A DNA stretch of 64,000 nt from Erysipelotrichaceae bacterium (lineage in GTDB: Bacteria; Bacillota_I; Bacilli_A; Erysipelotrichales; Erysipelotrichaceae). The translations under genes and the position numbers were made by a program. The DNA lies in assembly GCA_017428765.1 (NCBI GenBank), contig JAFRQF010000012.1:62001-126000 (forward strand), in the 5' to 3' direction. Below are positions 1-64,000 of this stretch, piece after piece. The notes beneath the pieces are model-generated. The model made no database searches, was not told the origin of the DNA, and worked only from the letters and a program-made list of their open reading frames with translations. How positions within the stretch are numbered: position 1 is the first letter of the stretch; each line of letters begins with the position of its first letter.

Positions 1-113
1 CCTGCCACACCTCCCGTGAGGATCTTAGCCGGCAGTATGAACATGCCGACAGAAAACGCAAAAAGCAAGGTCCCCAGTTCGATCATCAATATGCTCCTGA
101 TCTTTTTAAACAT
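1..113 (-). CDS. YitT family membrane protein, N-terminal fragment
   Basis: Only the first 37 or so codons are inside the window; the gene runs off the left edge. The visible peptide starts MFKKIRSIL and continues into a hydrophobic segment containing GTLLFAFSVGMFILP and ending ILTGGVAG. This is the typical first membrane helix of YitT (DUF161) proteins. An AAAGGGCGG-like ribosome site precedes the ATG. The family is membrane-bound with poorly known function. It is divergent from mscL. The family call rests on the N-terminal motif only. Confidence 0.7.
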   Translation of the reverse strand, partial: MFKKIRSILMIELGTLLFAFSVGMFILPAKILTGGVA

Positions 114-159
114 ACGCACCGCCCTTTCTTTCCGATTATTTTGTTTTCTACCTGTATGA

Positions 160-188
160 ATTATACCATGGCAGATTTGTAATATAAT
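160..188. promoter_or_regulatory. Divergent promoter region between yitT-like gene and mscL
   Basis: On the minus strand TGGTATAAT gives an extended -10 (TATAAT at 160-165) for the YitT gene. On the plus strand TATAAT at 183-188 lies just before the mscL Shine-Dalgarno AAGGGGGA. Neither has a good -35 box. Confidence 0.5.
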
Positions 189-211
189 AATGTGTAAGGG
201 GGAATTAACTC

Positions 212-616
212 ATGAAAAAATTCTTGGAAGAATTCAAAGCGTTTGCGTTAAAAGGCAATGTCATGGATATGGCTATCGGTGTTATCGTCGGCGGTGCCTT
301 CTCTTCGATCGTCGCTGCACTGACGGAAAACATCCTGAACCCGATCATCGCCTGCTTAGGCGGTACCGAACTCGGTCTGGTCACACCTTTAGGCAATACC
401 GGACAGGTCATCAACTGGGGTGCCTTCATTTCCGCGATCATCAACTTCCTGATCCTGGCCTTCGTCCTGTTCCTGATCTTGAAGGCAGTCAATAAGATGA
501 TGAGCTTAGGCAAGAAGGAAGAAGAACCGGCACCGGAACCGGATCCGGAACCAAGCGATGAAGTCAAGCTTCTCACTTCCATTTGCGAAGAACTGAAGAA
601 ATTAAACGAAAAATAA
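212..616 (+). CDS. mscL: Large-conductance mechanosensitive channel MscL
   Basis: Pore-forming membrane protein that opens on membrane tension and releases solutes during hypo-osmotic shock. The 134 residues are the usual family length. The N-terminal amphipathic stretch (MKKFLEEFKAFALKGNVMDMAIGVIVGGAF) is the MscL signature leading into TM1. A second hydrophobic helix spans roughly residues 65-95, and an acidic/proline-rich linker (EEEPAPEPDPEP) leads to the C-terminal helical bundle. The ATG has a strong AAGGGGGA ribosome site 10 bases upstream. It is a single-gene unit followed by an intrinsic terminator. Confidence 0.96.
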   Translation: MKKFLEEFKAFALKGNVMDMAIGVIVGGAFSSIVAALTENILNPIIACLGGTELGLVTPLGNTGQVINWGAFISAIINFLILAFVLFLILKAVNKMMSLGKKEEEPAPEPDPEPSDEVKLLTSICEELKKLNEK

Positions 617-620
617 GCAC

Positions 621-647
621 GAAAAAGAGCGGGTCACCGCTCTTTTT
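621..647. terminator. Bidirectional intrinsic terminator (mscL / 656-1093 gene)
   Basis: Hairpin AAAAAGAGCGG - GTC(A) - CCGCTCTTTTT, with an A-run on one side and a T-run on the other. It sits between two convergent genes and can serve both. Confidence 0.85.
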
Positions 648-655
648 ACATGCCC

Positions 656-1093
656 TCAGGCGTAGACGCCGATCTTATAGGAGATGATCCCGTTTTCTTC
701 GTCCGCCTGCAGGTACTGCACTTTCAGATCATCATAGCCGCTTTCTTTCATGAACTTCTGTACTTCCTTGTCATTTTTCAGAAGCAGCTTTGTGAATCTT
801 TCCAGCTCATCACTTAGGAAGATCTTTCGGAAGCTGATCATAGAGAAATCGAGCTTCCGCTGCCTCTCAAAGACCTTGATGAGGTCTTTGCGTTTCTTCC
901 GCTCAGGAAGCTCTGTAAAGAATTCTTTGTTGAGCTTCTCCAAGACATACCTTTCTTCGATCAGTTTCTTACTGATGAAGAAGGGACGCAGATGACGCTT
1001 TTCGAAGCTGTCATCTTTGAGACGGTCGATCTTTTTCTGTAAAGAGGTGCATCGTTTTTCGATCTGCTGGAGATCTTTTTCGTCAAGTAACAT
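656..1093 (-). CDS. Hypothetical charged, helical protein
   Basis: Not recognised. 145 residues, very rich in Lys, Glu, Leu and Arg, with no membrane segment or signal peptide. The N-terminal half (residues 1-70) has heptad-like spacing of Leu/Ile and is probably coiled coil; the C-terminal 35 residues (YDDLKVQYLQADEENGIISYKIGVYA) look like a small beta-containing domain. It starts with ATG after AAAGGAG (rc). It is a single gene, convergent with mscL. Likely cytosolic; function unknown. Confidence 0.6.
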   Translation of the reverse strand: MLLDEKDLQQIEKRCTSLQKKIDRLKDDSFEKRHLRPFFISKKLIEERYVLEKLNKEFFTELPERKKRKDLIKVFERQRKLDFSMISFRKIFLSDELERFTKLLLKNDKEVQKFMKESGYDDLKVQYLQADEENGIISYKIGVYA

Positions 1094-1202
1094 GATTTTT
1101 TACTCCTTTTTTTCTTACCAATTTCATGGTAAGAAAAAAGATAGCGTTCGAACAGTTCCAGATACTGACCTGTCAAAAGAAAAGACTGTTTTTTTCACAG
1201 CC

Positions 1203-1778
1203 TTATTCGAATTCGATTTCTCCCTCATCCGTCATGTGACATACCCTGGCAAGTACCTCGACCTGATAGCCGAGATCGCGTATCCTCTGCTCGCCGGGCT
1301 GATAGGTCTTGCATACGACGGCACCGCAGCCGACGATCTTCGCATTCGCCTGATGGCAGATGCTGATCAGGGCATTCATGGCCTCGCCGTTGGCTAAGAA
1401 GTCATCAAGAATGAGTACATTATCGTTCTCACCGAGATATTCTTTGGCGACCTGCACCGTATATTCGATATTGCGGGTGTAGGAGTGCTCCTTTGCCTCA
1501 TAGGTATTGGCAGCCATGTTGGCAGCGACTGTCTTCTTGGCAAAAACGACCGGGATGTAATCAAAGAATCTCGATGCCGCCTGGGCGATCGCGATACCGC
1601 TCGATTCGATGGTCAGGATCTTGTTTGGATGGGTGTCCTTGAACAGTTCGTAGAACTCTTCACCGATCTGATCCAGCAGTTTCGTGTCGATCTGATGATT
1701 CAGGAAGCAATCGATCTTCAGGATGTCTCCCGGAAGGATCTTTCCGTCTTTTCTGATACGATCTTCTAACAGTTTCAT
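1203..1778 (-). CDS. xpt: Xanthine phosphoribosyltransferase
   Basis: Purine salvage enzyme converting xanthine and PRPP into XMP. The 191 residues match the usual Xpt length. The N-terminus MKLLEDRIRKDGKILPGDILKIDCFLNHQID is diagnostic. The PRPP-binding loop is VLILDDFLANGEA near residues 122-134, and the ESSGIA segment near residue 58 contributes to phosphate binding. An AAAGGAG ribosome site precedes the ATG. It is transcribed alone from a promoter only about 30-55 bases upstream, so there is no room for the purine riboswitch that often precedes xpt in Bacillota. Confidence 0.93.
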   Translation of the reverse strand: MKLLEDRIRKDGKILPGDILKIDCFLNHQIDTKLLDQIGEEFYELFKDTHPNKILTIESSGIAIAQAASRFFDYIPVVFAKKTVAANMAANTYEAKEHSYTRNIEYTVQVAKEYLGENDNVLILDDFLANGEAMNALISICHQANAKIVGCGAVVCKTYQPGEQRIRDLGYQVEVLARVCHMTDEGEIEFE

Positions 1779-1805
1779 TCAAAGCTCCTTTTAATGTATG
1801 CCCAT

Positions 1806-1833
1806 ATACTAACACATTTTCCCTGCGATTCAA
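1806..1833 (-). promoter_or_regulatory. Probable sigma-A promoter of xpt
   Basis: On the minus strand TTGAAT, a 16-base spacer, then TAGTAT. The predicted leader is only about 20 bases and holds the AAAGGAG ribosome site. Confidence 0.55.
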
Positions 1834-1861
1834 TGCTGAGTTATAATAAGAAAAAAGGTCT

Positions 1862-2737
1862 ATGAAATACATCTATCTTCTCAACCGTTTCAATCTGAAA
1901 CAAGACACGGATGCCATCAAAGAAAAGTTACAACGCGTATCCGCTTCTTTTAACAGGGACTATGAGATCTGTCTGAGCGAAACGATACAGGACGTCAAGA
2001 AGCACCTTGAACGCTTCAAGGACGGCGAATACATCATCACGGCGATCGGAGGCGACGGTTCGATCAATCTTCTGCTCAACGATCTGATCGGAACCAATAA
2101 TATCCTCTCCTTCATTCCCTATGGCACGGGGAACGATTTCTGCCGCTATTGCATGGAAGAGCTCGATGACGGGATCCATGAAACGGACATCATAAAGATC
2201 AATGAGCGTTACTTCATCAATGTGGCGTGTTTCGGTATCGATGCCGACATCGCCAACGATGACCGCTTCATACACAACCACTTCATCCCGAAGTCCATGC
2301 GCTACAACGCCGGTGTCGTCTATTACTTTCTGACCTACAAACCAAAAACGATGAAAGTATCCATCGAAGGTCAGGACATCGAAGGCCGATTCACCACGAT
2401 CATCGCCGCCAATGCCAGATACTATGGCGGAGGCTACCGTCCGTCCCCCAATTCTTATATCGATGACGGAAAGATGGAGATCCTGCTGGTCGATGAGCTT
2501 AATAAAGTTTCAATGGCTAAGACCATCCTTTCCATGAAGGATGCCTCCCATCTGAAAAACAAAGCCGTTCATTCCTATGTCAGCGATCGGCTCATCCTGA
2601 CAGCGGATAGCCTGATCGGGGCCAATATCGACGGTGAGGCCTTGTATGCCGATCGTTTCGAAATAAAAATGATCCCGAAAGGATTCAGGATCGAATTCAA
2701 TAAAAGATTCATCGAAGAGATGTCAAAAGGAAACTGA
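1862..2737 (+). CDS. Diacylglycerol kinase-family lipid kinase (DagK/YegS type)
   Basis: Predicted ATP-dependent lipid kinase, probably phosphorylating diacylglycerol or a related lipid at the cytoplasmic membrane face. The DAGK catalytic domain shows AIGGDGSINLLLNDL (residues 62-76) and the PYGTGNDFCRY motif around residue 90. The C-terminal beta-sandwich holds GANIDGEALYADRFEIKMIPKGFRI, typical of DgkB/YegS. At 291 residues it is family length. The start follows AAAAAAGG, with TATAAT only 14 bases before the ATG, so the mRNA leader is very short. Divergent from xpt. The exact lipid substrate cannot be read from sequence. Confidence 0.85.
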   Translation: MKYIYLLNRFNLKQDTDAIKEKLQRVSASFNRDYEICLSETIQDVKKHLERFKDGEYIITAIGGDGSINLLLNDLIGTNNILSFIPYGTGNDFCRYCMEELDDGIHETDIIKINERYFINVACFGIDADIANDDRFIHNHFIPKSMRYNAGVVYYFLTYKPKTMKVSIEGQDIEGRFTTIIAANARYYGGGYRPSPNSYIDDGKMEILLVDELNKVSMAKTILSMKDASHLKNKAVHSYVSDRLILTADSLIGANIDGEALYADRFEIKMIPKGFRIEFNKRFIEEMSKGN

Positions 2738-2751
2738 TCGTTTCCTTTTTA
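2725..2751. terminator. Intrinsic terminator overlapping the lipid kinase stop codon
   Basis: AAAAGGAAAC - TGATC - GTTTCCTTTT followed by T. The TGA stop codon of the upstream gene lies in the loop. The symmetric A/T runs make it usable from both sides; the convergent lipoprotein gene ends in the same place. Confidence 0.8.
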
Positions 2752-3573
2752 AAACGGCGCACCGTCTACCTTATCGGTCTTTGAGATCTGCCCGTTTTCA
2801 TAAACATAGGCATATTCTCTGACGATCTTTCCTTCTTCATCGTATTCAAAGACGTTGATGTAGTCGGTCTGCAGATAGCCGTCTTCCATTTTCCCCTTAG
2901 GCGAAACACCGAGATACTTTTCATTGTTGGTGAACGTATAATCTTTTCTCACACAAGGAAAGTAATCGTGATCGAAAACGGAATACGTATAGGTCTCGCA
3001 GACATAGTTATGACCGCTTGTCCAGTAGCCGTGGGTCTGCCAGTAGACCCTTCCCAGCTCATCGAGATATGCATAGTAATAGATCTCATTGCCGTTTTCC
3101 AGTGTGATGTTTTCCGTCTCGTACTTATCGGAAGGATGAGTCCCCGGATAGGCATCGAGCCAGAAGTTTTCCGCAGTCAGCGTAAAACTTTCTCTTGTAT
3201 CGATGGCCTGTTGCAAGGAAGAACCGGCAGAATCTTCGACGGCCGTGATGAAGCCGCTGACGGAAGTCCAGACTTCTTCGGCCTGCTGCCGCAAGGAAGG
3301 ATCATCATCCAGCGCCTTGATGATCAAAGATAAAGCTTCGTCCCGATCTCTTGTCGGATAGACGCTGTGATCTTCATCAGGAAGCGCGTAGCAGGAAGCT
3401 TTTAAGAGATAATAGGCGCCGATCGGCTTTTCACTGATTGCCGCATCGGCTTCCATGAGACAGGCATTGCGGTCTCTGTTCCGGATGGCTTCTTTCGCGA
3501 GCTCTTCATGGCTTTTTTCTTTGCAGGCGGCAAGCGCCAGCATCATCAACAGGATACAAACGATCTTTTTCAT
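2749..3573 (-). CDS. Putative lipoprotein of unknown function
   Basis: Not recognised beyond its export signal. The N-terminus MKKIVCILLMMLALAAC is a lipoprotein signal peptide with lipobox L14-A-A-C17. The mature part (about 258 residues) has an Ala/Glu-rich helical N-terminal segment, perhaps repeat-like (KEAIRNRDRNACLMEADAAI). It is followed by a beta-rich, tyrosine-rich C-terminal region (residues 150-265) with repeated strand-turn patterns such as YYYAYLDELGRVYWQTHGYW. It is expected to be anchored outside the cell membrane. Expressed alone, with RBS AAAGGTGATG. Confidence 0.7.
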   Translation of the reverse strand: MKKIVCILLMMLALAACKEKSHEELAKEAIRNRDRNACLMEADAAISEKPIGAYYLLKASCYALPDEDHSVYPTRDRDEALSLIIKALDDDPSLRQQAEEVWTSVSGFITAVEDSAGSSLQQAIDTRESFTLTAENFWLDAYPGTHPSDKYETENITLENGNEIYYYAYLDELGRVYWQTHGYWTSGHNYVCETYTYSVFDHDYFPCVRKDYTFTNNEKYLGVSPKGKMEDGYLQTDYINVFEYDEEGKIVREYAYVYENGQISKTDKVDGAPF

Positions 3574-3603
3574 ATGACATCACCTTTTTCTTCATCATAA
3601 CAG

Positions 3604-3628
3604 AAAGACCGCAGGTCATGCGGTCTTT
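3604..3628 (-). terminator. Hairpin at the end of the bgl operon
   Basis: AAAGACCGCA - loop - TGCGGTCTTT, a 10-bp perfect stem just past the bglA stop on the minus strand. The following T content is modest. Confidence 0.7.
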
Positions 3629-3631
3629 GGA

Positions 3632-5047
3632 TCATATATTCTTTCCGTTTTCGGCAATCGTATCTTTGTACCAGTAGAAGCTCTTCTTCTTTCTTCTGGC
3701 CAGGTCTTTCAGATCGTGCTCATCGCGGTTGACATAGACGAAGCCGTAACGTTTCGAGAAGCCGGAGTGTCCGGAGATCAGGTCCATGAACGACCAGCTG
3801 CAGTAACCGATGAACTCTACGCCCAGGTTCATGGCTTCCTTGATCTGATGCAGGTGTTTTGAAAGATAATCGATGCGGTCGTCATCTTCCAGTATTCCTT
3901 CTTCAGGCCATACTTCCTTGTTGCCGAAGCCATTCTCCGTTATCAGCAAAGGCAGATGGTATCTGTCCCACAGCTGTCTTGCCGAACACTGCAGACCGAT
4001 GTCATCGATCTCCCAGCCCCATAAGGTCGCTTTGAGGTTTTCGTTCTTCACGACCTGATAGATGCCGGCCTCCCTGCTCGGAAGAAGCTTGAAGCCGATG
4101 TCACCGATCGGATGGTTTTCATCGCATGGGTTGGCGGAGACCGATTCGGAATAGTAGTAGTTGAAGGCTAAGAAGTCCGGTCTGTTTTCTTTCATGACTT
4201 CCATATCGCCTTCATAGACCTCTGGCATCATGTCACGGTCTTCCAGATATCTTCTGAATACCGGAGAGTATTCGCCTTTGATGTTCATATCGAGATGATA
4301 GAGGTTTCGGATCTCGTTGGCGTCCATGCATGCCAGCATGTCGGCCGGAGAATTGGTGGTCGGATAAAACATCGTGTAACAGGTCGCCGGGCCGATCTTT
4401 CCGCCTTTTACGATCTCGTGGCACTTGCCGATGGCTTTTGCTGCCGCAACACACATGTGGTGGTTGGCCAGATAGCCAAGCTTCTCCGCCTCTTTGCGGT
4501 CTTCACATTCAAACCCCAGACGGAACGGCATATGTACGACGTGGTCCTGTTCGTTTATCGTCAGCCAGTACTTCACGCGGTCGCCATAGGTCTTAAACAG
4601 GAACTCCGCGTAATTCACGTAATCATCGATGCTTCTCCGATCTAACCAGCCGCCGTACTGCTTCACCAGTCCGAGCGGATAGTCGAAGTGATAGATCGTA
4701 ACGATCGGCGTGATGTCCGCTTTGATGAGTTCGTCGATCAGATCGTTATAGAAGGCGACGCCTTTTTCGTTGACCTGCCCATTTCCTTCCGGGAAGATCC
4801 TGGTCCAGGCGATCGAGAAGCGGTAGGCTTTGAGGCCCATCTCCTTCATCAGGGCGATGTCTTCCTTATAGCGGTGATAGTGGTCGGAAGCGACAGAGAA
4901 GTCGCAGATCGAAGGATCGATCTTGCGCACATCCATGACCGAAAGGCCTTTGCCGTCTTCTCTTGAAGCTCCTTCACATTGAAAGGATGCGGAAGAAGAA
5001 CCCCAGAGAAAATCGTTTGGAAAATCGTTGATCTTTTTTGTTTCCAT
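3632..5047 (-). CDS. bglA: 6-phospho-beta-glucosidase, GH1
   Basis: Cytosolic hydrolase releasing glucose-6-phosphate from phosphorylated beta-glucosides delivered by the PTS permease encoded just upstream. GH1 features are the N-terminal signature DFLWGSSSASFQCEGA (residues 12-27), the acid/base glutamate in TINEQD (E166) and the nucleophile in LITENG (E371). The SKRYGF motif at 431-436 matches the phosphate-binding loop of 6-phospho-glycosidases, which favours a phosphorylated substrate. Length 471 is typical. It is the last gene of licT-bglP-bglA, with a gap of about 40 bases. Substrate range (cellobiose, arbutin, salicin) is not determinable from sequence. Confidence 0.93.
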   Translation of the reverse strand: METKKINDFPNDFLWGSSSASFQCEGASREDGKGLSVMDVRKIDPSICDFSVASDHYHRYKEDIALMKEMGLKAYRFSIAWTRIFPEGNGQVNEKGVAFYNDLIDELIKADITPIVTIYHFDYPLGLVKQYGGWLDRRSIDDYVNYAEFLFKTYGDRVKYWLTINEQDHVVHMPFRLGFECEDRKEAEKLGYLANHHMCVAAAKAIGKCHEIVKGGKIGPATCYTMFYPTTNSPADMLACMDANEIRNLYHLDMNIKGEYSPVFRRYLEDRDMMPEVYEGDMEVMKENRPDFLAFNYYYSESVSANPCDENHPIGDIGFKLLPSREAGIYQVVKNENLKATLWGWEIDDIGLQCSARQLWDRYHLPLLITENGFGNKEVWPEEGILEDDDRIDYLSKHLHQIKEAMNLGVEFIGYCSWSFMDLISGHSGFSKRYGFVYVNRDEHDLKDLARRKKKSFYWYKDTIAENGKNI

Positions 5048-5087
5048 AGTCCTCCTTAGAAAAAAGGGACGCGAAGTCCCTTATGAT

Positions 5088-6431
5088 TTAATCCTCGTCA
5101 AAACCGATGAGCCAGGTCGCAACGAATCCCAGGACAGTGGCGATGATCGCAGCAGCGACTGCCAGATAGAAGTTGGTCATGGAATCCGGAGCCATGAAGA
5201 TCGGTAAGGTCAGGAACGAGCAGGATGCCGTCGCATAAGCGCGGATATCGAAGATACCGATGAACAGACCTGTGATGGCAGCGCCGATCAGAGCACCGAT
5301 CAAAGGCTTCTTCAAGCGGATCAGGACACCGTATAAGGCAGGCTCGGTGACAGACAGTAAGGCAGTGATACCTGTGGAGATACCGGCCGTCTTGTTTTCC
5401 GTCTTCTTCGCCTTGAGACCGACAGCCAGTGCGGCACCGGCGATCGCCAGGTTACCGGCAAGAGCCTTCGAGAACAGCAGTGAGGAACCGTAAGTCGTGA
5501 TCTCGTTGACGATCAATGGTGTGATGACTGTGTGCATGCCGACCATGACTAACAGCGGATGCAAAGCGGAAAGGATGACCATCGAAATGCCGCCTAAGCT
5601 TGTGATCGCGACACAGAAGTTGGCCAGTGCCTGACCGATCCAGGTACCGATCGGACCTAAGACCAGAAGTGTCAGCGGGAACATGATGATAGCCAGGATC
5701 GTCGGACGGGTGATCGAGACGATGGCTTTCGGAGAATACTTGACGATGTAGCGGTCGATGAAAGCCATGACCGGGACCATCAGTAAAGCCGGAACGATGT
5801 TGGAAGTATACTTCACGGTCGTCAAAGGCAGACCGAAGATCTTCAGATCAGCGACGCCGGAGATGGCCGGCGTACACAATGCCAGGATGATGAATGCGGC
5901 AACGTACTCGTTGGTCTTGAGCCTTCTTGCGGCAGCGAATGCGACGAATACCGGTAAGTAGGAATATGCGGCATTGGCCAGTGTATTGAACAGCTGGTAA
6001 GTCATGCCCGCCGTATCGACTTTGAAGACATTTGCACAAAGTGCCAGTACGGCGGAGATCATACCGGAACCGATCAGTACGGTCAAAGAAGGTGTGACGG
6101 AACCGGAGATGTAGGATAAGATCGTGTTCCAGATGCTTTCCTTTTCGCCATCCAGGTTTTCCTTGACGACTTCCTGGGCGGCAGCGCTTGGAACTAACGG
6201 TACCAATTCATTGTAAAGCTGTTCGACATCCGGTCCGATGACGATCTGGTACTGGCCGCCTTTGTAGACGACGCCCTGAATGCCTTCGAGCTTCTTCAGC
6301 TCTTCTTCTTTTGCCTTTGCCTTATCGTTCAGTGTGAGACGAAGACGTGTCATGCAATGGGTGTGTGCACTGATGTTTTCCTTGCCTCCTACGAGCTCTA
6401 CGATAGCAGCAGCTGTTTTTTTGTAATCCAT
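5088..6431 (-). CDS. bglP: PTS beta-glucoside transporter subunit EIIBC
   Basis: Membrane permease that imports and phosphorylates beta-glucosides. The N-terminal EIIB domain (residues 1-75) has the phospho-cysteine C26 in HTHCMTRLRLTL and the YKGGQYQIVIG motif. The EIIC domain (about residues 105-447) has eight to ten membrane helices and the GMHTVITPLIVNEI segment. At 447 residues it lacks the C-terminal EIIA domain found in many BglP/BglF proteins, so EIIA must be supplied in trans (none is visible in the window). It lies between licT and bglA in one operon. Confidence 0.92.
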   Translation of the reverse strand: MDYKKTAAAIVELVGGKENISAHTHCMTRLRLTLNDKAKAKEEELKKLEGIQGVVYKGGQYQIVIGPDVEQLYNELVPLVPSAAAQEVVKENLDGEKESIWNTILSYISGSVTPSLTVLIGSGMISAVLALCANVFKVDTAGMTYQLFNTLANAAYSYLPVFVAFAAARRLKTNEYVAAFIILALCTPAISGVADLKIFGLPLTTVKYTSNIVPALLMVPVMAFIDRYIVKYSPKAIVSITRPTILAIIMFPLTLLVLGPIGTWIGQALANFCVAITSLGGISMVILSALHPLLVMVGMHTVITPLIVNEITTYGSSLLFSKALAGNLAIAGAALAVGLKAKKTENKTAGISTGITALLSVTEPALYGVLIRLKKPLIGALIGAAITGLFIGIFDIRAYATASCSFLTLPIFMAPDSMTNFYLAVAAAIIATVLGFVATWLIGFDED

Positions 6432-6462
6432 ATTTTTCTCCTTTCGATGTATTTTAAGCGGG

Positions 6463-7290
6463 TCAGCGTAACAACCTCGCTATATGGATCGTGAGATAGG
6501 TATATTCGTTTTCTTCGATCTGATAACCGTATTTTTCTCTAATCTTTTCACCGATCAGCCTTGCGCACTTATATTCGTTGGCATAACGCAGATTGATGTG
6601 CTTGTTCATCTCGATATCCGCATCTTCTTCCAGGAAAGTGTTCTTGACCATCCTCTTGGCGAAGAACTGCAGATGCGTGACGAATCTTGCGAAATTGACA
6701 TCGTCATTGTTGAGTCTGATATTGAAGAATTCCTCGACTGTCGAAATGCTTAAGGAAATGATCTCGGTCGCCGTATAGATATCCCTGATATCGGTATCGA
6801 GCTCCGCATTGACGATATGCATGGTAATGAAAGCCGCTTCCTGTTTATCGGCTTCGATGCCGAAATCCGAAGTCATCATGTCGATGATATCTTCCGCGAT
6901 CTTGTATTCATCCTTATAGAGATAACGGACATTGAAAGATAACATCGTATCGAAACGGATGCCTTTGTCATTGCGTTCGATGCAGGAATAGATATGATCG
7001 GTCAAAGGGATCAGTATCCTCTTTGAGATCTTCTTTGAACTGCAGCGAATGATATAATCGGTCGCCTTGACACCGAATTTGACGACATCGTAGGGGATCT
7101 CATCGAGAAAAGAAGCCAGGGTCGGATCGATGCTTTCATTCTGCAGGACATAGGTCTTTTCGATCCTGGACGGATCGATCTGCTGACCGACTCTTCCGTT
7201 GAAACCGATGCCCTTGCCAAAGACGATCACTTCCCCGCTGTTATCCTTCGAGATGACGACATTGTTGTTGATGATCTGCTTGATTTCCAT
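6463..7290 (-). CDS. licT: BglG/LicT family transcription antiterminator
   Basis: RNA-binding antiterminator controlled by PTS phosphorylation. The N-terminal co-antiterminator RNA-binding domain is MEIKQIINNNVVISKDNSGE...GKGIGFNGRVGQQID (residues 1-55). Two PRD domains follow, with conserved histidines in TMHIVNAELDTDI and in the C-terminal YLTIHIARLLR. The start was placed at the ATG preceded by GGGGAGAAGAG, giving 275 residues, the family length; the longer upstream reading frame would cross the leader terminator. Its own RNA target lies in the leader, so the operon is autoregulated. Confidence 0.92.
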   Translation of the reverse strand: MEIKQIINNNVVISKDNSGEVIVFGKGIGFNGRVGQQIDPSRIEKTYVLQNESIDPTLASFLDEIPYDVVKFGVKATDYIIRCSSKKISKRILIPLTDHIYSCIERNDKGIRFDTMLSFNVRYLYKDEYKIAEDIIDMMTSDFGIEADKQEAAFITMHIVNAELDTDIRDIYTATEIISLSISTVEEFFNIRLNNDDVNFARFVTHLQFFAKRMVKNTFLEEDADIEMNKHINLRYANEYKCARLIGEKIREKYGYQIEENEYTYLTIHIARLLR

Positions 7291-7309
7291 CTCTTCTCCC
7301 CTGAATAAT

Positions 7310-7343
7310 AAAAACCTGTCCACCATAAAACAAGCGAACAGGT
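7310..7343 (-). terminator. LicT-controlled leader terminator of bgl operon
   Basis: On the minus strand ACCTGT-TC ... GG-ACAGGT followed by TTTTT. Its 5' arm shares ACC with the 3' end of the RAT sequence, so the two structures are mutually exclusive. Confidence 0.88.
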
Positions 7344-7365
7344 ATTGCTCTTTCGATAACAAGCC
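7341..7365 (-). promoter_or_regulatory. RAT (ribonucleic antiterminator) site for LicT
   Basis: The 25-base RNA starts GGCTTGTTATCG and ends GCAATACC. Pairs G-G/C-C, then an asymmetric internal loop (C opposite UA), then UUG/CAA reproduce the BglG-family RAT architecture. It begins about 8 bases after the predicted transcription start. Confidence 0.88.
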
Positions 7366-7379
7366 TTTATATCAATCTC

Positions 7380-7408
7380 AATATACCATCATGACAAAAC
7401 TTTTACAA
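7380..7408 (-). promoter_or_regulatory. Promoter of licT-bglP-bglA
   Basis: On the minus strand TTGTAA, 17 bases, TATATT. The predicted start lies just upstream of the RAT. Confidence 0.8.
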
Positions 7409-7419
7409 TAGATGTTTTG

Positions 7420-8007
7420 TCAGTTTCCAAGCCCCGCCTTGTCAAGGATCTTCACGCCCGCAAATAAGAGCGCCTGGCCGCAGATGTTGATGCACTGCGC
7501 AATCCAGTTCATGAAGGCCTTGTCAAAATCCTTGGATGAAAGATAACCCATGGCCAGAGATAAGAAGAAGGATACGATGAAACAGACTAAGGCATTCCTC
7601 TTCTTCATCTTATTGGCGATCGAACACAGTGCGGCATCCATGGCGCCGAGACCGACGACCATGATACCGACAAGTGCCATCGTCGGCAAGAAGGCGTAAG
7701 CTCTGTTGTTTTTGGACATTACATACATCATCAGTCCCACACCGGCCAGTAAGAAACCTAAGGACTGGTTCGGGAACATCTGTGCGGACATCCAGGCAAA
7801 GTCTCCCACATGCAAGGCATACAGAAGCTTATAGGATGCCTTTAGGAAGCCGGCTGCCGTCACTAAAGAAGCGCCTGCCGTAAAGATATAGAATGCGACA
7901 TTCGACATTTTCTTCTTCAGATCCTTGGACAGGATCGAAGCAGCCAGAGTGAACAGGACGACCGGGATGTAGTCGACAAGTGCCATCGGCACGCTGAACT
8001 CTTTCAT
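7420..8007 (-). CDS. Hypothetical multi-pass membrane protein
   Basis: Not recognised. 195 residues with about five or six hydrophobic helices (around residues 10-25, 38-58, 82-98, 105-130, 137-158 and 172-188) and short loops. No catalytic motif is visible. It is the third gene of a tightly spaced minus-strand set after the NAD(P)-binding protein and the DUF1295 protein; its ATG lies one base after the stop codon of the latter. Co-expression suggests a shared membrane-linked redox or lipid role, but this is inference. Confidence 0.6.
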   Translation of the reverse strand: MKEFSVPMALVDYIPVVLFTLAASILSKDLKKKMSNVAFYIFTAGASLVTAAGFLKASYKLLYALHVGDFAWMSAQMFPNQSLGFLLAGVGLMMYVMSKNNRAYAFLPTMALVGIMVVGLGAMDAALCSIANKMKKRNALVCFIVSFFLSLAMGYLSSKDFDKAFMNWIAQCINICGQALLFAGVKILDKAGLGN

Positions 8008-8008
8008 T

Positions 8009-8836
8009 TCAGTCTCTGTACACTTTCATCGAATGATACTGTTTCGTGAACGGGAACAGCAATGGCACGGTATCGGAATACTTCTGATATTCCGGATCAA
8101 GACCATAGTTCTTTTCGTGTCTTAACTCAAGTCTCGATGCCGAATTGTACATGACATAAGTGATCAATACCAGCGCGATGAGCACCATGATCCACTGTTT
8201 TCCCTGTACGGCACCGATACCGGAGACCGTAACACCGACCCAGAAGAGAACTTCCGAGAAGTAGTTTGGGCAGCGGCAGTATCTGTATAAGCCGGTATCG
8301 CAGAAGCGCTTCGGATTGATCTTCTTGGCAGCGGATTTCTGTTTGTCAGCCGTCGCCTCGCCAAAAATCGCCAGCACCATGATCAGGATGCCGAGCCAGA
8401 CAAACAGGTTGTCCTTTGCCCCGTTCATGACGCGGTAGGACAGCGCGGAAGTCTGCGCGGTATACATCCACATGGAATACGCCCACATGAACAAGGAAAC
8501 AGGAAGCGGCATCGCCTTGGTCGAACCGGTCGATTCCAAGGTCTTGCGGTAGTCCTTATTGGTCAGCTCTCTTTTCAAGATGTAGCCGCCAAGACGGTAG
8601 CCGTAGATGATGAACAAGACTGACATCACGGCAGTCGCCGCCGTCAGGGAATGATTGAATATGCCGAATACCAGATGGAAGATACCGATGCACATGACCG
8701 CAAAGCCATAGCCCACCGACATGAACCAGACGAATTCCTTGAAGCCCATGCAGCAGCCGATGGCCGCAACGATCGTCACGCCCCACATGAACGCAGGCCA
8801 TACTTTGCCTACATAAGAAGGATCGAGTCTGAACAT
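8009..8836 (-). CDS. DUF1295 / steroid 5-alpha-reductase-like membrane protein
   Basis: Integral membrane protein with six to seven helices. The C-terminal motif GLYRYCRCPNYFSEVLFWVGVTVSG (residues 189-213) is the hallmark of DUF1295 proteins and related methyltransferase/reductase folds that bind NADPH or SAM at the membrane. The tail HEKNYGLDPEYQKYSDTVPLLFP also fits. 275 residues is normal. Its start overlaps the stop of the upstream NAD(P)-binding protein (TAATG), indicating translational coupling. The substrate is unknown; the paired Rossmann protein suggests a redox step on a hydrophobic molecule. Confidence 0.8.
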   Translation of the reverse strand: MFRLDPSYVGKVWPAFMWGVTIVAAIGCCMGFKEFVWFMSVGYGFAVMCIGIFHLVFGIFNHSLTAATAVMSVLFIIYGYRLGGYILKRELTNKDYRKTLESTGSTKAMPLPVSLFMWAYSMWMYTAQTSALSYRVMNGAKDNLFVWLGILIMVLAIFGEATADKQKSAAKKINPKRFCDTGLYRYCRCPNYFSEVLFWVGVTVSGIGAVQGKQWIMVLIALVLITYVMYNSASRLELRHEKNYGLDPEYQKYSDTVPLLFPFTKQYHSMKVYRD

Positions 8837-9699
8837 TATTTCTTTCCTCCGAAGTATTCTTTGATGTATTCCGCAAAGGAAGCTTCACCGACTTCCGTAT
8901 CACCGACTAAGTCATGGGACAGAGTCCACTTCGAGAACATGATGATGTCATGTTTTCCTTCCTTTTTGATCTTTGGCAGATTGGCCAGTATGGAGAACAT
9001 CCAGATCGGCGAATCCTTGATGATGACCGGTTTGCCGGCTGCTCTGAAGCACATCTTTGCCATCTCTTCGTAGGTATAGGTTTCTTTACCGCCGACATTG
9101 TAGGTGACGTTTGTATCATCCATATGTTCGACGATGAACTTCGCAAAATCCGGACAGTCAACGACATTGGCTTTCACGCCATGGTATCCCTTCAACAGCT
9201 GCATCTCGCCCTTATCGACATATGGCTTGAAGACCTTGGCGATGTCATAGAAATAACCGGTCGGACGATAGATGACATATTCCATATCGCCCTTTTTGAT
9301 CTCCTGTTCCAGCATGTATTTCGCATGCAACATCGGAACTTTTTCCGCACCCGGTTCATCACAGGAAATGACCGAGATGTAGTTGAACTTGCGTACACCG
9401 GCCCTCTTTGCCTCGTTGTAGAGGTTGAGGTTGCCCTGATAGTCGATATCATAGGCCGTGAACTTGGTCGAAGAAGTCGTCAGACCCATCGTCGTGATGA
9501 CTGTATCGACGCCGTCACAGATGCCTTTCAATGTTTCCAGGTTCGTCGCATCGATCGCCTTGAAGGTATACTTGCCCTCCAGGCCGTTGTTTTCCTTTTC
9601 TTTCAGATCCGCTGCGATAACCTCATATTTCTTGTCAGTCAGTGCCTTCAGTATCTCAAAACCGAGATTGCCGAACGCACCAGCGAGTAATACTTTCAT
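8836..9699 (-). CDS. Atypical SDR / NmrA-like NAD(P)-binding protein
   Basis: Rossmann-fold protein of the atypical short-chain dehydrogenase group. The nucleotide-binding glycine motif is LLAGAFGNLGFEI (residues 4-16) and the acidic end of strand 2 is AADLKE. The DGVDTVITTMG stretch (around residue 64) and the segment KFNYISVISCDEPGAEKVPMLHAKYMLE resemble NmrA-like proteins, where the Tyr of the YxxxK site is often replaced. 287 residues. First gene of a three-gene operon with a strong promoter and GGAGG ribosome site. Substrate unknown. Confidence 0.8.
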   Translation of the reverse strand: MKVLLAGAFGNLGFEILKALTDKKYEVIAADLKEKENNGLEGKYTFKAIDATNLETLKGICDGVDTVITTMGLTTSSTKFTAYDIDYQGNLNLYNEAKRAGVRKFNYISVISCDEPGAEKVPMLHAKYMLEQEIKKGDMEYVIYRPTGYFYDIAKVFKPYVDKGEMQLLKGYHGVKANVVDCPDFAKFIVEHMDDTNVTYNVGGKETYTYEEMAKMCFRAAGKPVIIKDSPIWMFSILANLPKIKKEGKHDIIMFSKWTLSHDLVGDTEVGEASFAEYIKEYFGGKK

Positions 9700-9731
9700 A
9701 TACTGAACCTCCTGATTGATTTTCCTCTACT

Positions 9732-9760
9732 ATTATAAAATCTTTTTACTTTCAGTACAA
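9732..9760 (-). promoter_or_regulatory. Strong sigma-A promoter of the SDR-DUF1295 operon
   Basis: On the minus strand TTGTAC, 17 bases, TATAAT; about 30 bases of leader contain CAGGAGG. Confidence 0.8.
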
Positions 9761-9892
9761 AATGCCTGTGAAATCTTTAACTTTTAAGATCCCCTTCCCG
9801 TATTCCCTATCATCTTTTTTTACCATAAAACGAAATTCCTCTTAAGGATAGGCTTCGTTTTTGTATAATCATTCATAGAAAAAGGTGCATAT

Positions 9893-11044
9893 ATGAAAAA
9901 CAAAGAACTTAAGATCAAATCCATACCGCTTCTGCTGACCGCATTCCTTCTTGTTTCCCTTGCCGGCTGTGCCGATAAGAAAAACGAAGAGAAACTGCAG
10001 GAGATGCAGGAGACCATCGATACCTTAAATGCCGATAAGAAGCTCTTACAGGAGCTCAACCGCAGTTCCATCGAAAACATGGTGCTTCAGGAAGGCGACA
10101 TCTACGTCATCGGCCACAAGAGCCCGGACTCCGATACCGTCTGTACCGCCATCGCCTACGCTCATCTGCTCAATGAGCTCGGCTACAAGGCAAGACCGGC
10201 CATCACGATGCCGATCAACCACGAAAGTGAATACATTCTTAACCAAGCCGGTGTGGAAGTTCCGGAAGAACTCGCAGATGCCTCCGGACTCAACATCTTC
10301 TTAGTCGACCACAGCGAATACTCCCAGGCTGCCGAAGGCATGATCGACGCCCACATCGTCGGTGTCATTGACCACCATGGCATCGGAACGGTAGCGACCG
10401 GCAATCAGGTCGTCTATGAGGCAAGACCGATCGGTGCGACAGCCACCATCGTCTGGCTCGACTACCTCAATTACGGCGTCGAGATCCCGCAGAAGATCGC
10501 TCACATCCTTTTGGGAGCCATCCTTTCCGATACATCCAATCTGACCGCATCTACGACCACGGAAGCCGATCGAAAGGCTCTTCCCTATCTGGCGAAGATC
10601 GCCGGCGTGGAAGATATCGATGCCTTCTATAAGGAGCTGCATGCGCAAGCCCTCTCCTATGAAGGCATGAGCGATGAAGAGATCCTGTTTCAGGACTACA
10701 AGGAATATGAAGTCGGTGATACACGTTTCGGCATCGGCTTATTGAACGCCATCGACCTTGAGACCGCATCTGCACTTGCGGTACGCATGAAACAGGCATT
10801 GGCTGATTACGGTTCCACGAAAGATGTCTCGCTCATCTACGCTTCCGTCGGCATGCGGGAAAACGGCGAAAAGATCGATTATATCGTTCCCGGAAACGAG
10901 CTCTCCGAGACTGTATTGAAGAATGCCTTCCCGGACTACGATGAATATGACGGTACTGCCTACATCTTCAAGAAAGGCTTAGGCCGAAAGTCTAAATTCG
11001 TTCCGGGTCTTACCGATTATCTGATGGCCCGTCCGCACGAGTAA
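9893..11044 (+). CDS. Lipoprotein-type manganese-dependent inorganic pyrophosphatase (family II, DHH)
   Basis: The catalytic part is a family II pyrophosphatase that hydrolyses PPi with Mn/Co. Metal ligands are present: H75-x3-D79-x-D81 in GHKSPDSDTV, a further Asp in LVDHSEYSQ, and DHH in GVIDHHGIG. The C-terminal substrate-binding arginine/lysines are in GRKSKFVPGL. Unlike ordinary PpaC, about 68 extra N-terminal residues form a lipoprotein signal peptide with lipobox L23-A-G-C26, then a 40-residue charged coiled-coil spacer. It should therefore sit outside the membrane. It starts at ATG after AAAAAGG and has its own terminator. Confidence 0.88.
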   Translation: MKNKELKIKSIPLLLTAFLLVSLAGCADKKNEEKLQEMQETIDTLNADKKLLQELNRSSIENMVLQEGDIYVIGHKSPDSDTVCTAIAYAHLLNELGYKARPAITMPINHESEYILNQAGVEVPEELADASGLNIFLVDHSEYSQAAEGMIDAHIVGVIDHHGIGTVATGNQVVYEARPIGATATIVWLDYLNYGVEIPQKIAHILLGAILSDTSNLTASTTTEADRKALPYLAKIAGVEDIDAFYKELHAQALSYEGMSDEEILFQDYKEYEVGDTRFGIGLLNAIDLETASALAVRMKQALADYGSTKDVSLIYASVGMRENGEKIDYIVPGNELSETVLKNAFPDYDEYDGTAYIFKKGLGRKSKFVPGLTDYLMARPHE

Positions 11045-11074
11045 GATATCAAGATCTCATGAACAAAACGAAAC

Positions 11075-11104
11075 AGCCCCGTGTTTGAAAACGCAGGGCT
11101 TTTT
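11075..11104 (+). terminator. Intrinsic terminator of the lipoprotein pyrophosphatase gene
   Basis: AGCCCCGTGTTT - GAAA - ACGCAGGGCT followed by TTTT. Confidence 0.8.
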
Positions 11105-11138
11105 ATCAGAAAAAATGCGATGTCATATGATATCTGCA

Positions 11139-11154
11139 GTTAGTGCACACTAAC
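11139..11154. repeat. Hyphenated palindrome GTTAGTG-CA-CACTAAC
   Basis: A perfect 7-bp inverted repeat with a 2-base centre, operator-like in form. It lies in the gap between two convergent genes, where no promoter is seen. Role unknown. Confidence 0.5.
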
Positions 11155-11170
11155 AAAACACCTTTCCAAA

Positions 11171-11191
11171 GAAAAAGGAGCGTTACGCTCC
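11171..11191 (-). terminator. Terminator with stop codon in the loop
   Basis: On the minus strand GGAGCG-TAA-CGCTCC followed by TTTTTC. The TAA of the membrane-protein gene is exactly the loop. Confidence 0.8.
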
Positions 11192-11677
11192 ATGGTGTTC
11201 GTGTGATTTGTTTCCAAGATACTTCCGGTTGAGGGTCAGTATCAATACGATATTGAATAAGAAGATGAAGATGAAATACTTCTTCACGTCATAGCCATAC
11301 GCCTTCAGAGTGAATATGCCGATCTCGATGCCGTGGCGAAGTCCCAGGAACGCGACGAACAGATCGATGATCGCGATGATCAGTGAGAGCATCTCGTGTG
11401 TCACGAAAGCTTCCGACAGGAACGGGATCATCAGACCGGCGATCTCGATCAGCATGTGTTCCTGAAATGCTTTCAGGTTCCAGCAGTATTTGAAGACCAC
11501 GATCCAGTTGTAGAACGGGATGAAACATGTCCAGGTCGGTTCATTGAAGGACTTGCACATGCGGTAGGTGCAATACACATCGATCAGATACAGGATGACG
11601 AAATACGGAAGACCGACGTGCTCAATGAATTCCAGTTCAAGCAGCGGTATCTTCTCGATGAAGTGCAGGATATTCAT
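11183..11677 (-). CDS. Small membrane protein (DUF5684-like)
   Basis: About 164 residues with four hydrophobic helices. The stretch PTWTCFIPFYNWIVVFKYCW resembles the conserved W-x-x-x-PFYN region of DUF5684-type membrane proteins; function unknown. The C-terminus is His-rich (SHEHHGA). I chose the ATG two bases after the mscS stop (TGATATG) because it has a GGAGA site at proper spacing and the product starts MNILHFIEK; a 21-residue longer frame overlaps mscS. It is translationally coupled to mscS and ends in an overlapping terminator. Confidence 0.65.
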   Translation of the reverse strand: MNILHFIEKIPLLELEFIEHVGLPYFVILYLIDVYCTYRMCKSFNEPTWTCFIPFYNWIVVFKYCWNLKAFQEHMLIEIAGLMIPFLSEAFVTHEMLSLIIAIIDLFVAFLGLRHGIEIGIFTLKAYGYDVKKYFIFIFLFNIVLILTLNRKYLGNKSHEHHGA

Positions 11678-11678
11678 A

Positions 11679-12533
11679 TCATTTGTCTCCGTTATGCACG
11701 ACGATCTGATTGAACGGTATCGAGATACCCTCCTCATCAAATCTCTTCTTGATCAGTGTGCGCAGGTCTCTTTGTATCTTGAAGTGATTGCGTTTGACGG
11801 CCTTCATGGTGACTGAAAAGCCGATCGAACTGTCATCGAAAGAATTGATGCCTAAGACGGACGGTTCCTCATAGCAGATCTCTCTGTTTTCTTCGTAATA
11901 TTTATTTGCCACATCCTGTAATACCGCAAAGACACGGTCGGTGTCTTCCTCATATGCCACCGGTACATCGACGATCGCCATATTGAATTCACCGGAATAG
12001 TTGATGACCGTCGTGATCTGACCGTTCGGGATGATGATCTGCTGGCCCTTCCAGTTTTTCAGATAGGTACAGCGCATCGCCAGCGATGTGACTGTTCCTT
12101 CGTGCTCATTGATCTTGACGAAGTCCCCGACACCGTACTGCCTCTCGAATATGATGAAGGTTCCCGCGATCACATCCTTGATGATCGACTGGGCACCCAG
12201 AGAGATGATCAGAGCTCCCACACCGGCTGCCGTCACGACATTGGACATCGCATTCCCCAGACCCAGCTGGTTGATGATCAGACAGACCGCCGCAAAATAG
12301 ATCGTATACCTGCCGACGCTTCTTAAAAGCGTCATCGACGTCACGACCTCTTTGGCTTTTCTTTCGTCCTCGATCTTCTCCGAGCCGTGTATCACGCGGT
12401 TGGTGAACCTCGTCAGCATATTCAAAACGATTTTCGCCAGGATCAGCGTGATCAAAATGCCGATCACATCGACGATCAGACTCGTCAGATCCAGCTTCAG
12501 TTTTTCTGCGACCTCGTTCCAATTGATTGTCAT
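11679..12533 (-). CDS. Small-conductance mechanosensitive channel, MscS family
   Basis: Osmotic safety valve. Three membrane helices in the first 120 residues. The third contains the glycine/alanine-rich pore pattern VTAAGVGALIISLGAQSIIKDVIAG (residues 94-118), followed by FIIFERQYGVGDFVKINEHEGTV, the beta-domain entry typical of MscS/YkuT. Length 284 matches YkuT. Located between a DMT transporter and a small membrane protein with short gaps, so probably one operon. RBS AAAGGGAACG. Confidence 0.9.
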   Translation of the reverse strand: MTINWNEVAEKLKLDLTSLIVDVIGILITLILAKIVLNMLTRFTNRVIHGSEKIEDERKAKEVVTSMTLLRSVGRYTIYFAAVCLIINQLGLGNAMSNVVTAAGVGALIISLGAQSIIKDVIAGTFIIFERQYGVGDFVKINEHEGTVTSLAMRCTYLKNWKGQQIIIPNGQITTVINYSGEFNMAIVDVPVAYEEDTDRVFAVLQDVANKYYEENREICYEEPSVLGINSFDDSSIGFSVTMKAVKRNHFKIQRDLRTLIKKRFDEEGISIPFNQIVVHNGDK

Positions 12534-12548
12534 AACGTTCCCTTTCTT

Positions 12549-13400
12549 TTATTTTACTTCATCTTTTGCCGCTTTCATGGAAAGGATGTTGTATACGGCG
12601 ATCGAAGCGATGACGATCGATGCACCGATGAAAGTTCTGACAGATACATATTCCCCATAGAATATCGCCACCAGGATCGGATTGAGTACCGGCTCGATGC
12701 TGGCGACAAGCGAACCTGCCAGAGGCTCGCATAGTTTTAATCCGGCGGTCAGCAGGCTGTAGCCGGCACCGGCCTGAAAGATGCCAAGCGCCGCCAGTAA
12801 AAGAAGTGTCGGCAGGGAGAAATCCGTTTCCGATAATATCGAAGGAAGACCGATGAAGATCGTCATGAAATGTCCAAGGAAAACAGAGGACAGAGAATCA
12901 CCGCCTTCAAAGTCGTTCAGCATGATCGTAAAGGCATAAAAGATACCGGATAACAAGGCGATCAGATCGCCCTTGAGATTTCCTTTGCCCAGGCCTTCCG
13001 ATACGACAATCAGGATACCCGCAAAGACTAACAGCGAGACGATCAGGTCGAGCTTCTTGGGTTTCTTGCGGAAAAACAAAGCTTCAAACAAAACGATGAA
13101 GATCGGTGCTGTATATTCCAAAACGATGGCATTGGCGGCTGTGGTATATTTCATCGATGTCACGTAACACACCAGCATCGCCGAAACGAATACTGCGCCG
13201 AGAAATACCGTCTTATTGAACTTCAGTTTATGGCCGGACAGTTTTATATACAGATAGATGACCAGCGAAGAGAAGATACATCTTCCCCCGGACACCGACA
13301 TCGCCGACCAGGGCATCAGCTTGACAAAAAGACCGCCTAAAGAAAAGGCGATCGCTCCCAATAACACATATAACAATCCGCGTCTCTGTTCCGTTTTCAC
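12549..13400 (-). CDS. DMT-superfamily transporter, EamA domains
   Basis: Ten-helix membrane exporter or permease with two EamA repeats (residues about 8-140 and 150-280). Recognisable pieces are LLGAIAFSLGGLFVKLMPWSA at the N-terminus, TTAANAIVLEYTAPIFIVLFEALFFRKKP, and SLVASIEPVLNPILVAIFYGE near the end. The substrate cannot be predicted. I place the start at GTG (peptide VKTEQRRG) because a TTGATA-16-TATAAT promoter ends 6 bases before it; a TTG nine codons upstream would lie inside that promoter. There is no Shine-Dalgarno site, so the mRNA may be leaderless. Confidence 0.85.
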   Translation of the reverse strand: MKTEQRRGLLYVLLGAIAFSLGGLFVKLMPWSAMSVSGGRCIFSSLVIYLYIKLSGHKLKFNKTVFLGAVFVSAMLVCYVTSMKYTTAANAIVLEYTAPIFIVLFEALFFRKKPKKLDLIVSLLVFAGILIVVSEGLGKGNLKGDLIALLSGIFYAFTIMLNDFEGGDSLSSVFLGHFMTIFIGLPSILSETDFSLPTLLLLAALGIFQAGAGYSLLTAGLKLCEPLAGSLVASIEPVLNPILVAIFYGEYVSVRTFIGASIVIASIAVYNILSMKAAKDEVK

Positions 13401-13406
13401 AAGAAC

Positions 13407-13434
13407 ATTATATAGGAACAAAGACAAGTATCAA
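13407..13434 (-). promoter_or_regulatory. Promoter directly abutting the DMT transporter start
   Basis: On the minus strand TTGATA, 16 bases, TATAAT; the GTG codon begins 7 bases past the -10 box, at the expected +1. Confidence 0.65.
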
Positions 13435-14558
13435 TCATTTTTCAGCAGTTTGTACCGCACCGGATTGGACAGTGAGAAGTACTGAAACTTCGTGTTCCAC
13501 CTGCCCCATCGCCTGCCGTAGGCATAGCCGATCAGCACGTCCTTGTCCGTGACCTGATGACCGCTCAGTGACTTTGCCACGCCCAGATTGTGGGCATAGT
13601 CTTCGATGTAGCGCTTGGTCGAATCGATATGCTCGAACGACTGACCGTTGTGCGAATAATAGACGGCGACTTTGGACGTCTCTGCCATGCGGTCTTCCAC
13701 CGCGAAAGCGAGAAACATTTTCAGATCGTCGGCATAAAAGACGTCAAAAGAATCCTGGGTGGTCCTGCCGATGACGGCACCCTTTTCTTCGATGGTCGCC
13801 GGCCAGTTCTCACCGGCTTCCGCCTTGGCCAGAGCCGTATAGCCGCCGGTCATATCGAAGTATGTGTAATAGATATATAAGTCCCTCTCGAGAAGGACGA
13901 AGCTGACTTCGCCGATCCCCCAGCCTCTGGGATCGTCTTTATAAGTCAGGATGGGTTCGGGCTTGCCTCCCCAGCCTTTGCCGTTCCATTTCTCATAGGG
14001 GCCTTCCGGCTTCTTTGCGCGGGCCACGAAGGCGTTGTTGTTCATGCCGCCGTGCCGATAATCGTCGGTCGAAGTATAGCCCAGGTAATAGTAACCGTCG
14101 AAATAGATGACGCCGGGATCGCAGACCGAACAGCGGTCTTTGGAATTCTTCGTCGGCTTTAAGACCGTCTTTTCTTTGGACCAGGTGATCCCGTCATCGG
14201 AGTGACGGTAAGTGATGTAGTCCCATTCGGTGGAGTTATTGCCCGGGGCAGAAAACCACGCATCAAAAGAGCCGTCTTCATTCTCAATGATCGAAGGTCC
14301 GTAGCGGTAGTAGCCTTCGGAAGTCCTGAAAACGATATTTCCTTCATCCTTTGCCTTGATGGTCAGATTGAGCGACTCGTCTTTGACGATGCCGAAAGGC
14401 TCTTCGATCATCGCAGCCGCCAGGCCTTTCACGGTAAAAAGGCTCCCGCCTTCCTGCTGTATCGTCTCTCCGCTGCTTAAAAACAGCGTACAGAACAAAA
14501 CGATGATGAAGACCGGCAAAAGGATAGGTTCATTGGCTTTCTTTCTGCCCTTAGACAT
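13431..14558 (-). CDS. Membrane-anchored five-bladed beta-propeller protein (GH43-like fold)
   Basis: N-terminal hydrophobic helix (residues 13-30, LLPVFIIVLFCTLFLSSG) without a lipobox, so an uncleaved anchor or signal peptide. The extracellular part (residues 75-370) has repeats typical of five-bladed glycosidase propellers: EGYYRYGPSIIENEDGSFDAWFS, SDDGITWSKE, CSVCDPGVIYFDGYYYLGYT, and PWGI/GIGEVSFV patterns. This suggests carbohydrate binding or hydrolysis at the cell surface. The catalytic Asp/Glu triad cannot be assigned with certainty. Single gene, divergent from cls. Confidence 0.7.
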   Translation of the reverse strand: MSKGRKKANEPILLPVFIIVLFCTLFLSSGETIQQEGGSLFTVKGLAAAMIEEPFGIVKDESLNLTIKAKDEGNIVFRTSEGYYRYGPSIIENEDGSFDAWFSAPGNNSTEWDYITYRHSDDGITWSKEKTVLKPTKNSKDRCSVCDPGVIYFDGYYYLGYTSTDDYRHGGMNNNAFVARAKKPEGPYEKWNGKGWGGKPEPILTYKDDPRGWGIGEVSFVLLERDLYIYYTYFDMTGGYTALAKAEAGENWPATIEEKGAVIGRTTQDSFDVFYADDLKMFLAFAVEDRMAETSKVAVYYSHNGQSFEHIDSTKRYIEDYAHNLGVAKSLSGHQVTDKDVLIGYAYGRRWGRWNTKFQYFSLSNPVRYKLLKND

Positions 14559-14598
14559 ACCTCTATTTTACCGCAAAGAAAGCTATAATAATAACTGT

Positions 14599-16131
14599 AT
14601 GAACAAGATCAAACGATTCCTTAAGACCTCCTTTTCCAGGATCCTGGTACTGCTGATCGCGGTGATCTTTCAGATCATCATCCAGTATTCTTTCGTACAC
14701 TGGCTCTACGACAAGCTCACCTGGATCGAAGCGTTCTTACGCCTGTTAGCGGTCATCATCACCCTTGGCATCGTCAAGAATTCAAGACACCTGTCGATGG
14801 ATATCGTCTGGGTCATCCTGATCAATATCTTCCCGCTCGTCGGTGCCGTATTGTATATCCTTCTGGGTGCCGATCTTTTCATATCCAAGACCTACCGAGA
14901 CATCAAGACGATGACGGAAGAAAGTGCCCGCTATTATACGCAGGATCCCGAAGTCATGAAAAAAGCCGGCGAAGTCACTCCCGACAAGATCGGCCAGTTC
15001 CGCTACATCTCTTCTTATGCCGGTTACCCGGTCTATAAGAACACCGGTTTTGAATACTACGACCTGGGCGAAAAGGGTTTTCCGGTGATGCTGGAAGAAC
15101 TGAAGAAAGCGGAAAAGTTCATCTTCCTGGAATACTTCATCATCGAAGAAGGCGTCATGTGGGATTCGATCCTGGCGATACTGGAAGAAAAGGCAAAACA
15201 GGGCGTGGAAGTCAGAGTCATGTATGACGACTTCGGTTCCTTCTTCCTGCTGCCGGGTTCCTATTACCGTACCCTTGAAGAAAAAGGCATCAAGTGTGTT
15301 CCGTTCAACCGCATCTCGATCCTCCTCAACGTCATCCTCAACCACCGTGACCACCGCAAGATCATGGTGATCGACGGCAAAGTGGCCTTCTCCGGCGGCA
15401 TCAACCTCGCCGATGAATACATCAATCACGTCAAGCGCTTCGGCAAGTGGAAAGACAACATCATAAAGATCACCGGCGAAGCCGTATGGTCCTATACCGT
15501 GATGTTCCTCACGCATTGGAATGCCTTGCGCAAGGAAGACCACACCTTCCTCTCCTTCCGAAACGAAGCGATCAAAGGCGAAGAGGACGGTTTCATCGCC
15601 CCTTATGGTGAGACACCGCTCGACGATGAGATCTGCGCACAGAACATCTATACCAACATCATCAACGAATCCAACGACTACTGTTATATCTGTACGCCGT
15701 ATCTGATCATCGATACCGAGATGATCAATTCGCTGATCCTGGCAGCCCGAAGAGGCGTGGATATCCGCATCATCACGCCGGGCATCCCCGACAAGAAGAT
15801 GGTCTTTGCGATTACCCGTTCCTACTACGAACAGCTGATCAAAGGCGGAGTGAAGATCTTCCAGTACGATCCGGGCTTCGTCCATGCCAAGGTGATGGCC
15901 TCAGACGATCAGATCGCGACGGTAGGCACCGTCAACCTCGACTACCGTTCCCTGTATCTGCATTTTGAAAACGGCGCCTTCCTCTACGGATCAAAGAAGA
16001 TCGACGCTATCCGAGACGATCTGATCTCGATGATGGAAGAAGGCCATGAAGTCACCCTCGCCGAGTGCGACAACGGACCGATCAAAGAATTCCTGTTAAG
16101 CATACTTCGCCTTTTTGCTCCGCTGATGTAA
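14599..16131 (+). CDS. cls: Cardiolipin synthase
   Basis: Membrane phospholipase D-family enzyme joining two phosphatidylglycerols into cardiolipin. Two N-terminal helices (around residues 12-33 and 38-60) and a PLDc_N segment ILINIFPLVGAVLYILLG precede two HKD motifs: NHRDHRKIMVIDGKVAFSGGINLADEY and FVHAKVMASDDQIATVGTVNLDYRS. 510 residues is the family length. I use the ATG at MNKIKRFLK because the longer frame overlaps the divergent gene. TATAAT ends 9 bases before this ATG and no ribosome site is present, so the message is nearly leaderless. Rubredoxin follows after 32 bases. Confidence 0.93.
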   Translation: MNKIKRFLKTSFSRILVLLIAVIFQIIIQYSFVHWLYDKLTWIEAFLRLLAVIITLGIVKNSRHLSMDIVWVILINIFPLVGAVLYILLGADLFISKTYRDIKTMTEESARYYTQDPEVMKKAGEVTPDKIGQFRYISSYAGYPVYKNTGFEYYDLGEKGFPVMLEELKKAEKFIFLEYFIIEEGVMWDSILAILEEKAKQGVEVRVMYDDFGSFFLLPGSYYRTLEEKGIKCVPFNRISILLNVILNHRDHRKIMVIDGKVAFSGGINLADEYINHVKRFGKWKDNIIKITGEAVWSYTVMFLTHWNALRKEDHTFLSFRNEAIKGEEDGFIAPYGETPLDDEICAQNIYTNIINESNDYCYICTPYLIIDTEMINSLILAARRGVDIRIITPGIPDKKMVFAITRSYYEQLIKGGVKIFQYDPGFVHAKVMASDDQIATVGTVNLDYRSLYLHFENGAFLYGSKKIDAIRDDLISMMEEGHEVTLAECDNGPIKEFLLSILRLFAPLM

Positions 16132-16163
16132 TACAATAAAAATAACAACAGGAGGATATCATC

Positions 16164-16301
16164 ATGAAATATGTATGCACAGTCTGCGGTTATGTCTACG
16201 ATCCGGCGGAACACGACAACGTCGCCTTCGAAGACCTCCCTGAAGATTGGGTCTGCCCGCTCTGCGGCGTAGGCAAAGACATGTTCGAAGAACAGAAATA
16301 A
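16164..16301 (+). CDS. Rubredoxin (short form, 45 residues)
   Basis: Small electron carrier with one Fe bound by four Cys: V-C5-T-V-C8-G-Y and V-C31-P-L-C34-G-V. The core [12 protein letters not shown] and [22 protein letters not shown] is typical. At 45 residues it lacks the hairpin (G-x-x-x-G-I-x-P-G-T) of the usual 52-54-residue protein; a similar shortened rubredoxin is known from Desulfovibrio desulfuricans. Strong AGGAGG site 8 bases before the ATG. It lies downstream of cls and may use a TACAAT box overlapping the cls end. Likely involved in oxygen or peroxide detoxification. Confidence 0.93.
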
Positions 16302-16307
16302 TAAGTC

Positions 16308-16334
16308 AGGTGCCGCAAGGCATCTTTCTTTTCT
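16308..16334 (+). terminator. Terminator after rubredoxin
   Basis: AGGTGCC-GCAA-GGCATCT followed by TTCTTTT. Confidence 0.7.
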
Positions 16335-16337
16335 CAC

Positions 16338-16383
16338 AAAAAAATGAGTTTCACTCATCGTTGAATGTGAAACTCATTTTTCT
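16338..16383. terminator. Strong bidirectional terminator
   Basis: AAAATGAGTTTCAC - 12-base loop - GTGAAACTCATTTTT, a 14-bp perfect stem between convergent genes. Confidence 0.9.
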
Positions 16384-16389
16384 TACTCC

Positions 16390-17022
16390 TTATTTCTTCT
16401 TGTTTTTCGACAGGAGCTTCTTGAGCTCTTCGTTGAGCTCCTTGAATATGCCTTTGACATAGGCCTCATCGAGCAGCTCCACCATCTTCTTCACTTCCTT
16501 ATCGGACAGCTTGTCGTTGCCGGTGATGTTGCGGATCTTGTTGCAGGAGATGTAATTGCGTAACTTTGCGACCGTCGTTCCTTCTTCGATCATCTTTCTC
16601 ACGATGGAAGAAGACTTCGCAAACTTGATGAAGTCTTTGTTCAGAAGGTCATAGGACAGCTTGCCGTTTTTATCGGAATAGTGGTCGACGACCTTCTGGT
16701 ATTCATCCGAATTGATGACCACCTCTTCCACAGGTTTGACCTTTTTCTCCTTGAAATCTTTCTTGTCGACATTGACGCCCTTACCTCTCTTGTAAGGCAA
16801 GCCGTTGGTCTTCTCGATCGCTTCCTTGAAAGCTTCGACAGGATACATTTTCATGTTGGTATTAGCCGATGGGATCGGTTCGCCGGATGTTCTGGAGATG
16901 GATGCGATGCCTGCCGCCTCGTAGTCAGCTCTCTGGATCGTGATGCTCGGACCGTCTGCTGATTTGATACGAAAAGCCATTGCCGGTATGACCGTCAGTT
17001 TGACTGATTTTGTTCTCAACAT
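16390..17022 (-). CDS. Conserved-looking hypothetical protein
   Basis: Not recognised. 210 residues with no membrane helix. The N-terminal 60 residues are beta-like with Thr/Ile/Ser (VKLTVIPAMAFRIKSADGPSITI, TSGEPIPSANTNMKMYP). The remaining two thirds are Lys/Glu-rich and helical, ending KKLLSKNKKK. The middle contains a basic linker KRGKGVNVDKKDFKEKK. Clean ATG with GGAGAA site and an extended -10 promoter (TGGTATAAT) about 30 bases upstream. Probably a cytosolic or nucleic-acid-associated protein; the function call is open. Confidence 0.6.
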   Translation of the reverse strand: MLRTKSVKLTVIPAMAFRIKSADGPSITIQRADYEAAGIASISRTSGEPIPSANTNMKMYPVEAFKEAIEKTNGLPYKRGKGVNVDKKDFKEKKVKPVEEVVINSDEYQKVVDHYSDKNGKLSYDLLNKDFIKFAKSSSIVRKMIEEGTTVAKLRNYISCNKIRNITGNDKLSDKEVKKMVELLDEAYVKGIFKELNEELKKLLSKNKKK

Positions 17023-17131
17023 ATGATATGTTCTCCTTTTGCGGCTATATTATACCATCGCAAAATATCGATTTTCCATATATGGACAATCTGTTTCCGT
17101 ACCATTTCTTATAAAGCATCACAGTCTGTCA

Positions 17132-17156
17132 CAAAAAAACAGGCCTTATGCCTGTT
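17132..17156 (-). terminator. Terminator with stop codon in the loop (17146-17586 gene)
   Basis: On the minus strand AACAGGC-ATAAG-GCCTGTT followed by TTTTT; the TAA stop codon is inside the loop. Confidence 0.8.
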
Positions 17157-17586
17157 CTTCGGTTTCCTGTGTTTCTTCCGTTTCCGGTTCTTCTTCCTTT
17201 CTCATGAACGTCATCTTCATGAGTTCGTTTTCTTTCTTCGCTTTTTCCGCTTCCGCTTTGGCCTGCTGAGCCTCTTCGCGAAGCTGACGGTTGAGTTCTT
17301 CGTTTTCTCTCTGTGCTTCCTTCAAAGCGGCTCTTTTTTCTCTTTCCTCTTTCCAGACAGCACTAACGAGCCTCATGTAGACCACGAACATCAGCAAGCC
17401 GGCAACGATCGCAACGACCGCCAGCAGCATGCGCTGAATGACCGGCAGGGAGCCTTTGACGACCGAATTGGCCGCCAGTATCGCAAACATCTGTTTGTTG
17501 CGGAAGTACTGCCAGAAGAGCACCAGAGCACCTCCGGCAACTAATATCAGTGAAATAAATCCTACGATCTTTTTAATAATTTTCAT
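17146..17586 (-). CDS. Hypothetical membrane protein with coiled-coil tail
   Basis: Not recognised. 146 residues: two membrane helices (residues 8-26 and 50-72) followed by a long charged coiled coil (residues 78-125, rich in KEAQRENEELNRQLREEAQQ) and an acidic tail EEEPETEETQETEEQ. The topology suggests a membrane-anchored scaffold with a cytoplasmic helical stalk. RBS AGGAGG well placed. Downstream of an esterase/thioesterase pair but separated by about 40 bases. Confidence 0.6.
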   Translation of the reverse strand: MKIIKKIVGFISLILVAGGALVLFWQYFRNKQMFAILAANSVVKGSLPVIQRMLLAVVAIVAGLLMFVVYMRLVSAVWKEEREKRAALKEAQRENEELNRQLREEAQQAKAEAEKAKKENELMKMTFMRKEEEPETEETQETEEQA

Positions 17587-17624
17587 CTTTTCAATACCTC
17601 CTCACCATTTTATCATCATCAGTT

Positions 17625-18020
17625 TCACTCTTCTACTTTTTTCACGGGAAACAAAGTAAAGGATGCTTTACAGAAAAGCTTTCCGGATGCATCACTTACG
17701 GTCACTTCTCCGACCTTGGAAGAGCGTCCGTCATGTAAAGCTGTTGCTTCGATGATCAGATGATCGCCCTTTTTCGCGCTGGCGATATAGCGGATATCGG
17801 CCTGCTGCGTTACGACGTAGGAACCGAGGCTGTAGCCCAATATCCCTGCCGCATTGTCGCACAACGTGTACAGATATCCCCCATGGGCAAAACCGTAAGG
17901 GTTGGTGTCGCTTTCTTCCACATCTGCTTCAAAGACGACCTTCCCTTTTTCAAAAGTGACGAGCTTGCACGAATCGAAACTCATCTTCTTTTCAAACAGC
18001 GCATCGAAACTATCTTCCAT
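17625..18020 (-). CDS. Hotdog-fold thioesterase (PaaI type)
   Basis: Predicted acyl-CoA thioesterase. The motif NPYGFAHGGYLYTLCDNAAGILGYS (residues 41-65) is the hotdog HGG-x-x-x-x-x-x-D motif, with D55 as probable catalytic acid. QADIRYIASAKKGDHLIIEA and EVTVSDASGKLFCKASFTLF are the later strands. 131 residues fits PaaI. It starts 11 bases after the stop of the upstream alpha/beta hydrolase, so the two form an operon. Substrate unknown. Confidence 0.85.
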   Translation of the reverse strand: MEDSFDALFEKKMSFDSCKLVTFEKGKVVFEADVEESDTNPYGFAHGGYLYTLCDNAAGILGYSLGSYVVTQQADIRYIASAKKGDHLIIEATALHDGRSSKVGEVTVSDASGKLFCKASFTLFPVKKVEE

Positions 18021-18031
18021 TTAATGATCCT

Positions 18032-18910
18032 CTATCTTATATGTGCCTTGAAGAAGTCACATTCCTCATCGTTGCATATTGCCGCATCTTTCGTTTTGAC
18101 GTTGCAATGAAAGACGTGGCCCAGTACATTGTCATCCGTGCCGTAGATCTTCACGACATGTTCGATATCATGTTTCTCCAGTTCCGGCACGATCACATCG
18201 ACCTGTGCACGTAAGAAGTCGCCGTTGCTGGACATGACGAATACCGGCGGCCAGCCTTCTTTGATCTTGTCGAAACTGTTGAGCATCTCGAAGTCCTTAT
18301 CGGTAAAGCCCTTCGGAAGAAGGTCGAACATCAATGAACCGAGACCCTTCTTTTCCGGCTTGTCCTGTTTATAGACACCGCAGTTGAGGGCGATCGCCCT
18401 GAACATGAAATCCTTTTTGATATCCAAACCATAGTAATCGGCATAGCTTCTGTCATTGAGCATCGCCGTATACACGGACAGAAGATGTCCGCCAGCACTG
18501 TCGCCGACCGCAAAGATGTTGTTCACATCAAAACCATAGTCCTCTTTGTGATCGAAGATCCAGTGAATGACCGCGTCGGTATCTTCCAGCTGCGCCGGAT
18601 ATCTGTACTCCGGCGCCAGGCGATAGGTGAAGTTGACGACCGCAAAGCCCCGTTGTGCCAGGGACATGCAGTAGAACTGGTAGACTTCCTTGTTTCCGTA
18701 TACCCAGCCGCCGCCATGGACCGAAACGATGACCGGAAGTTTTCCTTCCGCACCTTTCGGACGGTAGACATCCAATACCTGCCATTTCCTGTTTCTTCCA
18801 TAGAGGATGTCGTCATAACGCTTCACATCTTCGGGGGTCGATAAGCCCGCATCTCTTTTGCGGTCGCCTTTGCCAAAACTGTAGCGGATATACATACTGG
18901 TAAGTGACAT
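18032..18910 (-). CDS. Alpha/beta hydrolase, esterase of the HSL/BD-FAE type
   Basis: Soluble esterase or deacetylase. Oxyanion motif VHGGGWVYGNKE (around residues 64-75), nucleophile elbow GDSAGGHL (around residue 148), and a late His in LGHVFHCN (around residue 272). The Asp is probably in SSNGDFLRAQVD. 292 residues. No signal peptide. First gene of a two-gene unit with the thioesterase; RBS AAGGAG. The substrate is probably a short acyl ester, but this is family-level inference. Confidence 0.85.
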   Translation of the reverse strand: MSLTSMYIRYSFGKGDRKRDAGLSTPEDVKRYDDILYGRNRKWQVLDVYRPKGAEGKLPVIVSVHGGGWVYGNKEVYQFYCMSLAQRGFAVVNFTYRLAPEYRYPAQLEDTDAVIHWIFDHKEDYGFDVNNIFAVGDSAGGHLLSVYTAMLNDRSYADYYGLDIKKDFMFRAIALNCGVYKQDKPEKKGLGSLMFDLLPKGFTDKDFEMLNSFDKIKEGWPPVFVMSSNGDFLRAQVDVIVPELEKHDIEHVVKIYGTDDNVLGHVFHCNVKTKDAAICNDEECDFFKAHIR

Positions 18911-18936
18911 CGTTTTACTCCTTGTGTTTTATCAAA

Positions 18937-18957
18937 CAAAAAGGACTTTGCGTCCTG
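18937..18957 (-). terminator. Terminator after the 74-residue membrane protein gene
   Basis: On the minus strand AGGAC-GCAAA-GTCCT followed by TTTTTG. Confidence 0.65.
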
Positions 18958-18964
18958 AGATCAT

Positions 18965-19189
18965 TTATCTTGAAGAAAAATACACGATGCAGATCATCGT
19001 GAAACTAAAGACTGCGGCAATGGAACATAAGACCAGACCAAGCTTGCAGTTCTTATCACCTTTTCTAAGACCGATGTAAGCCATGATCATGCCGGCAAAG
19101 TCCAGTACGAGCCATAAAAGATCGAGCTCATAGATCAGCAATGAGAAGGTCAGCGTGATCACACCGATACTTGCGGATAGGTTTGCCAT
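18965..19189 (-). CDS. Small membrane protein
   Basis: 74 residues with two or three hydrophobic helices (around residues 4-22, 24-40 and 49-70) separated by a short basic loop (RKGDKNCK). The pattern LDFAGMIMAYIGLRKGDKNCKLGLVLCSIA resembles DUF4190-like small proteins. Function unknown. TACTAT lies 6 bases before the ATG and there is no ribosome site, which fits a leaderless transcript. Confidence 0.6.
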   Translation of the reverse strand: MANLSASIGVITLTFSLLIYELDLLWLVLDFAGMIMAYIGLRKGDKNCKLGLVLCSIAAVFSFTMICIVYFSSR

Positions 19190-19252
19190 ATATCCATAGT
19201 ATCACGATTTCTTTTTCCATTATCAAAGGAAGGGTCCTATCTGCCGCACAAT

Positions 19253-19287
19253 AAAATAAAGGGCACATATCTCTCTGATATGTGCCC
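19253..19287 (-). terminator. Strong terminator of the small heat-shock gene
   Basis: GGGCACATATC - TCTCT - GATATGTGCCC, an 11-bp perfect stem, followed on the minus strand by TTTATTTTATT. Confidence 0.9.
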
Positions 19288-19298
19288 TGATCTTTCGA

Positions 19299-19748
19299 TC
19301 ATTCGATCATGATGGTGTTCTTATTGGCCAGCTTTTCCTGCTCGAGCTTAGGGATGTCCAATCTGAGCACACCGTCCTCGAACTTGCCGTGGATATCGCT
19401 TGCCGAGATGCCTTCGCCGACATAGAAGGTTCTGGACATCGTACCGGAATAACGTTCCTGACGCACGACCTTGCCCTTGTCGTTCTTGCCTTCTTCTTCG
19501 ACGCCTTTAGCAGCCGTGACAGTCATGTAACCGTCATTGATCTCAACATTGATATCTTCTTTCTTGAAGCCCGGCAGATCGATCTCAACTTCGTAGTGTC
19601 CGTCTTTTTCATTGACGTCCATCAGCATCTCTCTGTTGGCACGTTTGCCATAGAGTTTTCTGTCAAGGGAATTGAACTCTTTCATCATTCCGAACGGATC
19701 CATCCATTCATCAAACAGTTCGTTTTCAAATACTTTAGGTGTTAACAT
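19299..19748 (-). CDS. Small heat-shock protein, Hsp20/alpha-crystallin family
   Basis: ATP-independent chaperone holding unfolded proteins. The alpha-crystallin domain covers about residues 42-140. It contains YEVEIDLPGFKKEDINVEINDGYMTV and the conserved GVLRLDIPK, followed by a C-terminal I-x-I-like TIMIE tail. The N-terminus carries the phenylalanine-containing FDEWMDPFGMMKEF arm. The start is the ATG behind AAAGGAGGT (149 residues); a 12-codon longer frame has no ribosome site. Controlled by a CIRCE-overlapped promoter with a leader of about 120 bases. Confidence 0.95.
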   Translation of the reverse strand: MLTPKVFENELFDEWMDPFGMMKEFNSLDRKLYGKRANREMLMDVNEKDGHYEVEIDLPGFKKEDINVEINDGYMTVTAAKGVEEEGKNDKGKVVRQERYSGTMSRTFYVGEGISASDIHGKFEDGVLRLDIPKLEQEKLANKNTIMIE

Positions 19749-19874
19749 AGTACATTTACCTCCTTTACTTAATTCATTGTTCATATGAAATGAACTATGT
19801 CTTTAAGCAAGGGAATGGAGGGTTTGGATTCTATATCTTACCTAGGATCTTCTCTTATTTCCTTGTACAATTAT

Positions 19875-19903
19875 GTTATAGATCTATTTTTTAGCAATGT
19901 CAA
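19875..19903 (-). promoter_or_regulatory. Sigma-A promoter of hsp20
   Basis: On the minus strand TTGACA, 17 bases, TATAAC. The -35 box lies within the CIRCE element. Confidence 0.85.
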
Positions 19904-19917
19904 GTGGAGAGTGCTAA
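19891..19917 (-). promoter_or_regulatory. CIRCE operator (HrcA site) of hsp20
   Basis: On the minus strand TTAGCACTC - 9 bases - CATTGCTAA. The first half is a perfect CIRCE arm; the second keeps 6 of 9 positions. Spacing 9-9-9 is exact. Confidence 0.85.
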
Positions 19918-19945
19918 TTTTTTTTAAGAATTTTAAAGTCTGCAT

Positions 19946-20464
19946 TTACGCAGACTCTTTTGTATCTTTCGTCTTGTTCGTGATGCCGTTGAACAGGAAT
20001 GACAACATGTTGATCGCATCGAAGACTGCTCCGGCATAGGCCTTGATGACGAAGTTATAGACCGCCCAGCAAAGACTCACGAAGGCAAACATGAACTGCA
20101 GCTGTCTGGCTGTCGTCTTCTTATTCAATACGACGATCGACTGAACGACATTGGCCAGGATCGGCAGATACCCGAGTATTCCGATGTTGTTGAACAGCGA
20201 ACCGAAAATGACCGCGATCGCGATGAAGACATAGGTCTGACCAGGGAACGAGAAAGAATAGATCGACATCAGATTGCGGGTGATGGCGATGGCATCCATG
20301 ACATTGGCACTGTAACCCTTTAAGATCAGAGAGCCTGTCGACATGAATAACATCGCAACGATCTGAAACCAAAGGATGGCCCTTTTTTCCTTCCTGGTCG
20401 AAGAATAGAATGTGAAGCCCTGGCCGATTATAGTCAGGATGTTGGCGATCAGTACGTCATTCAT
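19946..20464 (-). CDS. YgjV family inner-membrane protein
   Basis: About 172 residues with five or six membrane helices. The pieces LTIIGQGFTFYSSTRKEKRAILWFQIVAMLFMSTG and ITRNLMSIYSFSFP match the Imp-YgjV pattern. Function of the family is unknown. I place the start at MNDVLIANIL. A longer frame would run into the divergent gene, and a TATATT box ends 7 bases before this ATG, suggesting a leaderless mRNA. The divergent lipoprotein gene starts only 43 bases away. Confidence 0.75.
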   Translation of the reverse strand: MNDVLIANILTIIGQGFTFYSSTRKEKRAILWFQIVAMLFMSTGSLILKGYSANVMDAIAITRNLMSIYSFSFPGQTYVFIAIAVIFGSLFNNIGILGYLPILANVVQSIVVLNKKTTARQLQFMFAFVSLCWAVYNFVIKAYAGAVFDAINMLSFLFNGITNKTKDTKESA

Positions 20465-20507
20465 GACATTTAATATAACACAATTCCATTTATGATAAAG
20501 TGAAGAT

Positions 20508-22454
20508 ATGATGATCCGCAAACTCTGTACCATCTTATGCAGTCTCTTATTACTGACAAGTCTTTTCGGCTGCACAAAAAAAGAAGAAGAGACAGCTCAG
20601 GAAAGCGAAGAAACGATGATAAAAGAAACAAAGATCAGGACAGAAACGATAACTTCCCTTCCTTCCTATGAATGGCAGAAGGAAGCTTCTTTCCCCGACC
20701 GCCTGGGAAGTGTCGATGACACTCTTGCCATGAATTCCCTGCTGTCTTTCAAGTCATATGAGGACCAGGGTGAGATCTATCTGCAGGTGGAAGAAGGAGT
20801 GAATTCCTTTGATCTCTACGTCAATTCCTTTAAATGTGAGGAAGATCTGTCCTCTTCGGGTATTTATAAACTCGATATCGCAGATATCGCCCAAAACGGC
20901 TCAAATACCTTGCAGATCTCAAACATCGAACCCGAAGACAAAGAAGATGCACTCAGAGTCTTCATCCCTTATCCGACGATCAAAGAAGGAGATCTCAAAG
21001 AAGAAGGATTCCATGAAGAAACCTTCGATCTCATTTCCGACATCATTGAGTCTGATATCGAACACGGCTTTTCTTCCGCCCAGCTGGCAGTTATTTCTCA
21101 TGGCAAACTCATCTATGCCAACACCTGGGGAAGTTTAAATACCTATGAAAAAGACGGCACGAAAATAAGCGATCCCGTCAAAGCAGACAACGATACGATG
21201 TATGATCTGGCCTCTGTGACCAAGATGTTTTCTGCCAACTATGCGATACAGAAGCTGGTCTCCGAAGGAAAGATCGATATCGATGAGAAAGTATCGGCGT
21301 ATCTGGGTGACCGCTTCTATGAAGATACGCTGGATTTCTGTTATGACTTCGGCATGCAGGTATCGAATGAAACGATGAAGGAATACAAGTCGCAGATCAC
21401 CATACGTGACCTGCTCACCCATCGGGCCGGCTTCCCACCTGCTCCGCGCTATTTCAATATCTATGTCGATGCGCCAAGCCAGGAATATCTGCCGGAAGAA
21501 GGATACAATCTCCTTTACTCCGGTTACGAACACAATAAAGAGACAAGGCTCAAGACCCTGCAGGCCATTTTTGAGACGCCTTTGGTCAATGTACCGGGAG
21601 ACAGATATCTTTACTCTGATGTCGACTACATGATCCTGGCTTTCCTGATCGAAGAGATCACCGGGCAGGATCTTGATACTTACATGAAAGAAAACTTCTT
21701 TCAGCCGATGGGACTAAGCAGAATATCTTTCGAACCTCTTTCTCACGGTTACACAAAAGAAGACTGCGCTGCTACCGAACTGAACGGCAACACCCGTGAC
21801 GGTGCCGTGTATTTCCCGGGCATCCGTGACTATACCTTACAGGGCGAAGTCCATGACGAGATGGCCTACTATTCGATGAATGGAGTGTCCGGTCATGCGG
21901 GGCTTTTCTCCAATGCCATCGATCTGGCAAAACTGGGGACGGTGATGTTAACGGGAGGCTATGAAGGACATCGCTTCTTTTCCAGAAACGTCATCGATTC
22001 CTTCATCTCTCCGCAGTCTTACGATCTTGCGGATTCGGGACTCGGCTGGGCAAGGCAGGGTGACGATGAACGTTCCTGGTATTTCTCCGATGCCGTATCA
22101 TCCTCTACGATCGGCCACCAAGGCTGGACAGGAACGCTCGTCATGATCGATCCGCAAAACGATCTTGTCATGGTCTATCTGACCAATTTAAGAAATACGA
22201 AAGTCCTAGACCCTGCGGGCAACGCCAACGACTTCAACGGCCTTTACTACACCGCTTCAACACTTGGCTTTGTACCGCAGATCTTCATGATCGGAAAAGA
22301 TCAGGATGCTGATATTACAGAGCAGCTTGATTCCTTATTGAACTCGATGGTCAAAGATGCCGAAAGACTCATTCCTTCGGGTGCATCCGAAGATCATCCG
22401 GCTTACCTCAATTATTTAAGCAAGCTTGCCGTCAGACAGAAGCGCGGTCAGTAA
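20508..22454 (+). CDS. Serine hydrolase lipoprotein, beta-lactamase/PBP4B-like (YfeW type)
   Basis: Extracytoplasmic penicilloyl-serine hydrolase relative. The signal peptide ends in lipobox L19-F-G-C22. Residues 60-170 form a beta-rich N-terminal module. The catalytic beta-lactamase class C domain follows, with S-x-x-K in LASVTKMF (around residue 239), a YSDVDY tyrosine motif (around residue 368) and a C-terminal triad region GHQGWTGT. The segment GVSGHAGLFSNAIDLAKLG is typical of this group. 648 residues, larger than minimal esterases. Probable D,D-carboxypeptidase or esterase in wall metabolism; substrate uncertain. Very short 5' leader after TATGAT. Confidence 0.85.
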   Translation: MMIRKLCTILCSLLLLTSLFGCTKKEEETAQESEETMIKETKIRTETITSLPSYEWQKEASFPDRLGSVDDTLAMNSLLSFKSYEDQGEIYLQVEEGVNSFDLYVNSFKCEEDLSSSGIYKLDIADIAQNGSNTLQISNIEPEDKEDALRVFIPYPTIKEGDLKEEGFHEETFDLISDIIESDIEHGFSSAQLAVISHGKLIYANTWGSLNTYEKDGTKISDPVKADNDTMYDLASVTKMFSANYAIQKLVSEGKIDIDEKVSAYLGDRFYEDTLDFCYDFGMQVSNETMKEYKSQITIRDLLTHRAGFPPAPRYFNIYVDAPSQEYLPEEGYNLLYSGYEHNKETRLKTLQAIFETPLVNVPGDRYLYSDVDYMILAFLIEEITGQDLDTYMKENFFQPMGLSRISFEPLSHGYTKEDCAATELNGNTRDGAVYFPGIRDYTLQGEVHDEMAYYSMNGVSGHAGLFSNAIDLAKLGTVMLTGGYEGHRFFSRNVIDSFISPQSYDLADSGLGWARQGDDERSWYFSDAVSSSTIGHQGWTGTLVMIDPQNDLVMVYLTNLRNTKVLDPAGNANDFNGLYYTASTLGFVPQIFMIGKDQDADITEQLDSLLNSMVKDAERLIPSGASEDHPAYLNYLSKLAVRQKRGQ

Positions 22455-22528
22455 GCAAAGAGATGATCTCTCAAATCGAATTCCTCCCTTCTGCCGTAAA
22501 GTTTTGATCGGGATCATATCGTCTATTT

Positions 22529-22582
22529 GGTTTACGGAACGGTTTACGATTTATCTTTACAAAGGTTTACGGAACGGTTTAC
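22529..22582 (+). repeat. Two 19-bp direct repeats (GGTTTACGGAACGGTTTAC) in the fic promoter
   Basis: Identical 19-mers start at 22529 and 22564, 35 bases apart, and each contains two GGTTTAC units. The second fills the spacer between a TTTACA -35 and a TACTAT -10 box, so a bound protein would block transcription. Probable operator of an autoregulated fic gene. Confidence 0.8.
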
Positions 22583-22591
22583 TATAGTATT

Positions 22592-23845
22592 ATGGATGAC
22601 AAAAAGATACTGAATGCTGTTGAAAAACAGTTTCATGAAAAATACTATACAGCCAAGGAACTGGAATACTCCAACAAGGCCGGTACCTTCCTCTCTCCGC
22701 TGGAGTACCGTCAGTTTCTTGCATATAAGGAAGATCTGGCTTCTGAAGGCAGTCCTTTTGTGTCACCGCTTCCTCTTCCGGCTTTCAATTCGCAATTCCT
22801 ATATTATTCAGCTTGTAATGAACTGAATTCTTTTCTTGATTCCTATCATCAGCTTTCCGAAGATGAAAATTACCCTACAGATCGTTTCTCCTCTGCTTAT
22901 ATCGAATCACGGATCTATTCCGAGATCGAGGGCACTGTAAATGTAGAAAATGTGCCGACGACAAGAAGCAGACTCAAGCAGCTTCTGGAAGAAGATGCTC
23001 CGGTCGAAAACATCAATGACGTCATTATCAAAAACATGAAGGCCGGTATCGATTTTGTTCATGAACTGCCAAAGTTCAGCAAAGAGAATCTCTTCAGATT
23101 ATATTCTCTTTTAAGCCGTGATTGTCTCAACGAAAACGACAGGTTAAGACCCGGCGATCATTATCGCTATGATTCCGTCGAGATCTCACGTTATCATGGC
23201 TGCCCGTTTGAAAAGATCGATGACTGTATGAATGCTTTGTTTTCTTATGCCGATCATGTGCTGTATAGCGGAAACATCTTCGAAAAGGCCCTTCTTCCGC
23301 ATATCTGTCATTATTACATCCTGTATATTCATCCTTATTTCGATTACAACGGGAGAACTGCCCGGATGGTGTCATACTGGATCTGTCTCTTAAGCGGGAT
23401 CGATTTATTTCCTCCTGTGATTTCCGAAGCGATCAATCAGACCAAGAGCAATTATTATCGTGCGATCGAATTAAGCAGAGATTCTCATAATGATCTGACC
23501 TATTTTTTCCTGTATCTGTTTTCTGTTTCGCTTGATTATCTTGTCTGTTACCAGAACCTGGAACATTTTACACAAGTCGCCAAAAACAGCGGTTCTGTTC
23601 TTACCCAGACAGATCTGAACTATTTGAAAAAGATACTTATCTCTTATAACGGTGCTTTTTCTTATGCAGACTTTCTGAAAACAGCCAATGTTTCCATGAG
23701 CAAGCAGGGAGCGCTTAAAATACTCAACAGATTCATGAAGCTTGGTTTTTTGAAAGAAATGACAAATACCGGCAAAACAAAACTATTTGACATAAATAAA
23801 GACAATATCCCATATTCACTCAAATATCTGAATCATCAGCGTTAG
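22592..23845 (+). CDS. Fic family protein with C-terminal winged-helix domain
   Basis: Probable AMP- or nucleotide-transferase that modifies a protein target. The Fic motif is H247-P-Y-F-D-Y-N-G-R-T-A-R, close to HxFxxGNGRxxR, with the canonical G-N replaced by Y-N. An N-terminal SEIEGT segment (E113) resembles the inhibitory helix motif of class II Fic proteins, so it is probably auto-inhibited. Residues 335-417 look like a winged helix (LTQTDLNYLKKIL...MSKQGALKILNRFMKLGFLKE). Codon usage and A/T content differ from neighbours, suggesting acquisition. No antitoxin gene is adjacent. TACTAT lies 6 bases before the ATG. Confidence 0.88.
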   Translation: MDDKKILNAVEKQFHEKYYTAKELEYSNKAGTFLSPLEYRQFLAYKEDLASEGSPFVSPLPLPAFNSQFLYYSACNELNSFLDSYHQLSEDENYPTDRFSSAYIESRIYSEIEGTVNVENVPTTRSRLKQLLEEDAPVENINDVIIKNMKAGIDFVHELPKFSKENLFRLYSLLSRDCLNENDRLRPGDHYRYDSVEISRYHGCPFEKIDDCMNALFSYADHVLYSGNIFEKALLPHICHYYILYIHPYFDYNGRTARMVSYWICLLSGIDLFPPVISEAINQTKSNYYRAIELSRDSHNDLTYFFLYLFSVSLDYLVCYQNLEHFTQVAKNSGSVLTQTDLNYLKKILISYNGAFSYADFLKTANVSMSKQGALKILNRFMKLGFLKEMTNTGKTKLFDINKDNIPYSLKYLNHQR

Positions 23846-24106
23846 CCATTCCCATTCGATGATACTCACATGCCTGCCGTCTTTTTCTCTCTGGTATTTT
23901 TTATCGGAACAGCGCTGAAGGCTCATCCTTTTCTTTGTGCTGTTTTTGATAATGCGGAAACGATTAAGTAAAATGTAAATATATGGTAGCAAATACGAAC
24001 AGAAAGATCATACGTTATGGTATTGCTGCAACAGCCGGGATCACTCCGCGTTGTACTTTTCAGGCCTTGTCTGCTTTTTTATCAGCAGTTCGTTCTTAAA
24101 GACTTT

Positions 24107-24562
24107 TCATTCCCATTTGATGAGTTCTTCGAGCTTTCTTACGAAAGCTTCCAAACCCTCTTTGTCGTTTTCGTCGAAACGCTCCAATAAAGGAGAATCG
24201 ATGTCTAAGACAGCGACGACGCTTCCCTGCGCATGGATCGGTACGACGATCTCCGAATTGGACGCCGAATCGCAAGCGATGTGTCCCGGGAATTCGTGGA
24301 CATTTTTCACTAATTGTGTTTCATCTCTCTCATATGCCGTGCCGCAGACCCCTTTTCCCTTGGCGATATTGACACAAGCCGTCTTACCCTGGAAAGGTCC
24401 TAAAAGCAATGCGCCGTCTCTGACGATATAGAAGCCTGCCCAGTTGAGATCTTTCATCGACCCATTGATCAAAGCCGAGGCATTGGATAAAAGCGGGATA
24501 TAGTTTCTTGAAGATTCGCTCAAGGCTTCCAGCTGTGCGGTCATGATCTTGTAGTCAGTCAT
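24107..24562 (-). CDS. msrC: Free methionine-(R)-sulfoxide reductase (GAF domain)
   Basis: Reduces free L-methionine-(R)-sulfoxide. The single GAF domain carries LGPFQGKTACVNIAKGKGVCGTAYE and HEFPGHIACDSASNSEIVVPI, giving the three conserved cysteines (about residues 63, 73 and 97) of fRMsr enzymes. 151 residues is the normal length. Its ATG abuts the stop of the YugP gene, so both are in one unit. MsrA is encoded about 1 kb away, giving the cell repair of both sulfoxide forms. Confidence 0.92.
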   Translation of the reverse strand: MTDYKIMTAQLEALSESSRNYIPLLSNASALINGSMKDLNWAGFYIVRDGALLLGPFQGKTACVNIAKGKGVCGTAYERDETQLVKNVHEFPGHIACDSASNSEIVVPIHAQGSVVAVLDIDSPLLERFDENDKEGLEAFVRKLEELIKWE

Positions 24563-25255
24563 TTAATCCCTCCTGTTTCGTCTTCCGCCATATAACATGA
24601 CCAGACGAAGGATCTGTAAGAACGAGGAAGCAACGCCCGCCACATAGGTAAGAGCGGCAGCGGTGAGCACGGTCTTGCATCCCTGCTGTTCCTCTTCATC
24701 GGCAAGTCCGTATTCTTTGATCATCTTCAAAGCCCTTGAAGAAGCATCGAATTCCACCGGCAGCGTGACGATCTGAAACAAGAGGATGACACATTCCATG
24801 GCGATGCCGATCCAGATGATGTTGGTGATGCCCGAGAACAAACCGATCATGATCGCCATATAACCGCCATAGGAAGCGATGCTGGCGACCGGTAACAGGG
24901 CATTGCGCATCGTCAGGAAATAGTAATTCGCCTTGTGCTGGACGGCATGTCCGCATTCATGTGCGGCAACTGCCATGGCAGCGATCGAAGCGGAATCGTA
25001 ATTGTTCTGGGACAAAGACACGCTCAGGTCTCTCGGATCATAGTGGTCCGTCAGCATGCCGGCTGCCGGCTTGATCGCGAGATTTGCCAGGTCGTTCCTG
25101 TAAAGGATCTCACTGGCTGTCCTTGCACCGGTAAATCCCATCTTATTGGGGATCTGCGAATATTTTGAATATGTCGACTGTATATACATCTGTGCGCCAA
25201 ACGTCACGATAAAGGCGATCAGCGTCAGTCCGTAATAGATCGTAAAATCATCCAT
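24563..25255 (-). CDS. Zinc metallopeptidase, YugP family
   Basis: Membrane-bound neutral zinc peptidase of the YugP (PF04298) family. N-terminal helix (residues 5-23), the motif LSQNNYDSASIAAMAVAAHECGHAVQHK with HExxH at about residues 99-103, then helices around 122-140, 143-165 and 204-222. The downstream glutamate is probably in LPVEFDASSRAL. 230 residues matches the family. RBS AAAGGAGG. First gene of a two-gene unit with fRMsr; physiological substrate unknown. Confidence 0.92.
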   Translation of the reverse strand: MDDFTIYYGLTLIAFIVTFGAQMYIQSTYSKYSQIPNKMGFTGARTASEILYRNDLANLAIKPAAGMLTDHYDPRDLSVSLSQNNYDSASIAAMAVAAHECGHAVQHKANYYFLTMRNALLPVASIASYGGYMAIMIGLFSGITNIIWIGIAMECVILLFQIVTLPVEFDASSRALKMIKEYGLADEEEQQGCKTVLTAAALTYVAGVASSFLQILRLVMLYGGRRNRRD

Positions 25256-25318
25256 AGAAATGACCTCCTTTAAATGTAAACTTCTTAAACAATATTATAG
25301 TATCTTATATTTTTGGAA

Positions 25319-25513
25319 TTACTGCTTCCTTTTGTAGATGAAGATATAGCCAAGGACCATCGCCAACATCATCGGCATCATCAGATCATTGAACATATCG
25401 AAACGGTATGCGCTCCTGTCGATCAGCATCGTCACCGCAAAACTTAACAGGTTCCTGATGACCAGGAATGCCGCAACGAATAAGACGAAGGCTTTGTTTT
25501 TGTTTTCGTTCAT
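25319..25513 (-). CDS. Small two-helix membrane protein
   Basis: 64 residues, MNENKNKAFVLFVAAFLVIRNLLSF..., with two hydrophobic helices and a basic end YKRKQ. I chose the ATG behind GGAAAGG rather than a 12-codon longer frame. An extended -10 (TGGTATAAT) lies about 50 bases upstream. No family recognised. Confidence 0.55.
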   Translation of the reverse strand: MNENKNKAFVLFVAAFLVIRNLLSFAVTMLIDRSAYRFDMFNDLMMPMMLAMVLGYIFIYKRKQ

Positions 25514-25645
25514 AGACGATATCCTTTCCTTTTGATCGATTAAGACCACTCTTCTTTGTCATTATACCAAAGCAGGCCTCCCTCATCTATTTTCACGCCA
25601 TGCATGGATCTGCCATGAAAGGCAGACTTTGATTATAATGGAGTC

Positions 25646-26152
25646 ATGAAAAAGATCTATCTGGCAGGCGGCTGCTTCTGGGGCGTGGAGCACTATCTCT
25701 CTCTGATCAACGGCATCAGAGAGACGACCGTCGGCTATGCCAACTCCGATATCGCCTCCCCATCCTACGAAGACCTCAAGGCCCACCGTTCCCTGGCTTC
25801 CGAGACAGTGGAAGTCGTATATGATGAATCAATCATCTCCCTGAATGAGATCCTTGAACTTTTCTATGAGATCATCGATCCGACCATCCTTGATCAGCAG
25901 GGCCATGACATCGGCCACCAGTATCGTACCGGCATCTACTACACCGACAAGGAAGACGAAGCCATCATAAAAAGCTCACTTGCGGAGCTTCAGAAAAAAT
26001 ACGATGTTCCTCTGGTGACGGAACTGCTTCCTTTGGACAACTTCACGATCGCCGAAGAATACCACCAGGATTATCTCTATAAGAATCCGACCGGGTATTG
26101 CCATGTCGATCCGAAGATGTTCGAACGGGCGAAGAACTATAAGAAGAACTAG
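25646..26152 (+). CDS. msrA: Peptide methionine (S)-sulfoxide reductase MsrA
   Basis: Repairs oxidised methionine. The active site GGCFWGVE has C10. The segments TVGYANSDIASPSYEDL and GHDIGHQYRTGIYYTD (about residues 90-105) are family signatures. 168 residues. TATAAT ends 6 bases before the ATG, so transcription should start at or next to the start codon; a GGAG lies in between but too close to act as a normal ribosome site. The 3' end overlaps the convergent gene by 4 bases. Confidence 0.95.
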   Translation: MKKIYLAGGCFWGVEHYLSLINGIRETTVGYANSDIASPSYEDLKAHRSLASETVEVVYDESIISLNEILELFYEIIDPTILDQQGHDIGHQYRTGIYYTDKEDEAIIKSSLAELQKKYDVPLVTELLPLDNFTIAEEYHQDYLYKNPTGYCHVDPKMFERAKNYKKN

Positions 26153-26844
26153 CCCAAAAACTTCTTTATCTGTTCTTCATCGGCACCGGTGATCTTCTTT
26201 AAATGTTTGTAAAGTCTCTGATAGGACTCCTCGGGAGTCCTTTTATAACACCTCTTCGCAAAGCTTTTGCCGAACCACTCTTCGCTGGTCGCATATCTGG
26301 CGATGCCCCAGCCGTAGAACTCGCCGTCCTTATCGACCTCATAATCAAAGTCGGTGATGAGCACATAGCCCTTCATCTGTAAGGCCGTGATCGTCGTATC
26401 AAAGCCCTTTCTCGGCACCCAGGCATCTTTGCCTTTTTCCCTTGGCTTGATGTAGCCGCCGATCGCTTTGGCCGTCTTGGATAAGATGCTGTGCCTCGAT
26501 GAAATGATGTTGTATAAGAATTCCTCGTTGTAGTTGGCCAGGCCGTCCGATACTCTGGCATCGAAGTCATAGCCATCCCTGCGGTAATTGGCCAGATCGT
26601 AATACCATTCCTTTTTGACGTAAGCTGCTTTTTTCAGGAAGAACTTGCCATAGGCGCACTTGGTCTCCTGGATGATCGGACCCTTCCATTCCCAGACGCC
26701 CGGACCATCGGAAAAATAGACTTTCGGCGAACAGTGTTCCTCGATCGAAAAGCCTTTGATATTGTTGGAAAAGAAAGGAAGGATGCCATATTCTTCGATC
26801 GCATCCTTTACATCTTCTTTGTTTTCAATATAGAAATCGATCAT
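26149..26844 (-). CDS. AlkZ-related protein (putative winged-helix DNA glycosylase relative)
   Basis: 231 residues. The N-terminal region with YGILPFFSNNIKGFSIEEHCSPKVYF, then GVWEWKGPIIQETKCAYGKFFLKKAAYV and WYYDLANYRRDGYDFDAR, matches proteins annotated as AlkZ-related, which share the winged-helix fold of bacterial interstrand-crosslink glycosylases. The Q-x-Q or Q-x-D catalytic motif of true AlkZ is not evident. I use the ATG that overlaps the upstream stop (ATGA). It forms an operon with the 111-residue gene and the PfkB kinase. Confidence 0.65.
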   Translation of the reverse strand: MIDFYIENKEDVKDAIEEYGILPFFSNNIKGFSIEEHCSPKVYFSDGPGVWEWKGPIIQETKCAYGKFFLKKAAYVKKEWYYDLANYRRDGYDFDARVSDGLANYNEEFLYNIISSRHSILSKTAKAIGGYIKPREKGKDAWVPRKGFDTTITALQMKGYVLITDFDYEVDKDGEFYGWGIARYATSEEWFGKSFAKRCYKRTPEESYQRLYKHLKKITGADEEQIKKFLG

Positions 26845-27176
26845 CCGATGATCTCCTGAATGAATTCCACTTCCGGCTGCGAATAGACGACCATCACCGA
26901 TTCCTGATGGAAGAAGGCACACAGATCCTTGGCGATCTCATTGACCAGTTCGTCCGACACATCGAGCAGTGTCAGTTCCAGTGAATTCTCCTCGACGTAG
27001 GTACCGTCTTCATGGAAGTAGCCGCCGTTGATCACGTCAAAGGAAAATGCCGTATGATAGGAACGGCAGACATTCTTCAATACGGAAATATACCTTTCCT
27101 TTTCATACAGCTGTTCGTGTTTGGTCGCATCATTGAGACCGACATAGATCTTGGCCTGTCTTGTCTTTGTCTTCAT
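26841..27176 (-). CDS. Small hypothetical protein (DUF3574-like)
   Basis: 111 residues, cytosolic. The start KTRQAKIYVGLNDATKHEQ, the central GGYFHEDGTYVEENSLELTLLDVSD and the alternation of strands and helices suggest a ferredoxin-like fold somewhat like DUF3574, but the match is loose. It lies between the PfkB kinase (2-base gap) and the AlkZ-related gene (4-base overlap), so it is co-translated with them. Function unknown. Confidence 0.55.
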   Translation of the reverse strand: MKTKTRQAKIYVGLNDATKHEQLYEKERYISVLKNVCRSYHTAFSFDVINGGYFHEDGTYVEENSLELTLLDVSDELVNEIAKDLCAFFHQESVMVVYSQPEVEFIQEIIG

Positions 27177-27178
27177 TT

Positions 27179-28105
27179 TTAATCGATCTGCGGCAGACCG
27201 AATTCTGCCGGCTGGAAACGCGGAGAAACGGACTCCTTGGTGGCGATGACTGCCGAGGCGAGCCTCGTACCGATGCTGCAGGATTCACGCAGGCTCTTGC
27301 CATAGGTCAGACCGACCGCAATGCCCGCAAAGAAAGAATCGCCCGCACCGGTCGTATCGATGACGTCCACCTTCTGCGGCGGACAGAAACCGTGTTCCCC
27401 GTCCTTGACAGCAAAGATGGCACCGCGGTCACCTAAGGTGACGACCATTTTTCCGATCTGGGCGTTATTGATATTGTCGATCAGCTTGTTTTCCAGTACG
27501 TCGATCGGCAAGCCTTCGTATTCCTCGGAAAAGAGGAGTCCGGCTTCCTGTTCGTTGCAGACGATGCAGGAAACTTTGGAAAGCAGATCTCTTCTTTCCA
27601 TGGCGATCGACATGTTGGAAACGACCGCAAAGATCTGTTTGTGATATTTCTCTGCCAGATCGAAGATGCGGCCCAGCAGATCGGGTTCCATATCGATCTC
27701 GACGACCACGGAATCGGCTTCCGAGATGATCTTGTCTCCGTACTGATCCAGTACCTCTTCGATCTTGGAAAGATCGGGACGCTTGGATATCGAAGCTACC
27801 ACATCGCCGTTGTTGTCAAAGATCGCCAGCCAGGTACCCAGACCGTCCGGCGTCTTGACGATGTAGTCGGTATTCACTTTATGACGTTTCAGTTTGTCGA
27901 TGACATCCTGGCCGATGCCGGTATCATCAACGACACTCACATAGGTAGGCCTCAGCTCCAGATTGGCAATATCCTCCGCCACATTGCGGCTGACACCGCC
28001 GTGTACCTGGATGACTCTGCCGACGTTTCTGCCGGAAGGGATATACTGGTCGATCGGATAACCCTTGATATCGACGAAGACTGCACCAAATACAACGATT
28101 CCCAT
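27179..28105 (-). CDS. PfkB-family carbohydrate kinase, pseudouridine-kinase-like
   Basis: ATP-dependent sugar or nucleoside kinase. The N-terminal signature GAVFVDIKG and QVHGGVSRNVAEDIANL (residues 34-50) and the C-terminal DTTGAGDSFFAGIAVGL (anion hole and catalytic Asp) define PfkB. The wording GGVSRNVAEDIANL is closest to pseudouridine kinases, but no pseudouridine-5'-phosphate glycosidase is encoded nearby, so substrate remains open. 308 residues. RBS AAAGGAG. First gene of a three-gene unit. Confidence 0.8.
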   Translation of the reverse strand: MGIVVFGAVFVDIKGYPIDQYIPSGRNVGRVIQVHGGVSRNVAEDIANLELRPTYVSVVDDTGIGQDVIDKLKRHKVNTDYIVKTPDGLGTWLAIFDNNGDVVASISKRPDLSKIEEVLDQYGDKIISEADSVVVEIDMEPDLLGRIFDLAEKYHKQIFAVVSNMSIAMERRDLLSKVSCIVCNEQEAGLLFSEEYEGLPIDVLENKLIDNINNAQIGKMVVTLGDRGAIFAVKDGEHGFCPPQKVDVIDTTGAGDSFFAGIAVGLTYGKSLRESCSIGTRLASAVIATKESVSPRFQPAEFGLPQID

Positions 28106-28321
28106 TTTTCGGTCTCCTTTTGATGAATCTATTTTAATATATTTGTCTCTCTTAAGAACATCGACTTGAGCCTCCTTTTCCTTGGACGAGGATGCCTGTG
28201 CTTTTCTTCTTTGAAAACGATATCAGAGAGATACGGAGTCGAGTTTTAAAAATTACAGACTATAATGTTTATAGCGAGCCGGAAAACGGCCGCGTTATAA
28301 AAAAAAGAAGAAGGAGTATAT

Positions 28322-29443
28322 ATGGACCTCAATAAAAAATGGAAAACTCTGGCCATCGTTTCGACGTGCCTCTTAATCCTCGTCAGCTTCTTATATGCGC
28401 AGAGCTTAAGCGCCAACAAGGCACTTGCTGTAGAACCTGAACAGAAAGAAAACACAGTCGCTGATGATGTACCGGCAGAAGAAAACTGGCTGTCTTTATG
28501 GAACGAAGACGCTCCGGCAAAGGCAGCTCTTGAAGAGTATGTCAAAGATGTCACCGATCCCGCTTCCGCAAACTTCATCCCGACAGAAGACCGCGTTGCC
28601 GTATTCGATCTTGACGGAACACTGTTCTGTGAGACCGATCCGGTCTACTTCGACCACATGTTACTGATGCACAGACTGCAGGATGATCCGAACTACACAC
28701 CGAGCGAATTCGAACTGAGCGTCGCCGAAAAGATACAGGAATTCATCGATACCGGTGTTTCCGCTTCCGACCTGATGCCGTTACATGGTCAGGCCGTGGC
28801 TTCGGCATTTGCCGGCATGACCATCAGCGAATTCTATGACTATGTCGATGAATTTGCCAAGACACCGTCTCCGGGTTACAACAACATGAACTGCGGCGAT
28901 GCTTTCTATCTGCCGATGGTCGAAGTCATCGACTACTTACAGAACAATGACTTCCAGTGCTACATCGTTTCCGGTACGGACCGTCTGATCGTCAGAGGTG
29001 CCGTAAGAGGACTGTCTTTCTTAGACATCCCGCCTCATCAGATCATCGGTTCCGACCAGCTGGTCGTTGCCTCCTCGCAAGCGGATACCGATGGCCTTGA
29101 CTACAACTTCAAGACCGACGATGATCTCGTCCTTGCCGGTGAGTTCCTGACCAAGAACCTCCGCACCAACAAGGTCACCGTTATCCAGCAGGAGATCGGC
29201 GTGCAGCCTGTCCTGGCGTTTGGCAATTCTTCCACCGACTTTGCGATGGCGACCTATGCGACATCCAACAATCCGTACCGCTCCATGGGCTTCATGCTTT
29301 GCTGCGACGATGTCGTCAGAGAAAACGGAAACCTCGAAAAGGCAGCCAAGATGGTCAAGAACTGCGAAGAGAACGGCTGGGTAGCGATCTCGATGGCCAA
29401 CGACTGGAAGACGATCTACGGCGACGAGGTAACCAGAAAATAA
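28322..29443 (+). CDS. Exported HAD-superfamily phosphatase
   Basis: Secreted or membrane-tethered phosphatase. The N-terminal signal/anchor helix is KTLAIVSTCLLILVSFLYAQSLSA (residues 8-31) with a possible SAN-KA cleavage region and no lipobox. HAD motif I is VFDLDGTLF (around residue 97), motif II is IVSGTDR (around residue 222), and the late acidic motif is ALAFGNSSTDFAMA. 373 residues. RBS AAGAAGGAG. Single gene with a TATAAT box about 55 bases upstream and its own terminator. The natural substrate is unknown. Confidence 0.82.
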   Translation: MDLNKKWKTLAIVSTCLLILVSFLYAQSLSANKALAVEPEQKENTVADDVPAEENWLSLWNEDAPAKAALEEYVKDVTDPASANFIPTEDRVAVFDLDGTLFCETDPVYFDHMLLMHRLQDDPNYTPSEFELSVAEKIQEFIDTGVSASDLMPLHGQAVASAFAGMTISEFYDYVDEFAKTPSPGYNNMNCGDAFYLPMVEVIDYLQNNDFQCYIVSGTDRLIVRGAVRGLSFLDIPPHQIIGSDQLVVASSQADTDGLDYNFKTDDDLVLAGEFLTKNLRTNKVTVIQQEIGVQPVLAFGNSSTDFAMATYATSNNPYRSMGFMLCCDDVVRENGNLEKAAKMVKNCEENGWVAISMANDWKTIYGDEVTRK

Positions 29444-29450
29444 GAAACCA

Positions 29451-29494
29451 AAAAAAGACGCTGAAGTTTTGAAACGACAGTGTCTTTTCTTTTG
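29451..29494 (+). terminator. Terminator after the exported HAD phosphatase
   Basis: AAAAAAGACGCTG - 14-base loop - CAGTGTCTTTTCTTTT. It also reaches the end of the convergent LOG gene. Confidence 0.8.
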
Positions 29495-29508
29495 CAGAAA
29501 TTAGATTT

Positions 29509-30045
29509 TTAACGTTCTTTCAGGATCGCTTCGATCTCTTCAAGATCATTCGCGAAAAAGATACCGCTTTGTCTTTCCTTCGTGGAAAGACCTTTTTCTT
29601 TCATCTTCTCCAGCTGCATCCTGAGCCCTTCATAATAATCATCCAGATCATAGAGGATACATGGGGCATCAAGGTGTCTGAGAGAGACTTTCGCCATGAC
29701 TTCGGCGATCTCTTCCAGAGTCCCGGTACCGCCCGGGAAAGCGATGAAGGCATCCCCGAGTTCGATCATCTTTTTCTTGCGTTCGCTCATATCTTCTGTG
29801 ATGATGAGCTCATCGATATCTTCGTAAAGGAAGCCGGCATCGATGAAAAACTGCGGTTCGACGCCCGTGACCTTCCCGCCGCTGTCCTTGACAGCTTTGG
29901 CCAGTATCCCCATCAGACCGTTCAAAGAACCGCCATAGACAAGATCGTGGCCGTTTTCACCGATCCAGGTACCGAGCCTTTGAACTTCTGAAGCGAGCTT
30001 TGGATCATTTCCTTTGTTTGCTCCGAGATATACCGTGATATTCAT
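29509..30045 (-). CDS. LOG family protein (TIGR00730 Rossmann fold)
   Basis: 178 residues with LOG signature GGSLNGLMGILAKAV and PGGTGTLEEIAEVMAK (residues 105-120), the nucleotide-binding PGGxGTxxE motif. Members act as nucleoside-5'-monophosphate phosphoribohydrolases. It starts three bases after the histidine phosphatase stop, so the two are in an operon. Cytosolic. Confidence 0.9.
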   Translation of the reverse strand: MNITVYLGANKGNDPKLASEVQRLGTWIGENGHDLVYGGSLNGLMGILAKAVKDSGGKVTGVEPQFFIDAGFLYEDIDELIITEDMSERKKKMIELGDAFIAFPGGTGTLEEIAEVMAKVSLRHLDAPCILYDLDDYYEGLRMQLEKMKEKGLSTKERQSGIFFANDLEEIEAILKER

Positions 30046-30048
30046 CGT

Positions 30049-30774
30049 TCAATGCCTCGTATCGTCTTCATAACACTCGCAGAATCTTGCGGCAAAGGAA
30101 GGTTCCATATCCTTCACGTAAAGATGGGAGATATCGCCGAAACTCTCCACCCGGAAAGAGGCGATCCCTTTTTCTCTTTCTTCAGTGTGTATCGTCGTGA
30201 CCGAAGAAGGCGGTGCCACAAAGCCATGCCACAAAGGCATCGGCGGCAGATTTAACAGATAAGATAATAAAACACATTCGATACCGAAATGACAGAACAG
30301 AACGATCGTGTCATGATTGGAGTTCGATACTTCAAAGATCTTTCCTTTTTTCTTATATCCGTGCTTCGTCAGAAGCTTATCGAATTCACATATCACTTTT
30401 TCATAAACTTCTTTGACGTTTCCTTCCTTCATCACCGGATGATCGAAAGAGGTGTCGATGTCATAGAAATGCTCATCGTTCGCCCAGTCCAAAGGCAGCC
30501 AGTCCCAGCAGTGTGTTCCGGTCTCAGGATCGCGTTTATGTTCGATCTTCGCCGGAAATTCCCGCAAGAAATCCAGGACGACAGGTTCTGCGCCGATTTC
30601 CGATAAAGCGATCTTCGCAGTCAGTCTCGCTCTTCCCAAAGGCGAGACATAATAATAGTCTCCTTTGATCTTTTTCATGCGCGGTATGAGGGCTTCCGCT
30701 TCTCTGATACCTGTTTCCGTTAAAGAGTCTGTTACATAATCCGGGTCTGCGTGTCGTATGATGATGATCTTCAT
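30049..30774 (-). CDS. Histidine phosphatase superfamily protein
   Basis: Phosphoglycerate-mutase-like phosphatase. The catalytic RHADPDY motif (residues 7-13) carries the phospho-histidine. SPLGRARLTAKIA supplies the arginine and FCHFGIECVLLSYLLNLP (around residue 160) the second His. 241 residues. TACAAT ends 7 bases before the ATG and no ribosome site is visible, so the message may be leaderless. Substrate unknown. Confidence 0.85.
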   Translation of the reverse strand: MKIIIIRHADPDYVTDSLTETGIREAEALIPRMKKIKGDYYYVSPLGRARLTAKIALSEIGAEPVVLDFLREFPAKIEHKRDPETGTHCWDWLPLDWANDEHFYDIDTSFDHPVMKEGNVKEVYEKVICEFDKLLTKHGYKKKGKIFEVSNSNHDTIVLFCHFGIECVLLSYLLNLPPMPLWHGFVAPPSSVTTIHTEEREKGIASFRVESFGDISHLYVKDMEPSFAARFCECYEDDTRH

Positions 30775-30894
30775 AGTACTTATTGTACACAGAATCGCTT
30801 CATTTTTCTTTCTTGCCGAAAAACAATAACGATAGTGTAATACGTCTTCCGTAACTGCGTTTTACACTGATGATCCTTTTTCATCTCAAAGCAA

Positions 30895-30918
30895 TACAAA
30901 AACGGATCAATGATCCGT
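30895..30918 (-). terminator. Terminator of azlCD
   Basis: On the minus strand ACGGATC-ATT-GATCCGT followed by TTTTGT, directly after the azlD stop. Confidence 0.75.
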
Positions 30919-31233
30919 CTATCGGTACACTCTTTGTACCAACAGCATGTACAGTACCGTCGCCGAAACGATCGTCAGGGAAGAGTTATGTCTCCACTTC
31001 TGCAAGAGGATCGCATAGATACCGGCGAGCAGTTCGGGCATGCAGTTGTATAGGGATGAGGTGTCGGTATCCCGGAAGCAGAACACCACCAGCATCGCCA
31101 TCGTACAGTACGGAAGCACGCTTCCAAGATACAGGATGAACGGCGGTGTCTTTTTGGAAAACAGAATAAACGGCGCAAAGCGGATCGCGATGGTCGTTAT
31201 TGCCATGATGGCGATCAGGATATAGCTATTCAT
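30919..31233 (-). CDS. azlD: AzlD family branched-chain amino acid export subunit
   Basis: Small partner subunit of AzlC. 104 residues with four hydrophobic helices. The segment AITTIAIRFAPFILFSKKTPPFILYLGSVLPYCTMAMLVVFC is typical of AzlD. It overlaps the azlC gene by 8 bases, as in the classical azlCD pair. Predicted to export branched-chain amino acids or analogues. Confidence 0.88.
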   Translation of the reverse strand: MNSYILIAIMAITTIAIRFAPFILFSKKTPPFILYLGSVLPYCTMAMLVVFCFRDTDTSSLYNCMPELLAGIYAILLQKWRHNSSLTIVSATVLYMLLVQRVYR

Positions 31234-31909
31234 GGCGGAAGCTCCTTATCGTTTTAAGTACATACAGCATCACGATGATGCACGCCATGCACGGCAAAAG
31301 GAAGTTGTCTCTGCCGAAATATCTGAGACACACGATCGAGATGATGAAAGAGAGTATGACCGGCGTGTGGTCCTTGTTTTTCTCCCACTGGTCGATGACG
31401 ATGACGATGAAAAGCGCCGACATCGAAAATTCGATCCCGGTAAAATCGATAGGCAGGATATCACCAAGAACGCTTCCCAGTACGCAGCCGGTGATCCAGT
31501 AGAGTTGATTGAATAAGGACAGACAGAAGTAGTAGTCTTCCCTGTTTAATCCTTTCATGTTCTTGCTGCAGACGATCGAGAAAGTCTCATCGGTCAGAGC
31601 GAATATGTCATAGATCTTGTGTTTCTTCAAAACTTTGTAGCGGCTTAACATCCCGATGCCGTAGAACAGATGACGGATGTTGACCATGATGGTCATGATG
31701 AAGACGTTGAGATAGCTTGCCGGAAGTGCCAGCAGCTCTGCGCCCACGTATTGCATCGAGCCGGCATAGATGAATAAGGCCATCAGGAAACTGTGTAAGA
31801 GCCCGAAGCCCTTGGAAGTCATCAGCACGCCAAAACCGATGCCCAAGACGATGTATCCGGGCATGATGACGAGCGAGTCTTTCAAAGCTTCTTTCACGGA
31901 TTTTTTCAT
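31226..31909 (-). CDS. azlC: AzlC family branched-chain amino acid exporter
   Basis: Main membrane subunit, 227 residues, about seven helices. PGYIVLGIGFGVLM, FIYAGSMQYVGAELL and IMVNIRHLFYGIGML (residues 74-88) are signature AzlC motifs. TTCAAT-17-TATAAT ends 9 bases before the ATG and there is no ribosome site, so translation probably starts from a near-leaderless mRNA. It forms an operon with azlD and is divergent from the degV gene. Confidence 0.9.
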   Translation of the reverse strand: MKKSVKEALKDSLVIMPGYIVLGIGFGVLMTSKGFGLLHSFLMALFIYAGSMQYVGAELLALPASYLNVFIMTIMVNIRHLFYGIGMLSRYKVLKKHKIYDIFALTDETFSIVCSKNMKGLNREDYYFCLSLFNQLYWITGCVLGSVLGDILPIDFTGIEFSMSALFIVIVIDQWEKNKDHTPVILSFIISIVCLRYFGRDNFLLPCMACIIVMLYVLKTIRSFRHE

Positions 31910-31965
31910 TTAATAATTATTATATGTTGCTTTGTAAAATTATTGAAACAAAAGGCCTGATTCCA

Positions 31966-31994
31966 TTGATTTTACTTGCGATCCATATTATATT
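31966..31994 (+). promoter_or_regulatory. Promoter of the degV-like gene
   Basis: TTGATT, 17 bases, TATATT. The ATG lies 14 bases further and has no Shine-Dalgarno site. Confidence 0.6.
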
Positions 31995-32008
31995 TTTATT
32001 GTTACGCT

Positions 32009-32872
32009 ATGAATGATTATCAGATTTTTACAGATGCGACAGCTGACCTGACAGCAGAGCTCATGCAAGGTCTTCCGGAAGCGAAGATCCTTGAAATGGA
32101 GATCCTTATGGATGGCAAGTCCTATACCTACGGACCGGAAGGAAACATCGACGTTCCTACGTTCTATTCTCTTTTGAATACGGACACCGACGTCAAGACT
32201 TCTTCCATCAATCCGGAAGAATATCTGGAAGCCTTTGAATCCGTTCTGAAAGAAGGAAAGGATGTCTTATATCTGTGTTTCACCTCCGGACTTTCCGGAA
32301 CCTACAACACCGCATCCTTCATCTGCCGCGATCTGAAAGACCAGTATCCCGATCGCAAGATCTATTGCGTCGATTCGCTTTGCGCATCGATCGGCGAAGC
32401 CTTCTTTGTCTATGAAGCGCTCAAGAGACAGAAGGAAGGCTATTCGATCGACGAACTCTATGAGTGGTGCAGCTACAGCCGCCGCTCCGTTGCTCACTGG
32501 TTCACGCTGGACAGCTTCGACTATCTGGTCAAGGGCGGACGCATCTCACCGGCCGTCGCAGCCATCGGTTCTGCCTTGCAGATAAAGCCGCTGCTTTCTG
32601 TCGATGAGGACGGGAAGCTCTATGTCCCTGCCAAGACAAGAGGCAGAAAGTCATCGATCGCCACACTGCTCAAAAAGGTCGATACCGACTGGAAGAAAGA
32701 TGTCGACAACAAGATCCTGGTAGGACACGGCAACTGCCCGGAAGAGGCGCAAGAGATGAAAGAGAAGATCCTCGCCCGTCATCCGGAAGCGGATGTCACC
32801 ATCATGAACGTCGGTCCGGTCATCGGCTGTCATACCGGTCCGTCCATTTTGGCCGTCGTATATTATCAGTAA
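32009..32872 (+). CDS. DegV family fatty-acid-binding protein
   Basis: 287 residues. DegV/FakB fold: N-terminal IFTDATADLT, the TSSINPEEYLEAFESVL segment, LCFTSGLSGTYNTA (lipid-carboxylate-binding region around residue 90) and C-terminal GPVIGCHTGPSILAVVYY. FakB-type proteins present fatty acids to the FakA kinase; no FakA gene is visible here. The chosen ATG (MNDYQIFTD) removes an 11-residue extension that would overlap the promoter. Terminator overlaps the stop codon. Confidence 0.9.
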   Translation: MNDYQIFTDATADLTAELMQGLPEAKILEMEILMDGKSYTYGPEGNIDVPTFYSLLNTDTDVKTSSINPEEYLEAFESVLKEGKDVLYLCFTSGLSGTYNTASFICRDLKDQYPDRKIYCVDSLCASIGEAFFVYEALKRQKEGYSIDELYEWCSYSRRSVAHWFTLDSFDYLVKGGRISPAVAAIGSALQIKPLLSVDEDGKLYVPAKTRGRKSSIATLLKKVDTDWKKDVDNKILVGHGNCPEEAQEMKEKILARHPEADVTIMNVGPVIGCHTGPSILAVVYYQ

Positions 32873-32893
32873 GATCCGCAAGGATCTTTTTTC
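32871..32893 (+). terminator. Terminator overlapping the degV stop codon
   Basis: AAGATCC-GCAA-GGATCTT followed by TTTT; the TAA stop runs into the first arm. Confidence 0.8.
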
Positions 32894-32953
32894 GTACCTG
32901 TCGGCGCATGTAAAACATGTACAATGAGAAGTATAAGAAAAAGGAGACTAACA

Positions 32954-33742
32954 ATGAAAACGATCGGATTCATCGGTACCGGATATATGGGCGGTGCGCT
33001 GGCGACAGCCGCTTCCAAAAGCGAACTTGATATCAGCATCCTTTTAGCCAACCGCACGAGAAAGAAAGCGCAGGCGCTCTGCGATCAGATCGGCGGAACA
33101 GTCTGTGACAACAAGACCATCGCCGAACAAGCGGACTGCATCTTCTTAGGCGTCAAACCGCAGATCCTGCCGGAGATGTACGAGGAGATCAAGGAGATCC
33201 TCAAGAAGAGGAAAGACGAATATATCATCGTCTCGATGGTCGCCGGAAAAGACATCCCGATGCTCAAAGAAATGTTTTTCGATCATCCGATCATCCGCAT
33301 CATGCCAAATATGCCCGTCTCTGTCGGCAGCGGGCTTTCCTTATATCACTTCTCGGATGATGTAAAGGAAGAAGACCGCGATTTCTTCCTGAAGCTCATG
33401 GCAGCTTCCGGTACGTTACTGGAAAGCGAAGAGAGATACATGCCGGCCATCGGCGGCGTCACAGGCTGCGGTCCGGCCTTTGCGGCGATGTTCATTGAAG
33501 CACTGGCGGATGGTGCCGTGCAGTGCGGTGTCGGACGCAAGGACGCCTATGTCTATGTGGCCGAGATGATGAAAGGCACTGCCGAACTCTATCTCAAGTC
33601 CAGGCAGCACCCGGGTGCCATCAAAGATTCCGTCTGTTCCCCTGCCGGACTGACTATCGAAGGTGTCAGGACTCTGGAGAAACTGGGTTTTCGTTCCGCT
33701 GTCATCGAAGCTCTGATCGCCACATTTGAAAAAAGGGTCTAG
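32954..33742 (+). CDS. proC: Pyrroline-5-carboxylate reductase
   Basis: Last step of proline synthesis (NAD(P)H-dependent). 262 residues. The N-terminal nucleotide-binding motif is IGFIGTGYMGGALATAA, followed by FLGVKPQILPEM. The C-terminal catalytic helix region VTGCGPAFAAMFIEALADGAVQCGV and SPAGLTIEGVRTLEKLGFRSAVIEA are family signatures. ATG behind AAAAAGGAG. A short inverted repeat (CATGT-AAA-ACATG) lies just before the TACAAT -10 box and might be an operator. Confidence 0.94.
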   Translation: MKTIGFIGTGYMGGALATAASKSELDISILLANRTRKKAQALCDQIGGTVCDNKTIAEQADCIFLGVKPQILPEMYEEIKEILKKRKDEYIIVSMVAGKDIPMLKEMFFDHPIIRIMPNMPVSVGSGLSLYHFSDDVKEEDRDFFLKLMAASGTLLESEERYMPAIGGVTGCGPAFAAMFIEALADGAVQCGVGRKDAYVYVAEMMKGTAELYLKSRQHPGAIKDSVCSPAGLTIEGVRTLEKLGFRSAVIEALIATFEKRV

Positions 33743-33763
33743 ACCCTTTCATCATTTAAAGAT

Positions 33764-34654
33764 TCAGCCGATCCTTTCATTTTGAAAGGATCTTTTTATC
33801 TGTTCCAGGAAAGATTCCGCCGCTTTCGTGAACGTCTGAAACGGATTCCATATCAGGTAGAGCCTGCTTTCAAGGGCGGGATACAACGGACGGAAGACCA
33901 GTCCGCTTTCTTCGGAAGTATCGATCAGCCTGTCAAAAGTCAGCAGGTAGCCGAGTCTTTCTTTCGCAAACAGCGAACCGTTATAGGAAAGCCGGAACGT
34001 TCCTTCCAGCTCCAGGTCCTTGAAATCATTCTTCGCCCAGTTTCTGATCTCATTTTCCCAGCCCTGCATCGAACAGAACAGCGGAAGGCCTTTGAGATCT
34101 CTGACGGTGATCTTATCTTTCTTTGCCAGCGGATCGTCTTTCGGAAAGACCAGGCCCCAGATATCCTTCTTCGGAAATTCGAGAGCCTCATAGACCGAGG
34201 TATCAGGTTCCTGCGCAATGACGAGAAAATCCAGGACGCCGCTGTTGAGCTTGTCGATGAGCTGTTCGGTATCGCCGCTGGTGATGTGATAATGAAGATC
34301 GGGATAGCGGACCTTCATCTGTCTGATCTGCCTTGCCAGATCGGCGATCTGGTAGGATTCCGCCAGGCCCAGATAGAGTTCGCCGGAAAGCTCATCATCC
34401 AGACTGACAAATTCTTTTTCGATGCGGTCGGCCAGTGAGACGAGGTCTTCCGCACGTTTGCGTAAGAGAGCGCCTTCTTTCGTCAGTTCGATCGAAAAGC
34501 TGTGGCGCACGAAAAGTTTCTTGCCAAGCCCCTCTTCCAGGCTCTTGACCGCTTTGGATAAAGCCGGCTGCGAAACGTGCAGGAGCTCCGCCGCCTTAGA
34601 CATATTTTCTTCTCTGGCAACTGCCAGAAAATAGCGCAGTGTACGTATTTCCAT
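33764..34654 (-). CDS. LysR family transcriptional regulator
   Basis: DNA-binding regulator. Winged HTH at residues 1-60 (MEIRTLRYFLAVAREENMSKAAELLHVSQPALSKAVKSLEEGLGKKLFVR) and a two-lobed effector domain (residues 88-290). 296 residues. An in-frame ATG six codons upstream sits 6 bases after a TTATAT box and might be the real, leaderless start. ATATC-AC-GATAT next to the promoter could be its own binding site. The divergent small gene and Cys-type hydrolase are likely targets by position. Confidence 0.88.
   Translation of the reverse strand: MEIRTLRYFLAVAREENMSKAAELLHVSQPALSKAVKSLEEGLGKKLFVRHSFSIELTKEGALLRKRAEDLVSLADRIEKEFVSLDDELSGELYLGLAESYQIADLARQIRQMKVRYPDLHYHITSGDTEQLIDKLNSGVLDFLVIAQEPDTSVYEALEFPKKDIWGLVFPKDDPLAKKDKITVRDLKGLPLFCSMQGWENEIRNWAKNDFKDLELEGTFRLSYNGSLFAKERLGYLLTFDRLIDTSEESGLVFRPLYPALESRLYLIWNPFQTFTKAAESFLEQIKRSFQNERIG
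33770..33798 (+). terminator. proC terminator inside the convergent LysR gene
   Basis: GATCCTTTCA - TTT - TGAAAGGATC followed by TTTTTATC. It lies within the last codons of the opposite gene. A separate perfect palindrome, AAAGGGTCTAGACCCTTT, covers the proC stop codon. Confidence 0.85.
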
Positions 34655-34744
34655 GTTATTACTTTTAATCATATCACGATATAAGATATTTCTATTCGTA
34701 AATTCATCGCATTCCTTTTACCATAAAGATGTAAGGAGGACACA

Positions 34745-34987
34745 TTGGAAGATAAGACGTACCTGAAAGAAACACTGCGCAAGATCGGATGTGATGATGA
34801 AGAACTTTCCAAGATCTGTTCTTACGACGATCCCATGCTCATCATCGAAAAGCTCCGCCGCTTTCGCTGCGATCTGATGGACGACTATCACCAATGCGTC
34901 AGAAAGATCGATGACATCGATAATCTGATCAGAAAGGAAAAAGAAAATGAAAGAAAACACACTGCAAATGACAGACGTCTGGGATAA
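34745..34987 (+). CDS. Small hypothetical protein, TTG start
   Basis: 80 residues, helical and charged (YLKETLRKIGCDDEELSKICSYDDP...LIRKEKENERKHTA). It begins at TTG behind a perfect AAGGAGG at 5-6 bases spacing. Its end overlaps the next gene by 41 bases in another frame, so translation of the two is linked. No family recognised; MerR-C-like helical fragments can look similar, but there is no HTH. Confidence 0.6.
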   Translation: MEDKTYLKETLRKIGCDDEELSKICSYDDPMLIIEKLRRFRCDLMDDYHQCVRKIDDIDNLIRKEKENERKHTANDRRLG

Positions 34988-35945
34988 GACTTTCCCGAAA
35001 AGTGAAAAGGTCGATCATAAAAAAGTAAGCTTCACCAACCACTTCGGCATCACACTGGCTGCCGATATGTATATCCCAAAGGATGAGAAAGCACCTTTTG
35101 CGGCGATCGCCGTCTGCGGACCTTTCGGTGCTGTCAAGGAACAGGCCAGCGGTCTGTATGCGCAGACGATGGCAGAACTCGGTTTTCTGACCATCGCCTT
35201 CGATCCTTCCTTTACGGGAGAATCCGCAGGTACCCCGCGCTATATGAATTCTCCTGACATCAACACCGAAGACTATCAGGCAGCCGTCGACTTCCTCAGC
35301 GTACAGGAAAACGTCGATCCCGAAAAGATCGGCATCATCGGCATCTGCGGCTGGGGCGGCATGGCACTCAATGCGGCAGCCATCGATACCAGGATCAAGG
35401 CGACGCTTTCCTCTACGATGTATGATATGTCGAGAGTTGCCGGCAACGGCTACTTCGACGCCGGCGACAGCGAGGAAGCCCGCTACGAACAAAGAAAAGC
35501 CATCAATGCCCAAAGAACGATTGATTATCTATCCGGTGAATACAAGACGGCAGGCGGTGTCGTCGACCCGCTTCCGGAGGATGCTCCGCAGTTTGTAAAG
35601 GATTATCACGATTACTACAAGACAGACCGCGGCTATCATGCACGTTCCTTAAATTCCAACAACGGCTGGAACGTCACAGCCGGCACTTCGCTTCTCAATA
35701 CGCGTTTCCTTCATTACAGCAACGAGATCCGAAATGCCGTCATGGTCATGCACGGAGACAAGGCCCATTCCTTCTATTTCGGAAAAGATGCCTATGAAAA
35801 CATGATCAGCGGAAACAAGTATACGGACAACAAGCGTTTTCTGGTCATCGAAGGCGCGACACACTGTGACTTGTATGACGGCGGCAAAGATCACGTCATT
35901 CCGTTTGATACGATCGAAGGCTTCTTTAAAGAATATCTGAAGTAA
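34947..35945 (+). CDS. Alpha/beta hydrolase with cysteine nucleophile elbow
   Basis: 332 residues, soluble. The elbow GICGWGGMALNAAA (around residue 137) has Cys in place of Ser, as in dienelactone hydrolases and the YcjY-like group. The oxyanion region is AVCGPFGAVKEQASG, the late Asp is probably in MHGDKAHS and the His in EGATHCDLYD. A central insertion with many Tyr/Asp (DYHDYYKTDRGYH) covers the active site. Encoded directly downstream of the 80-residue gene and divergent from the LysR regulator. Confidence 0.8.
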   Translation: MKENTLQMTDVWDKTFPKSEKVDHKKVSFTNHFGITLAADMYIPKDEKAPFAAIAVCGPFGAVKEQASGLYAQTMAELGFLTIAFDPSFTGESAGTPRYMNSPDINTEDYQAAVDFLSVQENVDPEKIGIIGICGWGGMALNAAAIDTRIKATLSSTMYDMSRVAGNGYFDAGDSEEARYEQRKAINAQRTIDYLSGEYKTAGGVVDPLPEDAPQFVKDYHDYYKTDRGYHARSLNSNNGWNVTAGTSLLNTRFLHYSNEIRNAVMVMHGDKAHSFYFGKDAYENMISGNKYTDNKRFLVIEGATHCDLYDGGKDHVIPFDTIEGFFKEYLK

Positions 35946-35968
35946 ACGATCGCGTTACAATAATATCG

Positions 35969-36451
35969 ATGAAAAGATATCTTATACTTCTTCTCTTCCT
36001 TCTGCTGCTGTGCGGCTGCACGGAAAAAGAAACCGAGCCCGTGATGAAAGAAGAAGAGAAAGAAAAGACAGCAGATAAGGAGGACATGCAGATGCGTCTG
36101 AAAATCGAGGCCAACGGCCGGACTTTATATGCGGACTTTGCGGACAACAGCTCCGCGCAAGCATTCAAAGAAAAACTCAAAGAAGGAGCGATCAGAGTCA
36201 CCCTTGAGGATTACGGCAATTTCGAAAAAGTCGGTGATCTTCCCTGGAGCCTGCCAAGAAACGACACCAACATCACCACTATCCCGGGCGATGTCATCCT
36301 CTATCAGGGGAATATGATCACGATCTATTACAGCAAAAACACCTGGAGCTTCACCTATCTCGCCAGGATACCGGATGCCACGAAGCAAGGCCTTCTGGAA
36401 GTGCTGGGACAGGGAGACGTTGAAGTAAACTTCAGTTTATGTGAGGAGTAG
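35969..36451 (+). CDS. Lipoprotein with cyclophilin-like fold
   Basis: 160 residues. Signal peptide MKRYLILLLFLLLLCGC with lipobox L-C-G-C17. A charged linker (EKETEPVMKEEEKEKTADKED) precedes a cyclophilin-like2 domain: MRLKIEANGRTLYADFADNSSAQAFKEKL, DYGNFEKVGDLPWSLP, and PGDVILYQGNMITIYYSKNTWSFTYLARI. The family lacks shown isomerase activity. TACAAT ends 7 bases before the ATG with no ribosome site, so it may be leaderless. Followed after 3 bases by a flavoprotein gene. Confidence 0.85.
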   Translation: MKRYLILLLFLLLLCGCTEKETEPVMKEEEKEKTADKEDMQMRLKIEANGRTLYADFADNSSAQAFKEKLKEGAIRVTLEDYGNFEKVGDLPWSLPRNDTNITTIPGDVILYQGNMITIYYSKNTWSFTYLARIPDATKQGLLEVLGQGDVEVNFSLCEE

Positions 36452-36454
36452 AAA

Positions 36455-37000
36455 ATGAAAAACGTGTTTGTGATATCATCGAGCTTAAGAAACGATTCCA
36501 ATTCCGAGATCCTTGCCCGCATGGCGTTCAAGGGTTCCAATGATGCCGGAAACAAAACGGAGTTCATCACTTTGAAAGGCATGGACCTTCGTTTCTGCAA
36601 AGGCTGTCTGGCCTGCCAAAAAACAGGAAACTGCGTCATCAAAGATGACATGGCAGGCGTCATAAACAAAGTGAAGGATGCCGACGTGCTCATCTTTGCC
36701 TCACCGATCTACTACTACGGGATCACCGGTCAATTGAAGACTTTCCTGGACCGTCTCAATCCGCTCTACATTCAGGAGCCTAAATTTGAAGATGTCTATC
36801 TGATCACGACTTCGGCGGAAGAAGACGAGGAAGTCTATGAAAAGGCGGTCGAATGCCTGCAGGGTTTCATCGATTGCTTCCCGGATTCCCGCTTTGCCGG
36901 CATCTTATCGGCAGGCGGCGTCAATATCGATAAGATCGAAAACGACCCGGACAGAAAAGGTCTTCTCAAGAAGGCCTACGAACTGGGAAAGACAGTGTAA
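36455..37000 (+). CDS. Flavodoxin-fold NAD(P)H-dependent oxidoreductase
   Basis: 181 residues. FMN-binding N-terminus VISSSLRNDSNSEILARM and the cysteine cluster CKGCLACQKTGNCVIKDDM (about residues 48-66), the pattern of iron-sulfur flavoproteins or related reductases. ASPIYYYGITGQLKTFLDR is the second FMN loop. Operonic with the preceding lipoprotein; RBS GAGGAG overlaps the lipoprotein stop. Likely reduces quinones or small electrophiles. Confidence 0.88.
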   Translation: MKNVFVISSSLRNDSNSEILARMAFKGSNDAGNKTEFITLKGMDLRFCKGCLACQKTGNCVIKDDMAGVINKVKDADVLIFASPIYYYGITGQLKTFLDRLNPLYIQEPKFEDVYLITTSAEEDEEVYEKAVECLQGFIDCFPDSRFAGILSAGGVNIDKIENDPDRKGLLKKAYELGKTV

Positions 37001-37001
37001 A

Positions 37002-37037
37002 AGAAAAGATCGAAGCATTACGCTTCGATCTTTTGTT
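37002..37037. terminator. Strong bidirectional terminator between flavoprotein gene and pcp
   Basis: AAAAGATCGAAGC - ATTAC - GCTTCGATCTTTT, a 13-bp perfect stem. Confidence 0.9.
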
Positions 37038-37043
37038 TCATTT

Positions 37044-37655
37044 TCAGCTTAAGGAATCGACGATGGCTTCGATGGAAGCTTCGATGCCTTTGACTACATC
37101 ATCTTTGGAAAGAGACGCGGTCTCTTTTTTGTTCATGACCTGTTCATGCAAGAAAGGTACATGCATGAATCCGCCGATCGTGTTCGGGAATTCTTTTTCG
37201 ATATAGTAGCGTACGCCATACATCAAATGATTGCAGACATAGGTACCGGCAGTGTTGGAAACGGCAGCCGGAACGTTGGCAGCTTTCATATATTCGACCA
37301 TCTTCTTGATCGGTAAAGTTGAGAAGTATGCAGCAGCGCCATCAGCGAAGACCGGCTGATCGACAGGCTGGTTGCCTTCGTTATCAGGGATCCTTCCGTC
37401 GTCACAGTTGATCGCAACTCTTTCAGGCGTGATCTCATATCTGCCGCCAGCCTGACCGATGCAAAGTACGACATCAGGATTTTCCTTCTTCATTGCCTCA
37501 TGTACTGTTTCGATCGCCTTGCCGAAAACGACAGGCACATAACACTTGACGATCTGTGCACCTTTGATCTCATCCTTCACCAGTTTTACCGCTTCCTTAG
37601 CCGGATTGACGGTCTCACCGCCGAAAGGTTCAAAGCCTGTAAGTAAGATCTTCAT
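37044..37655 (-). CDS. pcp: Pyroglutamyl-peptidase I
   Basis: Cysteine peptidase removing N-terminal pyroglutamate (5-oxoproline). Catalytic residues are E78 in [10 protein letters not shown]141 in AGTYVCNH and H165 in [10 protein letters not shown]. The start [14 protein letters not shown] is diagnostic. 203 residues. Last gene of the DUF969-DUF979-pcp operon, which suggests that the two membrane proteins move pyroglutamate or pyroglutamyl peptides. Confidence 0.95.
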
Positions 37656-37673
37656 ACTTCCTCCTTGTTCAGA

Positions 37674-38615
37674 TTAGAATGCGAAAACGTAAAGCAGAAT
37701 GACATGGACCAGCAGCATGCAGATCGCGAACGGGATCTGTGACTTGATGACAGAATATTTGTTCTTGGTCTCCAGCAATGCCGCAGGAACGATGTTGAAG
37801 TTGGCAGCCATCGGTGTGCACAGAGTGCCGCAATACGCAGCAGTCAGACCTAATGCACCGACAACGACCGGGTTGGCACCCTTGGAAATGAGGAACGGAA
37901 TACCGACACCGACCATAATGACGGAGAAGGCTGCGAAACCGTTACCCATGATCATTGTGAATAATGCCATGCCTAAGCAGTAAACGAAGCAAGCGATCAA
38001 AATGTTGTTCTCAGGAACGACCATCGAAACATAGTAAGAGATCGCATCGCCGACACCGGCTGCAGTAAACAGAGCGCCTAATGCGGATAACAGCTGAGGC
38101 AGGATACCTGTTGTGGAAACGTTGTCCATCAGTCTTGCGCCGTCAACAGCCGCATACTTCGGATCACATTTCGTTAATAAGATAGCTGCGCATAATGCAA
38201 CGATACCGGAAAGACCGATCGCGTTGTTGGCAGTTAACCATGATAAAGCCGGGACCTTGGAACCCAGAGTTGCGCCGACAACAGCTACTAAAGCGATGCA
38301 GGCAGCCGGGATGAAGATCTTGTAGCCGAACTTGTCAGCATTTGCTCTGACAGTCTTTGGATCAGGTACGTCGTTCTTGGACTGTACGACACCGCCGATG
38401 GCTGTTAAGCAAGCCATGACGACGATAGCAACACCGACCAGCCATTTAGGTACCCACGGACCGCAGATGAATGTGAAAGCAAGCAAGAACCAGAAAGCAG
38501 CAGTCGTTGCCTTCTTTGAACAGCCGTCATCCTTTAAGGCTTTGACACCGACGAGGATGAAGACAAGACCGATAATGCAATAGAATACTTCACCTAAGAT
38601 CTGAGCGAATGTCAT
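37674..38615 (-). CDS. DUF979 family membrane protein
   Basis: 313 residues, about nine helices. MTFAQILGEVFYCIIGLVFILVGVKAL and CGTLCTPMAANFNIVPAALLETKNKYSVIKSQIPFA near the C-terminus are typical DUF979. Its ATG overlaps the DUF969 stop (TAATG), so the subunits are made together. Resembles secondary transporters. A role in 5-oxoproline or peptide uptake is inferred only from the adjacent pcp. Confidence 0.88.
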   Translation of the reverse strand: MTFAQILGEVFYCIIGLVFILVGVKALKDDGCSKKATTAAFWFLLAFTFICGPWVPKWLVGVAIVVMACLTAIGGVVQSKNDVPDPKTVRANADKFGYKIFIPAACIALVAVVGATLGSKVPALSWLTANNAIGLSGIVALCAAILLTKCDPKYAAVDGARLMDNVSTTGILPQLLSALGALFTAAGVGDAISYYVSMVVPENNILIACFVYCLGMALFTMIMGNGFAAFSVIMVGVGIPFLISKGANPVVVGALGLTAAYCGTLCTPMAANFNIVPAALLETKNKYSVIKSQIPFAICMLLVHVILLYVFAF

Positions 38616-39292
38616 TATTTCTTACCTCCTTTGCTTGCAGCATCAAGCTGTTTGTCCAGCCAGAGGTTTCTGACAGCACCCAGTACGACAGAAATGACAG
38701 CGACCGGGATCGACCAGCGTGCGATCTGCAATGCGTCGACTTCATAGCCTAAACCGACAAGAGTCGAAACGATGAGCAGTGTGCCTGAAGAACCCATGAA
38801 GCAGTTCTGTGCGAAGAAGTTACCGTAGTTTTCAGCACCGGCAGAACCGCCTCTGATGATATCCTGCATCTCTTCGTTGATCTCGCCGTACTTGGCAACA
38901 GCAGCACCTTCTGCCATCGGAACGACGACAGGACGAACGAACTGCGGATGGCCGCCCAATCTGATAGAGAATGCGGAAGCCAGAGTTCTGATCAGTTCGT
39001 AAACGATGATGACTCTGCCGGCAGTTGCGGATTTGATCGAACGGATAAAGTCGATGGCTTTTTCCTTCAGACCGTATCTTTCGCAGATACCGATTGCAGG
39101 TAACGTCAGAACGAATAAGGTCGCAGTTCTCTGAGTAACGAATGAATTACCTAACGTAGTAAGGATATCCATGATGCTCATACCGCCGACCAGACCGGTG
39201 ACGAGTCCGGCGAGAACTACAGTTGCGATCGTATCGAACTTCAAAATGAGGCCGAGCACAACGATAGCTACGCCAATTAATCTGATAAGCAT
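38615..39292 (-). CDS. DUF969 family membrane protein
   Basis: 225 residues, five to six helices. LIGVAIVVLGLILKFDTIATVVLAGLVTGL, GHPQFVRPVVVPMAEGAAVAKYG and NYGNFFAQNCFMGSSGTLLIVSTL are the conserved DUF969 pieces. The ATG behind GGGGGGAAAAC was chosen; a 19-codon longer frame overlaps the promoter. First gene of the operon with DUF979 and pcp, read from a good TTGCAA-17-TATAAT promoter flanked by tandem repeats. Confidence 0.88.
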   Translation of the reverse strand: MLIRLIGVAIVVLGLILKFDTIATVVLAGLVTGLVGGMSIMDILTTLGNSFVTQRTATLFVLTLPAIGICERYGLKEKAIDFIRSIKSATAGRVIIVYELIRTLASAFSIRLGGHPQFVRPVVVPMAEGAAVAKYGEINEEMQDIIRGGSAGAENYGNFFAQNCFMGSSGTLLIVSTLVGLGYEVDALQIARWSIPVAVISVVLGAVRNLWLDKQLDAASKGGKK

Positions 39293-39320
39293 AATTGTTT
39301 TCCCCCCTTTGGTACTTTTA

Positions 39321-39349
39321 ATTATAGCCCGAATAAAAAATGCTTGCAA
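39321..39349 (-). promoter_or_regulatory. Promoter of DUF969-DUF979-pcp
   Basis: On the minus strand TTGCAA, 17 bases, TATAAT. Confidence 0.8.
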
Positions 39350-39378
39350 ATTTTACACAAGCATTGAAAATTTTACAC
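39339..39378 (-). repeat. Tandem 20-bp repeat overlapping the -35 box
   Basis: On the minus strand GTGTAAAATTTTCAATGCTT is followed at once by GTGTAAAATTTGCAAGCATT. Period 20 bp is two helical turns. AATGCTTG...CAAGCATT also forms an inverted repeat. Probable regulator-binding site. Confidence 0.7.
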
Positions 39379-39776
39379 TAGTTTTTCAGATTCTTCTGGT
39401 CGACGATGAAACAGGACTCCAAGACATGATCCATGATTCGCCTGGTTTCCTTTTCGTCTTTCCCGGTCAGTTCCATAAGCTCTTTTAAAGTCCAGATATG
39501 CTTCTTCATGAGCTTGGAAGGATAGATCCGTAACTCATCGAGCAGCTCCTTGACCCAGTAACACAACATCACCAACGGGATGCAGATCAGTACTCTCCAT
39601 AAGACGAAATCGATCTTGAATTTTCCGTCATGGATGAAGATCAGCCAGATCACCGCCAGCATCATCGCACTGAGTAATGCGGAATAGAAGATGATGTCGA
39701 AACGCGGCAACTTGTACTGCAGCAACTTGATCGGTCTGGAATAATCGTATTTCGGTAAAGTATTTTTCTTATTCAT
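39378..39776 (-). CDS. Small membrane protein with cytoplasmic helical domain
   Basis: About 132 residues. Two membrane helices (residues 28-48 and 56-76) followed by a C-terminal domain WTLKELMELTGKDEKETRRIMDHVLESCFIVD that looks like a winged-helix or similar helical module. Not recognised. The ATG (MNKKNTLPKYD) was preferred to a TTG three codons upstream. TACAAT lies 12 bases before it. Confidence 0.55.
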   Translation of the reverse strand: MNKKNTLPKYDYSRPIKLLQYKLPRFDIIFYSALLSAMMLAVIWLIFIHDGKFKIDFVLWRVLICIPLVMLCYWVKELLDELRIYPSKLMKKHIWTLKELMELTGKDEKETRRIMDHVLESCFIVDQKNLKN

Positions 39777-39823
39777 AGGTTCCAATCTATTGTATCATTG
39801 TCTCGGAAGGGAAAGATAAGCAT

Positions 39824-40795
39824 ATGATCAATATCGATAAAGGTGTCTCCATCATCCTCCATGACTGGCTCAACGTCCGCAAGGACGAGATGATCCACTT
39901 CATCACCGACGAGACACACTTAAGAGAAGCGGAGGCCATTGAACGCTGGGCCTATGGCGCCGACGCAAACCTGAAGACAACGATACTCAATTCCCAGCTC
40001 GTACAGAAAGGTGATGTCATCGAAGCGATGACCGACGTCTTCTGCAAGGAAGACATCATCATCGGTGCGACCGACTTCTCCTTCATCACCACCAACGCCA
40101 TCAAGACGGCCGTGAAAAAAGGCGCCAGGTTCCTTTCCCTGCCTTTGAGCTGTTCGGATGGTTCCTCACTTCTGGAAAACGACTTCATCCAGATGGATCC
40201 TTCAATCACCTACCGCGATGCCAGAAAGATCATCAATGCCATGAAAGGCCATAAGACCGTTCACATCACCACAAAAAAAGGCACCGACTTATACTTCGAC
40301 ATCGAAGGAAGGACACCCGGCTACTTCAACGGCAAGGCTGCCAGAAAAGGCCTGATCGGTTCCTCTTCTTTTGAAGTCTTCGTCGCCCCGAATGAAGACA
40401 AGACTCATGGCGTCTTATACCTGGATGCTTCCTTTGGCTACATCGGTCTGGTAAAGGAAACGGTCAAGATCATCTTTGAAAAAGGAAAGCTCGTCTCTGC
40501 CGAATCGAAAGGAAACGATGCGCAGAAGCTGCTCAGCTACATCGCCTCCTTCAATTCCGAAAATATGTACAGACCCGGGGAACTGGGTATCGGACTCAAT
40601 CGCATCTCGAAGACCAGAGGCGTCTCCTACATCGAAGATGAATCCGCCTTCCACACCTTCCATATCGGCATGGGAAGAAACAAGGGACTTGGCGGAAAGC
40701 AGGATGCCGCAGGTCACTTCGACATCGTCACCAATGACCCGACGATCACTGCCGGCAATAAGATCATCATGAAGGATGGCGAGATCGTCCTCTAG
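39824..40795 (+). CDS. Aminopeptidase T-like (M29 family, COG2309) metallopeptidase
   Basis: 323 residues. Central segments DLYFDIEGRTPGYFNGKA, ELGIGLNRISKTRGVSYIEDE and HTFHIGMGRNKGLGGKQDAAGHFDIVT carry the Glu/His ligands typical of the M29 aminopeptidase fold with two metals. RBS GGAAGGGAAAG. Cytosolic. Adjacent to the pyroglutamyl-peptidase operon, which together suggests peptide breakdown. Ends in a strong terminator. Confidence 0.82.
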   Translation: MINIDKGVSIILHDWLNVRKDEMIHFITDETHLREAEAIERWAYGADANLKTTILNSQLVQKGDVIEAMTDVFCKEDIIIGATDFSFITTNAIKTAVKKGARFLSLPLSCSDGSSLLENDFIQMDPSITYRDARKIINAMKGHKTVHITTKKGTDLYFDIEGRTPGYFNGKAARKGLIGSSSFEVFVAPNEDKTHGVLYLDASFGYIGLVKETVKIIFEKGKLVSAESKGNDAQKLLSYIASFNSENMYRPGELGIGLNRISKTRGVSYIEDESAFHTFHIGMGRNKGLGGKQDAAGHFDIVTNDPTITAGNKIIMKDGEIVL

Positions 40796-40820
40796 GATCT
40801 GTATCCCCTCATATAAGACA

Positions 40821-40858
40821 ACGGCCCCGACATATGTCAGGGCCGTATTTTTATTTTT
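40821..40858. terminator. Strong bidirectional terminator
   Basis: ACGGCCC-C-GACAT / ATGTC-A-GGGCCGT followed by ATTTTTATTTTTT. Confidence 0.88.
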
Positions 40859-41091
40859 TACCAGTTCTCGTCGATGAAGCTGTAAAGTATGACAAGATCG
40901 CTTTCTTCCATCGTGGAAGTCGGATCGTCGACACCGACTGCCAGCGTATCTTTCAGTCTCTGCTTTCCGCTGTCACCGAATTTCGTCTTGTACATGCTGA
41001 TCATCGTCAAAGTGATGGATTCCCAGCCTTCCTTCAGAACACCGCCGGATACCAGTTCGAGTTCCTGGTCATTGATAAGCTTGATCGCCAT
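40858..41091 (-). CDS. Orphan double-glycine leader peptide (bacteriocin/pheromone-like precursor)
   Basis: 77 residues. The N-terminus MAIKLINDQELELVSGG fits the double-glycine leader consensus (LxxxELxxVxGG) processed by C39-peptidase ABC transporters; cleavage is predicted after G17. The core is about 60 residues, has no Cys, starts VLKEGWESITLTM and ends FIDENW, and is acidic, which is unusual for a bacteriocin. Strong AGGAGG ribosome site. No transporter, immunity or modification gene is adjacent; neighbours are a flavoprotein and an aminopeptidase. Could be a signal peptide, an orphan bacteriocin, or coincidence. Confidence 0.6.
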   Translation of the reverse strand: MAIKLINDQELELVSGGVLKEGWESITLTMISMYKTKFGDSGKQRLKDTLAVGVDDPTSTMEESDLVILYSFIDENW

Positions 41092-41163
41092 TATCGTTTC
41101 CTCCTGTATATTCTTATTTCTTCTTATTTATATTTTTTCCTGCGCAACATTCCTGCAACAGCA

Positions 41164-41721
41164 TCAATACCCGTATCTCTCATCGATCTGCGCCTTTGTT
41201 CTTTCAAGGATACCATCCGCATCGGCACCGATGATGTCGAGTCCTTCCGCATAATAGTATTCAAAATCCTGCACGCCATAGAAGGCCTTGAAGAAGGTCT
41301 CGATGTAGCCGTAACCGTACTCATGGGAAATGATCGGTCCGCCGGCCGTCGTGACATAGATGACCTTTTTGACATTACTCAATGAGTAAGGCATGCCCTG
41401 CTCGTTGTAGGCGAAGGTCAGATCGACGATGTTGATCGTCTCGAGATAATCTTTCAGCTTTGCCGAAAAGGAAAGATCGTAGTATGGGGAAGCGATGACG
41501 ATGATGTCGGCTTCTTTGAACTGCTTCGCATAAGAAAAATATTTGTTTCCGAGATCTTTCCTGTCCCTTTCGATCAGTGTCTTTTCATCAAGGGATGCGA
41601 TCTCTTCGTTTTGTACACAGATCTCCTCATAAGGCTGATCCATCTTCTCCAGAAGATACTTCGCCAGTTTCTTTGTCCTGGACTGTTTGCGCAGACATGC
41701 GTTGACAAATAATACGTTCAT
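41164..41721 (-). CDS. Flavodoxin-like NAD(P)H oxidoreductase (AzoR type)
   Basis: 185 residues. N-terminal FMN-binding NACLRKQSRTKKLAKYLLEK, second loop ASPYYDLSFSAKLKDYLETINIVDLTF, and TTAGGPIISHEYGYGYIETFFKAFYG are typical of FMN-dependent NADH:quinone/azo reductases. Starts two bases from the end of the P-loop kinase gene, so the two are in one operon. Confidence 0.85.
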   Translation of the reverse strand: MNVLFVNACLRKQSRTKKLAKYLLEKMDQPYEEICVQNEEIASLDEKTLIERDRKDLGNKYFSYAKQFKEADIIVIASPYYDLSFSAKLKDYLETINIVDLTFAYNEQGMPYSLSNVKKVIYVTTAGGPIISHEYGYGYIETFFKAFYGVQDFEYYYAEGLDIIGADADGILERTKAQIDERYGY

Positions 41722-41723
41722 TT

Positions 41724-42296
41724 TTATACCTCATTTATCGACAGGCTTTTCAGCCAGAGATCCGCTTCCTCACGATTCCTGAATATGTAAGTGATCCTCG
41801 GATACTTTTTGATCAGCTCATAGATCCTGGGTCTGTTCTTTGTACTGAAAGAAAGGACGAGCTGCACAAGCTCCGGATCGAGCTCATGATCGATCCAGGG
41901 AATATCCGGCCTGTATTTTCCAACTCTTTCTTGGATGGCATTCAGACAGACTTCATCATCATAATCAAGAAAAAAGACAGTGTCACAGGCTTGAAAACGC
42001 ATCTCATAAGTCCTGCTATAGGACCCGTCGATGATCCACCTGTCACCCTTGAGGACTTCTTCAAGCTTCTCATCAAATTCTTCCCTGGAGATATGTGTCC
42101 TGTCTTTTTTCCACCATATGTTGTCAAGGTGGATCAAAGGAAGTCCTGCATACTCGTGAAGCCGGATCGAAAAGGTACTTTTCCCGCTTCCCGAATTGCC
42201 TAAAACGATGATCCTTTTTCCGATCGTATGGTCTTTTCCGTTTTCTCTGATCTCGTATCCCATATTCATGTTTCTGATTTTTCTAAATTCTATCAT
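41724..42296 (-). CDS. P-loop kinase of the FlaR/adenylate-kinase-like group
   Basis: 190 residues at most. The Walker A motif is VLGNSGSGKST and the downstream motif LIHLDNIWWKKDRTHISREEFDEKLEEVL, WIIDGSY and FLDYDDEVCLNAIQERV match proteins annotated as topology modulation (FlaR) or small-molecule kinases. The start is ambiguous: ATGs at codons 1, 10 and 12 are all without a clear ribosome site. Followed by the AzoR-type gene. Confidence 0.75.
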   Translation of the reverse strand: MIEFRKIRNMNMGYEIRENGKDHTIGKRIIVLGNSGSGKSTFSIRLHEYAGLPLIHLDNIWWKKDRTHISREEFDEKLEEVLKGDRWIIDGSYSRTYEMRFQACDTVFFLDYDDEVCLNAIQERVGKYRPDIPWIDHELDPELVQLVLSFSTKNRPRIYELIKKYPRITYIFRNREEADLWLKSLSINEV

Positions 42297-42451
42297 GTAT
42301 TAAAGAAGATTCCCGTTTTTTGTCCGGAATAAAAAATTAGCTGTCGCTTTTAACCTTTTTCTTTTGGGTCCATTGATATACTCTTCCGTATGATTCTGAA
42401 ATTTATAAAAATACGAAGGTATGTTTTACCTAAGGTGATCTGAAGTTTATA

Positions 42452-42498
42452 AAAGCACCGGAACATATCAGCTAGATGTTCCGGTGCTTTCGTTCTTT
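42452..42498. terminator. 15-bp perfect terminator hairpin
   Basis: AAAGCACCGGAACAT - ATCAGCTAG - ATGTTCCGGTGCTTT followed by CGTTCTTTCTTTC. It lies downstream of the dehydrogenase pseudogene on the minus strand, but the better T-tail is on the plus strand, where no gene precedes it. Confidence 0.85.
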
Positions 42499-42567
42499 CT
42501 TTCATATTATGTCGTTGTTTTATGGTATTAGGAAAGGAGATGTCAATTGAGTACTATTGATCTTTTA

Positions 42568-43626
42568 TTAAAGAAGATCGGCAAGCGCTTTTCCGCACTC
42601 TTTTGTAGAAGCAGTTCCTCCCTGATCGACCGTCAGACCGATCCGTTCCGTAAGCATCATCTCAATGGCATCCAGGATCTTCCAGCCCCACTGTTCATAT
42701 ACGAGATGATCGAGAAGCTGGGAAACTGCCCAGATCGTCGCAAGAGGATTTGCGATCCCCTTTCCGGCAATGTCCGGTGCCGAACCGTGGATCGGTTCAA
42801 ACATCGACGGAAACTTCCGTTCCGGATTGAGATTGGCACCGGCCGCCAGGCCCATGTCTCCGAAAATCGCTGCACCAAGATCAGTCAGAACGTCTCCGAA
42901 AAGATTTGAAGCGACGACGACCTTAAATCGTTTCGGATCCTTCACCATATACATGCTTGCGGCATCCACGAGAACGGTGTGCGTCTCTACATCCGGATAC
43001 TCTTTTCCGACTTCCTTGAAGATCTGATCCCAGAAGACCATGGAATAGTTCAATGCGTTTCCTTTTGAGATCGAAGTCAGAGTCTTTTTCTTTTCTTTTG
43101 CGACCTCATAAGCATACCGGATGATCCGCTCACATCCTTTGCGGGAGAATACGCCGTTTTGAATAACGACCTCCTGTGCCGTTCCCGGATAAAGCCAGGC
43201 ACCGCTTCCGGCATACTCGCCTTCACTGTTTTCCCGGATGAAGATCATGTCGATATCTTCACGACGCACATCTTTCAAAGGACATTTCGCGCCTTTCAAC
43301 AGATGGATCGGTCGGACATTGACATATTCATCAAAATCATGACGGATCTTCAACAAAAGATCGCGCAACGAGATATGATCAGGAACTCCCGGAAAGCCGA
43401 CGGCACCAAGTAGGATCGCATCCGATTTCTTCAGCAATTCCATGCCATCCTCCGGCATCATCTCGCCATGTTCAAGTTAATACTCACAGCCCCATGGATA
43501 TTTGCTGAACGAAAAACAGAAGCTTCCATCCAGCTCTGCGACACGTTTCAGGACTCTTACCCCTTCTGCGACGACTTCCTTGCCGATGCCATCTCCCGGG
43601 ATCAATGCGATATTATACTCTTTCAT
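42568..43626 (-). pseudogene. Tartrate/D-malate dehydrogenase (ttuC/dmlA-like) with in-frame TAA
   Basis: Isocitrate/isopropylmalate-dehydrogenase-family enzyme that oxidatively decarboxylates D-malate or tartrate. The N-terminal piece is MKEYNIALIPGDGIGKEVV...SKYPWGCEY, then TAA at 43477-43479. The reading frame continues without shift as LEHGEMMPEDGMELLKKSDAILLGAVG and on to the C-terminus with NLFGDVLTDLGAAIFGDMGLAAGANLNP. In intact homologues the stop position is normally Tyr (CEYYL), so one base change explains it. The rest of the 352 codons is intact. Recent inactivation or sequencing error; read-through is less likely. Confidence 0.85.
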
Positions 43627-43808
43627 ATTTTTACCATTGAGCTGCCTTTCTGCCGCTTTCACAGATACATAATAGATCGATGCATGCTGATCTTAAAAAA
43701 TAGAAAAGATACACTGCACGTTGAAAAGACCTGGTAATTGCCTGATGAATATACTGACAGTTATCAGCTATATCATCTGTACAAACACGGATCTGAAGGA
43801 TGAGAGCC

Positions 43809-44450
43809 CTAGGCCAGAAATGCTTTTGCCTTTTCGCCGGAATATTTTTCGATCACATGTGCAACTCTTCCCACTAACAAGGCTGCAATGACCGTCCCTT
43901 CCCGGATGCCCAGGATCTTCCCTAGGAAGATCAGTGAAACGGCAGCAGAAACGATGACAGAACAGATATCGAAATAATTCTTGACCGTAGAAAAAGCGAT
44001 CTGATACTTCTGTGAGATGGCATTGACCAGACCGTCTGTTGCCTGCGGAGCGATATCAGTCCACATATACATCTTCAATCCGACAGCGATCAGAAGGATC
44101 GAAAGCCCCAGCATCGCATAACGAAGGACCAGGCCGTTCAACGCAACATTTTTAAGGATCAGATTCGTCAAAGTGACACACTTGCCAAACAGCACACCGA
44201 CTAAGATCTGCAAGAAATTGCTGAGCTTGAAATCTTTCCTTAAGACCAGATACTGAAAGAACACATAGACAGTATGAACGAGTATGGTCATATTGCCCAG
44301 TTCCATGCCTGTCACATTGGAAAAGGCATATGGGACCGAAGATACCGGTGAGACACCAAGATCGGTCTTGATCGACAGCGAGATACCTAAAGCCAGTATG
44401 AACTGGCCGAAGAGGTAGAAAAGGATCTTTTTGGTATTGATATTTTCCAT
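43809..44450 (-). CDS. YczE/YyaS-type membrane protein (DUF6198)
   Basis: 213 residues, five to six helices. FYLFGQFILALGISLSIKTDLGVSPVSSVPYAFS and the C-terminal GKILGIREGTVIAALLVGRVAHVIEKY are the family marks. It lies at the end of the ior-ptb-buk operon after a terminator, so it may be read by read-through or from its own promoter. A paralogous domain occurs in the fusion protein at 56.4-57.7 kb. A transporter role for a pathway product is inference from context. Confidence 0.8.
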   Translation of the reverse strand: MENINTKKILFYLFGQFILALGISLSIKTDLGVSPVSSVPYAFSNVTGMELGNMTILVHTVYVFFQYLVLRKDFKLSNFLQILVGVLFGKCVTLTNLILKNVALNGLVLRYAMLGLSILLIAVGLKMYMWTDIAPQATDGLVNAISQKYQIAFSTVKNYFDICSVIVSAAVSLIFLGKILGIREGTVIAALLVGRVAHVIEKYSGEKAKAFLA

Positions 44451-44460
44451 GATGATAATA

Positions 44461-44495
44461 AAGATCTCTCCCTGTGTTACCGCAGGGAGAAAGGA
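44461..44495 (-). terminator. Terminator between 2-hydroxyacid dehydrogenase gene and yczE
   Basis: CTCCCTG - loop - CAGGGAG, followed on the minus strand by AGATCTTTATTATC; outer bases GATCTC/GAGATC can extend the stem. Confidence 0.7.
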
Positions 44496-44499
44496 GATC

Positions 44500-45477
44500 T
44501 TATTTGTTTACGATATTGAGAGCTTCCTGCCCTGCAGCAACTCTTTGCATATTGGCGATGCCGTTCTTCAGCATCCTTTCAAAAGCTTCGTTAGTGACGC
44601 CGCCCACATGGGTCGTGATGATCAGTTTTTCTGCAGCATGATCGGACAGGCGGAAGAAGATGTGATCTTCAGGCATCGGTTCCGGCGAAACGACATCCAG
44701 AGCTGCGCCATAGATCTCATCGGTCTCAAGAGCTTGCGCTAGTGCTTCGTTATCGACGATCTCGCCTCTTGCCGTGTTTACCAGCAAGGCGGTCTTTTTC
44801 ATCATCGCAAAACGCTCTTTATTGAACATATTGACCGTGGAAGGAAGGACCGGTACATGGATGGAGATGATGTCAGCCTCTTTGCACAGATCATCCAGTT
44901 CTCTGTAAGAAGCGTTGTATTGTTTCTCAACTTCCTCAGAAGGTCGGAAGGCATCATAGTATAAGATCTCGACATCAAAGTTCTGCAGTCTTCTCGCCGC
45001 TTCCTTGCCGATGGCACCGAAGCCGACGAAACCGACTTTCTTGCCGGCGATCTCATTTTCGCCCTGGGCGAGGAAATCTTTCTTGGTCTTGACAAAGCCG
45101 TCTTTCTTCAACTGCTTCATGTTCTGCGGTATCCTTCTCAAACTCGCCAGCATCAAACCAACGGTATGTTCGGCAACGGCACCGTTATTGACGGCACGGT
45201 TGTTGCAGACCGGGATATTCCTTTGCTTGGCAGCAGCTACATCGACTTTATCAAATCCGACACCTTCGGTATGGATCATCTTCAGACTTGGCAAGACATC
45301 CATCATCTCACCGGTGAATGCTTCAACGGAGCCGATGAATACGAAATCTGCATCTCCGGCAGCTTTCACATCATCAAGGGTGAAAGGGGCCGGCAGACGG
45401 GATACTTCCCAGTCCTCAGGAAATTCAGCACCATATTTTTCAAAACGGGCAGCCGGGATCGAAGTTAATACTTTCAT
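44500..45477 (-). CDS. D-2-hydroxyacid dehydrogenase
   Basis: 325 residues, NAD-dependent. The coenzyme motif is VGFVGFGAIGKEAARRL (residues 147-163). Catalytic Arg is in VNTARGEIVDNEAL, Glu in PEPMPEDH and His in ITTHVGGVTNEA. Substrate specificity is not readable. Being last before yczE in an operon with iorAB and ptb-buk, it probably reduces a 2-oxoacid (for example an arylpyruvate) to the 2-hydroxyacid, regenerating NAD. Its ATG overlaps the buk stop by one base. Confidence 0.88.
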   Translation of the reverse strand: MKVLTSIPAARFEKYGAEFPEDWEVSRLPAPFTLDDVKAAGDADFVFIGSVEAFTGEMMDVLPSLKMIHTEGVGFDKVDVAAAKQRNIPVCNNRAVNNGAVAEHTVGLMLASLRRIPQNMKQLKKDGFVKTKKDFLAQGENEIAGKKVGFVGFGAIGKEAARRLQNFDVEILYYDAFRPSEEVEKQYNASYRELDDLCKEADIISIHVPVLPSTVNMFNKERFAMMKKTALLVNTARGEIVDNEALAQALETDEIYGAALDVVSPEPMPEDHIFFRLSDHAAEKLIITTHVGGVTNEAFERMLKNGIANMQRVAAGQEALNIVNK

Positions 45478-46559
45478 CAGAATTTTTCCTCACTTTCATG
45501 ATATATATGCGCTTCCTCTTCGCCATTCAGCACTCGATATGCACCTTCGGCAAGAGCCTGCATCTCATTTTCACCCGGCATGACGACGACCGGGGCAATA
45601 AATTTCACTCTATCGATGACCATTTCCGTAAACATCTTGGAATAAGCGATACCGCCTGTTAACAGGATCACATCGATATTGCCGTTTACCACGACTGCCA
45701 GTTTGGCGATCGATCTGGCAACACCTAATGCCATCGCTTCGTAGACGAGCTTGGCATTCTCATCACCATCGGCGATCATCTTCTCGACATCCCTGGCATC
45801 CTGTGTTCCCAAAAGGGAAGTCAGGCCGCCCTTTTTCTGTAAGACCTTCATTGCCTTGGAATAGTTCAGATCATGATCGAAGACATATTTCAGCAGCTTG
45901 AAAGCCGGGATCTGGGAAGCTCTTTCCGGCGAGAAAGCACCTTCATCATCCGAGATCATATCGATCATCCTGCCCTTTGAATGCAGAGTGAAGGTGATAC
46001 CGCCCCCAAGATGAGCGACGATGATGTTCTTTTCTTTATAATCCAAGCCATTCTCTTTGCAATATCTCAAAGCAGTCGCGCGCATGTTCAAGTTATGACC
46101 CTGACCATGTCTTCTGATCTCCTTTAATCCGGTGATGCGGACTAACGGGATCATCTCATCGACGGTGACCGGATCATAGATATAGGCCTTGATGCCTAAA
46201 GGTTTTGCGATATTGTAACCCACGGCACAGGCAACGTTGGAGATATGGTGATTCATCGGATGATCTTTCAGAACTTCGATCATCTCGGGATTGACTTCAT
46301 AGGCACCGGATGCGACCGGCGGAAGCAGGCCCCCTCTGGTGACGATGGCGACGAGCTCTTCCGGCTTGTCTCCGTGTTTTTCCATGGCTTCCCTGACGAT
46401 ATCCGTACGCATATCCAGCTGTTCATAAGGAAGGTTGAACTGCTTCATATATTCGGGATCGTGTTCGATATTGTCCTGCCACAGCTTTTCACCGTTCTGA
46501 TAGATGGCAAGCTTTGTCGAAGTCGAACCCAGGTTGATGACTAAGAGTTTATCTTTCAT
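45477..46559 (-). CDS. buk: Butyrate kinase (acyl-phosphate kinase)
   Basis: 360 residues, ASKHA fold. VINLGSTSTKLAIYQ (residues 8-22), HHISNVACAVGYNIA, AHLGGGITFTLHSKGRMIDMISDDEGAFSPERA and LTGGIAYS are signature motifs. Makes ATP from an acyl phosphate. Starts one base after ptb. In this operon the acyl group probably comes from the 2-oxoacid oxidoreductase IorAB, so the true substrate may be an aryl- or branched-chain acyl phosphate rather than butyryl phosphate. Confidence 0.94.
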   Translation of the reverse strand: MKDKLLVINLGSTSTKLAIYQNGEKLWQDNIEHDPEYMKQFNLPYEQLDMRTDIVREAMEKHGDKPEELVAIVTRGGLLPPVASGAYEVNPEMIEVLKDHPMNHHISNVACAVGYNIAKPLGIKAYIYDPVTVDEMIPLVRITGLKEIRRHGQGHNLNMRATALRYCKENGLDYKEKNIIVAHLGGGITFTLHSKGRMIDMISDDEGAFSPERASQIPAFKLLKYVFDHDLNYSKAMKVLQKKGGLTSLLGTQDARDVEKMIADGDENAKLVYEAMALGVARSIAKLAVVVNGNIDVILLTGGIAYSKMFTEMVIDRVKFIAPVVVMPGENEMQALAEGAYRVLNGEEEAHIYHESEEKF

Positions 46560-46560
46560 T

Positions 46561-47466
46561 TTATACTCCCGTAGCCGCCAGACCGGCCAGAACGATAGAC
46601 AGATATTTCTCTTCCGGTGAAGACCCTCTGGAAGTCAGTACGATCGGACACTTGGCACCGATGATGATTCCGGCCATCTTGGCACCGACCGTGACAGTCA
46701 GCGTCTTACCGAAGATATTGCCGGCTGCCATATTCGGCATGACCAGCACATCGAAATCACCGCAGTACTCACATTCAAACTTCTTGTGCTCAGCGATATG
46801 TTTATCCATTGCGACATCATAAGAGATCGGACCGACGACCTTGCAGCCAGCGATCTCGCCATTCTCATTCATCTTCTGCAATGCATCCGCATCCACACAT
46901 TCCGTCATCTTCGGATTAAGTTTTTCAACGGCACAAAGTACGGCAAACTTAGGATCCTCATAACCCAGATTATGCAGGACCTCCGTCGCATTCTCGATGA
47001 TGGCCTTCTTCTGTTCCAGATCCGGATATACCAGCATACCGCCATCGGTATTGCCTAAAAGCTTATGATAACCGGGTACTTCATTCAAAGATATATGAGA
47101 CATGACTCTGCCTGTTCTTAAACGGTTCTCTTTGGAAACGACCGGCTTGAGGATGTCTTTGGTATCGATCATGCCCTTCATCAGGAAGTCAGCTTCCCCA
47201 TCCTGTACCAGTTCGACGGCTCTCTGGCCGATATTTTCAAAAGCACAGTCTTCGATACGGAAGTCTTCGACCTTTTGTCCCAGAGCGATCAAAGCTGCTT
47301 CGATCTTCTTTGCATCACCGACTAAGATCGGTTCGGCAACACCTTCCTCTTTTGCCCTCAAAACAGATTCGATGACAGCCTCATCGGCAGCACCGGCTAC
47401 GGCAACGACTCTCTTTTTCTGATTCTTTTTGGCGGCTTGCACCATCTCTTCGAAATTTGCGAACAT
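46561..47466 (-). CDS. ptb: Phosphate butyryltransferase (acyl-CoA to acyl phosphate)
   Basis: 301 residues. MFANFEEMVQAAKKNQKKRVVAVAGAADEAVIESVLRA and LTSRGSSPEEKYLSIVLA near the C-terminus, with the PDL...NMAAGNIFGKTL segment, match the Ptb/Pta family. Converts acyl-CoA and phosphate to acyl phosphate and CoA. It follows iorB across a hairpin that looks like a terminator, with its own AAAGGAG ribosome site, so its level may be tuned relative to iorAB. Confidence 0.93.
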   Translation of the reverse strand: MFANFEEMVQAAKKNQKKRVVAVAGAADEAVIESVLRAKEEGVAEPILVGDAKKIEAALIALGQKVEDFRIEDCAFENIGQRAVELVQDGEADFLMKGMIDTKDILKPVVSKENRLRTGRVMSHISLNEVPGYHKLLGNTDGGMLVYPDLEQKKAIIENATEVLHNLGYEDPKFAVLCAVEKLNPKMTECVDADALQKMNENGEIAGCKVVGPISYDVAMDKHIAEHKKFECEYCGDFDVLVMPNMAAGNIFGKTLTVTVGAKMAGIIIGAKCPIVLTSRGSSPEEKYLSIVLAGLAATGV

Positions 47467-47483
47467 TCTTATCTCCTTTAAAA

Positions 47484-47519
47484 ATAAGGGGCAGATCCTT
47501 ATTTGAATATGCCCCTTAT
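47484..47519 (-). terminator. Terminator-like hairpin inside the ior-ptb-buk operon
   Basis: ATAAGGGGCA - 16 bases - TGCCCCTTAT; on the minus strand it is followed by TTTTTAAAGG. It lies between iorB and ptb and may attenuate the distal genes or stabilise the upstream mRNA. Confidence 0.75.
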
Positions 47520-47529
47520 GAATACATTT

Positions 47530-48105
47530 TTACAGCGCGTATCCTCTTTCGAAAGCCAGGAGGTTGATCTCTTTGGCCTTCGCCGGAACCATATTACCTA
47601 CCAGTTCTTTCCAGTCGATGCCTTCCTGATCCAGGCCCATCTTCTTGACCAGCGATCCCAGCAATACGACATTGGAAACTCTGACATTGCCCAGTTCTTC
47701 AGCGATCTCGTTCGCCTTCAGGACTGTCAGATTCTCAACGGTCTCACCAAGCTTATCAAGCGCATCATGCGGATATTCCGCTGCACCGGTCAGAACCGAC
47801 ATCGGATGGATCTCGCGGTCGTCCGTGACGATGATACCGCCTTTCTTCAGATAAGGAAGAGCTCTGACAGCTTCGATCTTCTCGAAAGAAACGATCATAT
47901 CCGCTTCACCGATACCGATGTTCGGTGCATAGACTTTATCACCATACTTGATCATCGTAGTAACGGAACCGCCTCTTTGTGACATACCGTGGATCTCAGA
48001 CATCTTGACATCATAACCCAGTTTGAGCAGACCGGCGGTCAAGATCTTGGAAACAAGGATCGTACCCTGTCCGCCGACACCAACTAAAACGATACTTTTA
48101 ACCAT
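47530..48105 (-). CDS. iorB: Indolepyruvate:ferredoxin oxidoreductase, beta subunit
   Basis: 191 residues from the chosen ATG (MVKSIVLVGVGGQGTILVSKILTAG), which lies two bases after the iorA stop; a 20-codon longer frame overlaps iorA. This gamma-type domain carries GVGGQGT and EIHGMSQRGGSVTTMIKYG. It pairs with IorA to oxidise arylpyruvates (or related 2-oxoacids) to acyl-CoA with reduction of ferredoxin. Confidence 0.93.
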   Translation of the reverse strand: MVKSIVLVGVGGQGTILVSKILTAGLLKLGYDVKMSEIHGMSQRGGSVTTMIKYGDKVYAPNIGIGEADMIVSFEKIEAVRALPYLKKGGIIVTDDREIHPMSVLTGAAEYPHDALDKLGETVENLTVLKANEIAEELGNVRVSNVVLLGSLVKKMGLDQEGIDWKELVGNMVPAKAKEINLLAFERGYAL

Positions 48106-48107
48106 TA

Positions 48108-49880
48108 TTAAGCACCTACCTTTTCGATCGCGCCAAAGTGGCACATTTCCATACATAATCCGCACTGTGTACAGCTGGATTCATCGATCACCGGTCTGCC
48201 ATCCTTTAAGGAGATAGCCGGGCAGGCGATCTTCATGCACATCTTGCAGTTCTTGCACTTTTCGGTATTGATACGGCAGTGTTTGCCTGCATTTGCTCTG
48301 GCAACTTCCTTGATCATGACACAAGGTCTCTTGGTGATCAGGACGTAGACACCATCGGAAGCGATCGCCTTATCAAGAGCTTCCTCGACTGTTTTGAGAT
48401 CGATCGGATCGACGATTGCGATATGATCATCATCGATACCGGTAGCCTTGACTAAAGAAACGATATCTACGATCGGCGTCGGCTCGCCCATCAGGTTCTT
48501 GGCTGTGCCAGGATTGTCCTGATGACCGGTCATCGCGGTGATGGAGTTATCTAAGATACAGGCAACGATGTTGGCCTGTGAGGAGACGGCATTGATCAGA
48601 GAAGTCAGACCGGAATGGAAGAAGGTGGAGTCACCGACCATGCCTAAAGCCTTTCTCTTGTCGCCCTGCAGCTCGAGAGCTTTTGCCAGACCGATCAGAG
48701 AAGAGATGCCGGCACCCATACAGATGGAATAATCGAAACCATTCAAAGGTGCAGCAGAACCTAAAGCGTAACAGCCGATATCACCGACCGGAACGACCTT
48801 GTCAAGTCTCTTGGATAAAGCGAAGAAGAAGCCTCTGTGCGGGCAGCCTGCACAAAGCGCAGGAGCACGGCCCGGAACTTCAAAGCCCTGATAGAGTTCA
48901 GGCTTGGCAGCATCCGTCAAAGCCTCACGGACGATCTGCGCATTCAGTTCATCACAGATCGGAAGCTTTTCCTTGCCGATGGCATTAGTGAAACCTAAAG
49001 CCTTGACTTCTTTTTCAAGATAAGGATCATTCTCTTCGATGACATATAAAGTCTCATATTTCTCAGCGAATTCCTTCATGAGTTTATGAGGAAGCGGATA
49101 CGTAAGACCGAGTTTCAGGAAGTCAGCAGTTTCACCGAAAACTTCCTTGGCATGCTGGTAGGAAACGCCGGAAGTGATGATACCGACCGTGTTGCCTTCA
49201 TGCGTCTCGACGGTATTGAACGGACAGTCGTTGGAATATTCTTCCATCTTTTTCAGCATCTCTTCGCGGGCAACATGTCTTCTTCTGGCGACCGCCGGAA
49301 GCAAAGCGAACTTGCCGGTATTTCTTTCATACTTCCTGACACCGACTTCATTTCTCTCGCCTAATTCAACGATCGACTTCGCATGACAGATCCTGGTCGT
49401 CATTCTGATAAGCATCGGAACATCGAATCTCTCAGAAAGCTCAAAAGCAGCGACTGTGAAATCCTTGCATTCCTGTGAATCGGAAGGTTCCAGCATACCC
49501 AGCTTGGCATGCGGTGCATATAAACGGTTGTCCTGCTCGTTCTGTGAGGAATGGCAGCCCGGGTCATCCGCAGAAACGATGACCATACCGCCGTTGACAC
49601 CGGCATAACCCATCGTAAAAATCGGGTCAGTCGCAACGTTCATACCGACATGTTTCATCGTGACCAGAGCTCTGGCACCACCGATCGAAGCACCGGAAAC
49701 CAGTTCAGCAGCAGTCTTTTCATTGCAGGACCACTCGCAGTAAATATTGTCTTTGTACTTGACGACATCTTCCAGGATCTCAGTCGAAGGAGTTCCCGGA
49801 TAAGCAGCTGCTACCGTACATCCACCTTCATAAGCACCACGGGCAACTGCCTCATCACCACTTAAGATTACTTTTTCCAT
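48108..49880 (-). CDS. iorA: Indolepyruvate:ferredoxin oxidoreductase, alpha subunit
   Basis: 590 residues. An N-terminal pyrimidine-binding domain (AAAYPGTPSTEILEDVV, YCEWSCNEKTAAELVSGAS) is followed by a TPP-binding domain (MCMGAGISSLIGLAKALE, LGMVGDSTFFHSGLTSLINAV). A C-terminal ferredoxin domain has two 4Fe-4S motifs, CKNCKMCMKIACP and CTQCGLCMEMCHFGAI. The catalytic role is CoA-dependent oxidation of indole-, phenyl- or hydroxyphenylpyruvate; branched-chain 2-oxoacids are possible. Expression is probably repressed by the GntR/FadR-type protein, whose palindrome covers the transcription start. Confidence 0.95.
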   Translation of the reverse strand: MEKVILSGDEAVARGAYEGGCTVAAAYPGTPSTEILEDVVKYKDNIYCEWSCNEKTAAELVSGASIGGARALVTMKHVGMNVATDPIFTMGYAGVNGGMVIVSADDPGCHSSQNEQDNRLYAPHAKLGMLEPSDSQECKDFTVAAFELSERFDVPMLIRMTTRICHAKSIVELGERNEVGVRKYERNTGKFALLPAVARRRHVAREEMLKKMEEYSNDCPFNTVETHEGNTVGIITSGVSYQHAKEVFGETADFLKLGLTYPLPHKLMKEFAEKYETLYVIEENDPYLEKEVKALGFTNAIGKEKLPICDELNAQIVREALTDAAKPELYQGFEVPGRAPALCAGCPHRGFFFALSKRLDKVVPVGDIGCYALGSAAPLNGFDYSICMGAGISSLIGLAKALELQGDKRKALGMVGDSTFFHSGLTSLINAVSSQANIVACILDNSITAMTGHQDNPGTAKNLMGEPTPIVDIVSLVKATGIDDDHIAIVDPIDLKTVEEALDKAIASDGVYVLITKRPCVMIKEVARANAGKHCRINTEKCKNCKMCMKIACPAISLKDGRPVIDESSCTQCGLCMEMCHFGAIEKVGA

Positions 49881-49936
49881 TTTCTATTCCTTTCGTTCTT
49901 CTTCATAAGACCGTCAGCGGAAGAAATTCTCTTCGC

Positions 49937-49955
49937 TAACTGGTCTTACCAGTTA
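49937..49955. promoter_or_regulatory. FadR-like operator at the iorA promoter
   Basis: TAACTGGTCTTACCAGTTA, a perfect 8-bp inverted repeat around a 3-base centre. It is close to the AACTGGTC-N-GACC-N-GTT operator of FadR-type regulators. Located over the expected transcription start. Confidence 0.85.
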
Positions 49956-49960
49956 ACTAT

Positions 49961-49990
49961 ATTATAAATGATATTATTATTTGTTTTCAA
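49961..49990 (-). promoter_or_regulatory. Promoter of iorA-iorB-ptb-buk
   Basis: On the minus strand TTGAAA, 18 bases, TATAAT. Confidence 0.75.
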
Positions 49991-50071
49991 TATGAATTTA
50001 TGTCTTTTCATCCCTTTTTGAAGAAGACCGCCGCCATTTGCGGCAGCGGTCTTCAGATCAGATCATTTCAA

Positions 50072-51913
50072 TTAACCTGTGTAGCAGCCGTACTGTCCAT
50101 ACATGACAGCACCCAGACAGCACAGGATACCCATCAGGAATACACCCGGCCAGATCGAACCGGTCTTGCGATACAGATAGGTATTGCCGAATGCACCGAT
50201 GCTCATACCTACCGGCATGCCCCAAAGACGGGTCAGTTCGGAACTCCATGCCTGCATAACCGTGTAATCACGATAGGCAACATTGAGCTGCAGATAGAAC
50301 TGAACAATGATGATGACAGAGATCGGTAAGATCGATAATACGATGTTCATGACATACTGACGGATCGCATCCTTCTTCTCATCACCTGTTGAAGGCAATC
50401 TTCTTTCAACGTTCATCGACAAGTTGGAAAGGATGAAGCAGAGTACCCAGACGATGATATAAGGGAATAAGAACTTGAACTTGTTCCAGGCGATCGGTTT
50501 GAAGCCCCAGAACAGGCAATAGAAATCTGTACCCAGAAGCTTCGTCTGCATATCCAGATAGGTCCAGCCGATCGTTACAATGATGATCGCCACGACCAGT
50601 GACTTGAATACTTTCTTTGGTTCGATCTTTCTGGTCTTTTCATCTGCCAGGCCAAGGTCATAAAGGTCTGCATTCACTTTCTTGGCATCTGTGACCCAGA
50701 ACACATATAACATGACCAGACCGAACAAAGCGGAACCGACGACCAGTGAAAGGGCTCTTGTCGGATGACCCATATCAAAGCCGTGTGACTGCATGAAACT
50801 AAGGAGACCTAAAGTGCCGGTCTTCATATACAGTACCATCACCAGCATCGGAAGGACGATCGCGATCGCCAGTCCGACTTTTCTCAGGCCGATATTGCGA
50901 GGCATCGACTGTCTGATCTCTGCAAAAGCCGGGACCTGATCGAGAATAAACAGATACAGGAATACCAGCATTGCGGCAAAGGAATAAATTCCAAGCTGAC
51001 CGACGATATCTTTGTTGAACCAGACCTGATCGGAGTCGTCGATGTAATTTGGAACTTCGATCAACTTCTGTGAGAAATCCAGGAATGAACCGATCGTCAT
51101 TTTATTTGCGAACGCAAATTCGTGATTCTGTTTCGGAACAAGTACGCTCTGGAAGACTTTTCCGCTTTCAAATGAACCGTATACCTTGTTCCATTCGATC
51201 AGTTCACCTTCTTTGATAAACCCGTTGATCTGCGCATCTATGCTGCAGTTTTGAAGGTTGGTTTCATAACTGTTGGAATCGGAAGTTCCGGTCGTTAACA
51301 GGACAGCTCCATTATATGCGCCGGTCCACCTTTGGGTACCTGCACGGGATCCGCCGGCCAGGATCGCGCCTTTCAGCTGATACTTTTCCGAAAGAAGAGC
51401 TGAGGACGGACATCCCATGGAGTGGCCTGAAATGATCACGTTGTCTGTATCGACGTTGGTCATGTTCAGAAGATATTTCAGCCAATATTCCGGGATCGTG
51501 ATCTCTCTTTCCCAATATTCCGGGATCGGAGGAGCCTGCCCCGGAACGACAGAACCGCCGTAAGAATCAGATTCACCGGCACCATTCCAGTCGATCGACA
51601 CGACGACAAAACCTCTTCTGGCAAATTCCACAGCCCAGGACTCATGGTTCCTCGCGTTTCCTGCCGCACCATGGACCATCAGGATGCCCGGAGCTTTATT
51701 ATCTGTCCTTGCCTGTTTCGGCGTGTAGACCAGACCGCTGTAATCAAAACCATCATCACCTGTCATATGTACTCTTTGGATCTTGACATTGCCATGATCA
51801 GATACGATGTACCAGTTTAATAATGACAATAAAACCGTCAGCACTACTGTAATGATCAGCCTTTTGTACTTTTCTTCATTATTTCCCCTTTCTTTTAAGC
51901 AGGGATCATTCAT
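50072..51913 (-). CDS. Membrane protein with extracytoplasmic alpha/beta hydrolase domain (paralogue 1)
   Basis: About 613 codons. One N-terminal helix (YKRLIITVVLTVLLSLLNWYIV), an outward-facing hydrolase domain (around residues 45-300) with VHGAAGNARNHESWAVEFARRGFVVVSIDWNG and the nucleophile elbow ISGHSMGCPSS, then about eight membrane helices to the end. 45% or so similar by eye to the next gene. The start is uncertain: the in-frame ATG lies inside a 10-bp hairpin, while a good Shine-Dalgarno/ATG pair (ATG at 51879-51877) is out of frame by one base, suggesting a frameshift at the T-run 51870-51873. Substrate unknown. Confidence 0.75.
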   Translation of the reverse strand: MNDPCLKERGNNEEKYKRLIITVVLTVLLSLLNWYIVSDHGNVKIQRVHMTGDDGFDYSGLVYTPKQARTDNKAPGILMVHGAAGNARNHESWAVEFARRGFVVVSIDWNGAGESDSYGGSVVPGQAPPIPEYWEREITIPEYWLKYLLNMTNVDTDNVIISGHSMGCPSSALLSEKYQLKGAILAGGSRAGTQRWTGAYNGAVLLTTGTSDSNSYETNLQNCSIDAQINGFIKEGELIEWNKVYGSFESGKVFQSVLVPKQNHEFAFANKMTIGSFLDFSQKLIEVPNYIDDSDQVWFNKDIVGQLGIYSFAAMLVFLYLFILDQVPAFAEIRQSMPRNIGLRKVGLAIAIVLPMLVMVLYMKTGTLGLLSFMQSHGFDMGHPTRALSLVVGSALFGLVMLYVFWVTDAKKVNADLYDLGLADEKTRKIEPKKVFKSLVVAIIIVTIGWTYLDMQTKLLGTDFYCLFWGFKPIAWNKFKFLFPYIIVWVLCFILSNLSMNVERRLPSTGDEKKDAIRQYVMNIVLSILPISVIIIVQFYLQLNVAYRDYTVMQAWSSELTRLWGMPVGMSIGAFGNTYLYRKTGSIWPGVFLMGILCCLGAVMYGQYGCYTG

Positions 51914-51943
51914 TTTTATATGATCCCTGTCTGGGAAAACTGA

Positions 51944-53965
51944 TTATTTCAATACCGGTACTGTTGTGAAATCAAACTGATACTGTCCATACAAAGTACC
52001 CATGATGCAGGCGATGAAACCGATCAGCAGAGCACAGAACCAGACATTACCGGTCTTCTTATAGATATAGGTCGAACCTGTGGATGCGATCGCCATGCCT
52101 AACGGAAGTCCGAAGATACGCTGTACATCCAGGCTCGTCTTCCAGAATCCCGAACCATCGATCGCCCAGAGATTCGATGACTGTAAATGCCATTTCATTG
52201 CGACCAGAAGCGTTACAATGAAGACTGCGATGAACATGTTGATCAGCATGGATACGATGATGTCCTTCGTTTCGTTTCCGGTCGTCGGCAGACGGCGGAT
52301 AACGTTCATATCGACGTTGATGACCAGCTGGCAGAGCACATAACCGATCAAATACGGGAGCATCGCCGGAAGTTTTGCGATGTGAATATCCTTGTTTCCG
52401 AAGAACCAGCAATAGAAATCGGTACCGAATACTTCTAACATCAGTTGCATATACGACCAGCCGACCGCTACGACGATCAGGGTCAGAAGGATACTTGGAC
52501 CAAGCATCGACCAGACAGCTGCTGCTTTCTCTTTAAACGGAGCTTTGGCATCATAATCTGCCGGAGCAAGACCGAGATCGGCCAGCGTGTATTTTTCCTT
52601 TTTGCGGCTGACCAGGAAAGCGATCAGACCAAGCAAGGCAAACAAGCTGTTACCTAAAACGACGCCGAAGTTCAAAGAAGCATAACGCAGACGGAAACCG
52701 TACTTTACCATGTTTCTGCCCTGTGTGCCGATGAAGCCAAACAGGTCTGTCTTGATGACGATGTAAGGAATGACCAGACCCAGCAGCATGATGATCGGAA
52801 GCACGACGCCTCTTTCACCGATATTCTTCGCAATTGGACGTCTGACTGCCGCAAACGCCGGTACGCTGTCCATCAGAAGGAATGCCAGAGCAAATAAGAA
52901 ATAGGCAAACGCGATGCAGCAAAGCATGCCGGTATAGTCCTTATACATCCAGACCTGATCAGAAGAATCGATGAAATTCGGAACCTTATCGCCGATGATC
53001 TGCTGACCATACTTCAATAAGTTGCCGATCGTGATCTTGGAAACGAAAGCTGCTTCGTGGATTCGGTAGTCTTCTTTGCAGAAGATGAAACCTGTATTGT
53101 TTTCGAAGGAACCGTAGAGCTTATCCGGTTCGATCTCCGTGGCGTTCTCATAACCCGGATATTTATTTAAGATGTTGACACCTCTCTGCAAGAAGACGTT
53201 CCAATCACCGACACCCGAATAGTTGGTCATTTCTGCTTCACCCATACAGACGACACAGTTGCCGACCCACTTGAACCAGTCTTCATTCCATTCCGTATAG
53301 ATGATATCTCTTGGCTTTTCACCAGGTTTCCGACCCGGATCGTAAGTACCTTCCGGTGCCTTATAGTGGCCGGAGAACGGAGAGACACCGGCTGCTGTCA
53401 GGATGCCCTTGGCGTTGTATTTTGCGCCGAGATCCCAGGCCTGGGTCGTACCTGCCGAGTGACCTGTTGCCAGGATGTTATCTTTGTCGACGAACGGCAG
53501 ATTCAGCATGTACTGATACCAGAAGTTCGGTTCCAGATGACTTTCTTTTTCGGAATCCGTATATAACGCATCTCCCGAACCATTCAGATCAGGAACGATG
53601 ACGACAAATCCTCTTCTGGCGAATTCGACTGCCCATGATTCATGGTTTCTGGCATTGCCTGCCGAACCATGGAACATGATGACCGTCGGGGCCGGATTTT
53701 CATCGGTCGCCGTCTTAGGACGATATACCAGGGCGCTCCATTCAGCGCCGTTTGAACCTACTGCTTTGACTCTTTCGATATCGACTTTTCCCCAGTCGGA
53801 TATGATGCCCCAGTTCAATACAGTCAGGCATAACAGAACGATCAAAGAGATCACAAAACCCTTGCGGATCTTTTTAGACTCTTTTTTCTTGTGCTCAGGA
53901 TCGTAGAAATTCTCAGTCAGCTTCTGATCCATTTCTGCATCCATCTCTTTTTTGAAAAATGACAT
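51944..53965 (-). CDS. Membrane protein with extracytoplasmic alpha/beta hydrolase domain (paralogue 2)
   Basis: 673 residues from MSFFKKEMDAEMD (ATG behind GGAGATAAT). A 45-residue charged cytoplasmic head, one helix (GFVISLIVLLCLTVLNWGIISDW), a hydrolase domain with FHGSAGNARNHESWAVEFARRGFVVIVPDLNGSGDA and elbow ATGHSAGTTQAWD, then about eight helices from residue 350 on. The hydrolase faces outside by topology. No known family name fits; the C-terminal helices resemble a transporter-like or acyltransferase-like bundle. First gene of the pair; promoter covered by a cre site. Confidence 0.8.
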   Translation of the reverse strand: MSFFKKEMDAEMDQKLTENFYDPEHKKKESKKIRKGFVISLIVLLCLTVLNWGIISDWGKVDIERVKAVGSNGAEWSALVYRPKTATDENPAPTVIMFHGSAGNARNHESWAVEFARRGFVVIVPDLNGSGDALYTDSEKESHLEPNFWYQYMLNLPFVDKDNILATGHSAGTTQAWDLGAKYNAKGILTAAGVSPFSGHYKAPEGTYDPGRKPGEKPRDIIYTEWNEDWFKWVGNCVVCMGEAEMTNYSGVGDWNVFLQRGVNILNKYPGYENATEIEPDKLYGSFENNTGFIFCKEDYRIHEAAFVSKITIGNLLKYGQQIIGDKVPNFIDSSDQVWMYKDYTGMLCCIAFAYFLFALAFLLMDSVPAFAAVRRPIAKNIGERGVVLPIIMLLGLVIPYIVIKTDLFGFIGTQGRNMVKYGFRLRYASLNFGVVLGNSLFALLGLIAFLVSRKKEKYTLADLGLAPADYDAKAPFKEKAAAVWSMLGPSILLTLIVVAVGWSYMQLMLEVFGTDFYCWFFGNKDIHIAKLPAMLPYLIGYVLCQLVINVDMNVIRRLPTTGNETKDIIVSMLINMFIAVFIVTLLVAMKWHLQSSNLWAIDGSGFWKTSLDVQRIFGLPLGMAIASTGSTYIYKKTGNVWFCALLIGFIACIMGTLYGQYQFDFTTVPVLK

Positions 53966-54040
53966 ATTATCTCCTTTCGCCCCCTTACTCATTTCCTGCA
54001 TCAGACATCAGACATATGAGCTTCGGCTTTTTGTAATTTC

Positions 54041-54069
54041 AAAATACAATCCTCAGAAAGCGCTTTCAA
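54041..54069 (-). promoter_or_regulatory. Promoter of the hydrolase pair
   Basis: On the minus strand TTGAAA, 17 bases, TATTTT; the -35 box is part of the cre site. Confidence 0.65.
54055..54069. promoter_or_regulatory. cre site (CcpA catabolite-repression operator)
   Basis: On the minus strand TTGAAAGCGCTTTCT, matching the cre consensus TGNAANCGNTNNCA at nearly every position. Overlap with the -35 box predicts repression of the membrane hydrolase genes on good sugars. Confidence 0.8.
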
Positions 54070-54190
54070 TCACATGGGCACCACTGGCTGAATGGAGGTC
54101 CTGTGTGGGTTTTTTCAAAAACGCAAGTGGTCGGGAAACGGACGCAACTGGATTCTGCTATCGGATATAATGAAAGTGTCAGGAAGCATG

Positions 54191-54904
54191 ATGAACAGAA
54201 AGATCGTTGTTTGTGACGACGAAAAGAACATAATACGACAGATCGATGACTATCTGAAACAGTTCGCGAAAGAGACCGGGATCTCATTCAGCGTTCTTTT
54301 TTATGACAGTGCAGAAGACCTGATTGCCCATATGCCGAAAGACGCCGACATCCTGTTGCTGGATATCATGATGAAAGATGCGACCGGACTGGATGCGGCA
54401 AGAAAGCTAAGGAATGAGGGTTATTCCGGCTGTATCATCTTTATCACCAGCATGAAAGAATACGCTTTGGAAGCTTTCGATGTCCATGCGTTTTCTTATC
54501 TTTTAAAACCGCTTCTGTATTCCGACCTCTCCCGCAGTCTGAAAGAAGCGTTCAGACAGCTTGATAAGAAAGAGGAAGCTTTTCTTTTCATCAATGACAG
54601 AAACGAGACCCATAAGGTCGTATTGAACGATGTGATCTATGCCGAAGTCTATCAGCACACTTCGATCATCACTTTCTAAGACGAAAAAAAAGAATATAAG
54701 ATATCTCTCAATACGCTGGAAGAAGAAACTGCCGGACAGGATTTCTTCCGCTGCCATAAGAGCTATCTGATCAATATGCATCATATATCAAAGATCGGTG
54801 TCGATCAGATAACGATGGACAACGCCGATAAGATCCCATTATCCAAACACCGGCGCAAAGATTTTCTTGCGGCATATTCAAAAATGGTAGGGACTGCATT
54901 ATGA
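54191..54904 (+). pseudogene. LytTR-family response regulator with in-frame TAA
   Basis: Receiver domain at residues 1-120 with acidic pocket CDDE (D9, D10) and phosphoacceptor D58 in LLLDIMMKD. The LytTR DNA-binding domain begins FLFINDRNETHKVVLNDVIYAEVYQHTSIITF and is cut by TAA at 54677-54679. The frame continues unshifted as DEKKEYKISLNTLEEETAGQDFFRCHKSYLINMHHISKIG to a TGA that overlaps the histidine kinase ATG (ATGA), the normal operon junction. The stop most likely replaces an aromatic residue such as Tyr. As read, the product lacks most of its DNA-binding domain. Confidence 0.85.
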
Positions 54905-56226
54905 TCTCCTTCAATGATCTTGTCGGTTTTCTTGTCGATACTCTGTTTGCCTACATGGTATTGAAAAGGACCGAAGGAAAAGATGATATACCCGACAGCA
55001 GAAAGATGATATCTCTGCTTTTTCTGGCAATGACCATCATTCTTTATTCGATCAATCTGTTCAGTGCCGTTCCTGTCTCCGAACTCAGAAATCTCATCCG
55101 TCTGTTATTACGTATCCTGCTTTATTATCTGTTTGTGCGGACATACCGGGGCTCATCTGCCATGGTCTCGTTATTCTATTCTTCTTTCTGTGCTTCCTTA
55201 TATACGCTGTGCCATAACATCTTTCTCACGCCGCTTACTAGATCGTTTCTGATGGCCACCCATGCGTTTACCGGTATCCATTTCTTAGATGTGTTCCTAT
55301 GCATCCTGATCGTCTATGGGACCAAGATCCTGATCTATTATCTGGTCTTCCGCTTCGTTCCTTTTGATTATGTCGTTGATGTCGATCTGATCAGCTTCTT
55401 TACCCTGATCATCGTAATGATGATCTCTGTCTTCATCAAGAGCGTTCAGCAATCCCTGGGTGAGATCATTTCCTTAAGCAGCCTCCACCTTCAGATCTCG
55501 ATCTATTTCATCATACTGCAGATCACACTGATCGCTTTTCTGATCATTTTTGAACATTATCGAAGCAAGGTGCACGAAAACTTGATTCTTTCCATACAGG
55601 ACATCAATACCAAAGCGATCCTTGAAAATACCAGGCAGAATTTTGAAAACGAAGAATCGCTCAGATCCTTCCGGCACGATGTCAAAAATCACATCACTGC
55701 TGTGAGTGTCCTGCTCGAAAATCACGACATAGACGCAGCCAGAGAATATCTTCATGAGATCGATGAAGGATTGCAGGACGTCAATCGGATCTACAATACC
55801 GGAAACCATCTCCTTGATGGGCTGCTCAAACAGAAAAGCGATCTGGCAGAAAGAAAAGACATATCATTTGAAGTCAATGTGGATTTCAGAAAAGGAGACT
55901 TCATTTCTCCTTATGATCTGTGCACCATCATCTCCAATATCCTTGATAATGCCATCGAGGCAAACGAAAAGATCGAAGACAAAGAGAATCGCTTCATCCG
56001 GGTCAGAGGTTCCGAATCCGCCGGTCAGCTGATCCTGGGGATCGAAAACCCGGATCCCAAAGACAATGAAAGCGAGCTTCTTTCAACGACCAAAAAAGAC
56101 CACAAGCTTCACGGCTATGGTCTTAAGAACGTTAAAAAGGCTGTCAGAAAATACAACGGAGAACTCAATATCTTCAGAGAAAACTCAAACTTCATCCTGA
56201 CGATCATCATCCCCCTTCCCGAATAG
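54901..56226 (+). CDS. GHKL-domain sensor histidine kinase (AgrC/BlpH-like)
   Basis: 441 residues. About six membrane helices in residues 1-220 form the sensor part. The phospho-acceptor box is LRSFRHDVKNHITAV (H259). The ATP-binding GHKL domain has IISNILDNAIEANEKIED (N-box) and LHGYGLKNVKKAVRKYNGELNI (G-box). The architecture is that of peptide-pheromone receptors paired with LytTR regulators. The ATG overlaps the end of the regulator gene. With the regulator interrupted, the system may be inactive in this strain. Confidence 0.9.
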   Translation: MISFNDLVGFLVDTLFAYMVLKRTEGKDDIPDSRKMISLLFLAMTIILYSINLFSAVPVSELRNLIRLLLRILLYYLFVRTYRGSSAMVSLFYSSFCASLYTLCHNIFLTPLTRSFLMATHAFTGIHFLDVFLCILIVYGTKILIYYLVFRFVPFDYVVDVDLISFFTLIIVMMISVFIKSVQQSLGEIISLSSLHLQISIYFIILQITLIAFLIIFEHYRSKVHENLILSIQDINTKAILENTRQNFENEESLRSFRHDVKNHITAVSVLLENHDIDAAREYLHEIDEGLQDVNRIYNTGNHLLDGLLKQKSDLAERKDISFEVNVDFRKGDFISPYDLCTIISNILDNAIEANEKIEDKENRFIRVRGSESAGQLILGIENPDPKDNESELLSTTKKDHKLHGYGLKNVKKAVRKYNGELNIFRENSNFILTIIIPLPE

Positions 56227-56253
56227 AAAAGCATCCTGCATAATGTATTTTTT

Positions 56254-56280
56254 AAATCTTGACTTATGTCAAGATTTTTA
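56254..56280 (+). terminator. Terminator after the histidine kinase gene
   Basis: AAATCTTGAC-TTAT-GTCAAGATTT followed by TTTATAT. Confidence 0.88.
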
Positions 56281-56364
56281 TATCAGTTCATTAAATGGAC
56301 CGGATCGCTCATCAGAAACAGGGTATGACATATCTGAACAGAACGTAGATCGGTCGGACATCTG

Positions 56365-57735
56365 CTATTTTCTGAACCCTTCGATCGCATCTTTCAATAT
56401 TTCAAAAGACTTGTCTTTTCCATATACGGAACTGTCAAGACAGATGTGATAATGTCTGGCCAGACCCCAGGAATGACCGGTAAAATGACGGCAATAGGAT
56501 TTTCTGAGATTGTCCTCCCATTCCAGGTCTTCCAGGATCGTCTGTTTGTCTTCGTGACGGTATTGAGATAATCTCTCTGCCCGATAGTTTCGATCAGCGC
56601 TGATGAAGATGTTGAAAGTGTTCGGCCGGTTCTTCAATATATAAGCTCCCAGTCTTCCGACGATCACGCAGCTTTCCTTGCCGGCAATATCCCTGATGAC
56701 TTTCTTCTGCGCATCGAATATGGCATCTGTCTCGCTTTCCTGCCTCGTGTATCCGTAACTCTGGTTATACAAGGTATACCAGACACCGTTGACCCTTTCT
56801 TCTTTTCTCGTGATCAGTTCGTTGGATAAACCGGTCTCTGCCGCTGCCTTCTCGATCAGATCGTAATCATAGAAAGCGATGCCCAGTTCCTTCGCGATCC
56901 TTTCGCCGATCTCATGTCCGCCGGAACCCAATTCTCTTTCGATCGTAATGACAAGCGGATAGTCTTCAGATAAGACAAAGACTTCTTTTTCTTCTTCGCT
57001 CTTGAAGAACGGCAGGTAACGGCTGCACAGCTGGGAAAAGTAACCGACCAGAAATGCACTCAGCAAAGTCCCTTCCCGAACGCCATCGATCTTCCCATAT
57101 ACCAGTAATGAGATCATTGCCGACAGGGCGACAAACAGCACATCATTTCCTATCTTTATCTGCCCGAACTGTTTCCTCATCTTCTTTGCGATCACGCTGA
57201 TCGCTCCTTCGGAAGCCATTGTCAGAAGTCTTGCATTGATCTCAAGATATAATCCGAATCCCATGAGGGCACAGGAAAAGATACAAAGAAGCACATTGAG
57301 CAGATAAGAAGATAAAGATATATTGCTTGTCAAAGACAGTGTATAATCCGTAAAGTAACCAAACAGGAATACCGTCAGCAGCTGAAGCAGGTTCATCAGC
57401 CTGTATTCTTTTTTCAGAAGGAAGACCTGTATCAGGACATAGATGATATTGATGGAAACCGTGACCGATCCCATAGAGATCGAAAAGATCTTCCCAAGAA
57501 GATAAGAAAGCGACGAGGAAGGCGATACGCCCAGACCTGATCTGACAGACAAGGCGACCCCCAAAGCCAGAAAAAACAGACCCGCCACAAGAAGTAAGCA
57601 GCGCTTCATAAATTCATTTCTTTTATTTTCCATATTCAAAAACCTGTTGTATTTCCACAGATCTATGATATCATGAAATTGGTAAGACCAGTTATCTATC
57701 TTCAAATCATTGGTCTTATCCGGGATATTACTCAT
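56365..57735 (-). CDS. YczE-type membrane domain fused to cytidylate-kinase-like domain
   Basis: 456 residues. Residues 43-245 form a YczE-like membrane domain (LLLVAGLFFLALGVALSVRSGLGVSPSSSLSYLLG ... GVREGTLLSAFLVGYFSQ). Residues 260-456 form a soluble cytidylate-kinase-like domain: LVITIERELGSGGHEIGERIAKELGIAFYDYDLIEKAA, KVIRDIAGKESCVIVGRLGAYIL and a C-terminal HYHICLDSSVYG. The start with AAGGAGG ten bases upstream (MSNIPDKTND) adds a polar 42-residue head whose DNA contains a TGGT-N3-ACCA palindrome; alternative starts are MENKRNEF and MKRCLLLV. Confidence 0.82.
   Translation of the reverse strand: MSNIPDKTNDLKIDNWSYQFHDIIDLWKYNRFLNMENKRNEFMKRCLLLVAGLFFLALGVALSVRSGLGVSPSSSLSYLLGKIFSISMGSVTVSINIIYVLIQVFLLKKEYRLMNLLQLLTVFLFGYFTDYTLSLTSNISLSSYLLNVLLCIFSCALMGFGLYLEINARLLTMASEGAISVIAKKMRKQFGQIKIGNDVLFVALSAMISLLVYGKIDGVREGTLLSAFLVGYFSQLCSRYLPFFKSEEEKEVFVLSEDYPLVITIERELGSGGHEIGERIAKELGIAFYDYDLIEKAAAETGLSNELITRKEERVNGVWYTLYNQSYGYTRQESETDAIFDAQKKVIRDIAGKESCVIVGRLGAYILKNRPNTFNIFISADRNYRAERLSQYRHEDKQTILEDLEWEDNLRKSYCRHFTGHSWGLARHYHICLDSSVYGKDKSFEILKDAIEGFRK
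57677..57693. promoter_or_regulatory. FadR-like palindrome near the start of the YczE-kinase gene
   Basis: AATTGGTAAGACCAGTT, with TGGT-AAG-ACCA core identical in form to the iorA operator. A degenerate copy (TGGTCTTATCC) follows about 30 bases away. Confidence 0.75.
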
Positions 57736-57755
57736 AATAAAACGACCTCCTTTTT

Positions 57756-57805
57756 AAGACGACAGCCTTGCTATCCCGCCCTCTCTAATTGTCGTCTTTT
57801 TTTAT
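57756..57805 (+). terminator. Hairpin with T-run upstream of gntR, antisense to the fusion gene leader
   Basis: AAGACGACA - 25 bases - TGTCGTCTT followed by TTTTTTTATT on the plus strand. It forms a proper terminator only in the plus direction, where no coding gene precedes it. On the minus strand the same stem sits directly before the AAGGAGG of the fusion gene. Confidence 0.65.
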
Positions 57806-57831
57806 TATCCTGTTCGCAGAAATACTGCTTC

Positions 57832-57863
57832 TGCTATAATATTTGGTAAGGTGGTATTACCAC
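57832..57863 (+). promoter_or_regulatory. gntR promoter with overlapping autoregulatory operator
   Basis: Extended -10 TGCTATAAT (TATAAT at 57835-57840), then GTGGTATTACCAC at 57851-57863 with core TGGT-ATT-ACCA across the transcription start. Confidence 0.8.
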
Positions 57864-57880
57864 TTTCAAGGAGAATTGAT

Positions 57881-58618
57881 ATGGCAAATAAATCTGCTTT
57901 GAATCTCGAACCGGTAGAAACAAAAAAAGCTTCTGTAGCGATCTTTGAACAGATCCGTGACAAGATCGTCTCCGGCGAACTGAAACCCGGTGATCTGCTT
58001 CCTTCCGAACGACAGATGACTGAAATGTTACAAAGATCCAGACCAACGATCCGGGAAGCTTTGCGCATGCTGGAACAGTCCGGTTTCATCAAGACGACAA
58101 TCGGCACTGCCGGTCCGGTCGTTCAGGAATACAAGCTTTCCAATCTCTCGGTCCCGATGGAGAATATCCTGAAAATCAATGAAGTCACCGATTATGAAGT
58201 CTATGAATATAGAAAAGAATGCGAACGCTTCGTTGCAGCCTGGGCAGCTCTTCGCAGAACAAAAGAAGATATTGAAAAGATGCGGATCATTATTGAAGAA
58301 TCAAAACGATGCGTCGATGAGAAACGCTATCTCGATATCCTGGATCTCGATCTCAGATTTCATGAAGCGATCTATGAAGCTTCACACAACAAAGTCGCAG
58401 GCATCCTGAATTCGATCACACATGACATCACCGAAAATTCCATTGAAAAGATCCTGGTGAATGCCGAAGAAAAGGAAAGGAGCGCCTTCGTCAAAAAGAT
58501 CGTCAAAGCACATACGGCGATCTTTGATGCGATAAAAGAAAAAGATGAGAAGGCCGCAAAAAGCGCGATCACTTCCCATCTGGAAAGTTTCAACAAAGAC
58601 TACAAGAAAGTCTTATAA
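57881..58618 (+). CDS. GntR-family regulator, FadR/FCD subfamily
   Basis: 245 residues. Winged HTH at residues 18-82 with KIVSGELKPGDLLPSERQMTEMLQRSRPTIREALRMLEQSGFIKT. An all-helical FCD effector domain (residues 95-240) follows, with metal/ligand residues in DLDLRFHEAIYEAS and AHTAIFDAIKEKDEKAAKSAITSHLESF. ATG behind AAGGAG. It most likely binds the TGGT-N3-ACCA palindromes at its own promoter, at iorA and at the YczE-kinase gene. The ligand is probably a carboxylate such as a 2-oxo- or 2-hydroxyacid, as is common for FCD proteins. Confidence 0.93.
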   Translation: MANKSALNLEPVETKKASVAIFEQIRDKIVSGELKPGDLLPSERQMTEMLQRSRPTIREALRMLEQSGFIKTTIGTAGPVVQEYKLSNLSVPMENILKINEVTDYEVYEYRKECERFVAAWAALRRTKEDIEKMRIIIEESKRCVDEKRYLDILDLDLRFHEAIYEASHNKVAGILNSITHDITENSIEKILVNAEEKERSAFVKKIVKAHTAIFDAIKEKDEKAAKSAITSHLESFNKDYKKVL

Positions 58619-58640
58619 CGATGCGATGCATCGTTTTTTA
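58617..58640. terminator. Terminator between gntR and lrgB, overlapping stop codon
   Basis: AACGATGC-GAT-GCATCGTT followed by TTTTAG; the gntR TAA merges into the first arm. Usable from both convergent sides. Confidence 0.8.
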
Positions 58641-59330
58641 GTACAGACCGGCAAAGACCGCCGAAAGAAGCACCGTCATGATACCGGCCACAACGATGGA
58701 AAGCGAAGAGATGGCCCCTTCCACTTCACCGATCTCGATGGCCTTGGACGTTCCTATCGCATGGCTTGCCGTACCGATGGCTGCACCTTTGGCGATCGGA
58801 TCTTCGATCTTAAACAGCTTCAGTATCGCTTCGCAGATGATGTTGCCCAGTACGCCGGTCACGATGATCGCCGCAACGGCGATCGACACATAACCGCCAA
58901 GTTCCTCCGCCACGCTCATGCCGATGGCCGTCGTGATCGACTTGGGCAAGAAGGTCACGAACTCTTCCTTTGTGAAACCGAAGAGCTTGGACATCGCAAA
59001 GATGGAGGCAATGGAAGTCAGAACGCCTGAGAAGATGCCGGCCAGTATCGCTGCGGCATTTTCTTTCAGCTTGTCGAACTGTTCATATAAAGGCACCGCC
59101 AGACAGACCGTCGCCGGCGTAAGTAAGAAACTCAGATATCTCGCCGAAGAATTGTAGACTTCATAGTCTACGTTCAGTAATAACACGGCTGCCACCGTGA
59201 TGATGATCGCTACCAGCAAGGGATTGAGAAACGCATAGCCGAACTTCTTTCTGATCCATACCGCGATCAGATAAGCGATCAATGACACCAGGATCCCGAA
59301 ATAGGAGGAGGCACTTAAAAATCCGTTCAT
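58638..59330 (-). CDS. lrgB: LrgB/CidB family membrane protein
   Basis: 230 residues, about seven helices. LLVAIIITVAAVLLLNVDYEVY, SARYLSFLLTPATVCLAVPLYEQFDKLKEN, LPKSITTAIGMSVAEELGG and AAIGTASHAIGTSKAIEIGEVEGAISSLSI are signatures of LrgB. LrgAB-type pairs act in autolysis control or as pyruvate carriers. Overlaps lrgA by 4 bases. Next to a regulator and enzymes of 2-oxoacid metabolism, a carboxylate-transport role is plausible. Confidence 0.92.
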   Translation of the reverse strand: MNGFLSASSYFGILVSLIAYLIAVWIRKKFGYAFLNPLLVAIIITVAAVLLLNVDYEVYNSSARYLSFLLTPATVCLAVPLYEQFDKLKENAAAILAGIFSGVLTSIASIFAMSKLFGFTKEEFVTFLPKSITTAIGMSVAEELGGYVSIAVAAIIVTGVLGNIICEAILKLFKIEDPIAKGAAIGTASHAIGTSKAIEIGEVEGAISSLSIVVAGIMTVLLSAVFAGLY

Positions 59331-59680
59331 CGTTTTGCCCCCTTTCTTAAAAGAAACTGGGTCATAAGACCGCTCACCGCCATGACCAGGACCGTCGAAA
59401 CGATCGTCACGATCAGATATGGCAGAAGGTTTGCCTTTAAGACATCATAGACGTTTATCAGACCGACGGCTGCCGGGATGAACATCGCCGGCATGATGGC
59501 GATCAGAAAGGCGGATGTCTCCTTCACATCGGAAAGCTTCAGTACTTTGAAATACAGAAGCGCGAATAAAATGAAGATGCCGTAGATGCTGGCGGGGATG
59601 GGCAGCGGAAGGATGTGATGCAGCGCTTCTCCCGCAAAACAGATCCCCAGGATGAGTGTGAACTGTTTCAGATATTTCAT
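59327..59680 (-). CDS. lrgA: LrgA/CidA family membrane protein
   Basis: 117 residues, four helices. FTLILGICFAGEALHHILPLPIPASIYGIFILFALLYFKVLKLSDVKETSAFLIAIMPAMFIPAAVGLINVYD is the LrgA pattern. Holin-like partner of LrgB. Starts three bases after the stop of the upstream lipoprotein gene, giving a lipoprotein-lrgA-lrgB operon. Confidence 0.92.
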   Translation of the reverse strand: MKYLKQFTLILGICFAGEALHHILPLPIPASIYGIFILFALLYFKVLKLSDVKETSAFLIAIMPAMFIPAAVGLINVYDVLKANLLPYLIVTIVSTVLVMAVSGLMTQFLLRKGAKR

Positions 59681-59683
59681 ATA

Positions 59684-60049
59684 CTAATTCCCTTTTTTCT
59701 CGAAAATGTAGCGGATGTTGTCAAAATAGATACCGTCGATCACTCTGTCTTTGAAGGTGCCGGAGAATTCATCACCGGTCGAATCTTCAAAATGAAATCT
59801 TCCGTTTTCAAAGCTCCAGCGGATCTCATACTTCGTATCGTGCAATAGGAAGTAGCCTTTTCCGTCTTCCTCGATATGCAGTTCCTCATCTTCGATCTCA
59901 TATTCATCGCCGGAACCCGAGGTGATCGACACCGGTCTGTAGACACCGATCAAAGATTCTGAAGAATCATTTGTACAGGCGCTCAAAACAAACATCATCA
60001 GGATGCATAACGTCAATACGGTCTTTTTCATCAGCTCTTTGATCTTCAT
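59684..60049 (-). CDS. Small lipoprotein of unknown function
   Basis: 121 residues. Signal peptide MKKTVLTLCILMMFVLSAC with lipobox L-S-A-C. The mature part is an acidic beta-rich domain (GVYRPVSITSGSGDEYEIEDEELHIEEDGKGYFLLHDTKYEIRWSFENGRFHFED), like lipocalin-type or DUF4923-like small beta barrels. Either of two ATGs six codons apart could start it. TATAAT ends 7 bases before the first, so that start would be leaderless. Co-transcribed with lrgAB. Confidence 0.65.
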   Translation of the reverse strand: MKIKELMKKTVLTLCILMMFVLSACTNDSSESLIGVYRPVSITSGSGDEYEIEDEELHIEEDGKGYFLLHDTKYEIRWSFENGRFHFEDSTGDEFSGTFKDRVIDGIYFDNIRYIFEKKGN

Positions 60050-60117
60050 TTCCCTTATTATAACAAGGATGTGATTTATCTTTGACTGGTGTTAAGATGA
60101 GTGTGAGAGGTATATAC

Positions 60118-60663
60118 ATGACACAGGAAGAATTAGTCGCAAAATATGAAGAGATCGCCGATCAGAAGACGATCTGTTATTTCAAGCCTTACCGCCATTT
60201 CTTAGCCGCAAAGAAGTTCTATTCGCAACTGCAGGACGGCATCGCCGATGAGAACACCTTCTTTACCGAGACCATGGTCACGTTCACCGAGACCGATGAT
60301 CCGGGAAGGGAACCGGACTTCACCTCCGGAAGCGGATCGAGGTACTGGTACTACAAAGACGGCGTCATCCGCGGATCCGACCACTGGGGCAACGGCGTCG
60401 CATTGTGTGACTGGGCACTCAAGACGAAACAAGGAAAGACTATCTACGGTTATGATTACGACTGTCCGATCCATCTGAATGCGCCGCGTTTCGCCTTTGC
60501 GAAATGGGAAGACTTCATCTTCAAAGCTTCTTTGATCGAAGCCGACGGACAGAAAGCCGTGACCACCTTCAACAACACCGTGGGCTACGGCAAATTCAAA
60601 GTCGGTGACAAAGTCTACCAGCGGGTCATCACCACGGAATATCTGGAAGATACCGGCGAGTAA
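60118..60663 (+). CDS. Hypothetical soluble protein
   Basis: 181 residues from the ATG behind AGAGG (MTQEELVAKYEEIADQ). Rich in aromatic and charged residues, with motifs SGSGSRYWYYKDGVIRGSDHWGNGVALCDWAL and APRFAFAKWEDFIF. No signal peptide or membrane helix. The WYYKDG/DHWGNGVALCDWAL motif appears distinctive, but I do not recognise the family. A 12-codon longer frame exists. Single gene with terminator. Confidence 0.65.
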   Translation: MTQEELVAKYEEIADQKTICYFKPYRHFLAAKKFYSQLQDGIADENTFFTETMVTFTETDDPGREPDFTSGSGSRYWYYKDGVIRGSDHWGNGVALCDWALKTKQGKTIYGYDYDCPIHLNAPRFAFAKWEDFIFKASLIEADGQKAVTTFNNTVGYGKFKVGDKVYQRVITTEYLEDTGE

Positions 60664-60686
60664 GACCGGTTTCAAATCACGGGATG

Positions 60687-60712
60687 CGTCAGCTATAGGG
60701 CTGACGTTTTTC
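60687..60712 (+). terminator. Terminator after the 60.1-60.7 kb gene
   Basis: CGTCAGC-TATAGG-GCTGACG followed by TTTTTCTTT. Confidence 0.82.
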
Positions 60713-60791
60713 TTTGGAAAGATACGTTAAGGGACCTTTTCCTTCGATCATATAAAAAAGAATGTTGATAGAATAGTGTTGAGGGATTATT

Positions 60792-63641
60792 ATGAACAGA
60801 CCATTTCAGAAACTGCTGATCGCACTTTTGATCGCCATATTACTGATCTTCGGCGTATCGGGACCGCTATTGAGAAACAGCGGTGACAGCCGTCTTGCGG
60901 AAAGTGAACTGGCCAGAGGCTATGCCAAGATCGATCACATCGCTGCGGCACTTTCCGACCAGGACTCGCGCTATGAGTCTTTCTCCGAGCACTTCGTAGA
61001 GAATCTGCATCGCAGCGTCGACATGACCTGTGAGCTTTTGAAAGACTTCGTCACGGAAAACGGATATACCGGTCCGACGGATTTCGAGCAGGGCACGATC
61101 GTCCGCTATGAAGATCATAAGATCGAACTGCTCGGAAAACCGGACGTGAAACTCGACCTGCGGGAAGAATATTTCAATGCCGATGTCCCTTACATCCCTT
61201 CCTACACCGAAACACCGGACATCGCCGATCATGTGATGCTGGTGATAAAAAACATCGAAGGTCCCTACTACTATGTCGACTGGACATCCTTCGATGAACT
61301 GCAGGTCTATCACATCGACAATGACATCTTCGAAGGCTCTCTGGGCGATCTGGAAAAGATCTACGGTGCCCATGTCTTCGTCGTATCCGATGAAGGATAC
61401 CTCATCTATGTCTCTTCCACTCTGGAAGATTGCGACAATGTACTGCCCGAAGAATTCGATGTGAAAAACATCTCTTCCGGAAATGTCCTCAACTTCCGCG
61501 GTACGGATTACTTCTGCTGCCACCGACATTTCGACCAGCAAAGATACACCATCTTCTTACTTTCGCAATACAGTGATATCACCGCAGCTTCCAAACGCTG
61601 GGCGATGTTTTACGAACTGCTTGCCCTCATCTTCGTCGCAGCTGTCCTGGTCTGGATCTGTTTCATCGAAAAGAAAGCACGTGACGAGATCCTGAACGAT
61701 GAGAAAAAAGCACAGTACGAACCATCCCGGATACGCGTCAGTCTGCTGCTGTTTGCCCTCATCGGTGTCCTGCTGATATTTGTGACCACCTACTTCATCC
61801 AGCTGATGAATTCCCTCTATACACAGACAAGACAAGGCGACCAGATCCTCGATGTGCTGATCGCAGCGAGTGAAGAAGAAGAAAAACAAAGAGCCAAGAG
61901 TCAAAGCGAAGAAGTCGAATGGTATACCTATTATGCCGACAGGCTTTCGGATATGATCGAAAGATATCCCGAGCTCGCCGCAAAAGAAAAACTTGCCGGA
62001 GTCAACGATATCATCGGCAGCGACTATCTGATCCTGTTCGATGAGAAAGGACAGGAGATCGCCTCAAGTGCTGACTACATCGGCTATTCCATCTCCTCCG
62101 ATCCTGATGCACAGACCTATGAGCTCAACAAGCTGCTGATGGGTGTCCCGTATGTCATCAAAGACGTCGAAAAGGATGAACTTTCCCAGAACGCCATACG
62201 CATGGTCGGCGCCAGGACCAACAGGACAGACGGAAGCTATGGAGCCGTGCTGTTTGCCATCGATCCCGACGAATTCACCGATGCGCTCTCCGATGAGATG
62301 ATCGACTCCCGTTTACAGGCGATGTCCTATGGCGATGATCTTCTCTTCGTCGCTGATGCTGCAGGCGTCATACGCCGTTCCAGCGATCCGTCATTGTTGG
62401 AAACCAACATCAAATCACTGGGCATCGATATGCAGCGGATCTCCGACTCCACGATGGACCGCTTCTCGATCGGCCGTGATCATTATTACGCTTTGTCCAA
62501 AGCCGATTCCGAGAATTACTATTTCTACTTCGTTGCGGATTCCTCGATCCGGGGAACTTCCCTTTACTACTGTTCCGATGCCGTCTTCAGCTTCCTGGCT
62601 GTCTTCATCGTAGCGGTCTGGATCATGATGTACGGCTACACCAAAGAAGAATACGACCGCATCACCGCAAAAGGCGCGTCTATGAAACGCAGTGATATAA
62701 ATCAAGAGGCAAGCGCCTACGAAAGACAGCGTGCCTGCATCACCAACTACTGGTATGATCTCTCCCCGGAAGAAAAGACACAGCTGGTCTTTGAATTCCT
62801 GCTGAGCGTACTGATCATCGGACTTCTCTATTACGTCAGAAAAGATTCCGGTCTGATCGCCGACACTTTGATGAACCACATCCTCTCCGGACAGTATGAC
62901 CGGGGCATCAACCTGTTTGCGGTCACGGCGACGATCCTGTTAGCGATCAGTGCGATACTCGGCATGATCGTATTGAAGTTCATCACGTCTCTGTTGTGTC
63001 TGTTCCTTGACACCAAAGGCATCACGATCTGCCGTCTCTTATTCAACCTTGCCGAATATGCCGCCGTCATCACGGTCTTATACTATTCTTTCGGTTATCT
63101 CGGCTTTGACAACCGGGGCCTGCTGGCATCGGTCGGTTTCATCACCCTGGCCATCTCTCTGGGTTCCAGGGATCTGGTCTCCGATATCCTCTCGGGCATG
63201 ACCATCGTCTTTGAAGGCGAATTCAAGGTCGGCGACATGGTCGAGATCGGCGGATTTACCGGCAGAGTCACCGACATCGGCATCCGCTATACGAAACTGC
63301 TGGGCATGGGTGACAACATCAAGATCATCGCCAACCGCGATATCCGTTCGGTCGTCAACATGACCAAACTCAATTCCTGGTATGCGACTACGCTCACCAT
63401 TCCAAACGATGAGCTCTCCAAAGCGGAAGCGATGCTGGAGAAAGAACTGCCAAGGATCGGTGAAAGCATCGACGAGATCATATCCACACCGCGTTACAAG
63501 GGCATCGAAAAGATCGGAAACGGCACATTGTCTCTGATCGTCCTGGCGGAATGCAACCAGGAGAATTACCGGAGAGTCTCAAGGCTGCTCAACCGCGAAT
63601 TATATAAGGCATGTAACGAATATGGGATCACGTTAAAGTAG
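60792..63641 (+). CDS. Large MscS-type channel with two extracytoplasmic sensor-like regions
   Basis: 949 residues. Helix at 8-27; first outside region about 28-270; two helices around 272-295 and 315-340. Second outside region about 345-600, containing SDYLILFDEKGQEIASSADYIGYS and DDLLFVADAAGVIRRSSDPSLLETNI, which read like Cache/PAS folds. Then helices around 605-625, 670-690, 715-735 and 755-790. The MscS core is LLASVGFITLAISLGSRDLVSDILSGMTIVFEGEFKVGDMVEIGGFTGRVTDIG, followed by the cytoplasmic beta domain. RBS GAGGG; extended -10 TGATAGAAT. Ligand-modulated channel activity is inference. Confidence 0.85.
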   Translation: MNRPFQKLLIALLIAILLIFGVSGPLLRNSGDSRLAESELARGYAKIDHIAAALSDQDSRYESFSEHFVENLHRSVDMTCELLKDFVTENGYTGPTDFEQGTIVRYEDHKIELLGKPDVKLDLREEYFNADVPYIPSYTETPDIADHVMLVIKNIEGPYYYVDWTSFDELQVYHIDNDIFEGSLGDLEKIYGAHVFVVSDEGYLIYVSSTLEDCDNVLPEEFDVKNISSGNVLNFRGTDYFCCHRHFDQQRYTIFLLSQYSDITAASKRWAMFYELLALIFVAAVLVWICFIEKKARDEILNDEKKAQYEPSRIRVSLLLFALIGVLLIFVTTYFIQLMNSLYTQTRQGDQILDVLIAASEEEEKQRAKSQSEEVEWYTYYADRLSDMIERYPELAAKEKLAGVNDIIGSDYLILFDEKGQEIASSADYIGYSISSDPDAQTYELNKLLMGVPYVIKDVEKDELSQNAIRMVGARTNRTDGSYGAVLFAIDPDEFTDALSDEMIDSRLQAMSYGDDLLFVADAAGVIRRSSDPSLLETNIKSLGIDMQRISDSTMDRFSIGRDHYYALSKADSENYYFYFVADSSIRGTSLYYCSDAVFSFLAVFIVAVWIMMYGYTKEEYDRITAKGASMKRSDINQEASAYERQRACITNYWYDLSPEEKTQLVFEFLLSVLIIGLLYYVRKDSGLIADTLMNHILSGQYDRGINLFAVTATILLAISAILGMIVLKFITSLLCLFLDTKGITICRLLFNLAEYAAVITVLYYSFGYLGFDNRGLLASVGFITLAISLGSRDLVSDILSGMTIVFEGEFKVGDMVEIGGFTGRVTDIGIRYTKLLGMGDNIKIIANRDIRSVVNMTKLNSWYATTLTIPNDELSKAEAMLEKELPRIGESIDEIISTPRYKGIEKIGNGTLSLIVLAECNQENYRRVSRLLNRELYKACNEYGITLK

Positions 63642-63663
63642 ATCACATCATCATAAAATACTT

Positions 63664-63688
63664 CAAAAGGCTGCAAGGCAGCCTTTTG
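63664..63688. terminator. Bidirectional terminator between the large MscS gene and DUF4186 gene
   Basis: CAAAAGGCTGC-AAG-GCAGCCTTTTG, an 11-bp stem with A/T runs at both ends. Confidence 0.85.
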
Positions 63689-64000
63689 TCATTTCTTCTC
63701 TTCTTTATCGATCCAGGCCATCAGCAGTTTTACGATCTTTTCCTGCTGTACCTCATTCAGTTCCTGATGCAAGGGCACCTTGTACCACTTGTTCAGACAG
63801 CCCCGGCAGCAGCAGGCGGTGGCATGCATCGCCTTGAAGACAGGGTGGCCTTTCATCGGCGTCTGCTTTCCGTCGTTGATCGGATCGGCAGCGGAAAGTT
63901 TCAGCTTCACGAAATCTCTCGCGTGGGACTCGATGACTTGTTTTCCTTTTTCTTCCAGATATTCTTTTTCTTTCTTCGTCAGATGAAAGCTCGAACGGAA
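63689..64000 (-). CDS. DUF4186 family protein, C-terminal part
   Basis: 103 codons are visible; the start lies beyond the right edge. The sequence reads FRSSFHLTKKEKEYLEEKG...SHARDFVKLKL, then PINDGKQTPMKGHPVFKAMHATACCCRGCLNKWYKVP and ends WIDKEEKK, which is the conserved DUF4186 pattern, including the Cys/His-rich centre (H-A-T-A-C-C-C-R-G-C) that may bind a metal. Function unknown. Confidence 0.88.
   Translation of the reverse strand, partial: FRSSFHLTKKEKEYLEEKGKQVIESHARDFVKLKLSAADPINDGKQTPMKGHPVFKAMHATACCCRGCLNKWYKVPLHQELNEVQQEKIVKLLMAWIDKEEKK

Follow-up and report, generated by a model that had tools for sequence, protein, structure and literature searches.

The combination of a 2-oxoacid:ferredoxin oxidoreductase (OFOR), a Ptb and a Buk has already been described (Jiang et al. 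2026, PMC13285125). According to the available part of that paper, the Clostridium difficile Cd2 cluster and the C. scatologenes HpdDEFG-HpdJ-HpdK system each use an OFOR, a phosphate acyltransferase and an acyl kinase to form an aryl acid, ATP and reduced ferredoxin; the IOR-linked C. difficile kinase was assayed there and was most active on phenylacetate (PA) and hydroxyphenylacetate (HPA), and less so on IA. Two-subunit aromatic 2-oxoacid oxidoreductases (PPFOR/IOR) are reported from Intestinibacter bartlettii and Blautia hydrogenotrophica in the accessible text of PMC13290082, where OFOR loci co-occur with Ptb and Buk homologues. In the reductive aromatic Stickland pathway of C. sporogenes and C. 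botulinum, the dehydrogenase FldH interconverts arylpyruvate and D-aryl-lactate (excerpts of PMC13285125 and PMC5758686). Gut-bacterial phenylacetate and indoleacetate act on the host, an example being phenylacetate in endothelial senescence (PMC12176623).

The 64,000-nucleotide stretch of DNA analysed here (the window), from an anaerobic bacterium of the Erysipelotrichaceae, carries at 44500-49880, on the minus strand, genes for two oxidoreductase subunits, a Ptb, a Buk and a D-2-hydroxyacid dehydrogenase (HDH). The genes and their transcription signals are as follows.

49961-49990, minus strand: sigma-70-like promoter-like site ahead of iorA, TTGAAA-18-TATAAT, near-consensus (11/12)
48108-49880, minus strand: iorA, indolepyruvate/arylpyruvate:ferredoxin oxidoreductase subunit alpha, 590 aa (TIGR03336; TPP_enzyme_C, POR_N and Fer4 domains)
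47530-48105, minus strand: iorB, subunit beta, 191 aa, ATG at 48105 (NF005325 above cut-off; POR domain)
47484-47519, minus strand: hairpin and T run in the iorB/ptb gap (fold -19 kcal/mol, z -3.3), which may act as a partial terminator or be a site of processing
46561-47466, minus strand: ptb-like phosphate acyltransferase, proposed phosphate arylacetyltransferase, 301 aa (PTA_PTB; tree)
45477-46559, minus strand: buk-like acyl kinase, proposed arylacetate kinase, 360 aa (TIGR02707; tree; motifs)
44500-45477, minus strand: HDH of NAD type, proposed D-aryl-lactate dehydrogenase, 325 aa (PF02826 and PF00389)
44465-44492, minus strand: intrinsic hairpin terminator 3' of HDH (z -4.6)

From iorA to HDH the genes are spaced by 2, 63, 1 and -1 bases. 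Since a promoter-like site lies in front, a terminator follows HDH and the upstream gene is closed by its own terminator, the predicted transcription unit consists of exactly these five genes; the compact operon of the original prediction was thus recovered as a single predicted unit with its coordinates exact. OFOR, phosphate acyltransferase and acyl kinase are co-encoded in this unit, as in oxidative aromatic Stickland clusters. No aminotransferase, TRAP transporter or lactate permease gene lies within the operon, and there were no Rfam matches in the 64-kb window that would indicate riboswitch or T-box control. The downstream YczE/DUF6198 gene was considered as a sixth member and ruled out by the strong terminator in between.

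We consider it quite likely that this is a regulated catabolic operon in which aromatic 2-oxoacids would be converted to arylacetates and ATP, with HDH linking the route to D-aryl-lactate; all substrates, and the direction of HDH, are predicted from sequence. The window IorAB shares the IOR family with Cd2, unlike HpdDEFG, which is VOR-related and has four subunits. The Cd2 and Hpd systems are known from Clostridia, whereas the window lineage lies outside this class, and the available account describes no HDH for either cluster (PMC13285125). The I. bartlettii and B. hydrogenotrophica loci resemble the window in their two-subunit enzymes; they differ in being accompanied by aminotransferases and in having hosts described as acetogens, and no HDH is mentioned in the accessible text (PMC13290082). 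An FldH-type dehydrogenase would be expected to be co-encoded with an aryl-lactyl-CoA dehydratase, whereas no dehydratase, activase or CoA-transferase was seen among the window genes examined. The novelty would therefore lie not in the trio but in the linkage of HDH to OFOR-Ptb-Buk, which would tie the aryl-acetate route to aryl-lactates.

In the proposed mechanism, IorAB would carry out the oxidative decarboxylation of indole-, phenyl- or hydroxyphenylpyruvate, derived from tryptophan, phenylalanine or tyrosine, yielding the arylacetyl-CoA together with CO2 and reduced ferredoxin. CoA would then be exchanged for phosphate by the Ptb homologue, the Buk homologue would transfer the phosphate to ADP, yielding ATP and free arylacetate, and HDH would interconvert the same arylpyruvate and D-aryl-lactate with NAD(H).

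IorA exceeded the equivalog cut-off of TIGR03336 (678.7 bits against 650.9), and its TPP motif (GDS...LDN) and two 4Fe-4S motifs are intact. The IorB gene, directly behind iorA as expected of an IOR/PPFOR beta subunit, exceeded that of NF005325 (252.5 against 230). By these cut-offs IorAB is of the aromatic type, with putative activity on aryl 2-oxoacids. The best models for Ptb were phosphate butyryltransferases, all of which it failed to reach (TIGR02706, 308.2 against 410.5); an IorAB-linked clostridial Ptb likewise missed the TIGR02706 cut-off, at 341.5. Buk passed the butyrate kinase model TIGR02707 (395.4 bits, cut-off 289.1), a match that is no proof of butyrate as the substrate, since an IorAB-linked kinase passes it as well; motif evidence also backs the Buk assignment. 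In HDH, the catalytic Arg, Glu and His of the motifs ARGE, SPEP and TTHVGG are intact, as is the NAD-type GxGxxG...D motif.

The gene trees place Ptb and Buk among clostridial copies, mostly IorAB-linked, and not with most other Ptb and Buk proteins of the host family. The window Ptb and clostridial copies form a 5-row clade (100/100), separate from the clade that holds most host-family Ptb; three of its four clostridial members come from Ptb-IorA-IorB-Buk loci, and the fourth locus, L008, stops close to a contig edge. The clade that holds Buk has 12 rows (100/99) and is mostly IorAB-linked, and the gene order iorA-iorB-ptb-buk recurs at L154. Counting against the aryl reading, the best individual match to Buk (L089, 50%) adjoins a VOR-like enzyme and not IorAB, and host-family copies of the same Buk clade (L034 and L036) have no IorAB within the 1.5 kb covered. 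As the parts of the operon cluster with sequences from clostridia, they probably arrived by horizontal transfer, with clostridia as the most likely donors.

HDH contains both 2-Hacid_dh domains and reached no named equivalog. Among the 16 best clostridial relatives, four adjoin IorAB, against an expectation of 0.04-0.09, and all four group with the window HDH in the tree (100/99). The IorAB context recurs across three independent lineages. The relatives share only 35-38% identity with the window HDH. Two of these loci (L185 and L186) also encode a ligase, an HgdC-type activase and two HGD-D subunits; 2-hydroxyacyl-CoA dehydratase genes thus lie beside the HDH relatives there, and also near L179. 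Other relatives occur next to sugar genes or TRAP/Tct transporters, and HDH was absent from all sampled IorAB-Ptb-Buk loci. Because relatives adjoin IorAB, in two loci together with the dehydratase, the substrate pair of HDH is probably arylpyruvate and aryl-lactate.

Candidate control elements were found at the operon promoter and 8 kb away.

49938-49954, no strand assigned: 17-bp palindrome AACTGGTAAGACCAGTT, LldR/PdhR-type candidate operator directly behind the operon -10 box
57677-57693, no strand assigned: AATTGGTAAGACCAGTT, an almost identical palindrome within the first codons of a divergent DUF6198/cytidylate-kinase-like gene
57849-57865, no strand assigned: copy of the operator core, TGGTNNNACCA, between a TATAAT and the GntR/FCD gene
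57881-58618, plus strand: GntR/FCD regulator, candidate regulator of the operon (PF00392 and PF07729)

The core occurs three times in 64 kb, against 0.45 expected, and none of 100 shuffles reached three. It fits the LldR/PdhR-type operator consensus (PMC9600882, PMC7660256), and TGGTNNNACCA equals the binding motif published for the lactate-utilisation repressor LldR (PMC9600882); by sequence match, such an operator is present at the promoter, as in LldR regulons. The GntR/FCD protein resembles NanR, LldR, PdhR and GlcC, and lies under all cut-offs (LldR model, 105 bits against 311); an LrgAB pair adjoins its gene. This LldR/PdhR-like protein probably keeps the operon promoter repressed in the absence of a 2-oxo- or 2-hydroxyacid, both regulator and ligand being candidates.

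It is possible, though we hold it tentatively, that HDH works towards the 2-oxoacid, so that D-aryl-lactates released by lactic acid bacteria would yield arylacetates and ATP in an aromatic counterpart of lactate oxidation. The presence of HDH without an aminotransferase, the LldR-type operator and LldR/PdhR/GlcC-like regulator, the neighbouring LrgAB pair, and same-clade HDH relatives that adjoin TRAP uptake transporters (L175 and L176, of which one adjoins IorAB too) are consistent with this direction, whereas the dehydratase genes of L185/L186 suggest reduction and the operon itself has no TRAP transporter or lactate permease. NAD-linked oxidation of 2-hydroxyacids is, moreover, unfavourable without product removal. 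More specifically, the operon might be a dedicated catabolic unit in which HDH oxidises D-phenyl- or indolelactate from other bacteria, IorAB-Ptb-Buk converts the product to arylacetate and ATP, and the LldR-like repressor senses the hydroxyacid; this version is similarly tentative. If true, it would represent an aromatic lactate-oxidation pathway and a route by which cross-feeding by lactic acid bacteria leads to phenylacetate or indoleacetate. That HDH is an unrelated passenger on the transcript, such as a D-lactate or hydroxypyruvate reductase, appears unlikely: its family is generic and the solved structures closest to it are those of phosphoglycerate dehydrogenase and glyoxylate reductase, but its gene overlaps buk by one base and its relatives recur beside IorAB.

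Two further readings concern the trio and are both very improbable. Buk, Ptb and IorAB could run in reverse, turning aryl acids by carboxylation into arylpyruvates from which aromatic amino acids would be made; such a role has been proposed for IorAB together with PaaK. In the host family, IorA was found in five other genomes (L058-L062), each of which has a PaaK homologue with its IorAB, and in four an ACT-domain protein as well; the available text of PMC13285125 argues for a possible biosynthetic role of an IOR accompanied by an AMP-forming ligase. The window operon, however, has Ptb-Buk in place of that ligase, its IorA falls in a different clade, and HDH would drain arylpyruvate. Alternatively, Ptb and Buk could serve branched- or straight-chain acyl-CoAs (isovalerate, isobutyrate or butyrate) and merely share a promoter with IorAB, as their annotation names, the Buk score and the VOR-linked nearest Buk match would allow. 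Against this stand the Ptb score, the gene trees and genome content: in the 94%-complete assembly, for the few families searched, there was no PF00441 match and hence no acyl-CoA dehydrogenase of a butyrate pathway; neither a VOR-type enzyme alongside PFOR nor an E1 dehydrogenase turned up. The earlier remark that no butyryl-CoA genes lie nearby also held for the window genes examined.

The preferred arylacetate-forming route, with arylpyruvate passing via arylacetyl-CoA to ATP and arylacetate, had been anticipated and is supported by family cut-offs, gene trees, genome content and, as far as the available texts go, published C. difficile and I. bartlettii assays of equivalent enzymes. The description as a self-contained Stickland-like module did not hold: the operon has no aminotransferase, and HDH cannot take up the oxidative-branch electrons, because deamination to the 2-oxoacid (the amino group leaving as ammonia) frees two electrons and reduction to the hydroxyacid consumes two. 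A second 2-oxoacid for HDH was not needed, as the IorAB- and dehydratase-linked relatives point to the same arylpyruvate. HDH may also work in the opposite direction, oxidising D-aryl-lactate. Genes annotated for butyrate are thus probably aryl-acid enzymes here, in a lineage outside the Clostridia in which the pathway was described, and the operon offers a testable aryl-lactate/aryl-acetate link with a candidate regulator and operator.

Ptb is the sole PTA_PTB protein in the 94%-complete genome, which suggested acetate as the real Ptb-Buk substrate; this was set aside, as acetyl-P is covered by PduL and AckA. Three weak PF00676 matches, considered as a branched-chain 2-oxoacid dehydrogenase, were split transketolases. 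The second Buk of the genome (C3) has no adjoining Ptb, belongs to another clade and lies among sugar genes.

The five genes were confirmed to lie where the original prediction had placed them, with iorA first, then iorB, ptb, buk and the gene for a D-2-hydroxyacid dehydrogenase (HDH; 44500-45477), on the minus strand (44500-49880). In profile-model searches IorA and IorB exceeded the curated indolepyruvate:ferredoxin oxidoreductase (IOR) cut-offs and Buk that for butyrate kinase. Ptb, a PTA_PTB protein, had phosphate butyryltransferases as its top models but scored below their cut-offs. HDH belongs to the D-isomer 2-hydroxyacid dehydrogenase family and reached no named equivalog. Sequence inspection revealed intact catalytic and cofactor motifs in the operon proteins and an NAD-type nucleotide-binding motif in HDH. 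The intergenic gaps are 2, 63, 1 and -1 bases. A strong terminator closes the gene upstream of the operon and is followed by a promoter-like site (11/12 match); a strong hairpin terminator lies immediately 3' of HDH. The iorB-ptb gap holds a hairpin and T run that may set two expression levels. Directly upstream (50072-54001, minus strand), two large membrane proteins are encoded in tandem; each carries an alpha/beta hydrolase domain at its N-terminus, and they resemble each other by eye. In a tartrate/D-malate-dehydrogenase-like gene (42568-43626, minus strand), an in-frame TAA follows codon 49 and the remaining frame stays open; either the gene is broken or the sequence contains an error.

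The window belongs to a 2.4-Mb genome of 37 contigs that is 94% complete. A TPP domain search identified two ferredoxin-dependent 2-oxoacid oxidoreductases, the operon IOR and a 1173-aa PFOR-type protein; on inspection, the remaining matches resembled transketolase and Dxs proteins. The operon Ptb is the sole PTA_PTB protein of the assembly. The original prediction had proposed a check for butyryl-CoA synthesis genes, and no acyl-CoA dehydrogenase was found in the 94%-complete assembly. Since, in addition, E1-dehydrogenase matches were split transketolases and acetate could be formed via the encoded PduL and AckA, IorAB is the only visible source of non-acetyl acyl-CoA for Ptb among the families searched, with 6% of the sequence missing. 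A second butyrate-kinase-like gene (locus L063, 8998-10098) has no Ptb partner and is surrounded by rpe, rpiB and sugar PTS genes; in other family genomes, too, related Buk genes stand alone (L093-L095).

When HDH was used as query against 398 clostridial genomes (E <= 1e-50), matches were obtained at 16 places, four of which adjoin IorAB, compared to 0.04-0.09 expected by chance.

Clostridial loci with HDH beside IorAB
L176: HDH, then IorA, IorB
L178: HDH, ligase, IorA, IorB
L185 and L186: IorA, IorB, HDH

The L185 and L186 enzymes are near relatives (83.5% identical), so the IorAB-linked HDH represent three independent lineages. The window HDH clustered with all four (100/99), although at only 35-38% identity. 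This linkage and grouping are the best available indication that the substrate pair is arylpyruvate/aryl-lactate. In L185 (5974-15666) and L186 (1880-11554), IorAB and HDH are followed by an AMP-forming CoA ligase, a BadF/HgdC-type ATPase (activase), two HGD-D dehydratase subunits, a PaaK homologue and then an MFS transporter; these clusters apparently unite the oxidative and reductive Stickland branches for aryl 2-oxoacids.

Per arylpyruvate, IorAB, Ptb and Buk would yield one ATP and one low-potential electron pair, as is established for pathways of the OFOR (2-oxoacid:ferredoxin oxidoreductase)-Pta-Ack type. If the amino group is lost as ammonia via glutamate dehydrogenase, this deamination yields two electrons per amino acid. 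Reduction of the 2-oxoacid by HDH would consume two electrons, making conversion of amino acid to hydroxyacid redox-neutral overall and therefore, by arithmetic from established stoichiometry, unable to balance the four electrons of the oxidative branch. The view of the operon as a self-contained Stickland-like module did not survive this count: HDH alone does not close the pair; closure would take transamination to a different acceptor, a fld-type further reduction step or another sink.

A perfect 17-bp palindrome, AACTGGTAAGACCAGTT, lies at the operon promoter. Its core, TGGTNNNACCA, occurred three times in 64 kb (0.45 expected), a number reached in 0/100 shuffles.

Positions of the TGGTNNNACCA palindromes
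49938-49954: immediately behind the -10 box of the ior operon
57849-57865: behind the -10 box of the GntR/FCD gene at 57881
57677-57693: first codons of the gene divergent from the GntR/FCD gene

In the literature this core is described as the LldR motif (PMC9600882), and the PdhR box is given as AATTGGTnnnACCAATT (PMC7660256). The GntR/FCD protein resembles NanR, LldR, PdhR and GlcC, below every cut-off, and a GntR/FCD gene and an aminotransferase also lie alongside a clostridial Ptb-IorA-IorB-Buk operon (L009). The effector of the operon's putative regulator is likely a 2-oxo- or 2-hydroxyacid. Through the three palindromes, the ior operon, the GntR/FCD gene and the divergent gene, a DUF6198/YitT-like plus cytidylate-kinase-like fusion, may constitute a small regulon. 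The GntR/FCD gene also adjoins an LrgA/LrgB pair.

Jiang et al. 2026 describe a trio made up of an OFOR, a phosphate acyltransferase and an acyl kinase, in clusters that they call widespread among anaerobic Firmicutes; they demonstrate the pathway for HpdDEFG-J-K and report highest activity with phenylacetate and hydroxyphenylacetate for the kinase beside C. difficile IOR (PMC13285125). A second paper reports that two-subunit PPFOR-like enzymes act on aromatic 2-oxoacids and that OFOR loci co-occur with Ptb and Buk homologues (PMC13290082). Because the trio and these enzymes are published, the operon's OFOR-Ptb-Buk core is of a kind already known. Among the papers covered by our literature search, none was found to describe a linked D-2-hydroxyacid dehydrogenase or an LldR/PdhR-type operator for such an operon; descriptions may exist elsewhere.

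IorA is rare around the host (7/392 sampled genomes of the phylum, 6/146 of the family, 0/5 other genus members sampled) and common in the phylum of a clostridial relative, G502 (255/398). Among fetched clostridial loci, a non-random sample picked by similarity to the window IorA, IorAB was flanked by Ptb and/or Buk in approximately 20 and by a PaaK homologue in approximately 18; one, L154, had the window's order iorA-iorB-ptb-buk. The window Ptb grouped with clostridial copies in a five-row clade (100/100), where three of these copies belong to Ptb-IorA-IorB-Buk operons, and Buk fell in a 12-row clade (100/99), IorAB-linked for most members. In a quick tree, IorA joined clostridial IorA in a five-row clade (SH-aLRT 100), separate from the family's PaaK-linked IorA. 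These groupings are consistent with a module that came from Clostridia and was reshuffled, as IorA and Ptb do not share their nearest relatives. In the five other IorA-bearing family members (L058-L062), IorAB is paired with a PaaK-type ligase (NCBIfam resemblance below cut-off), and mostly also with an ACT-domain protein, in place of Ptb-Buk.
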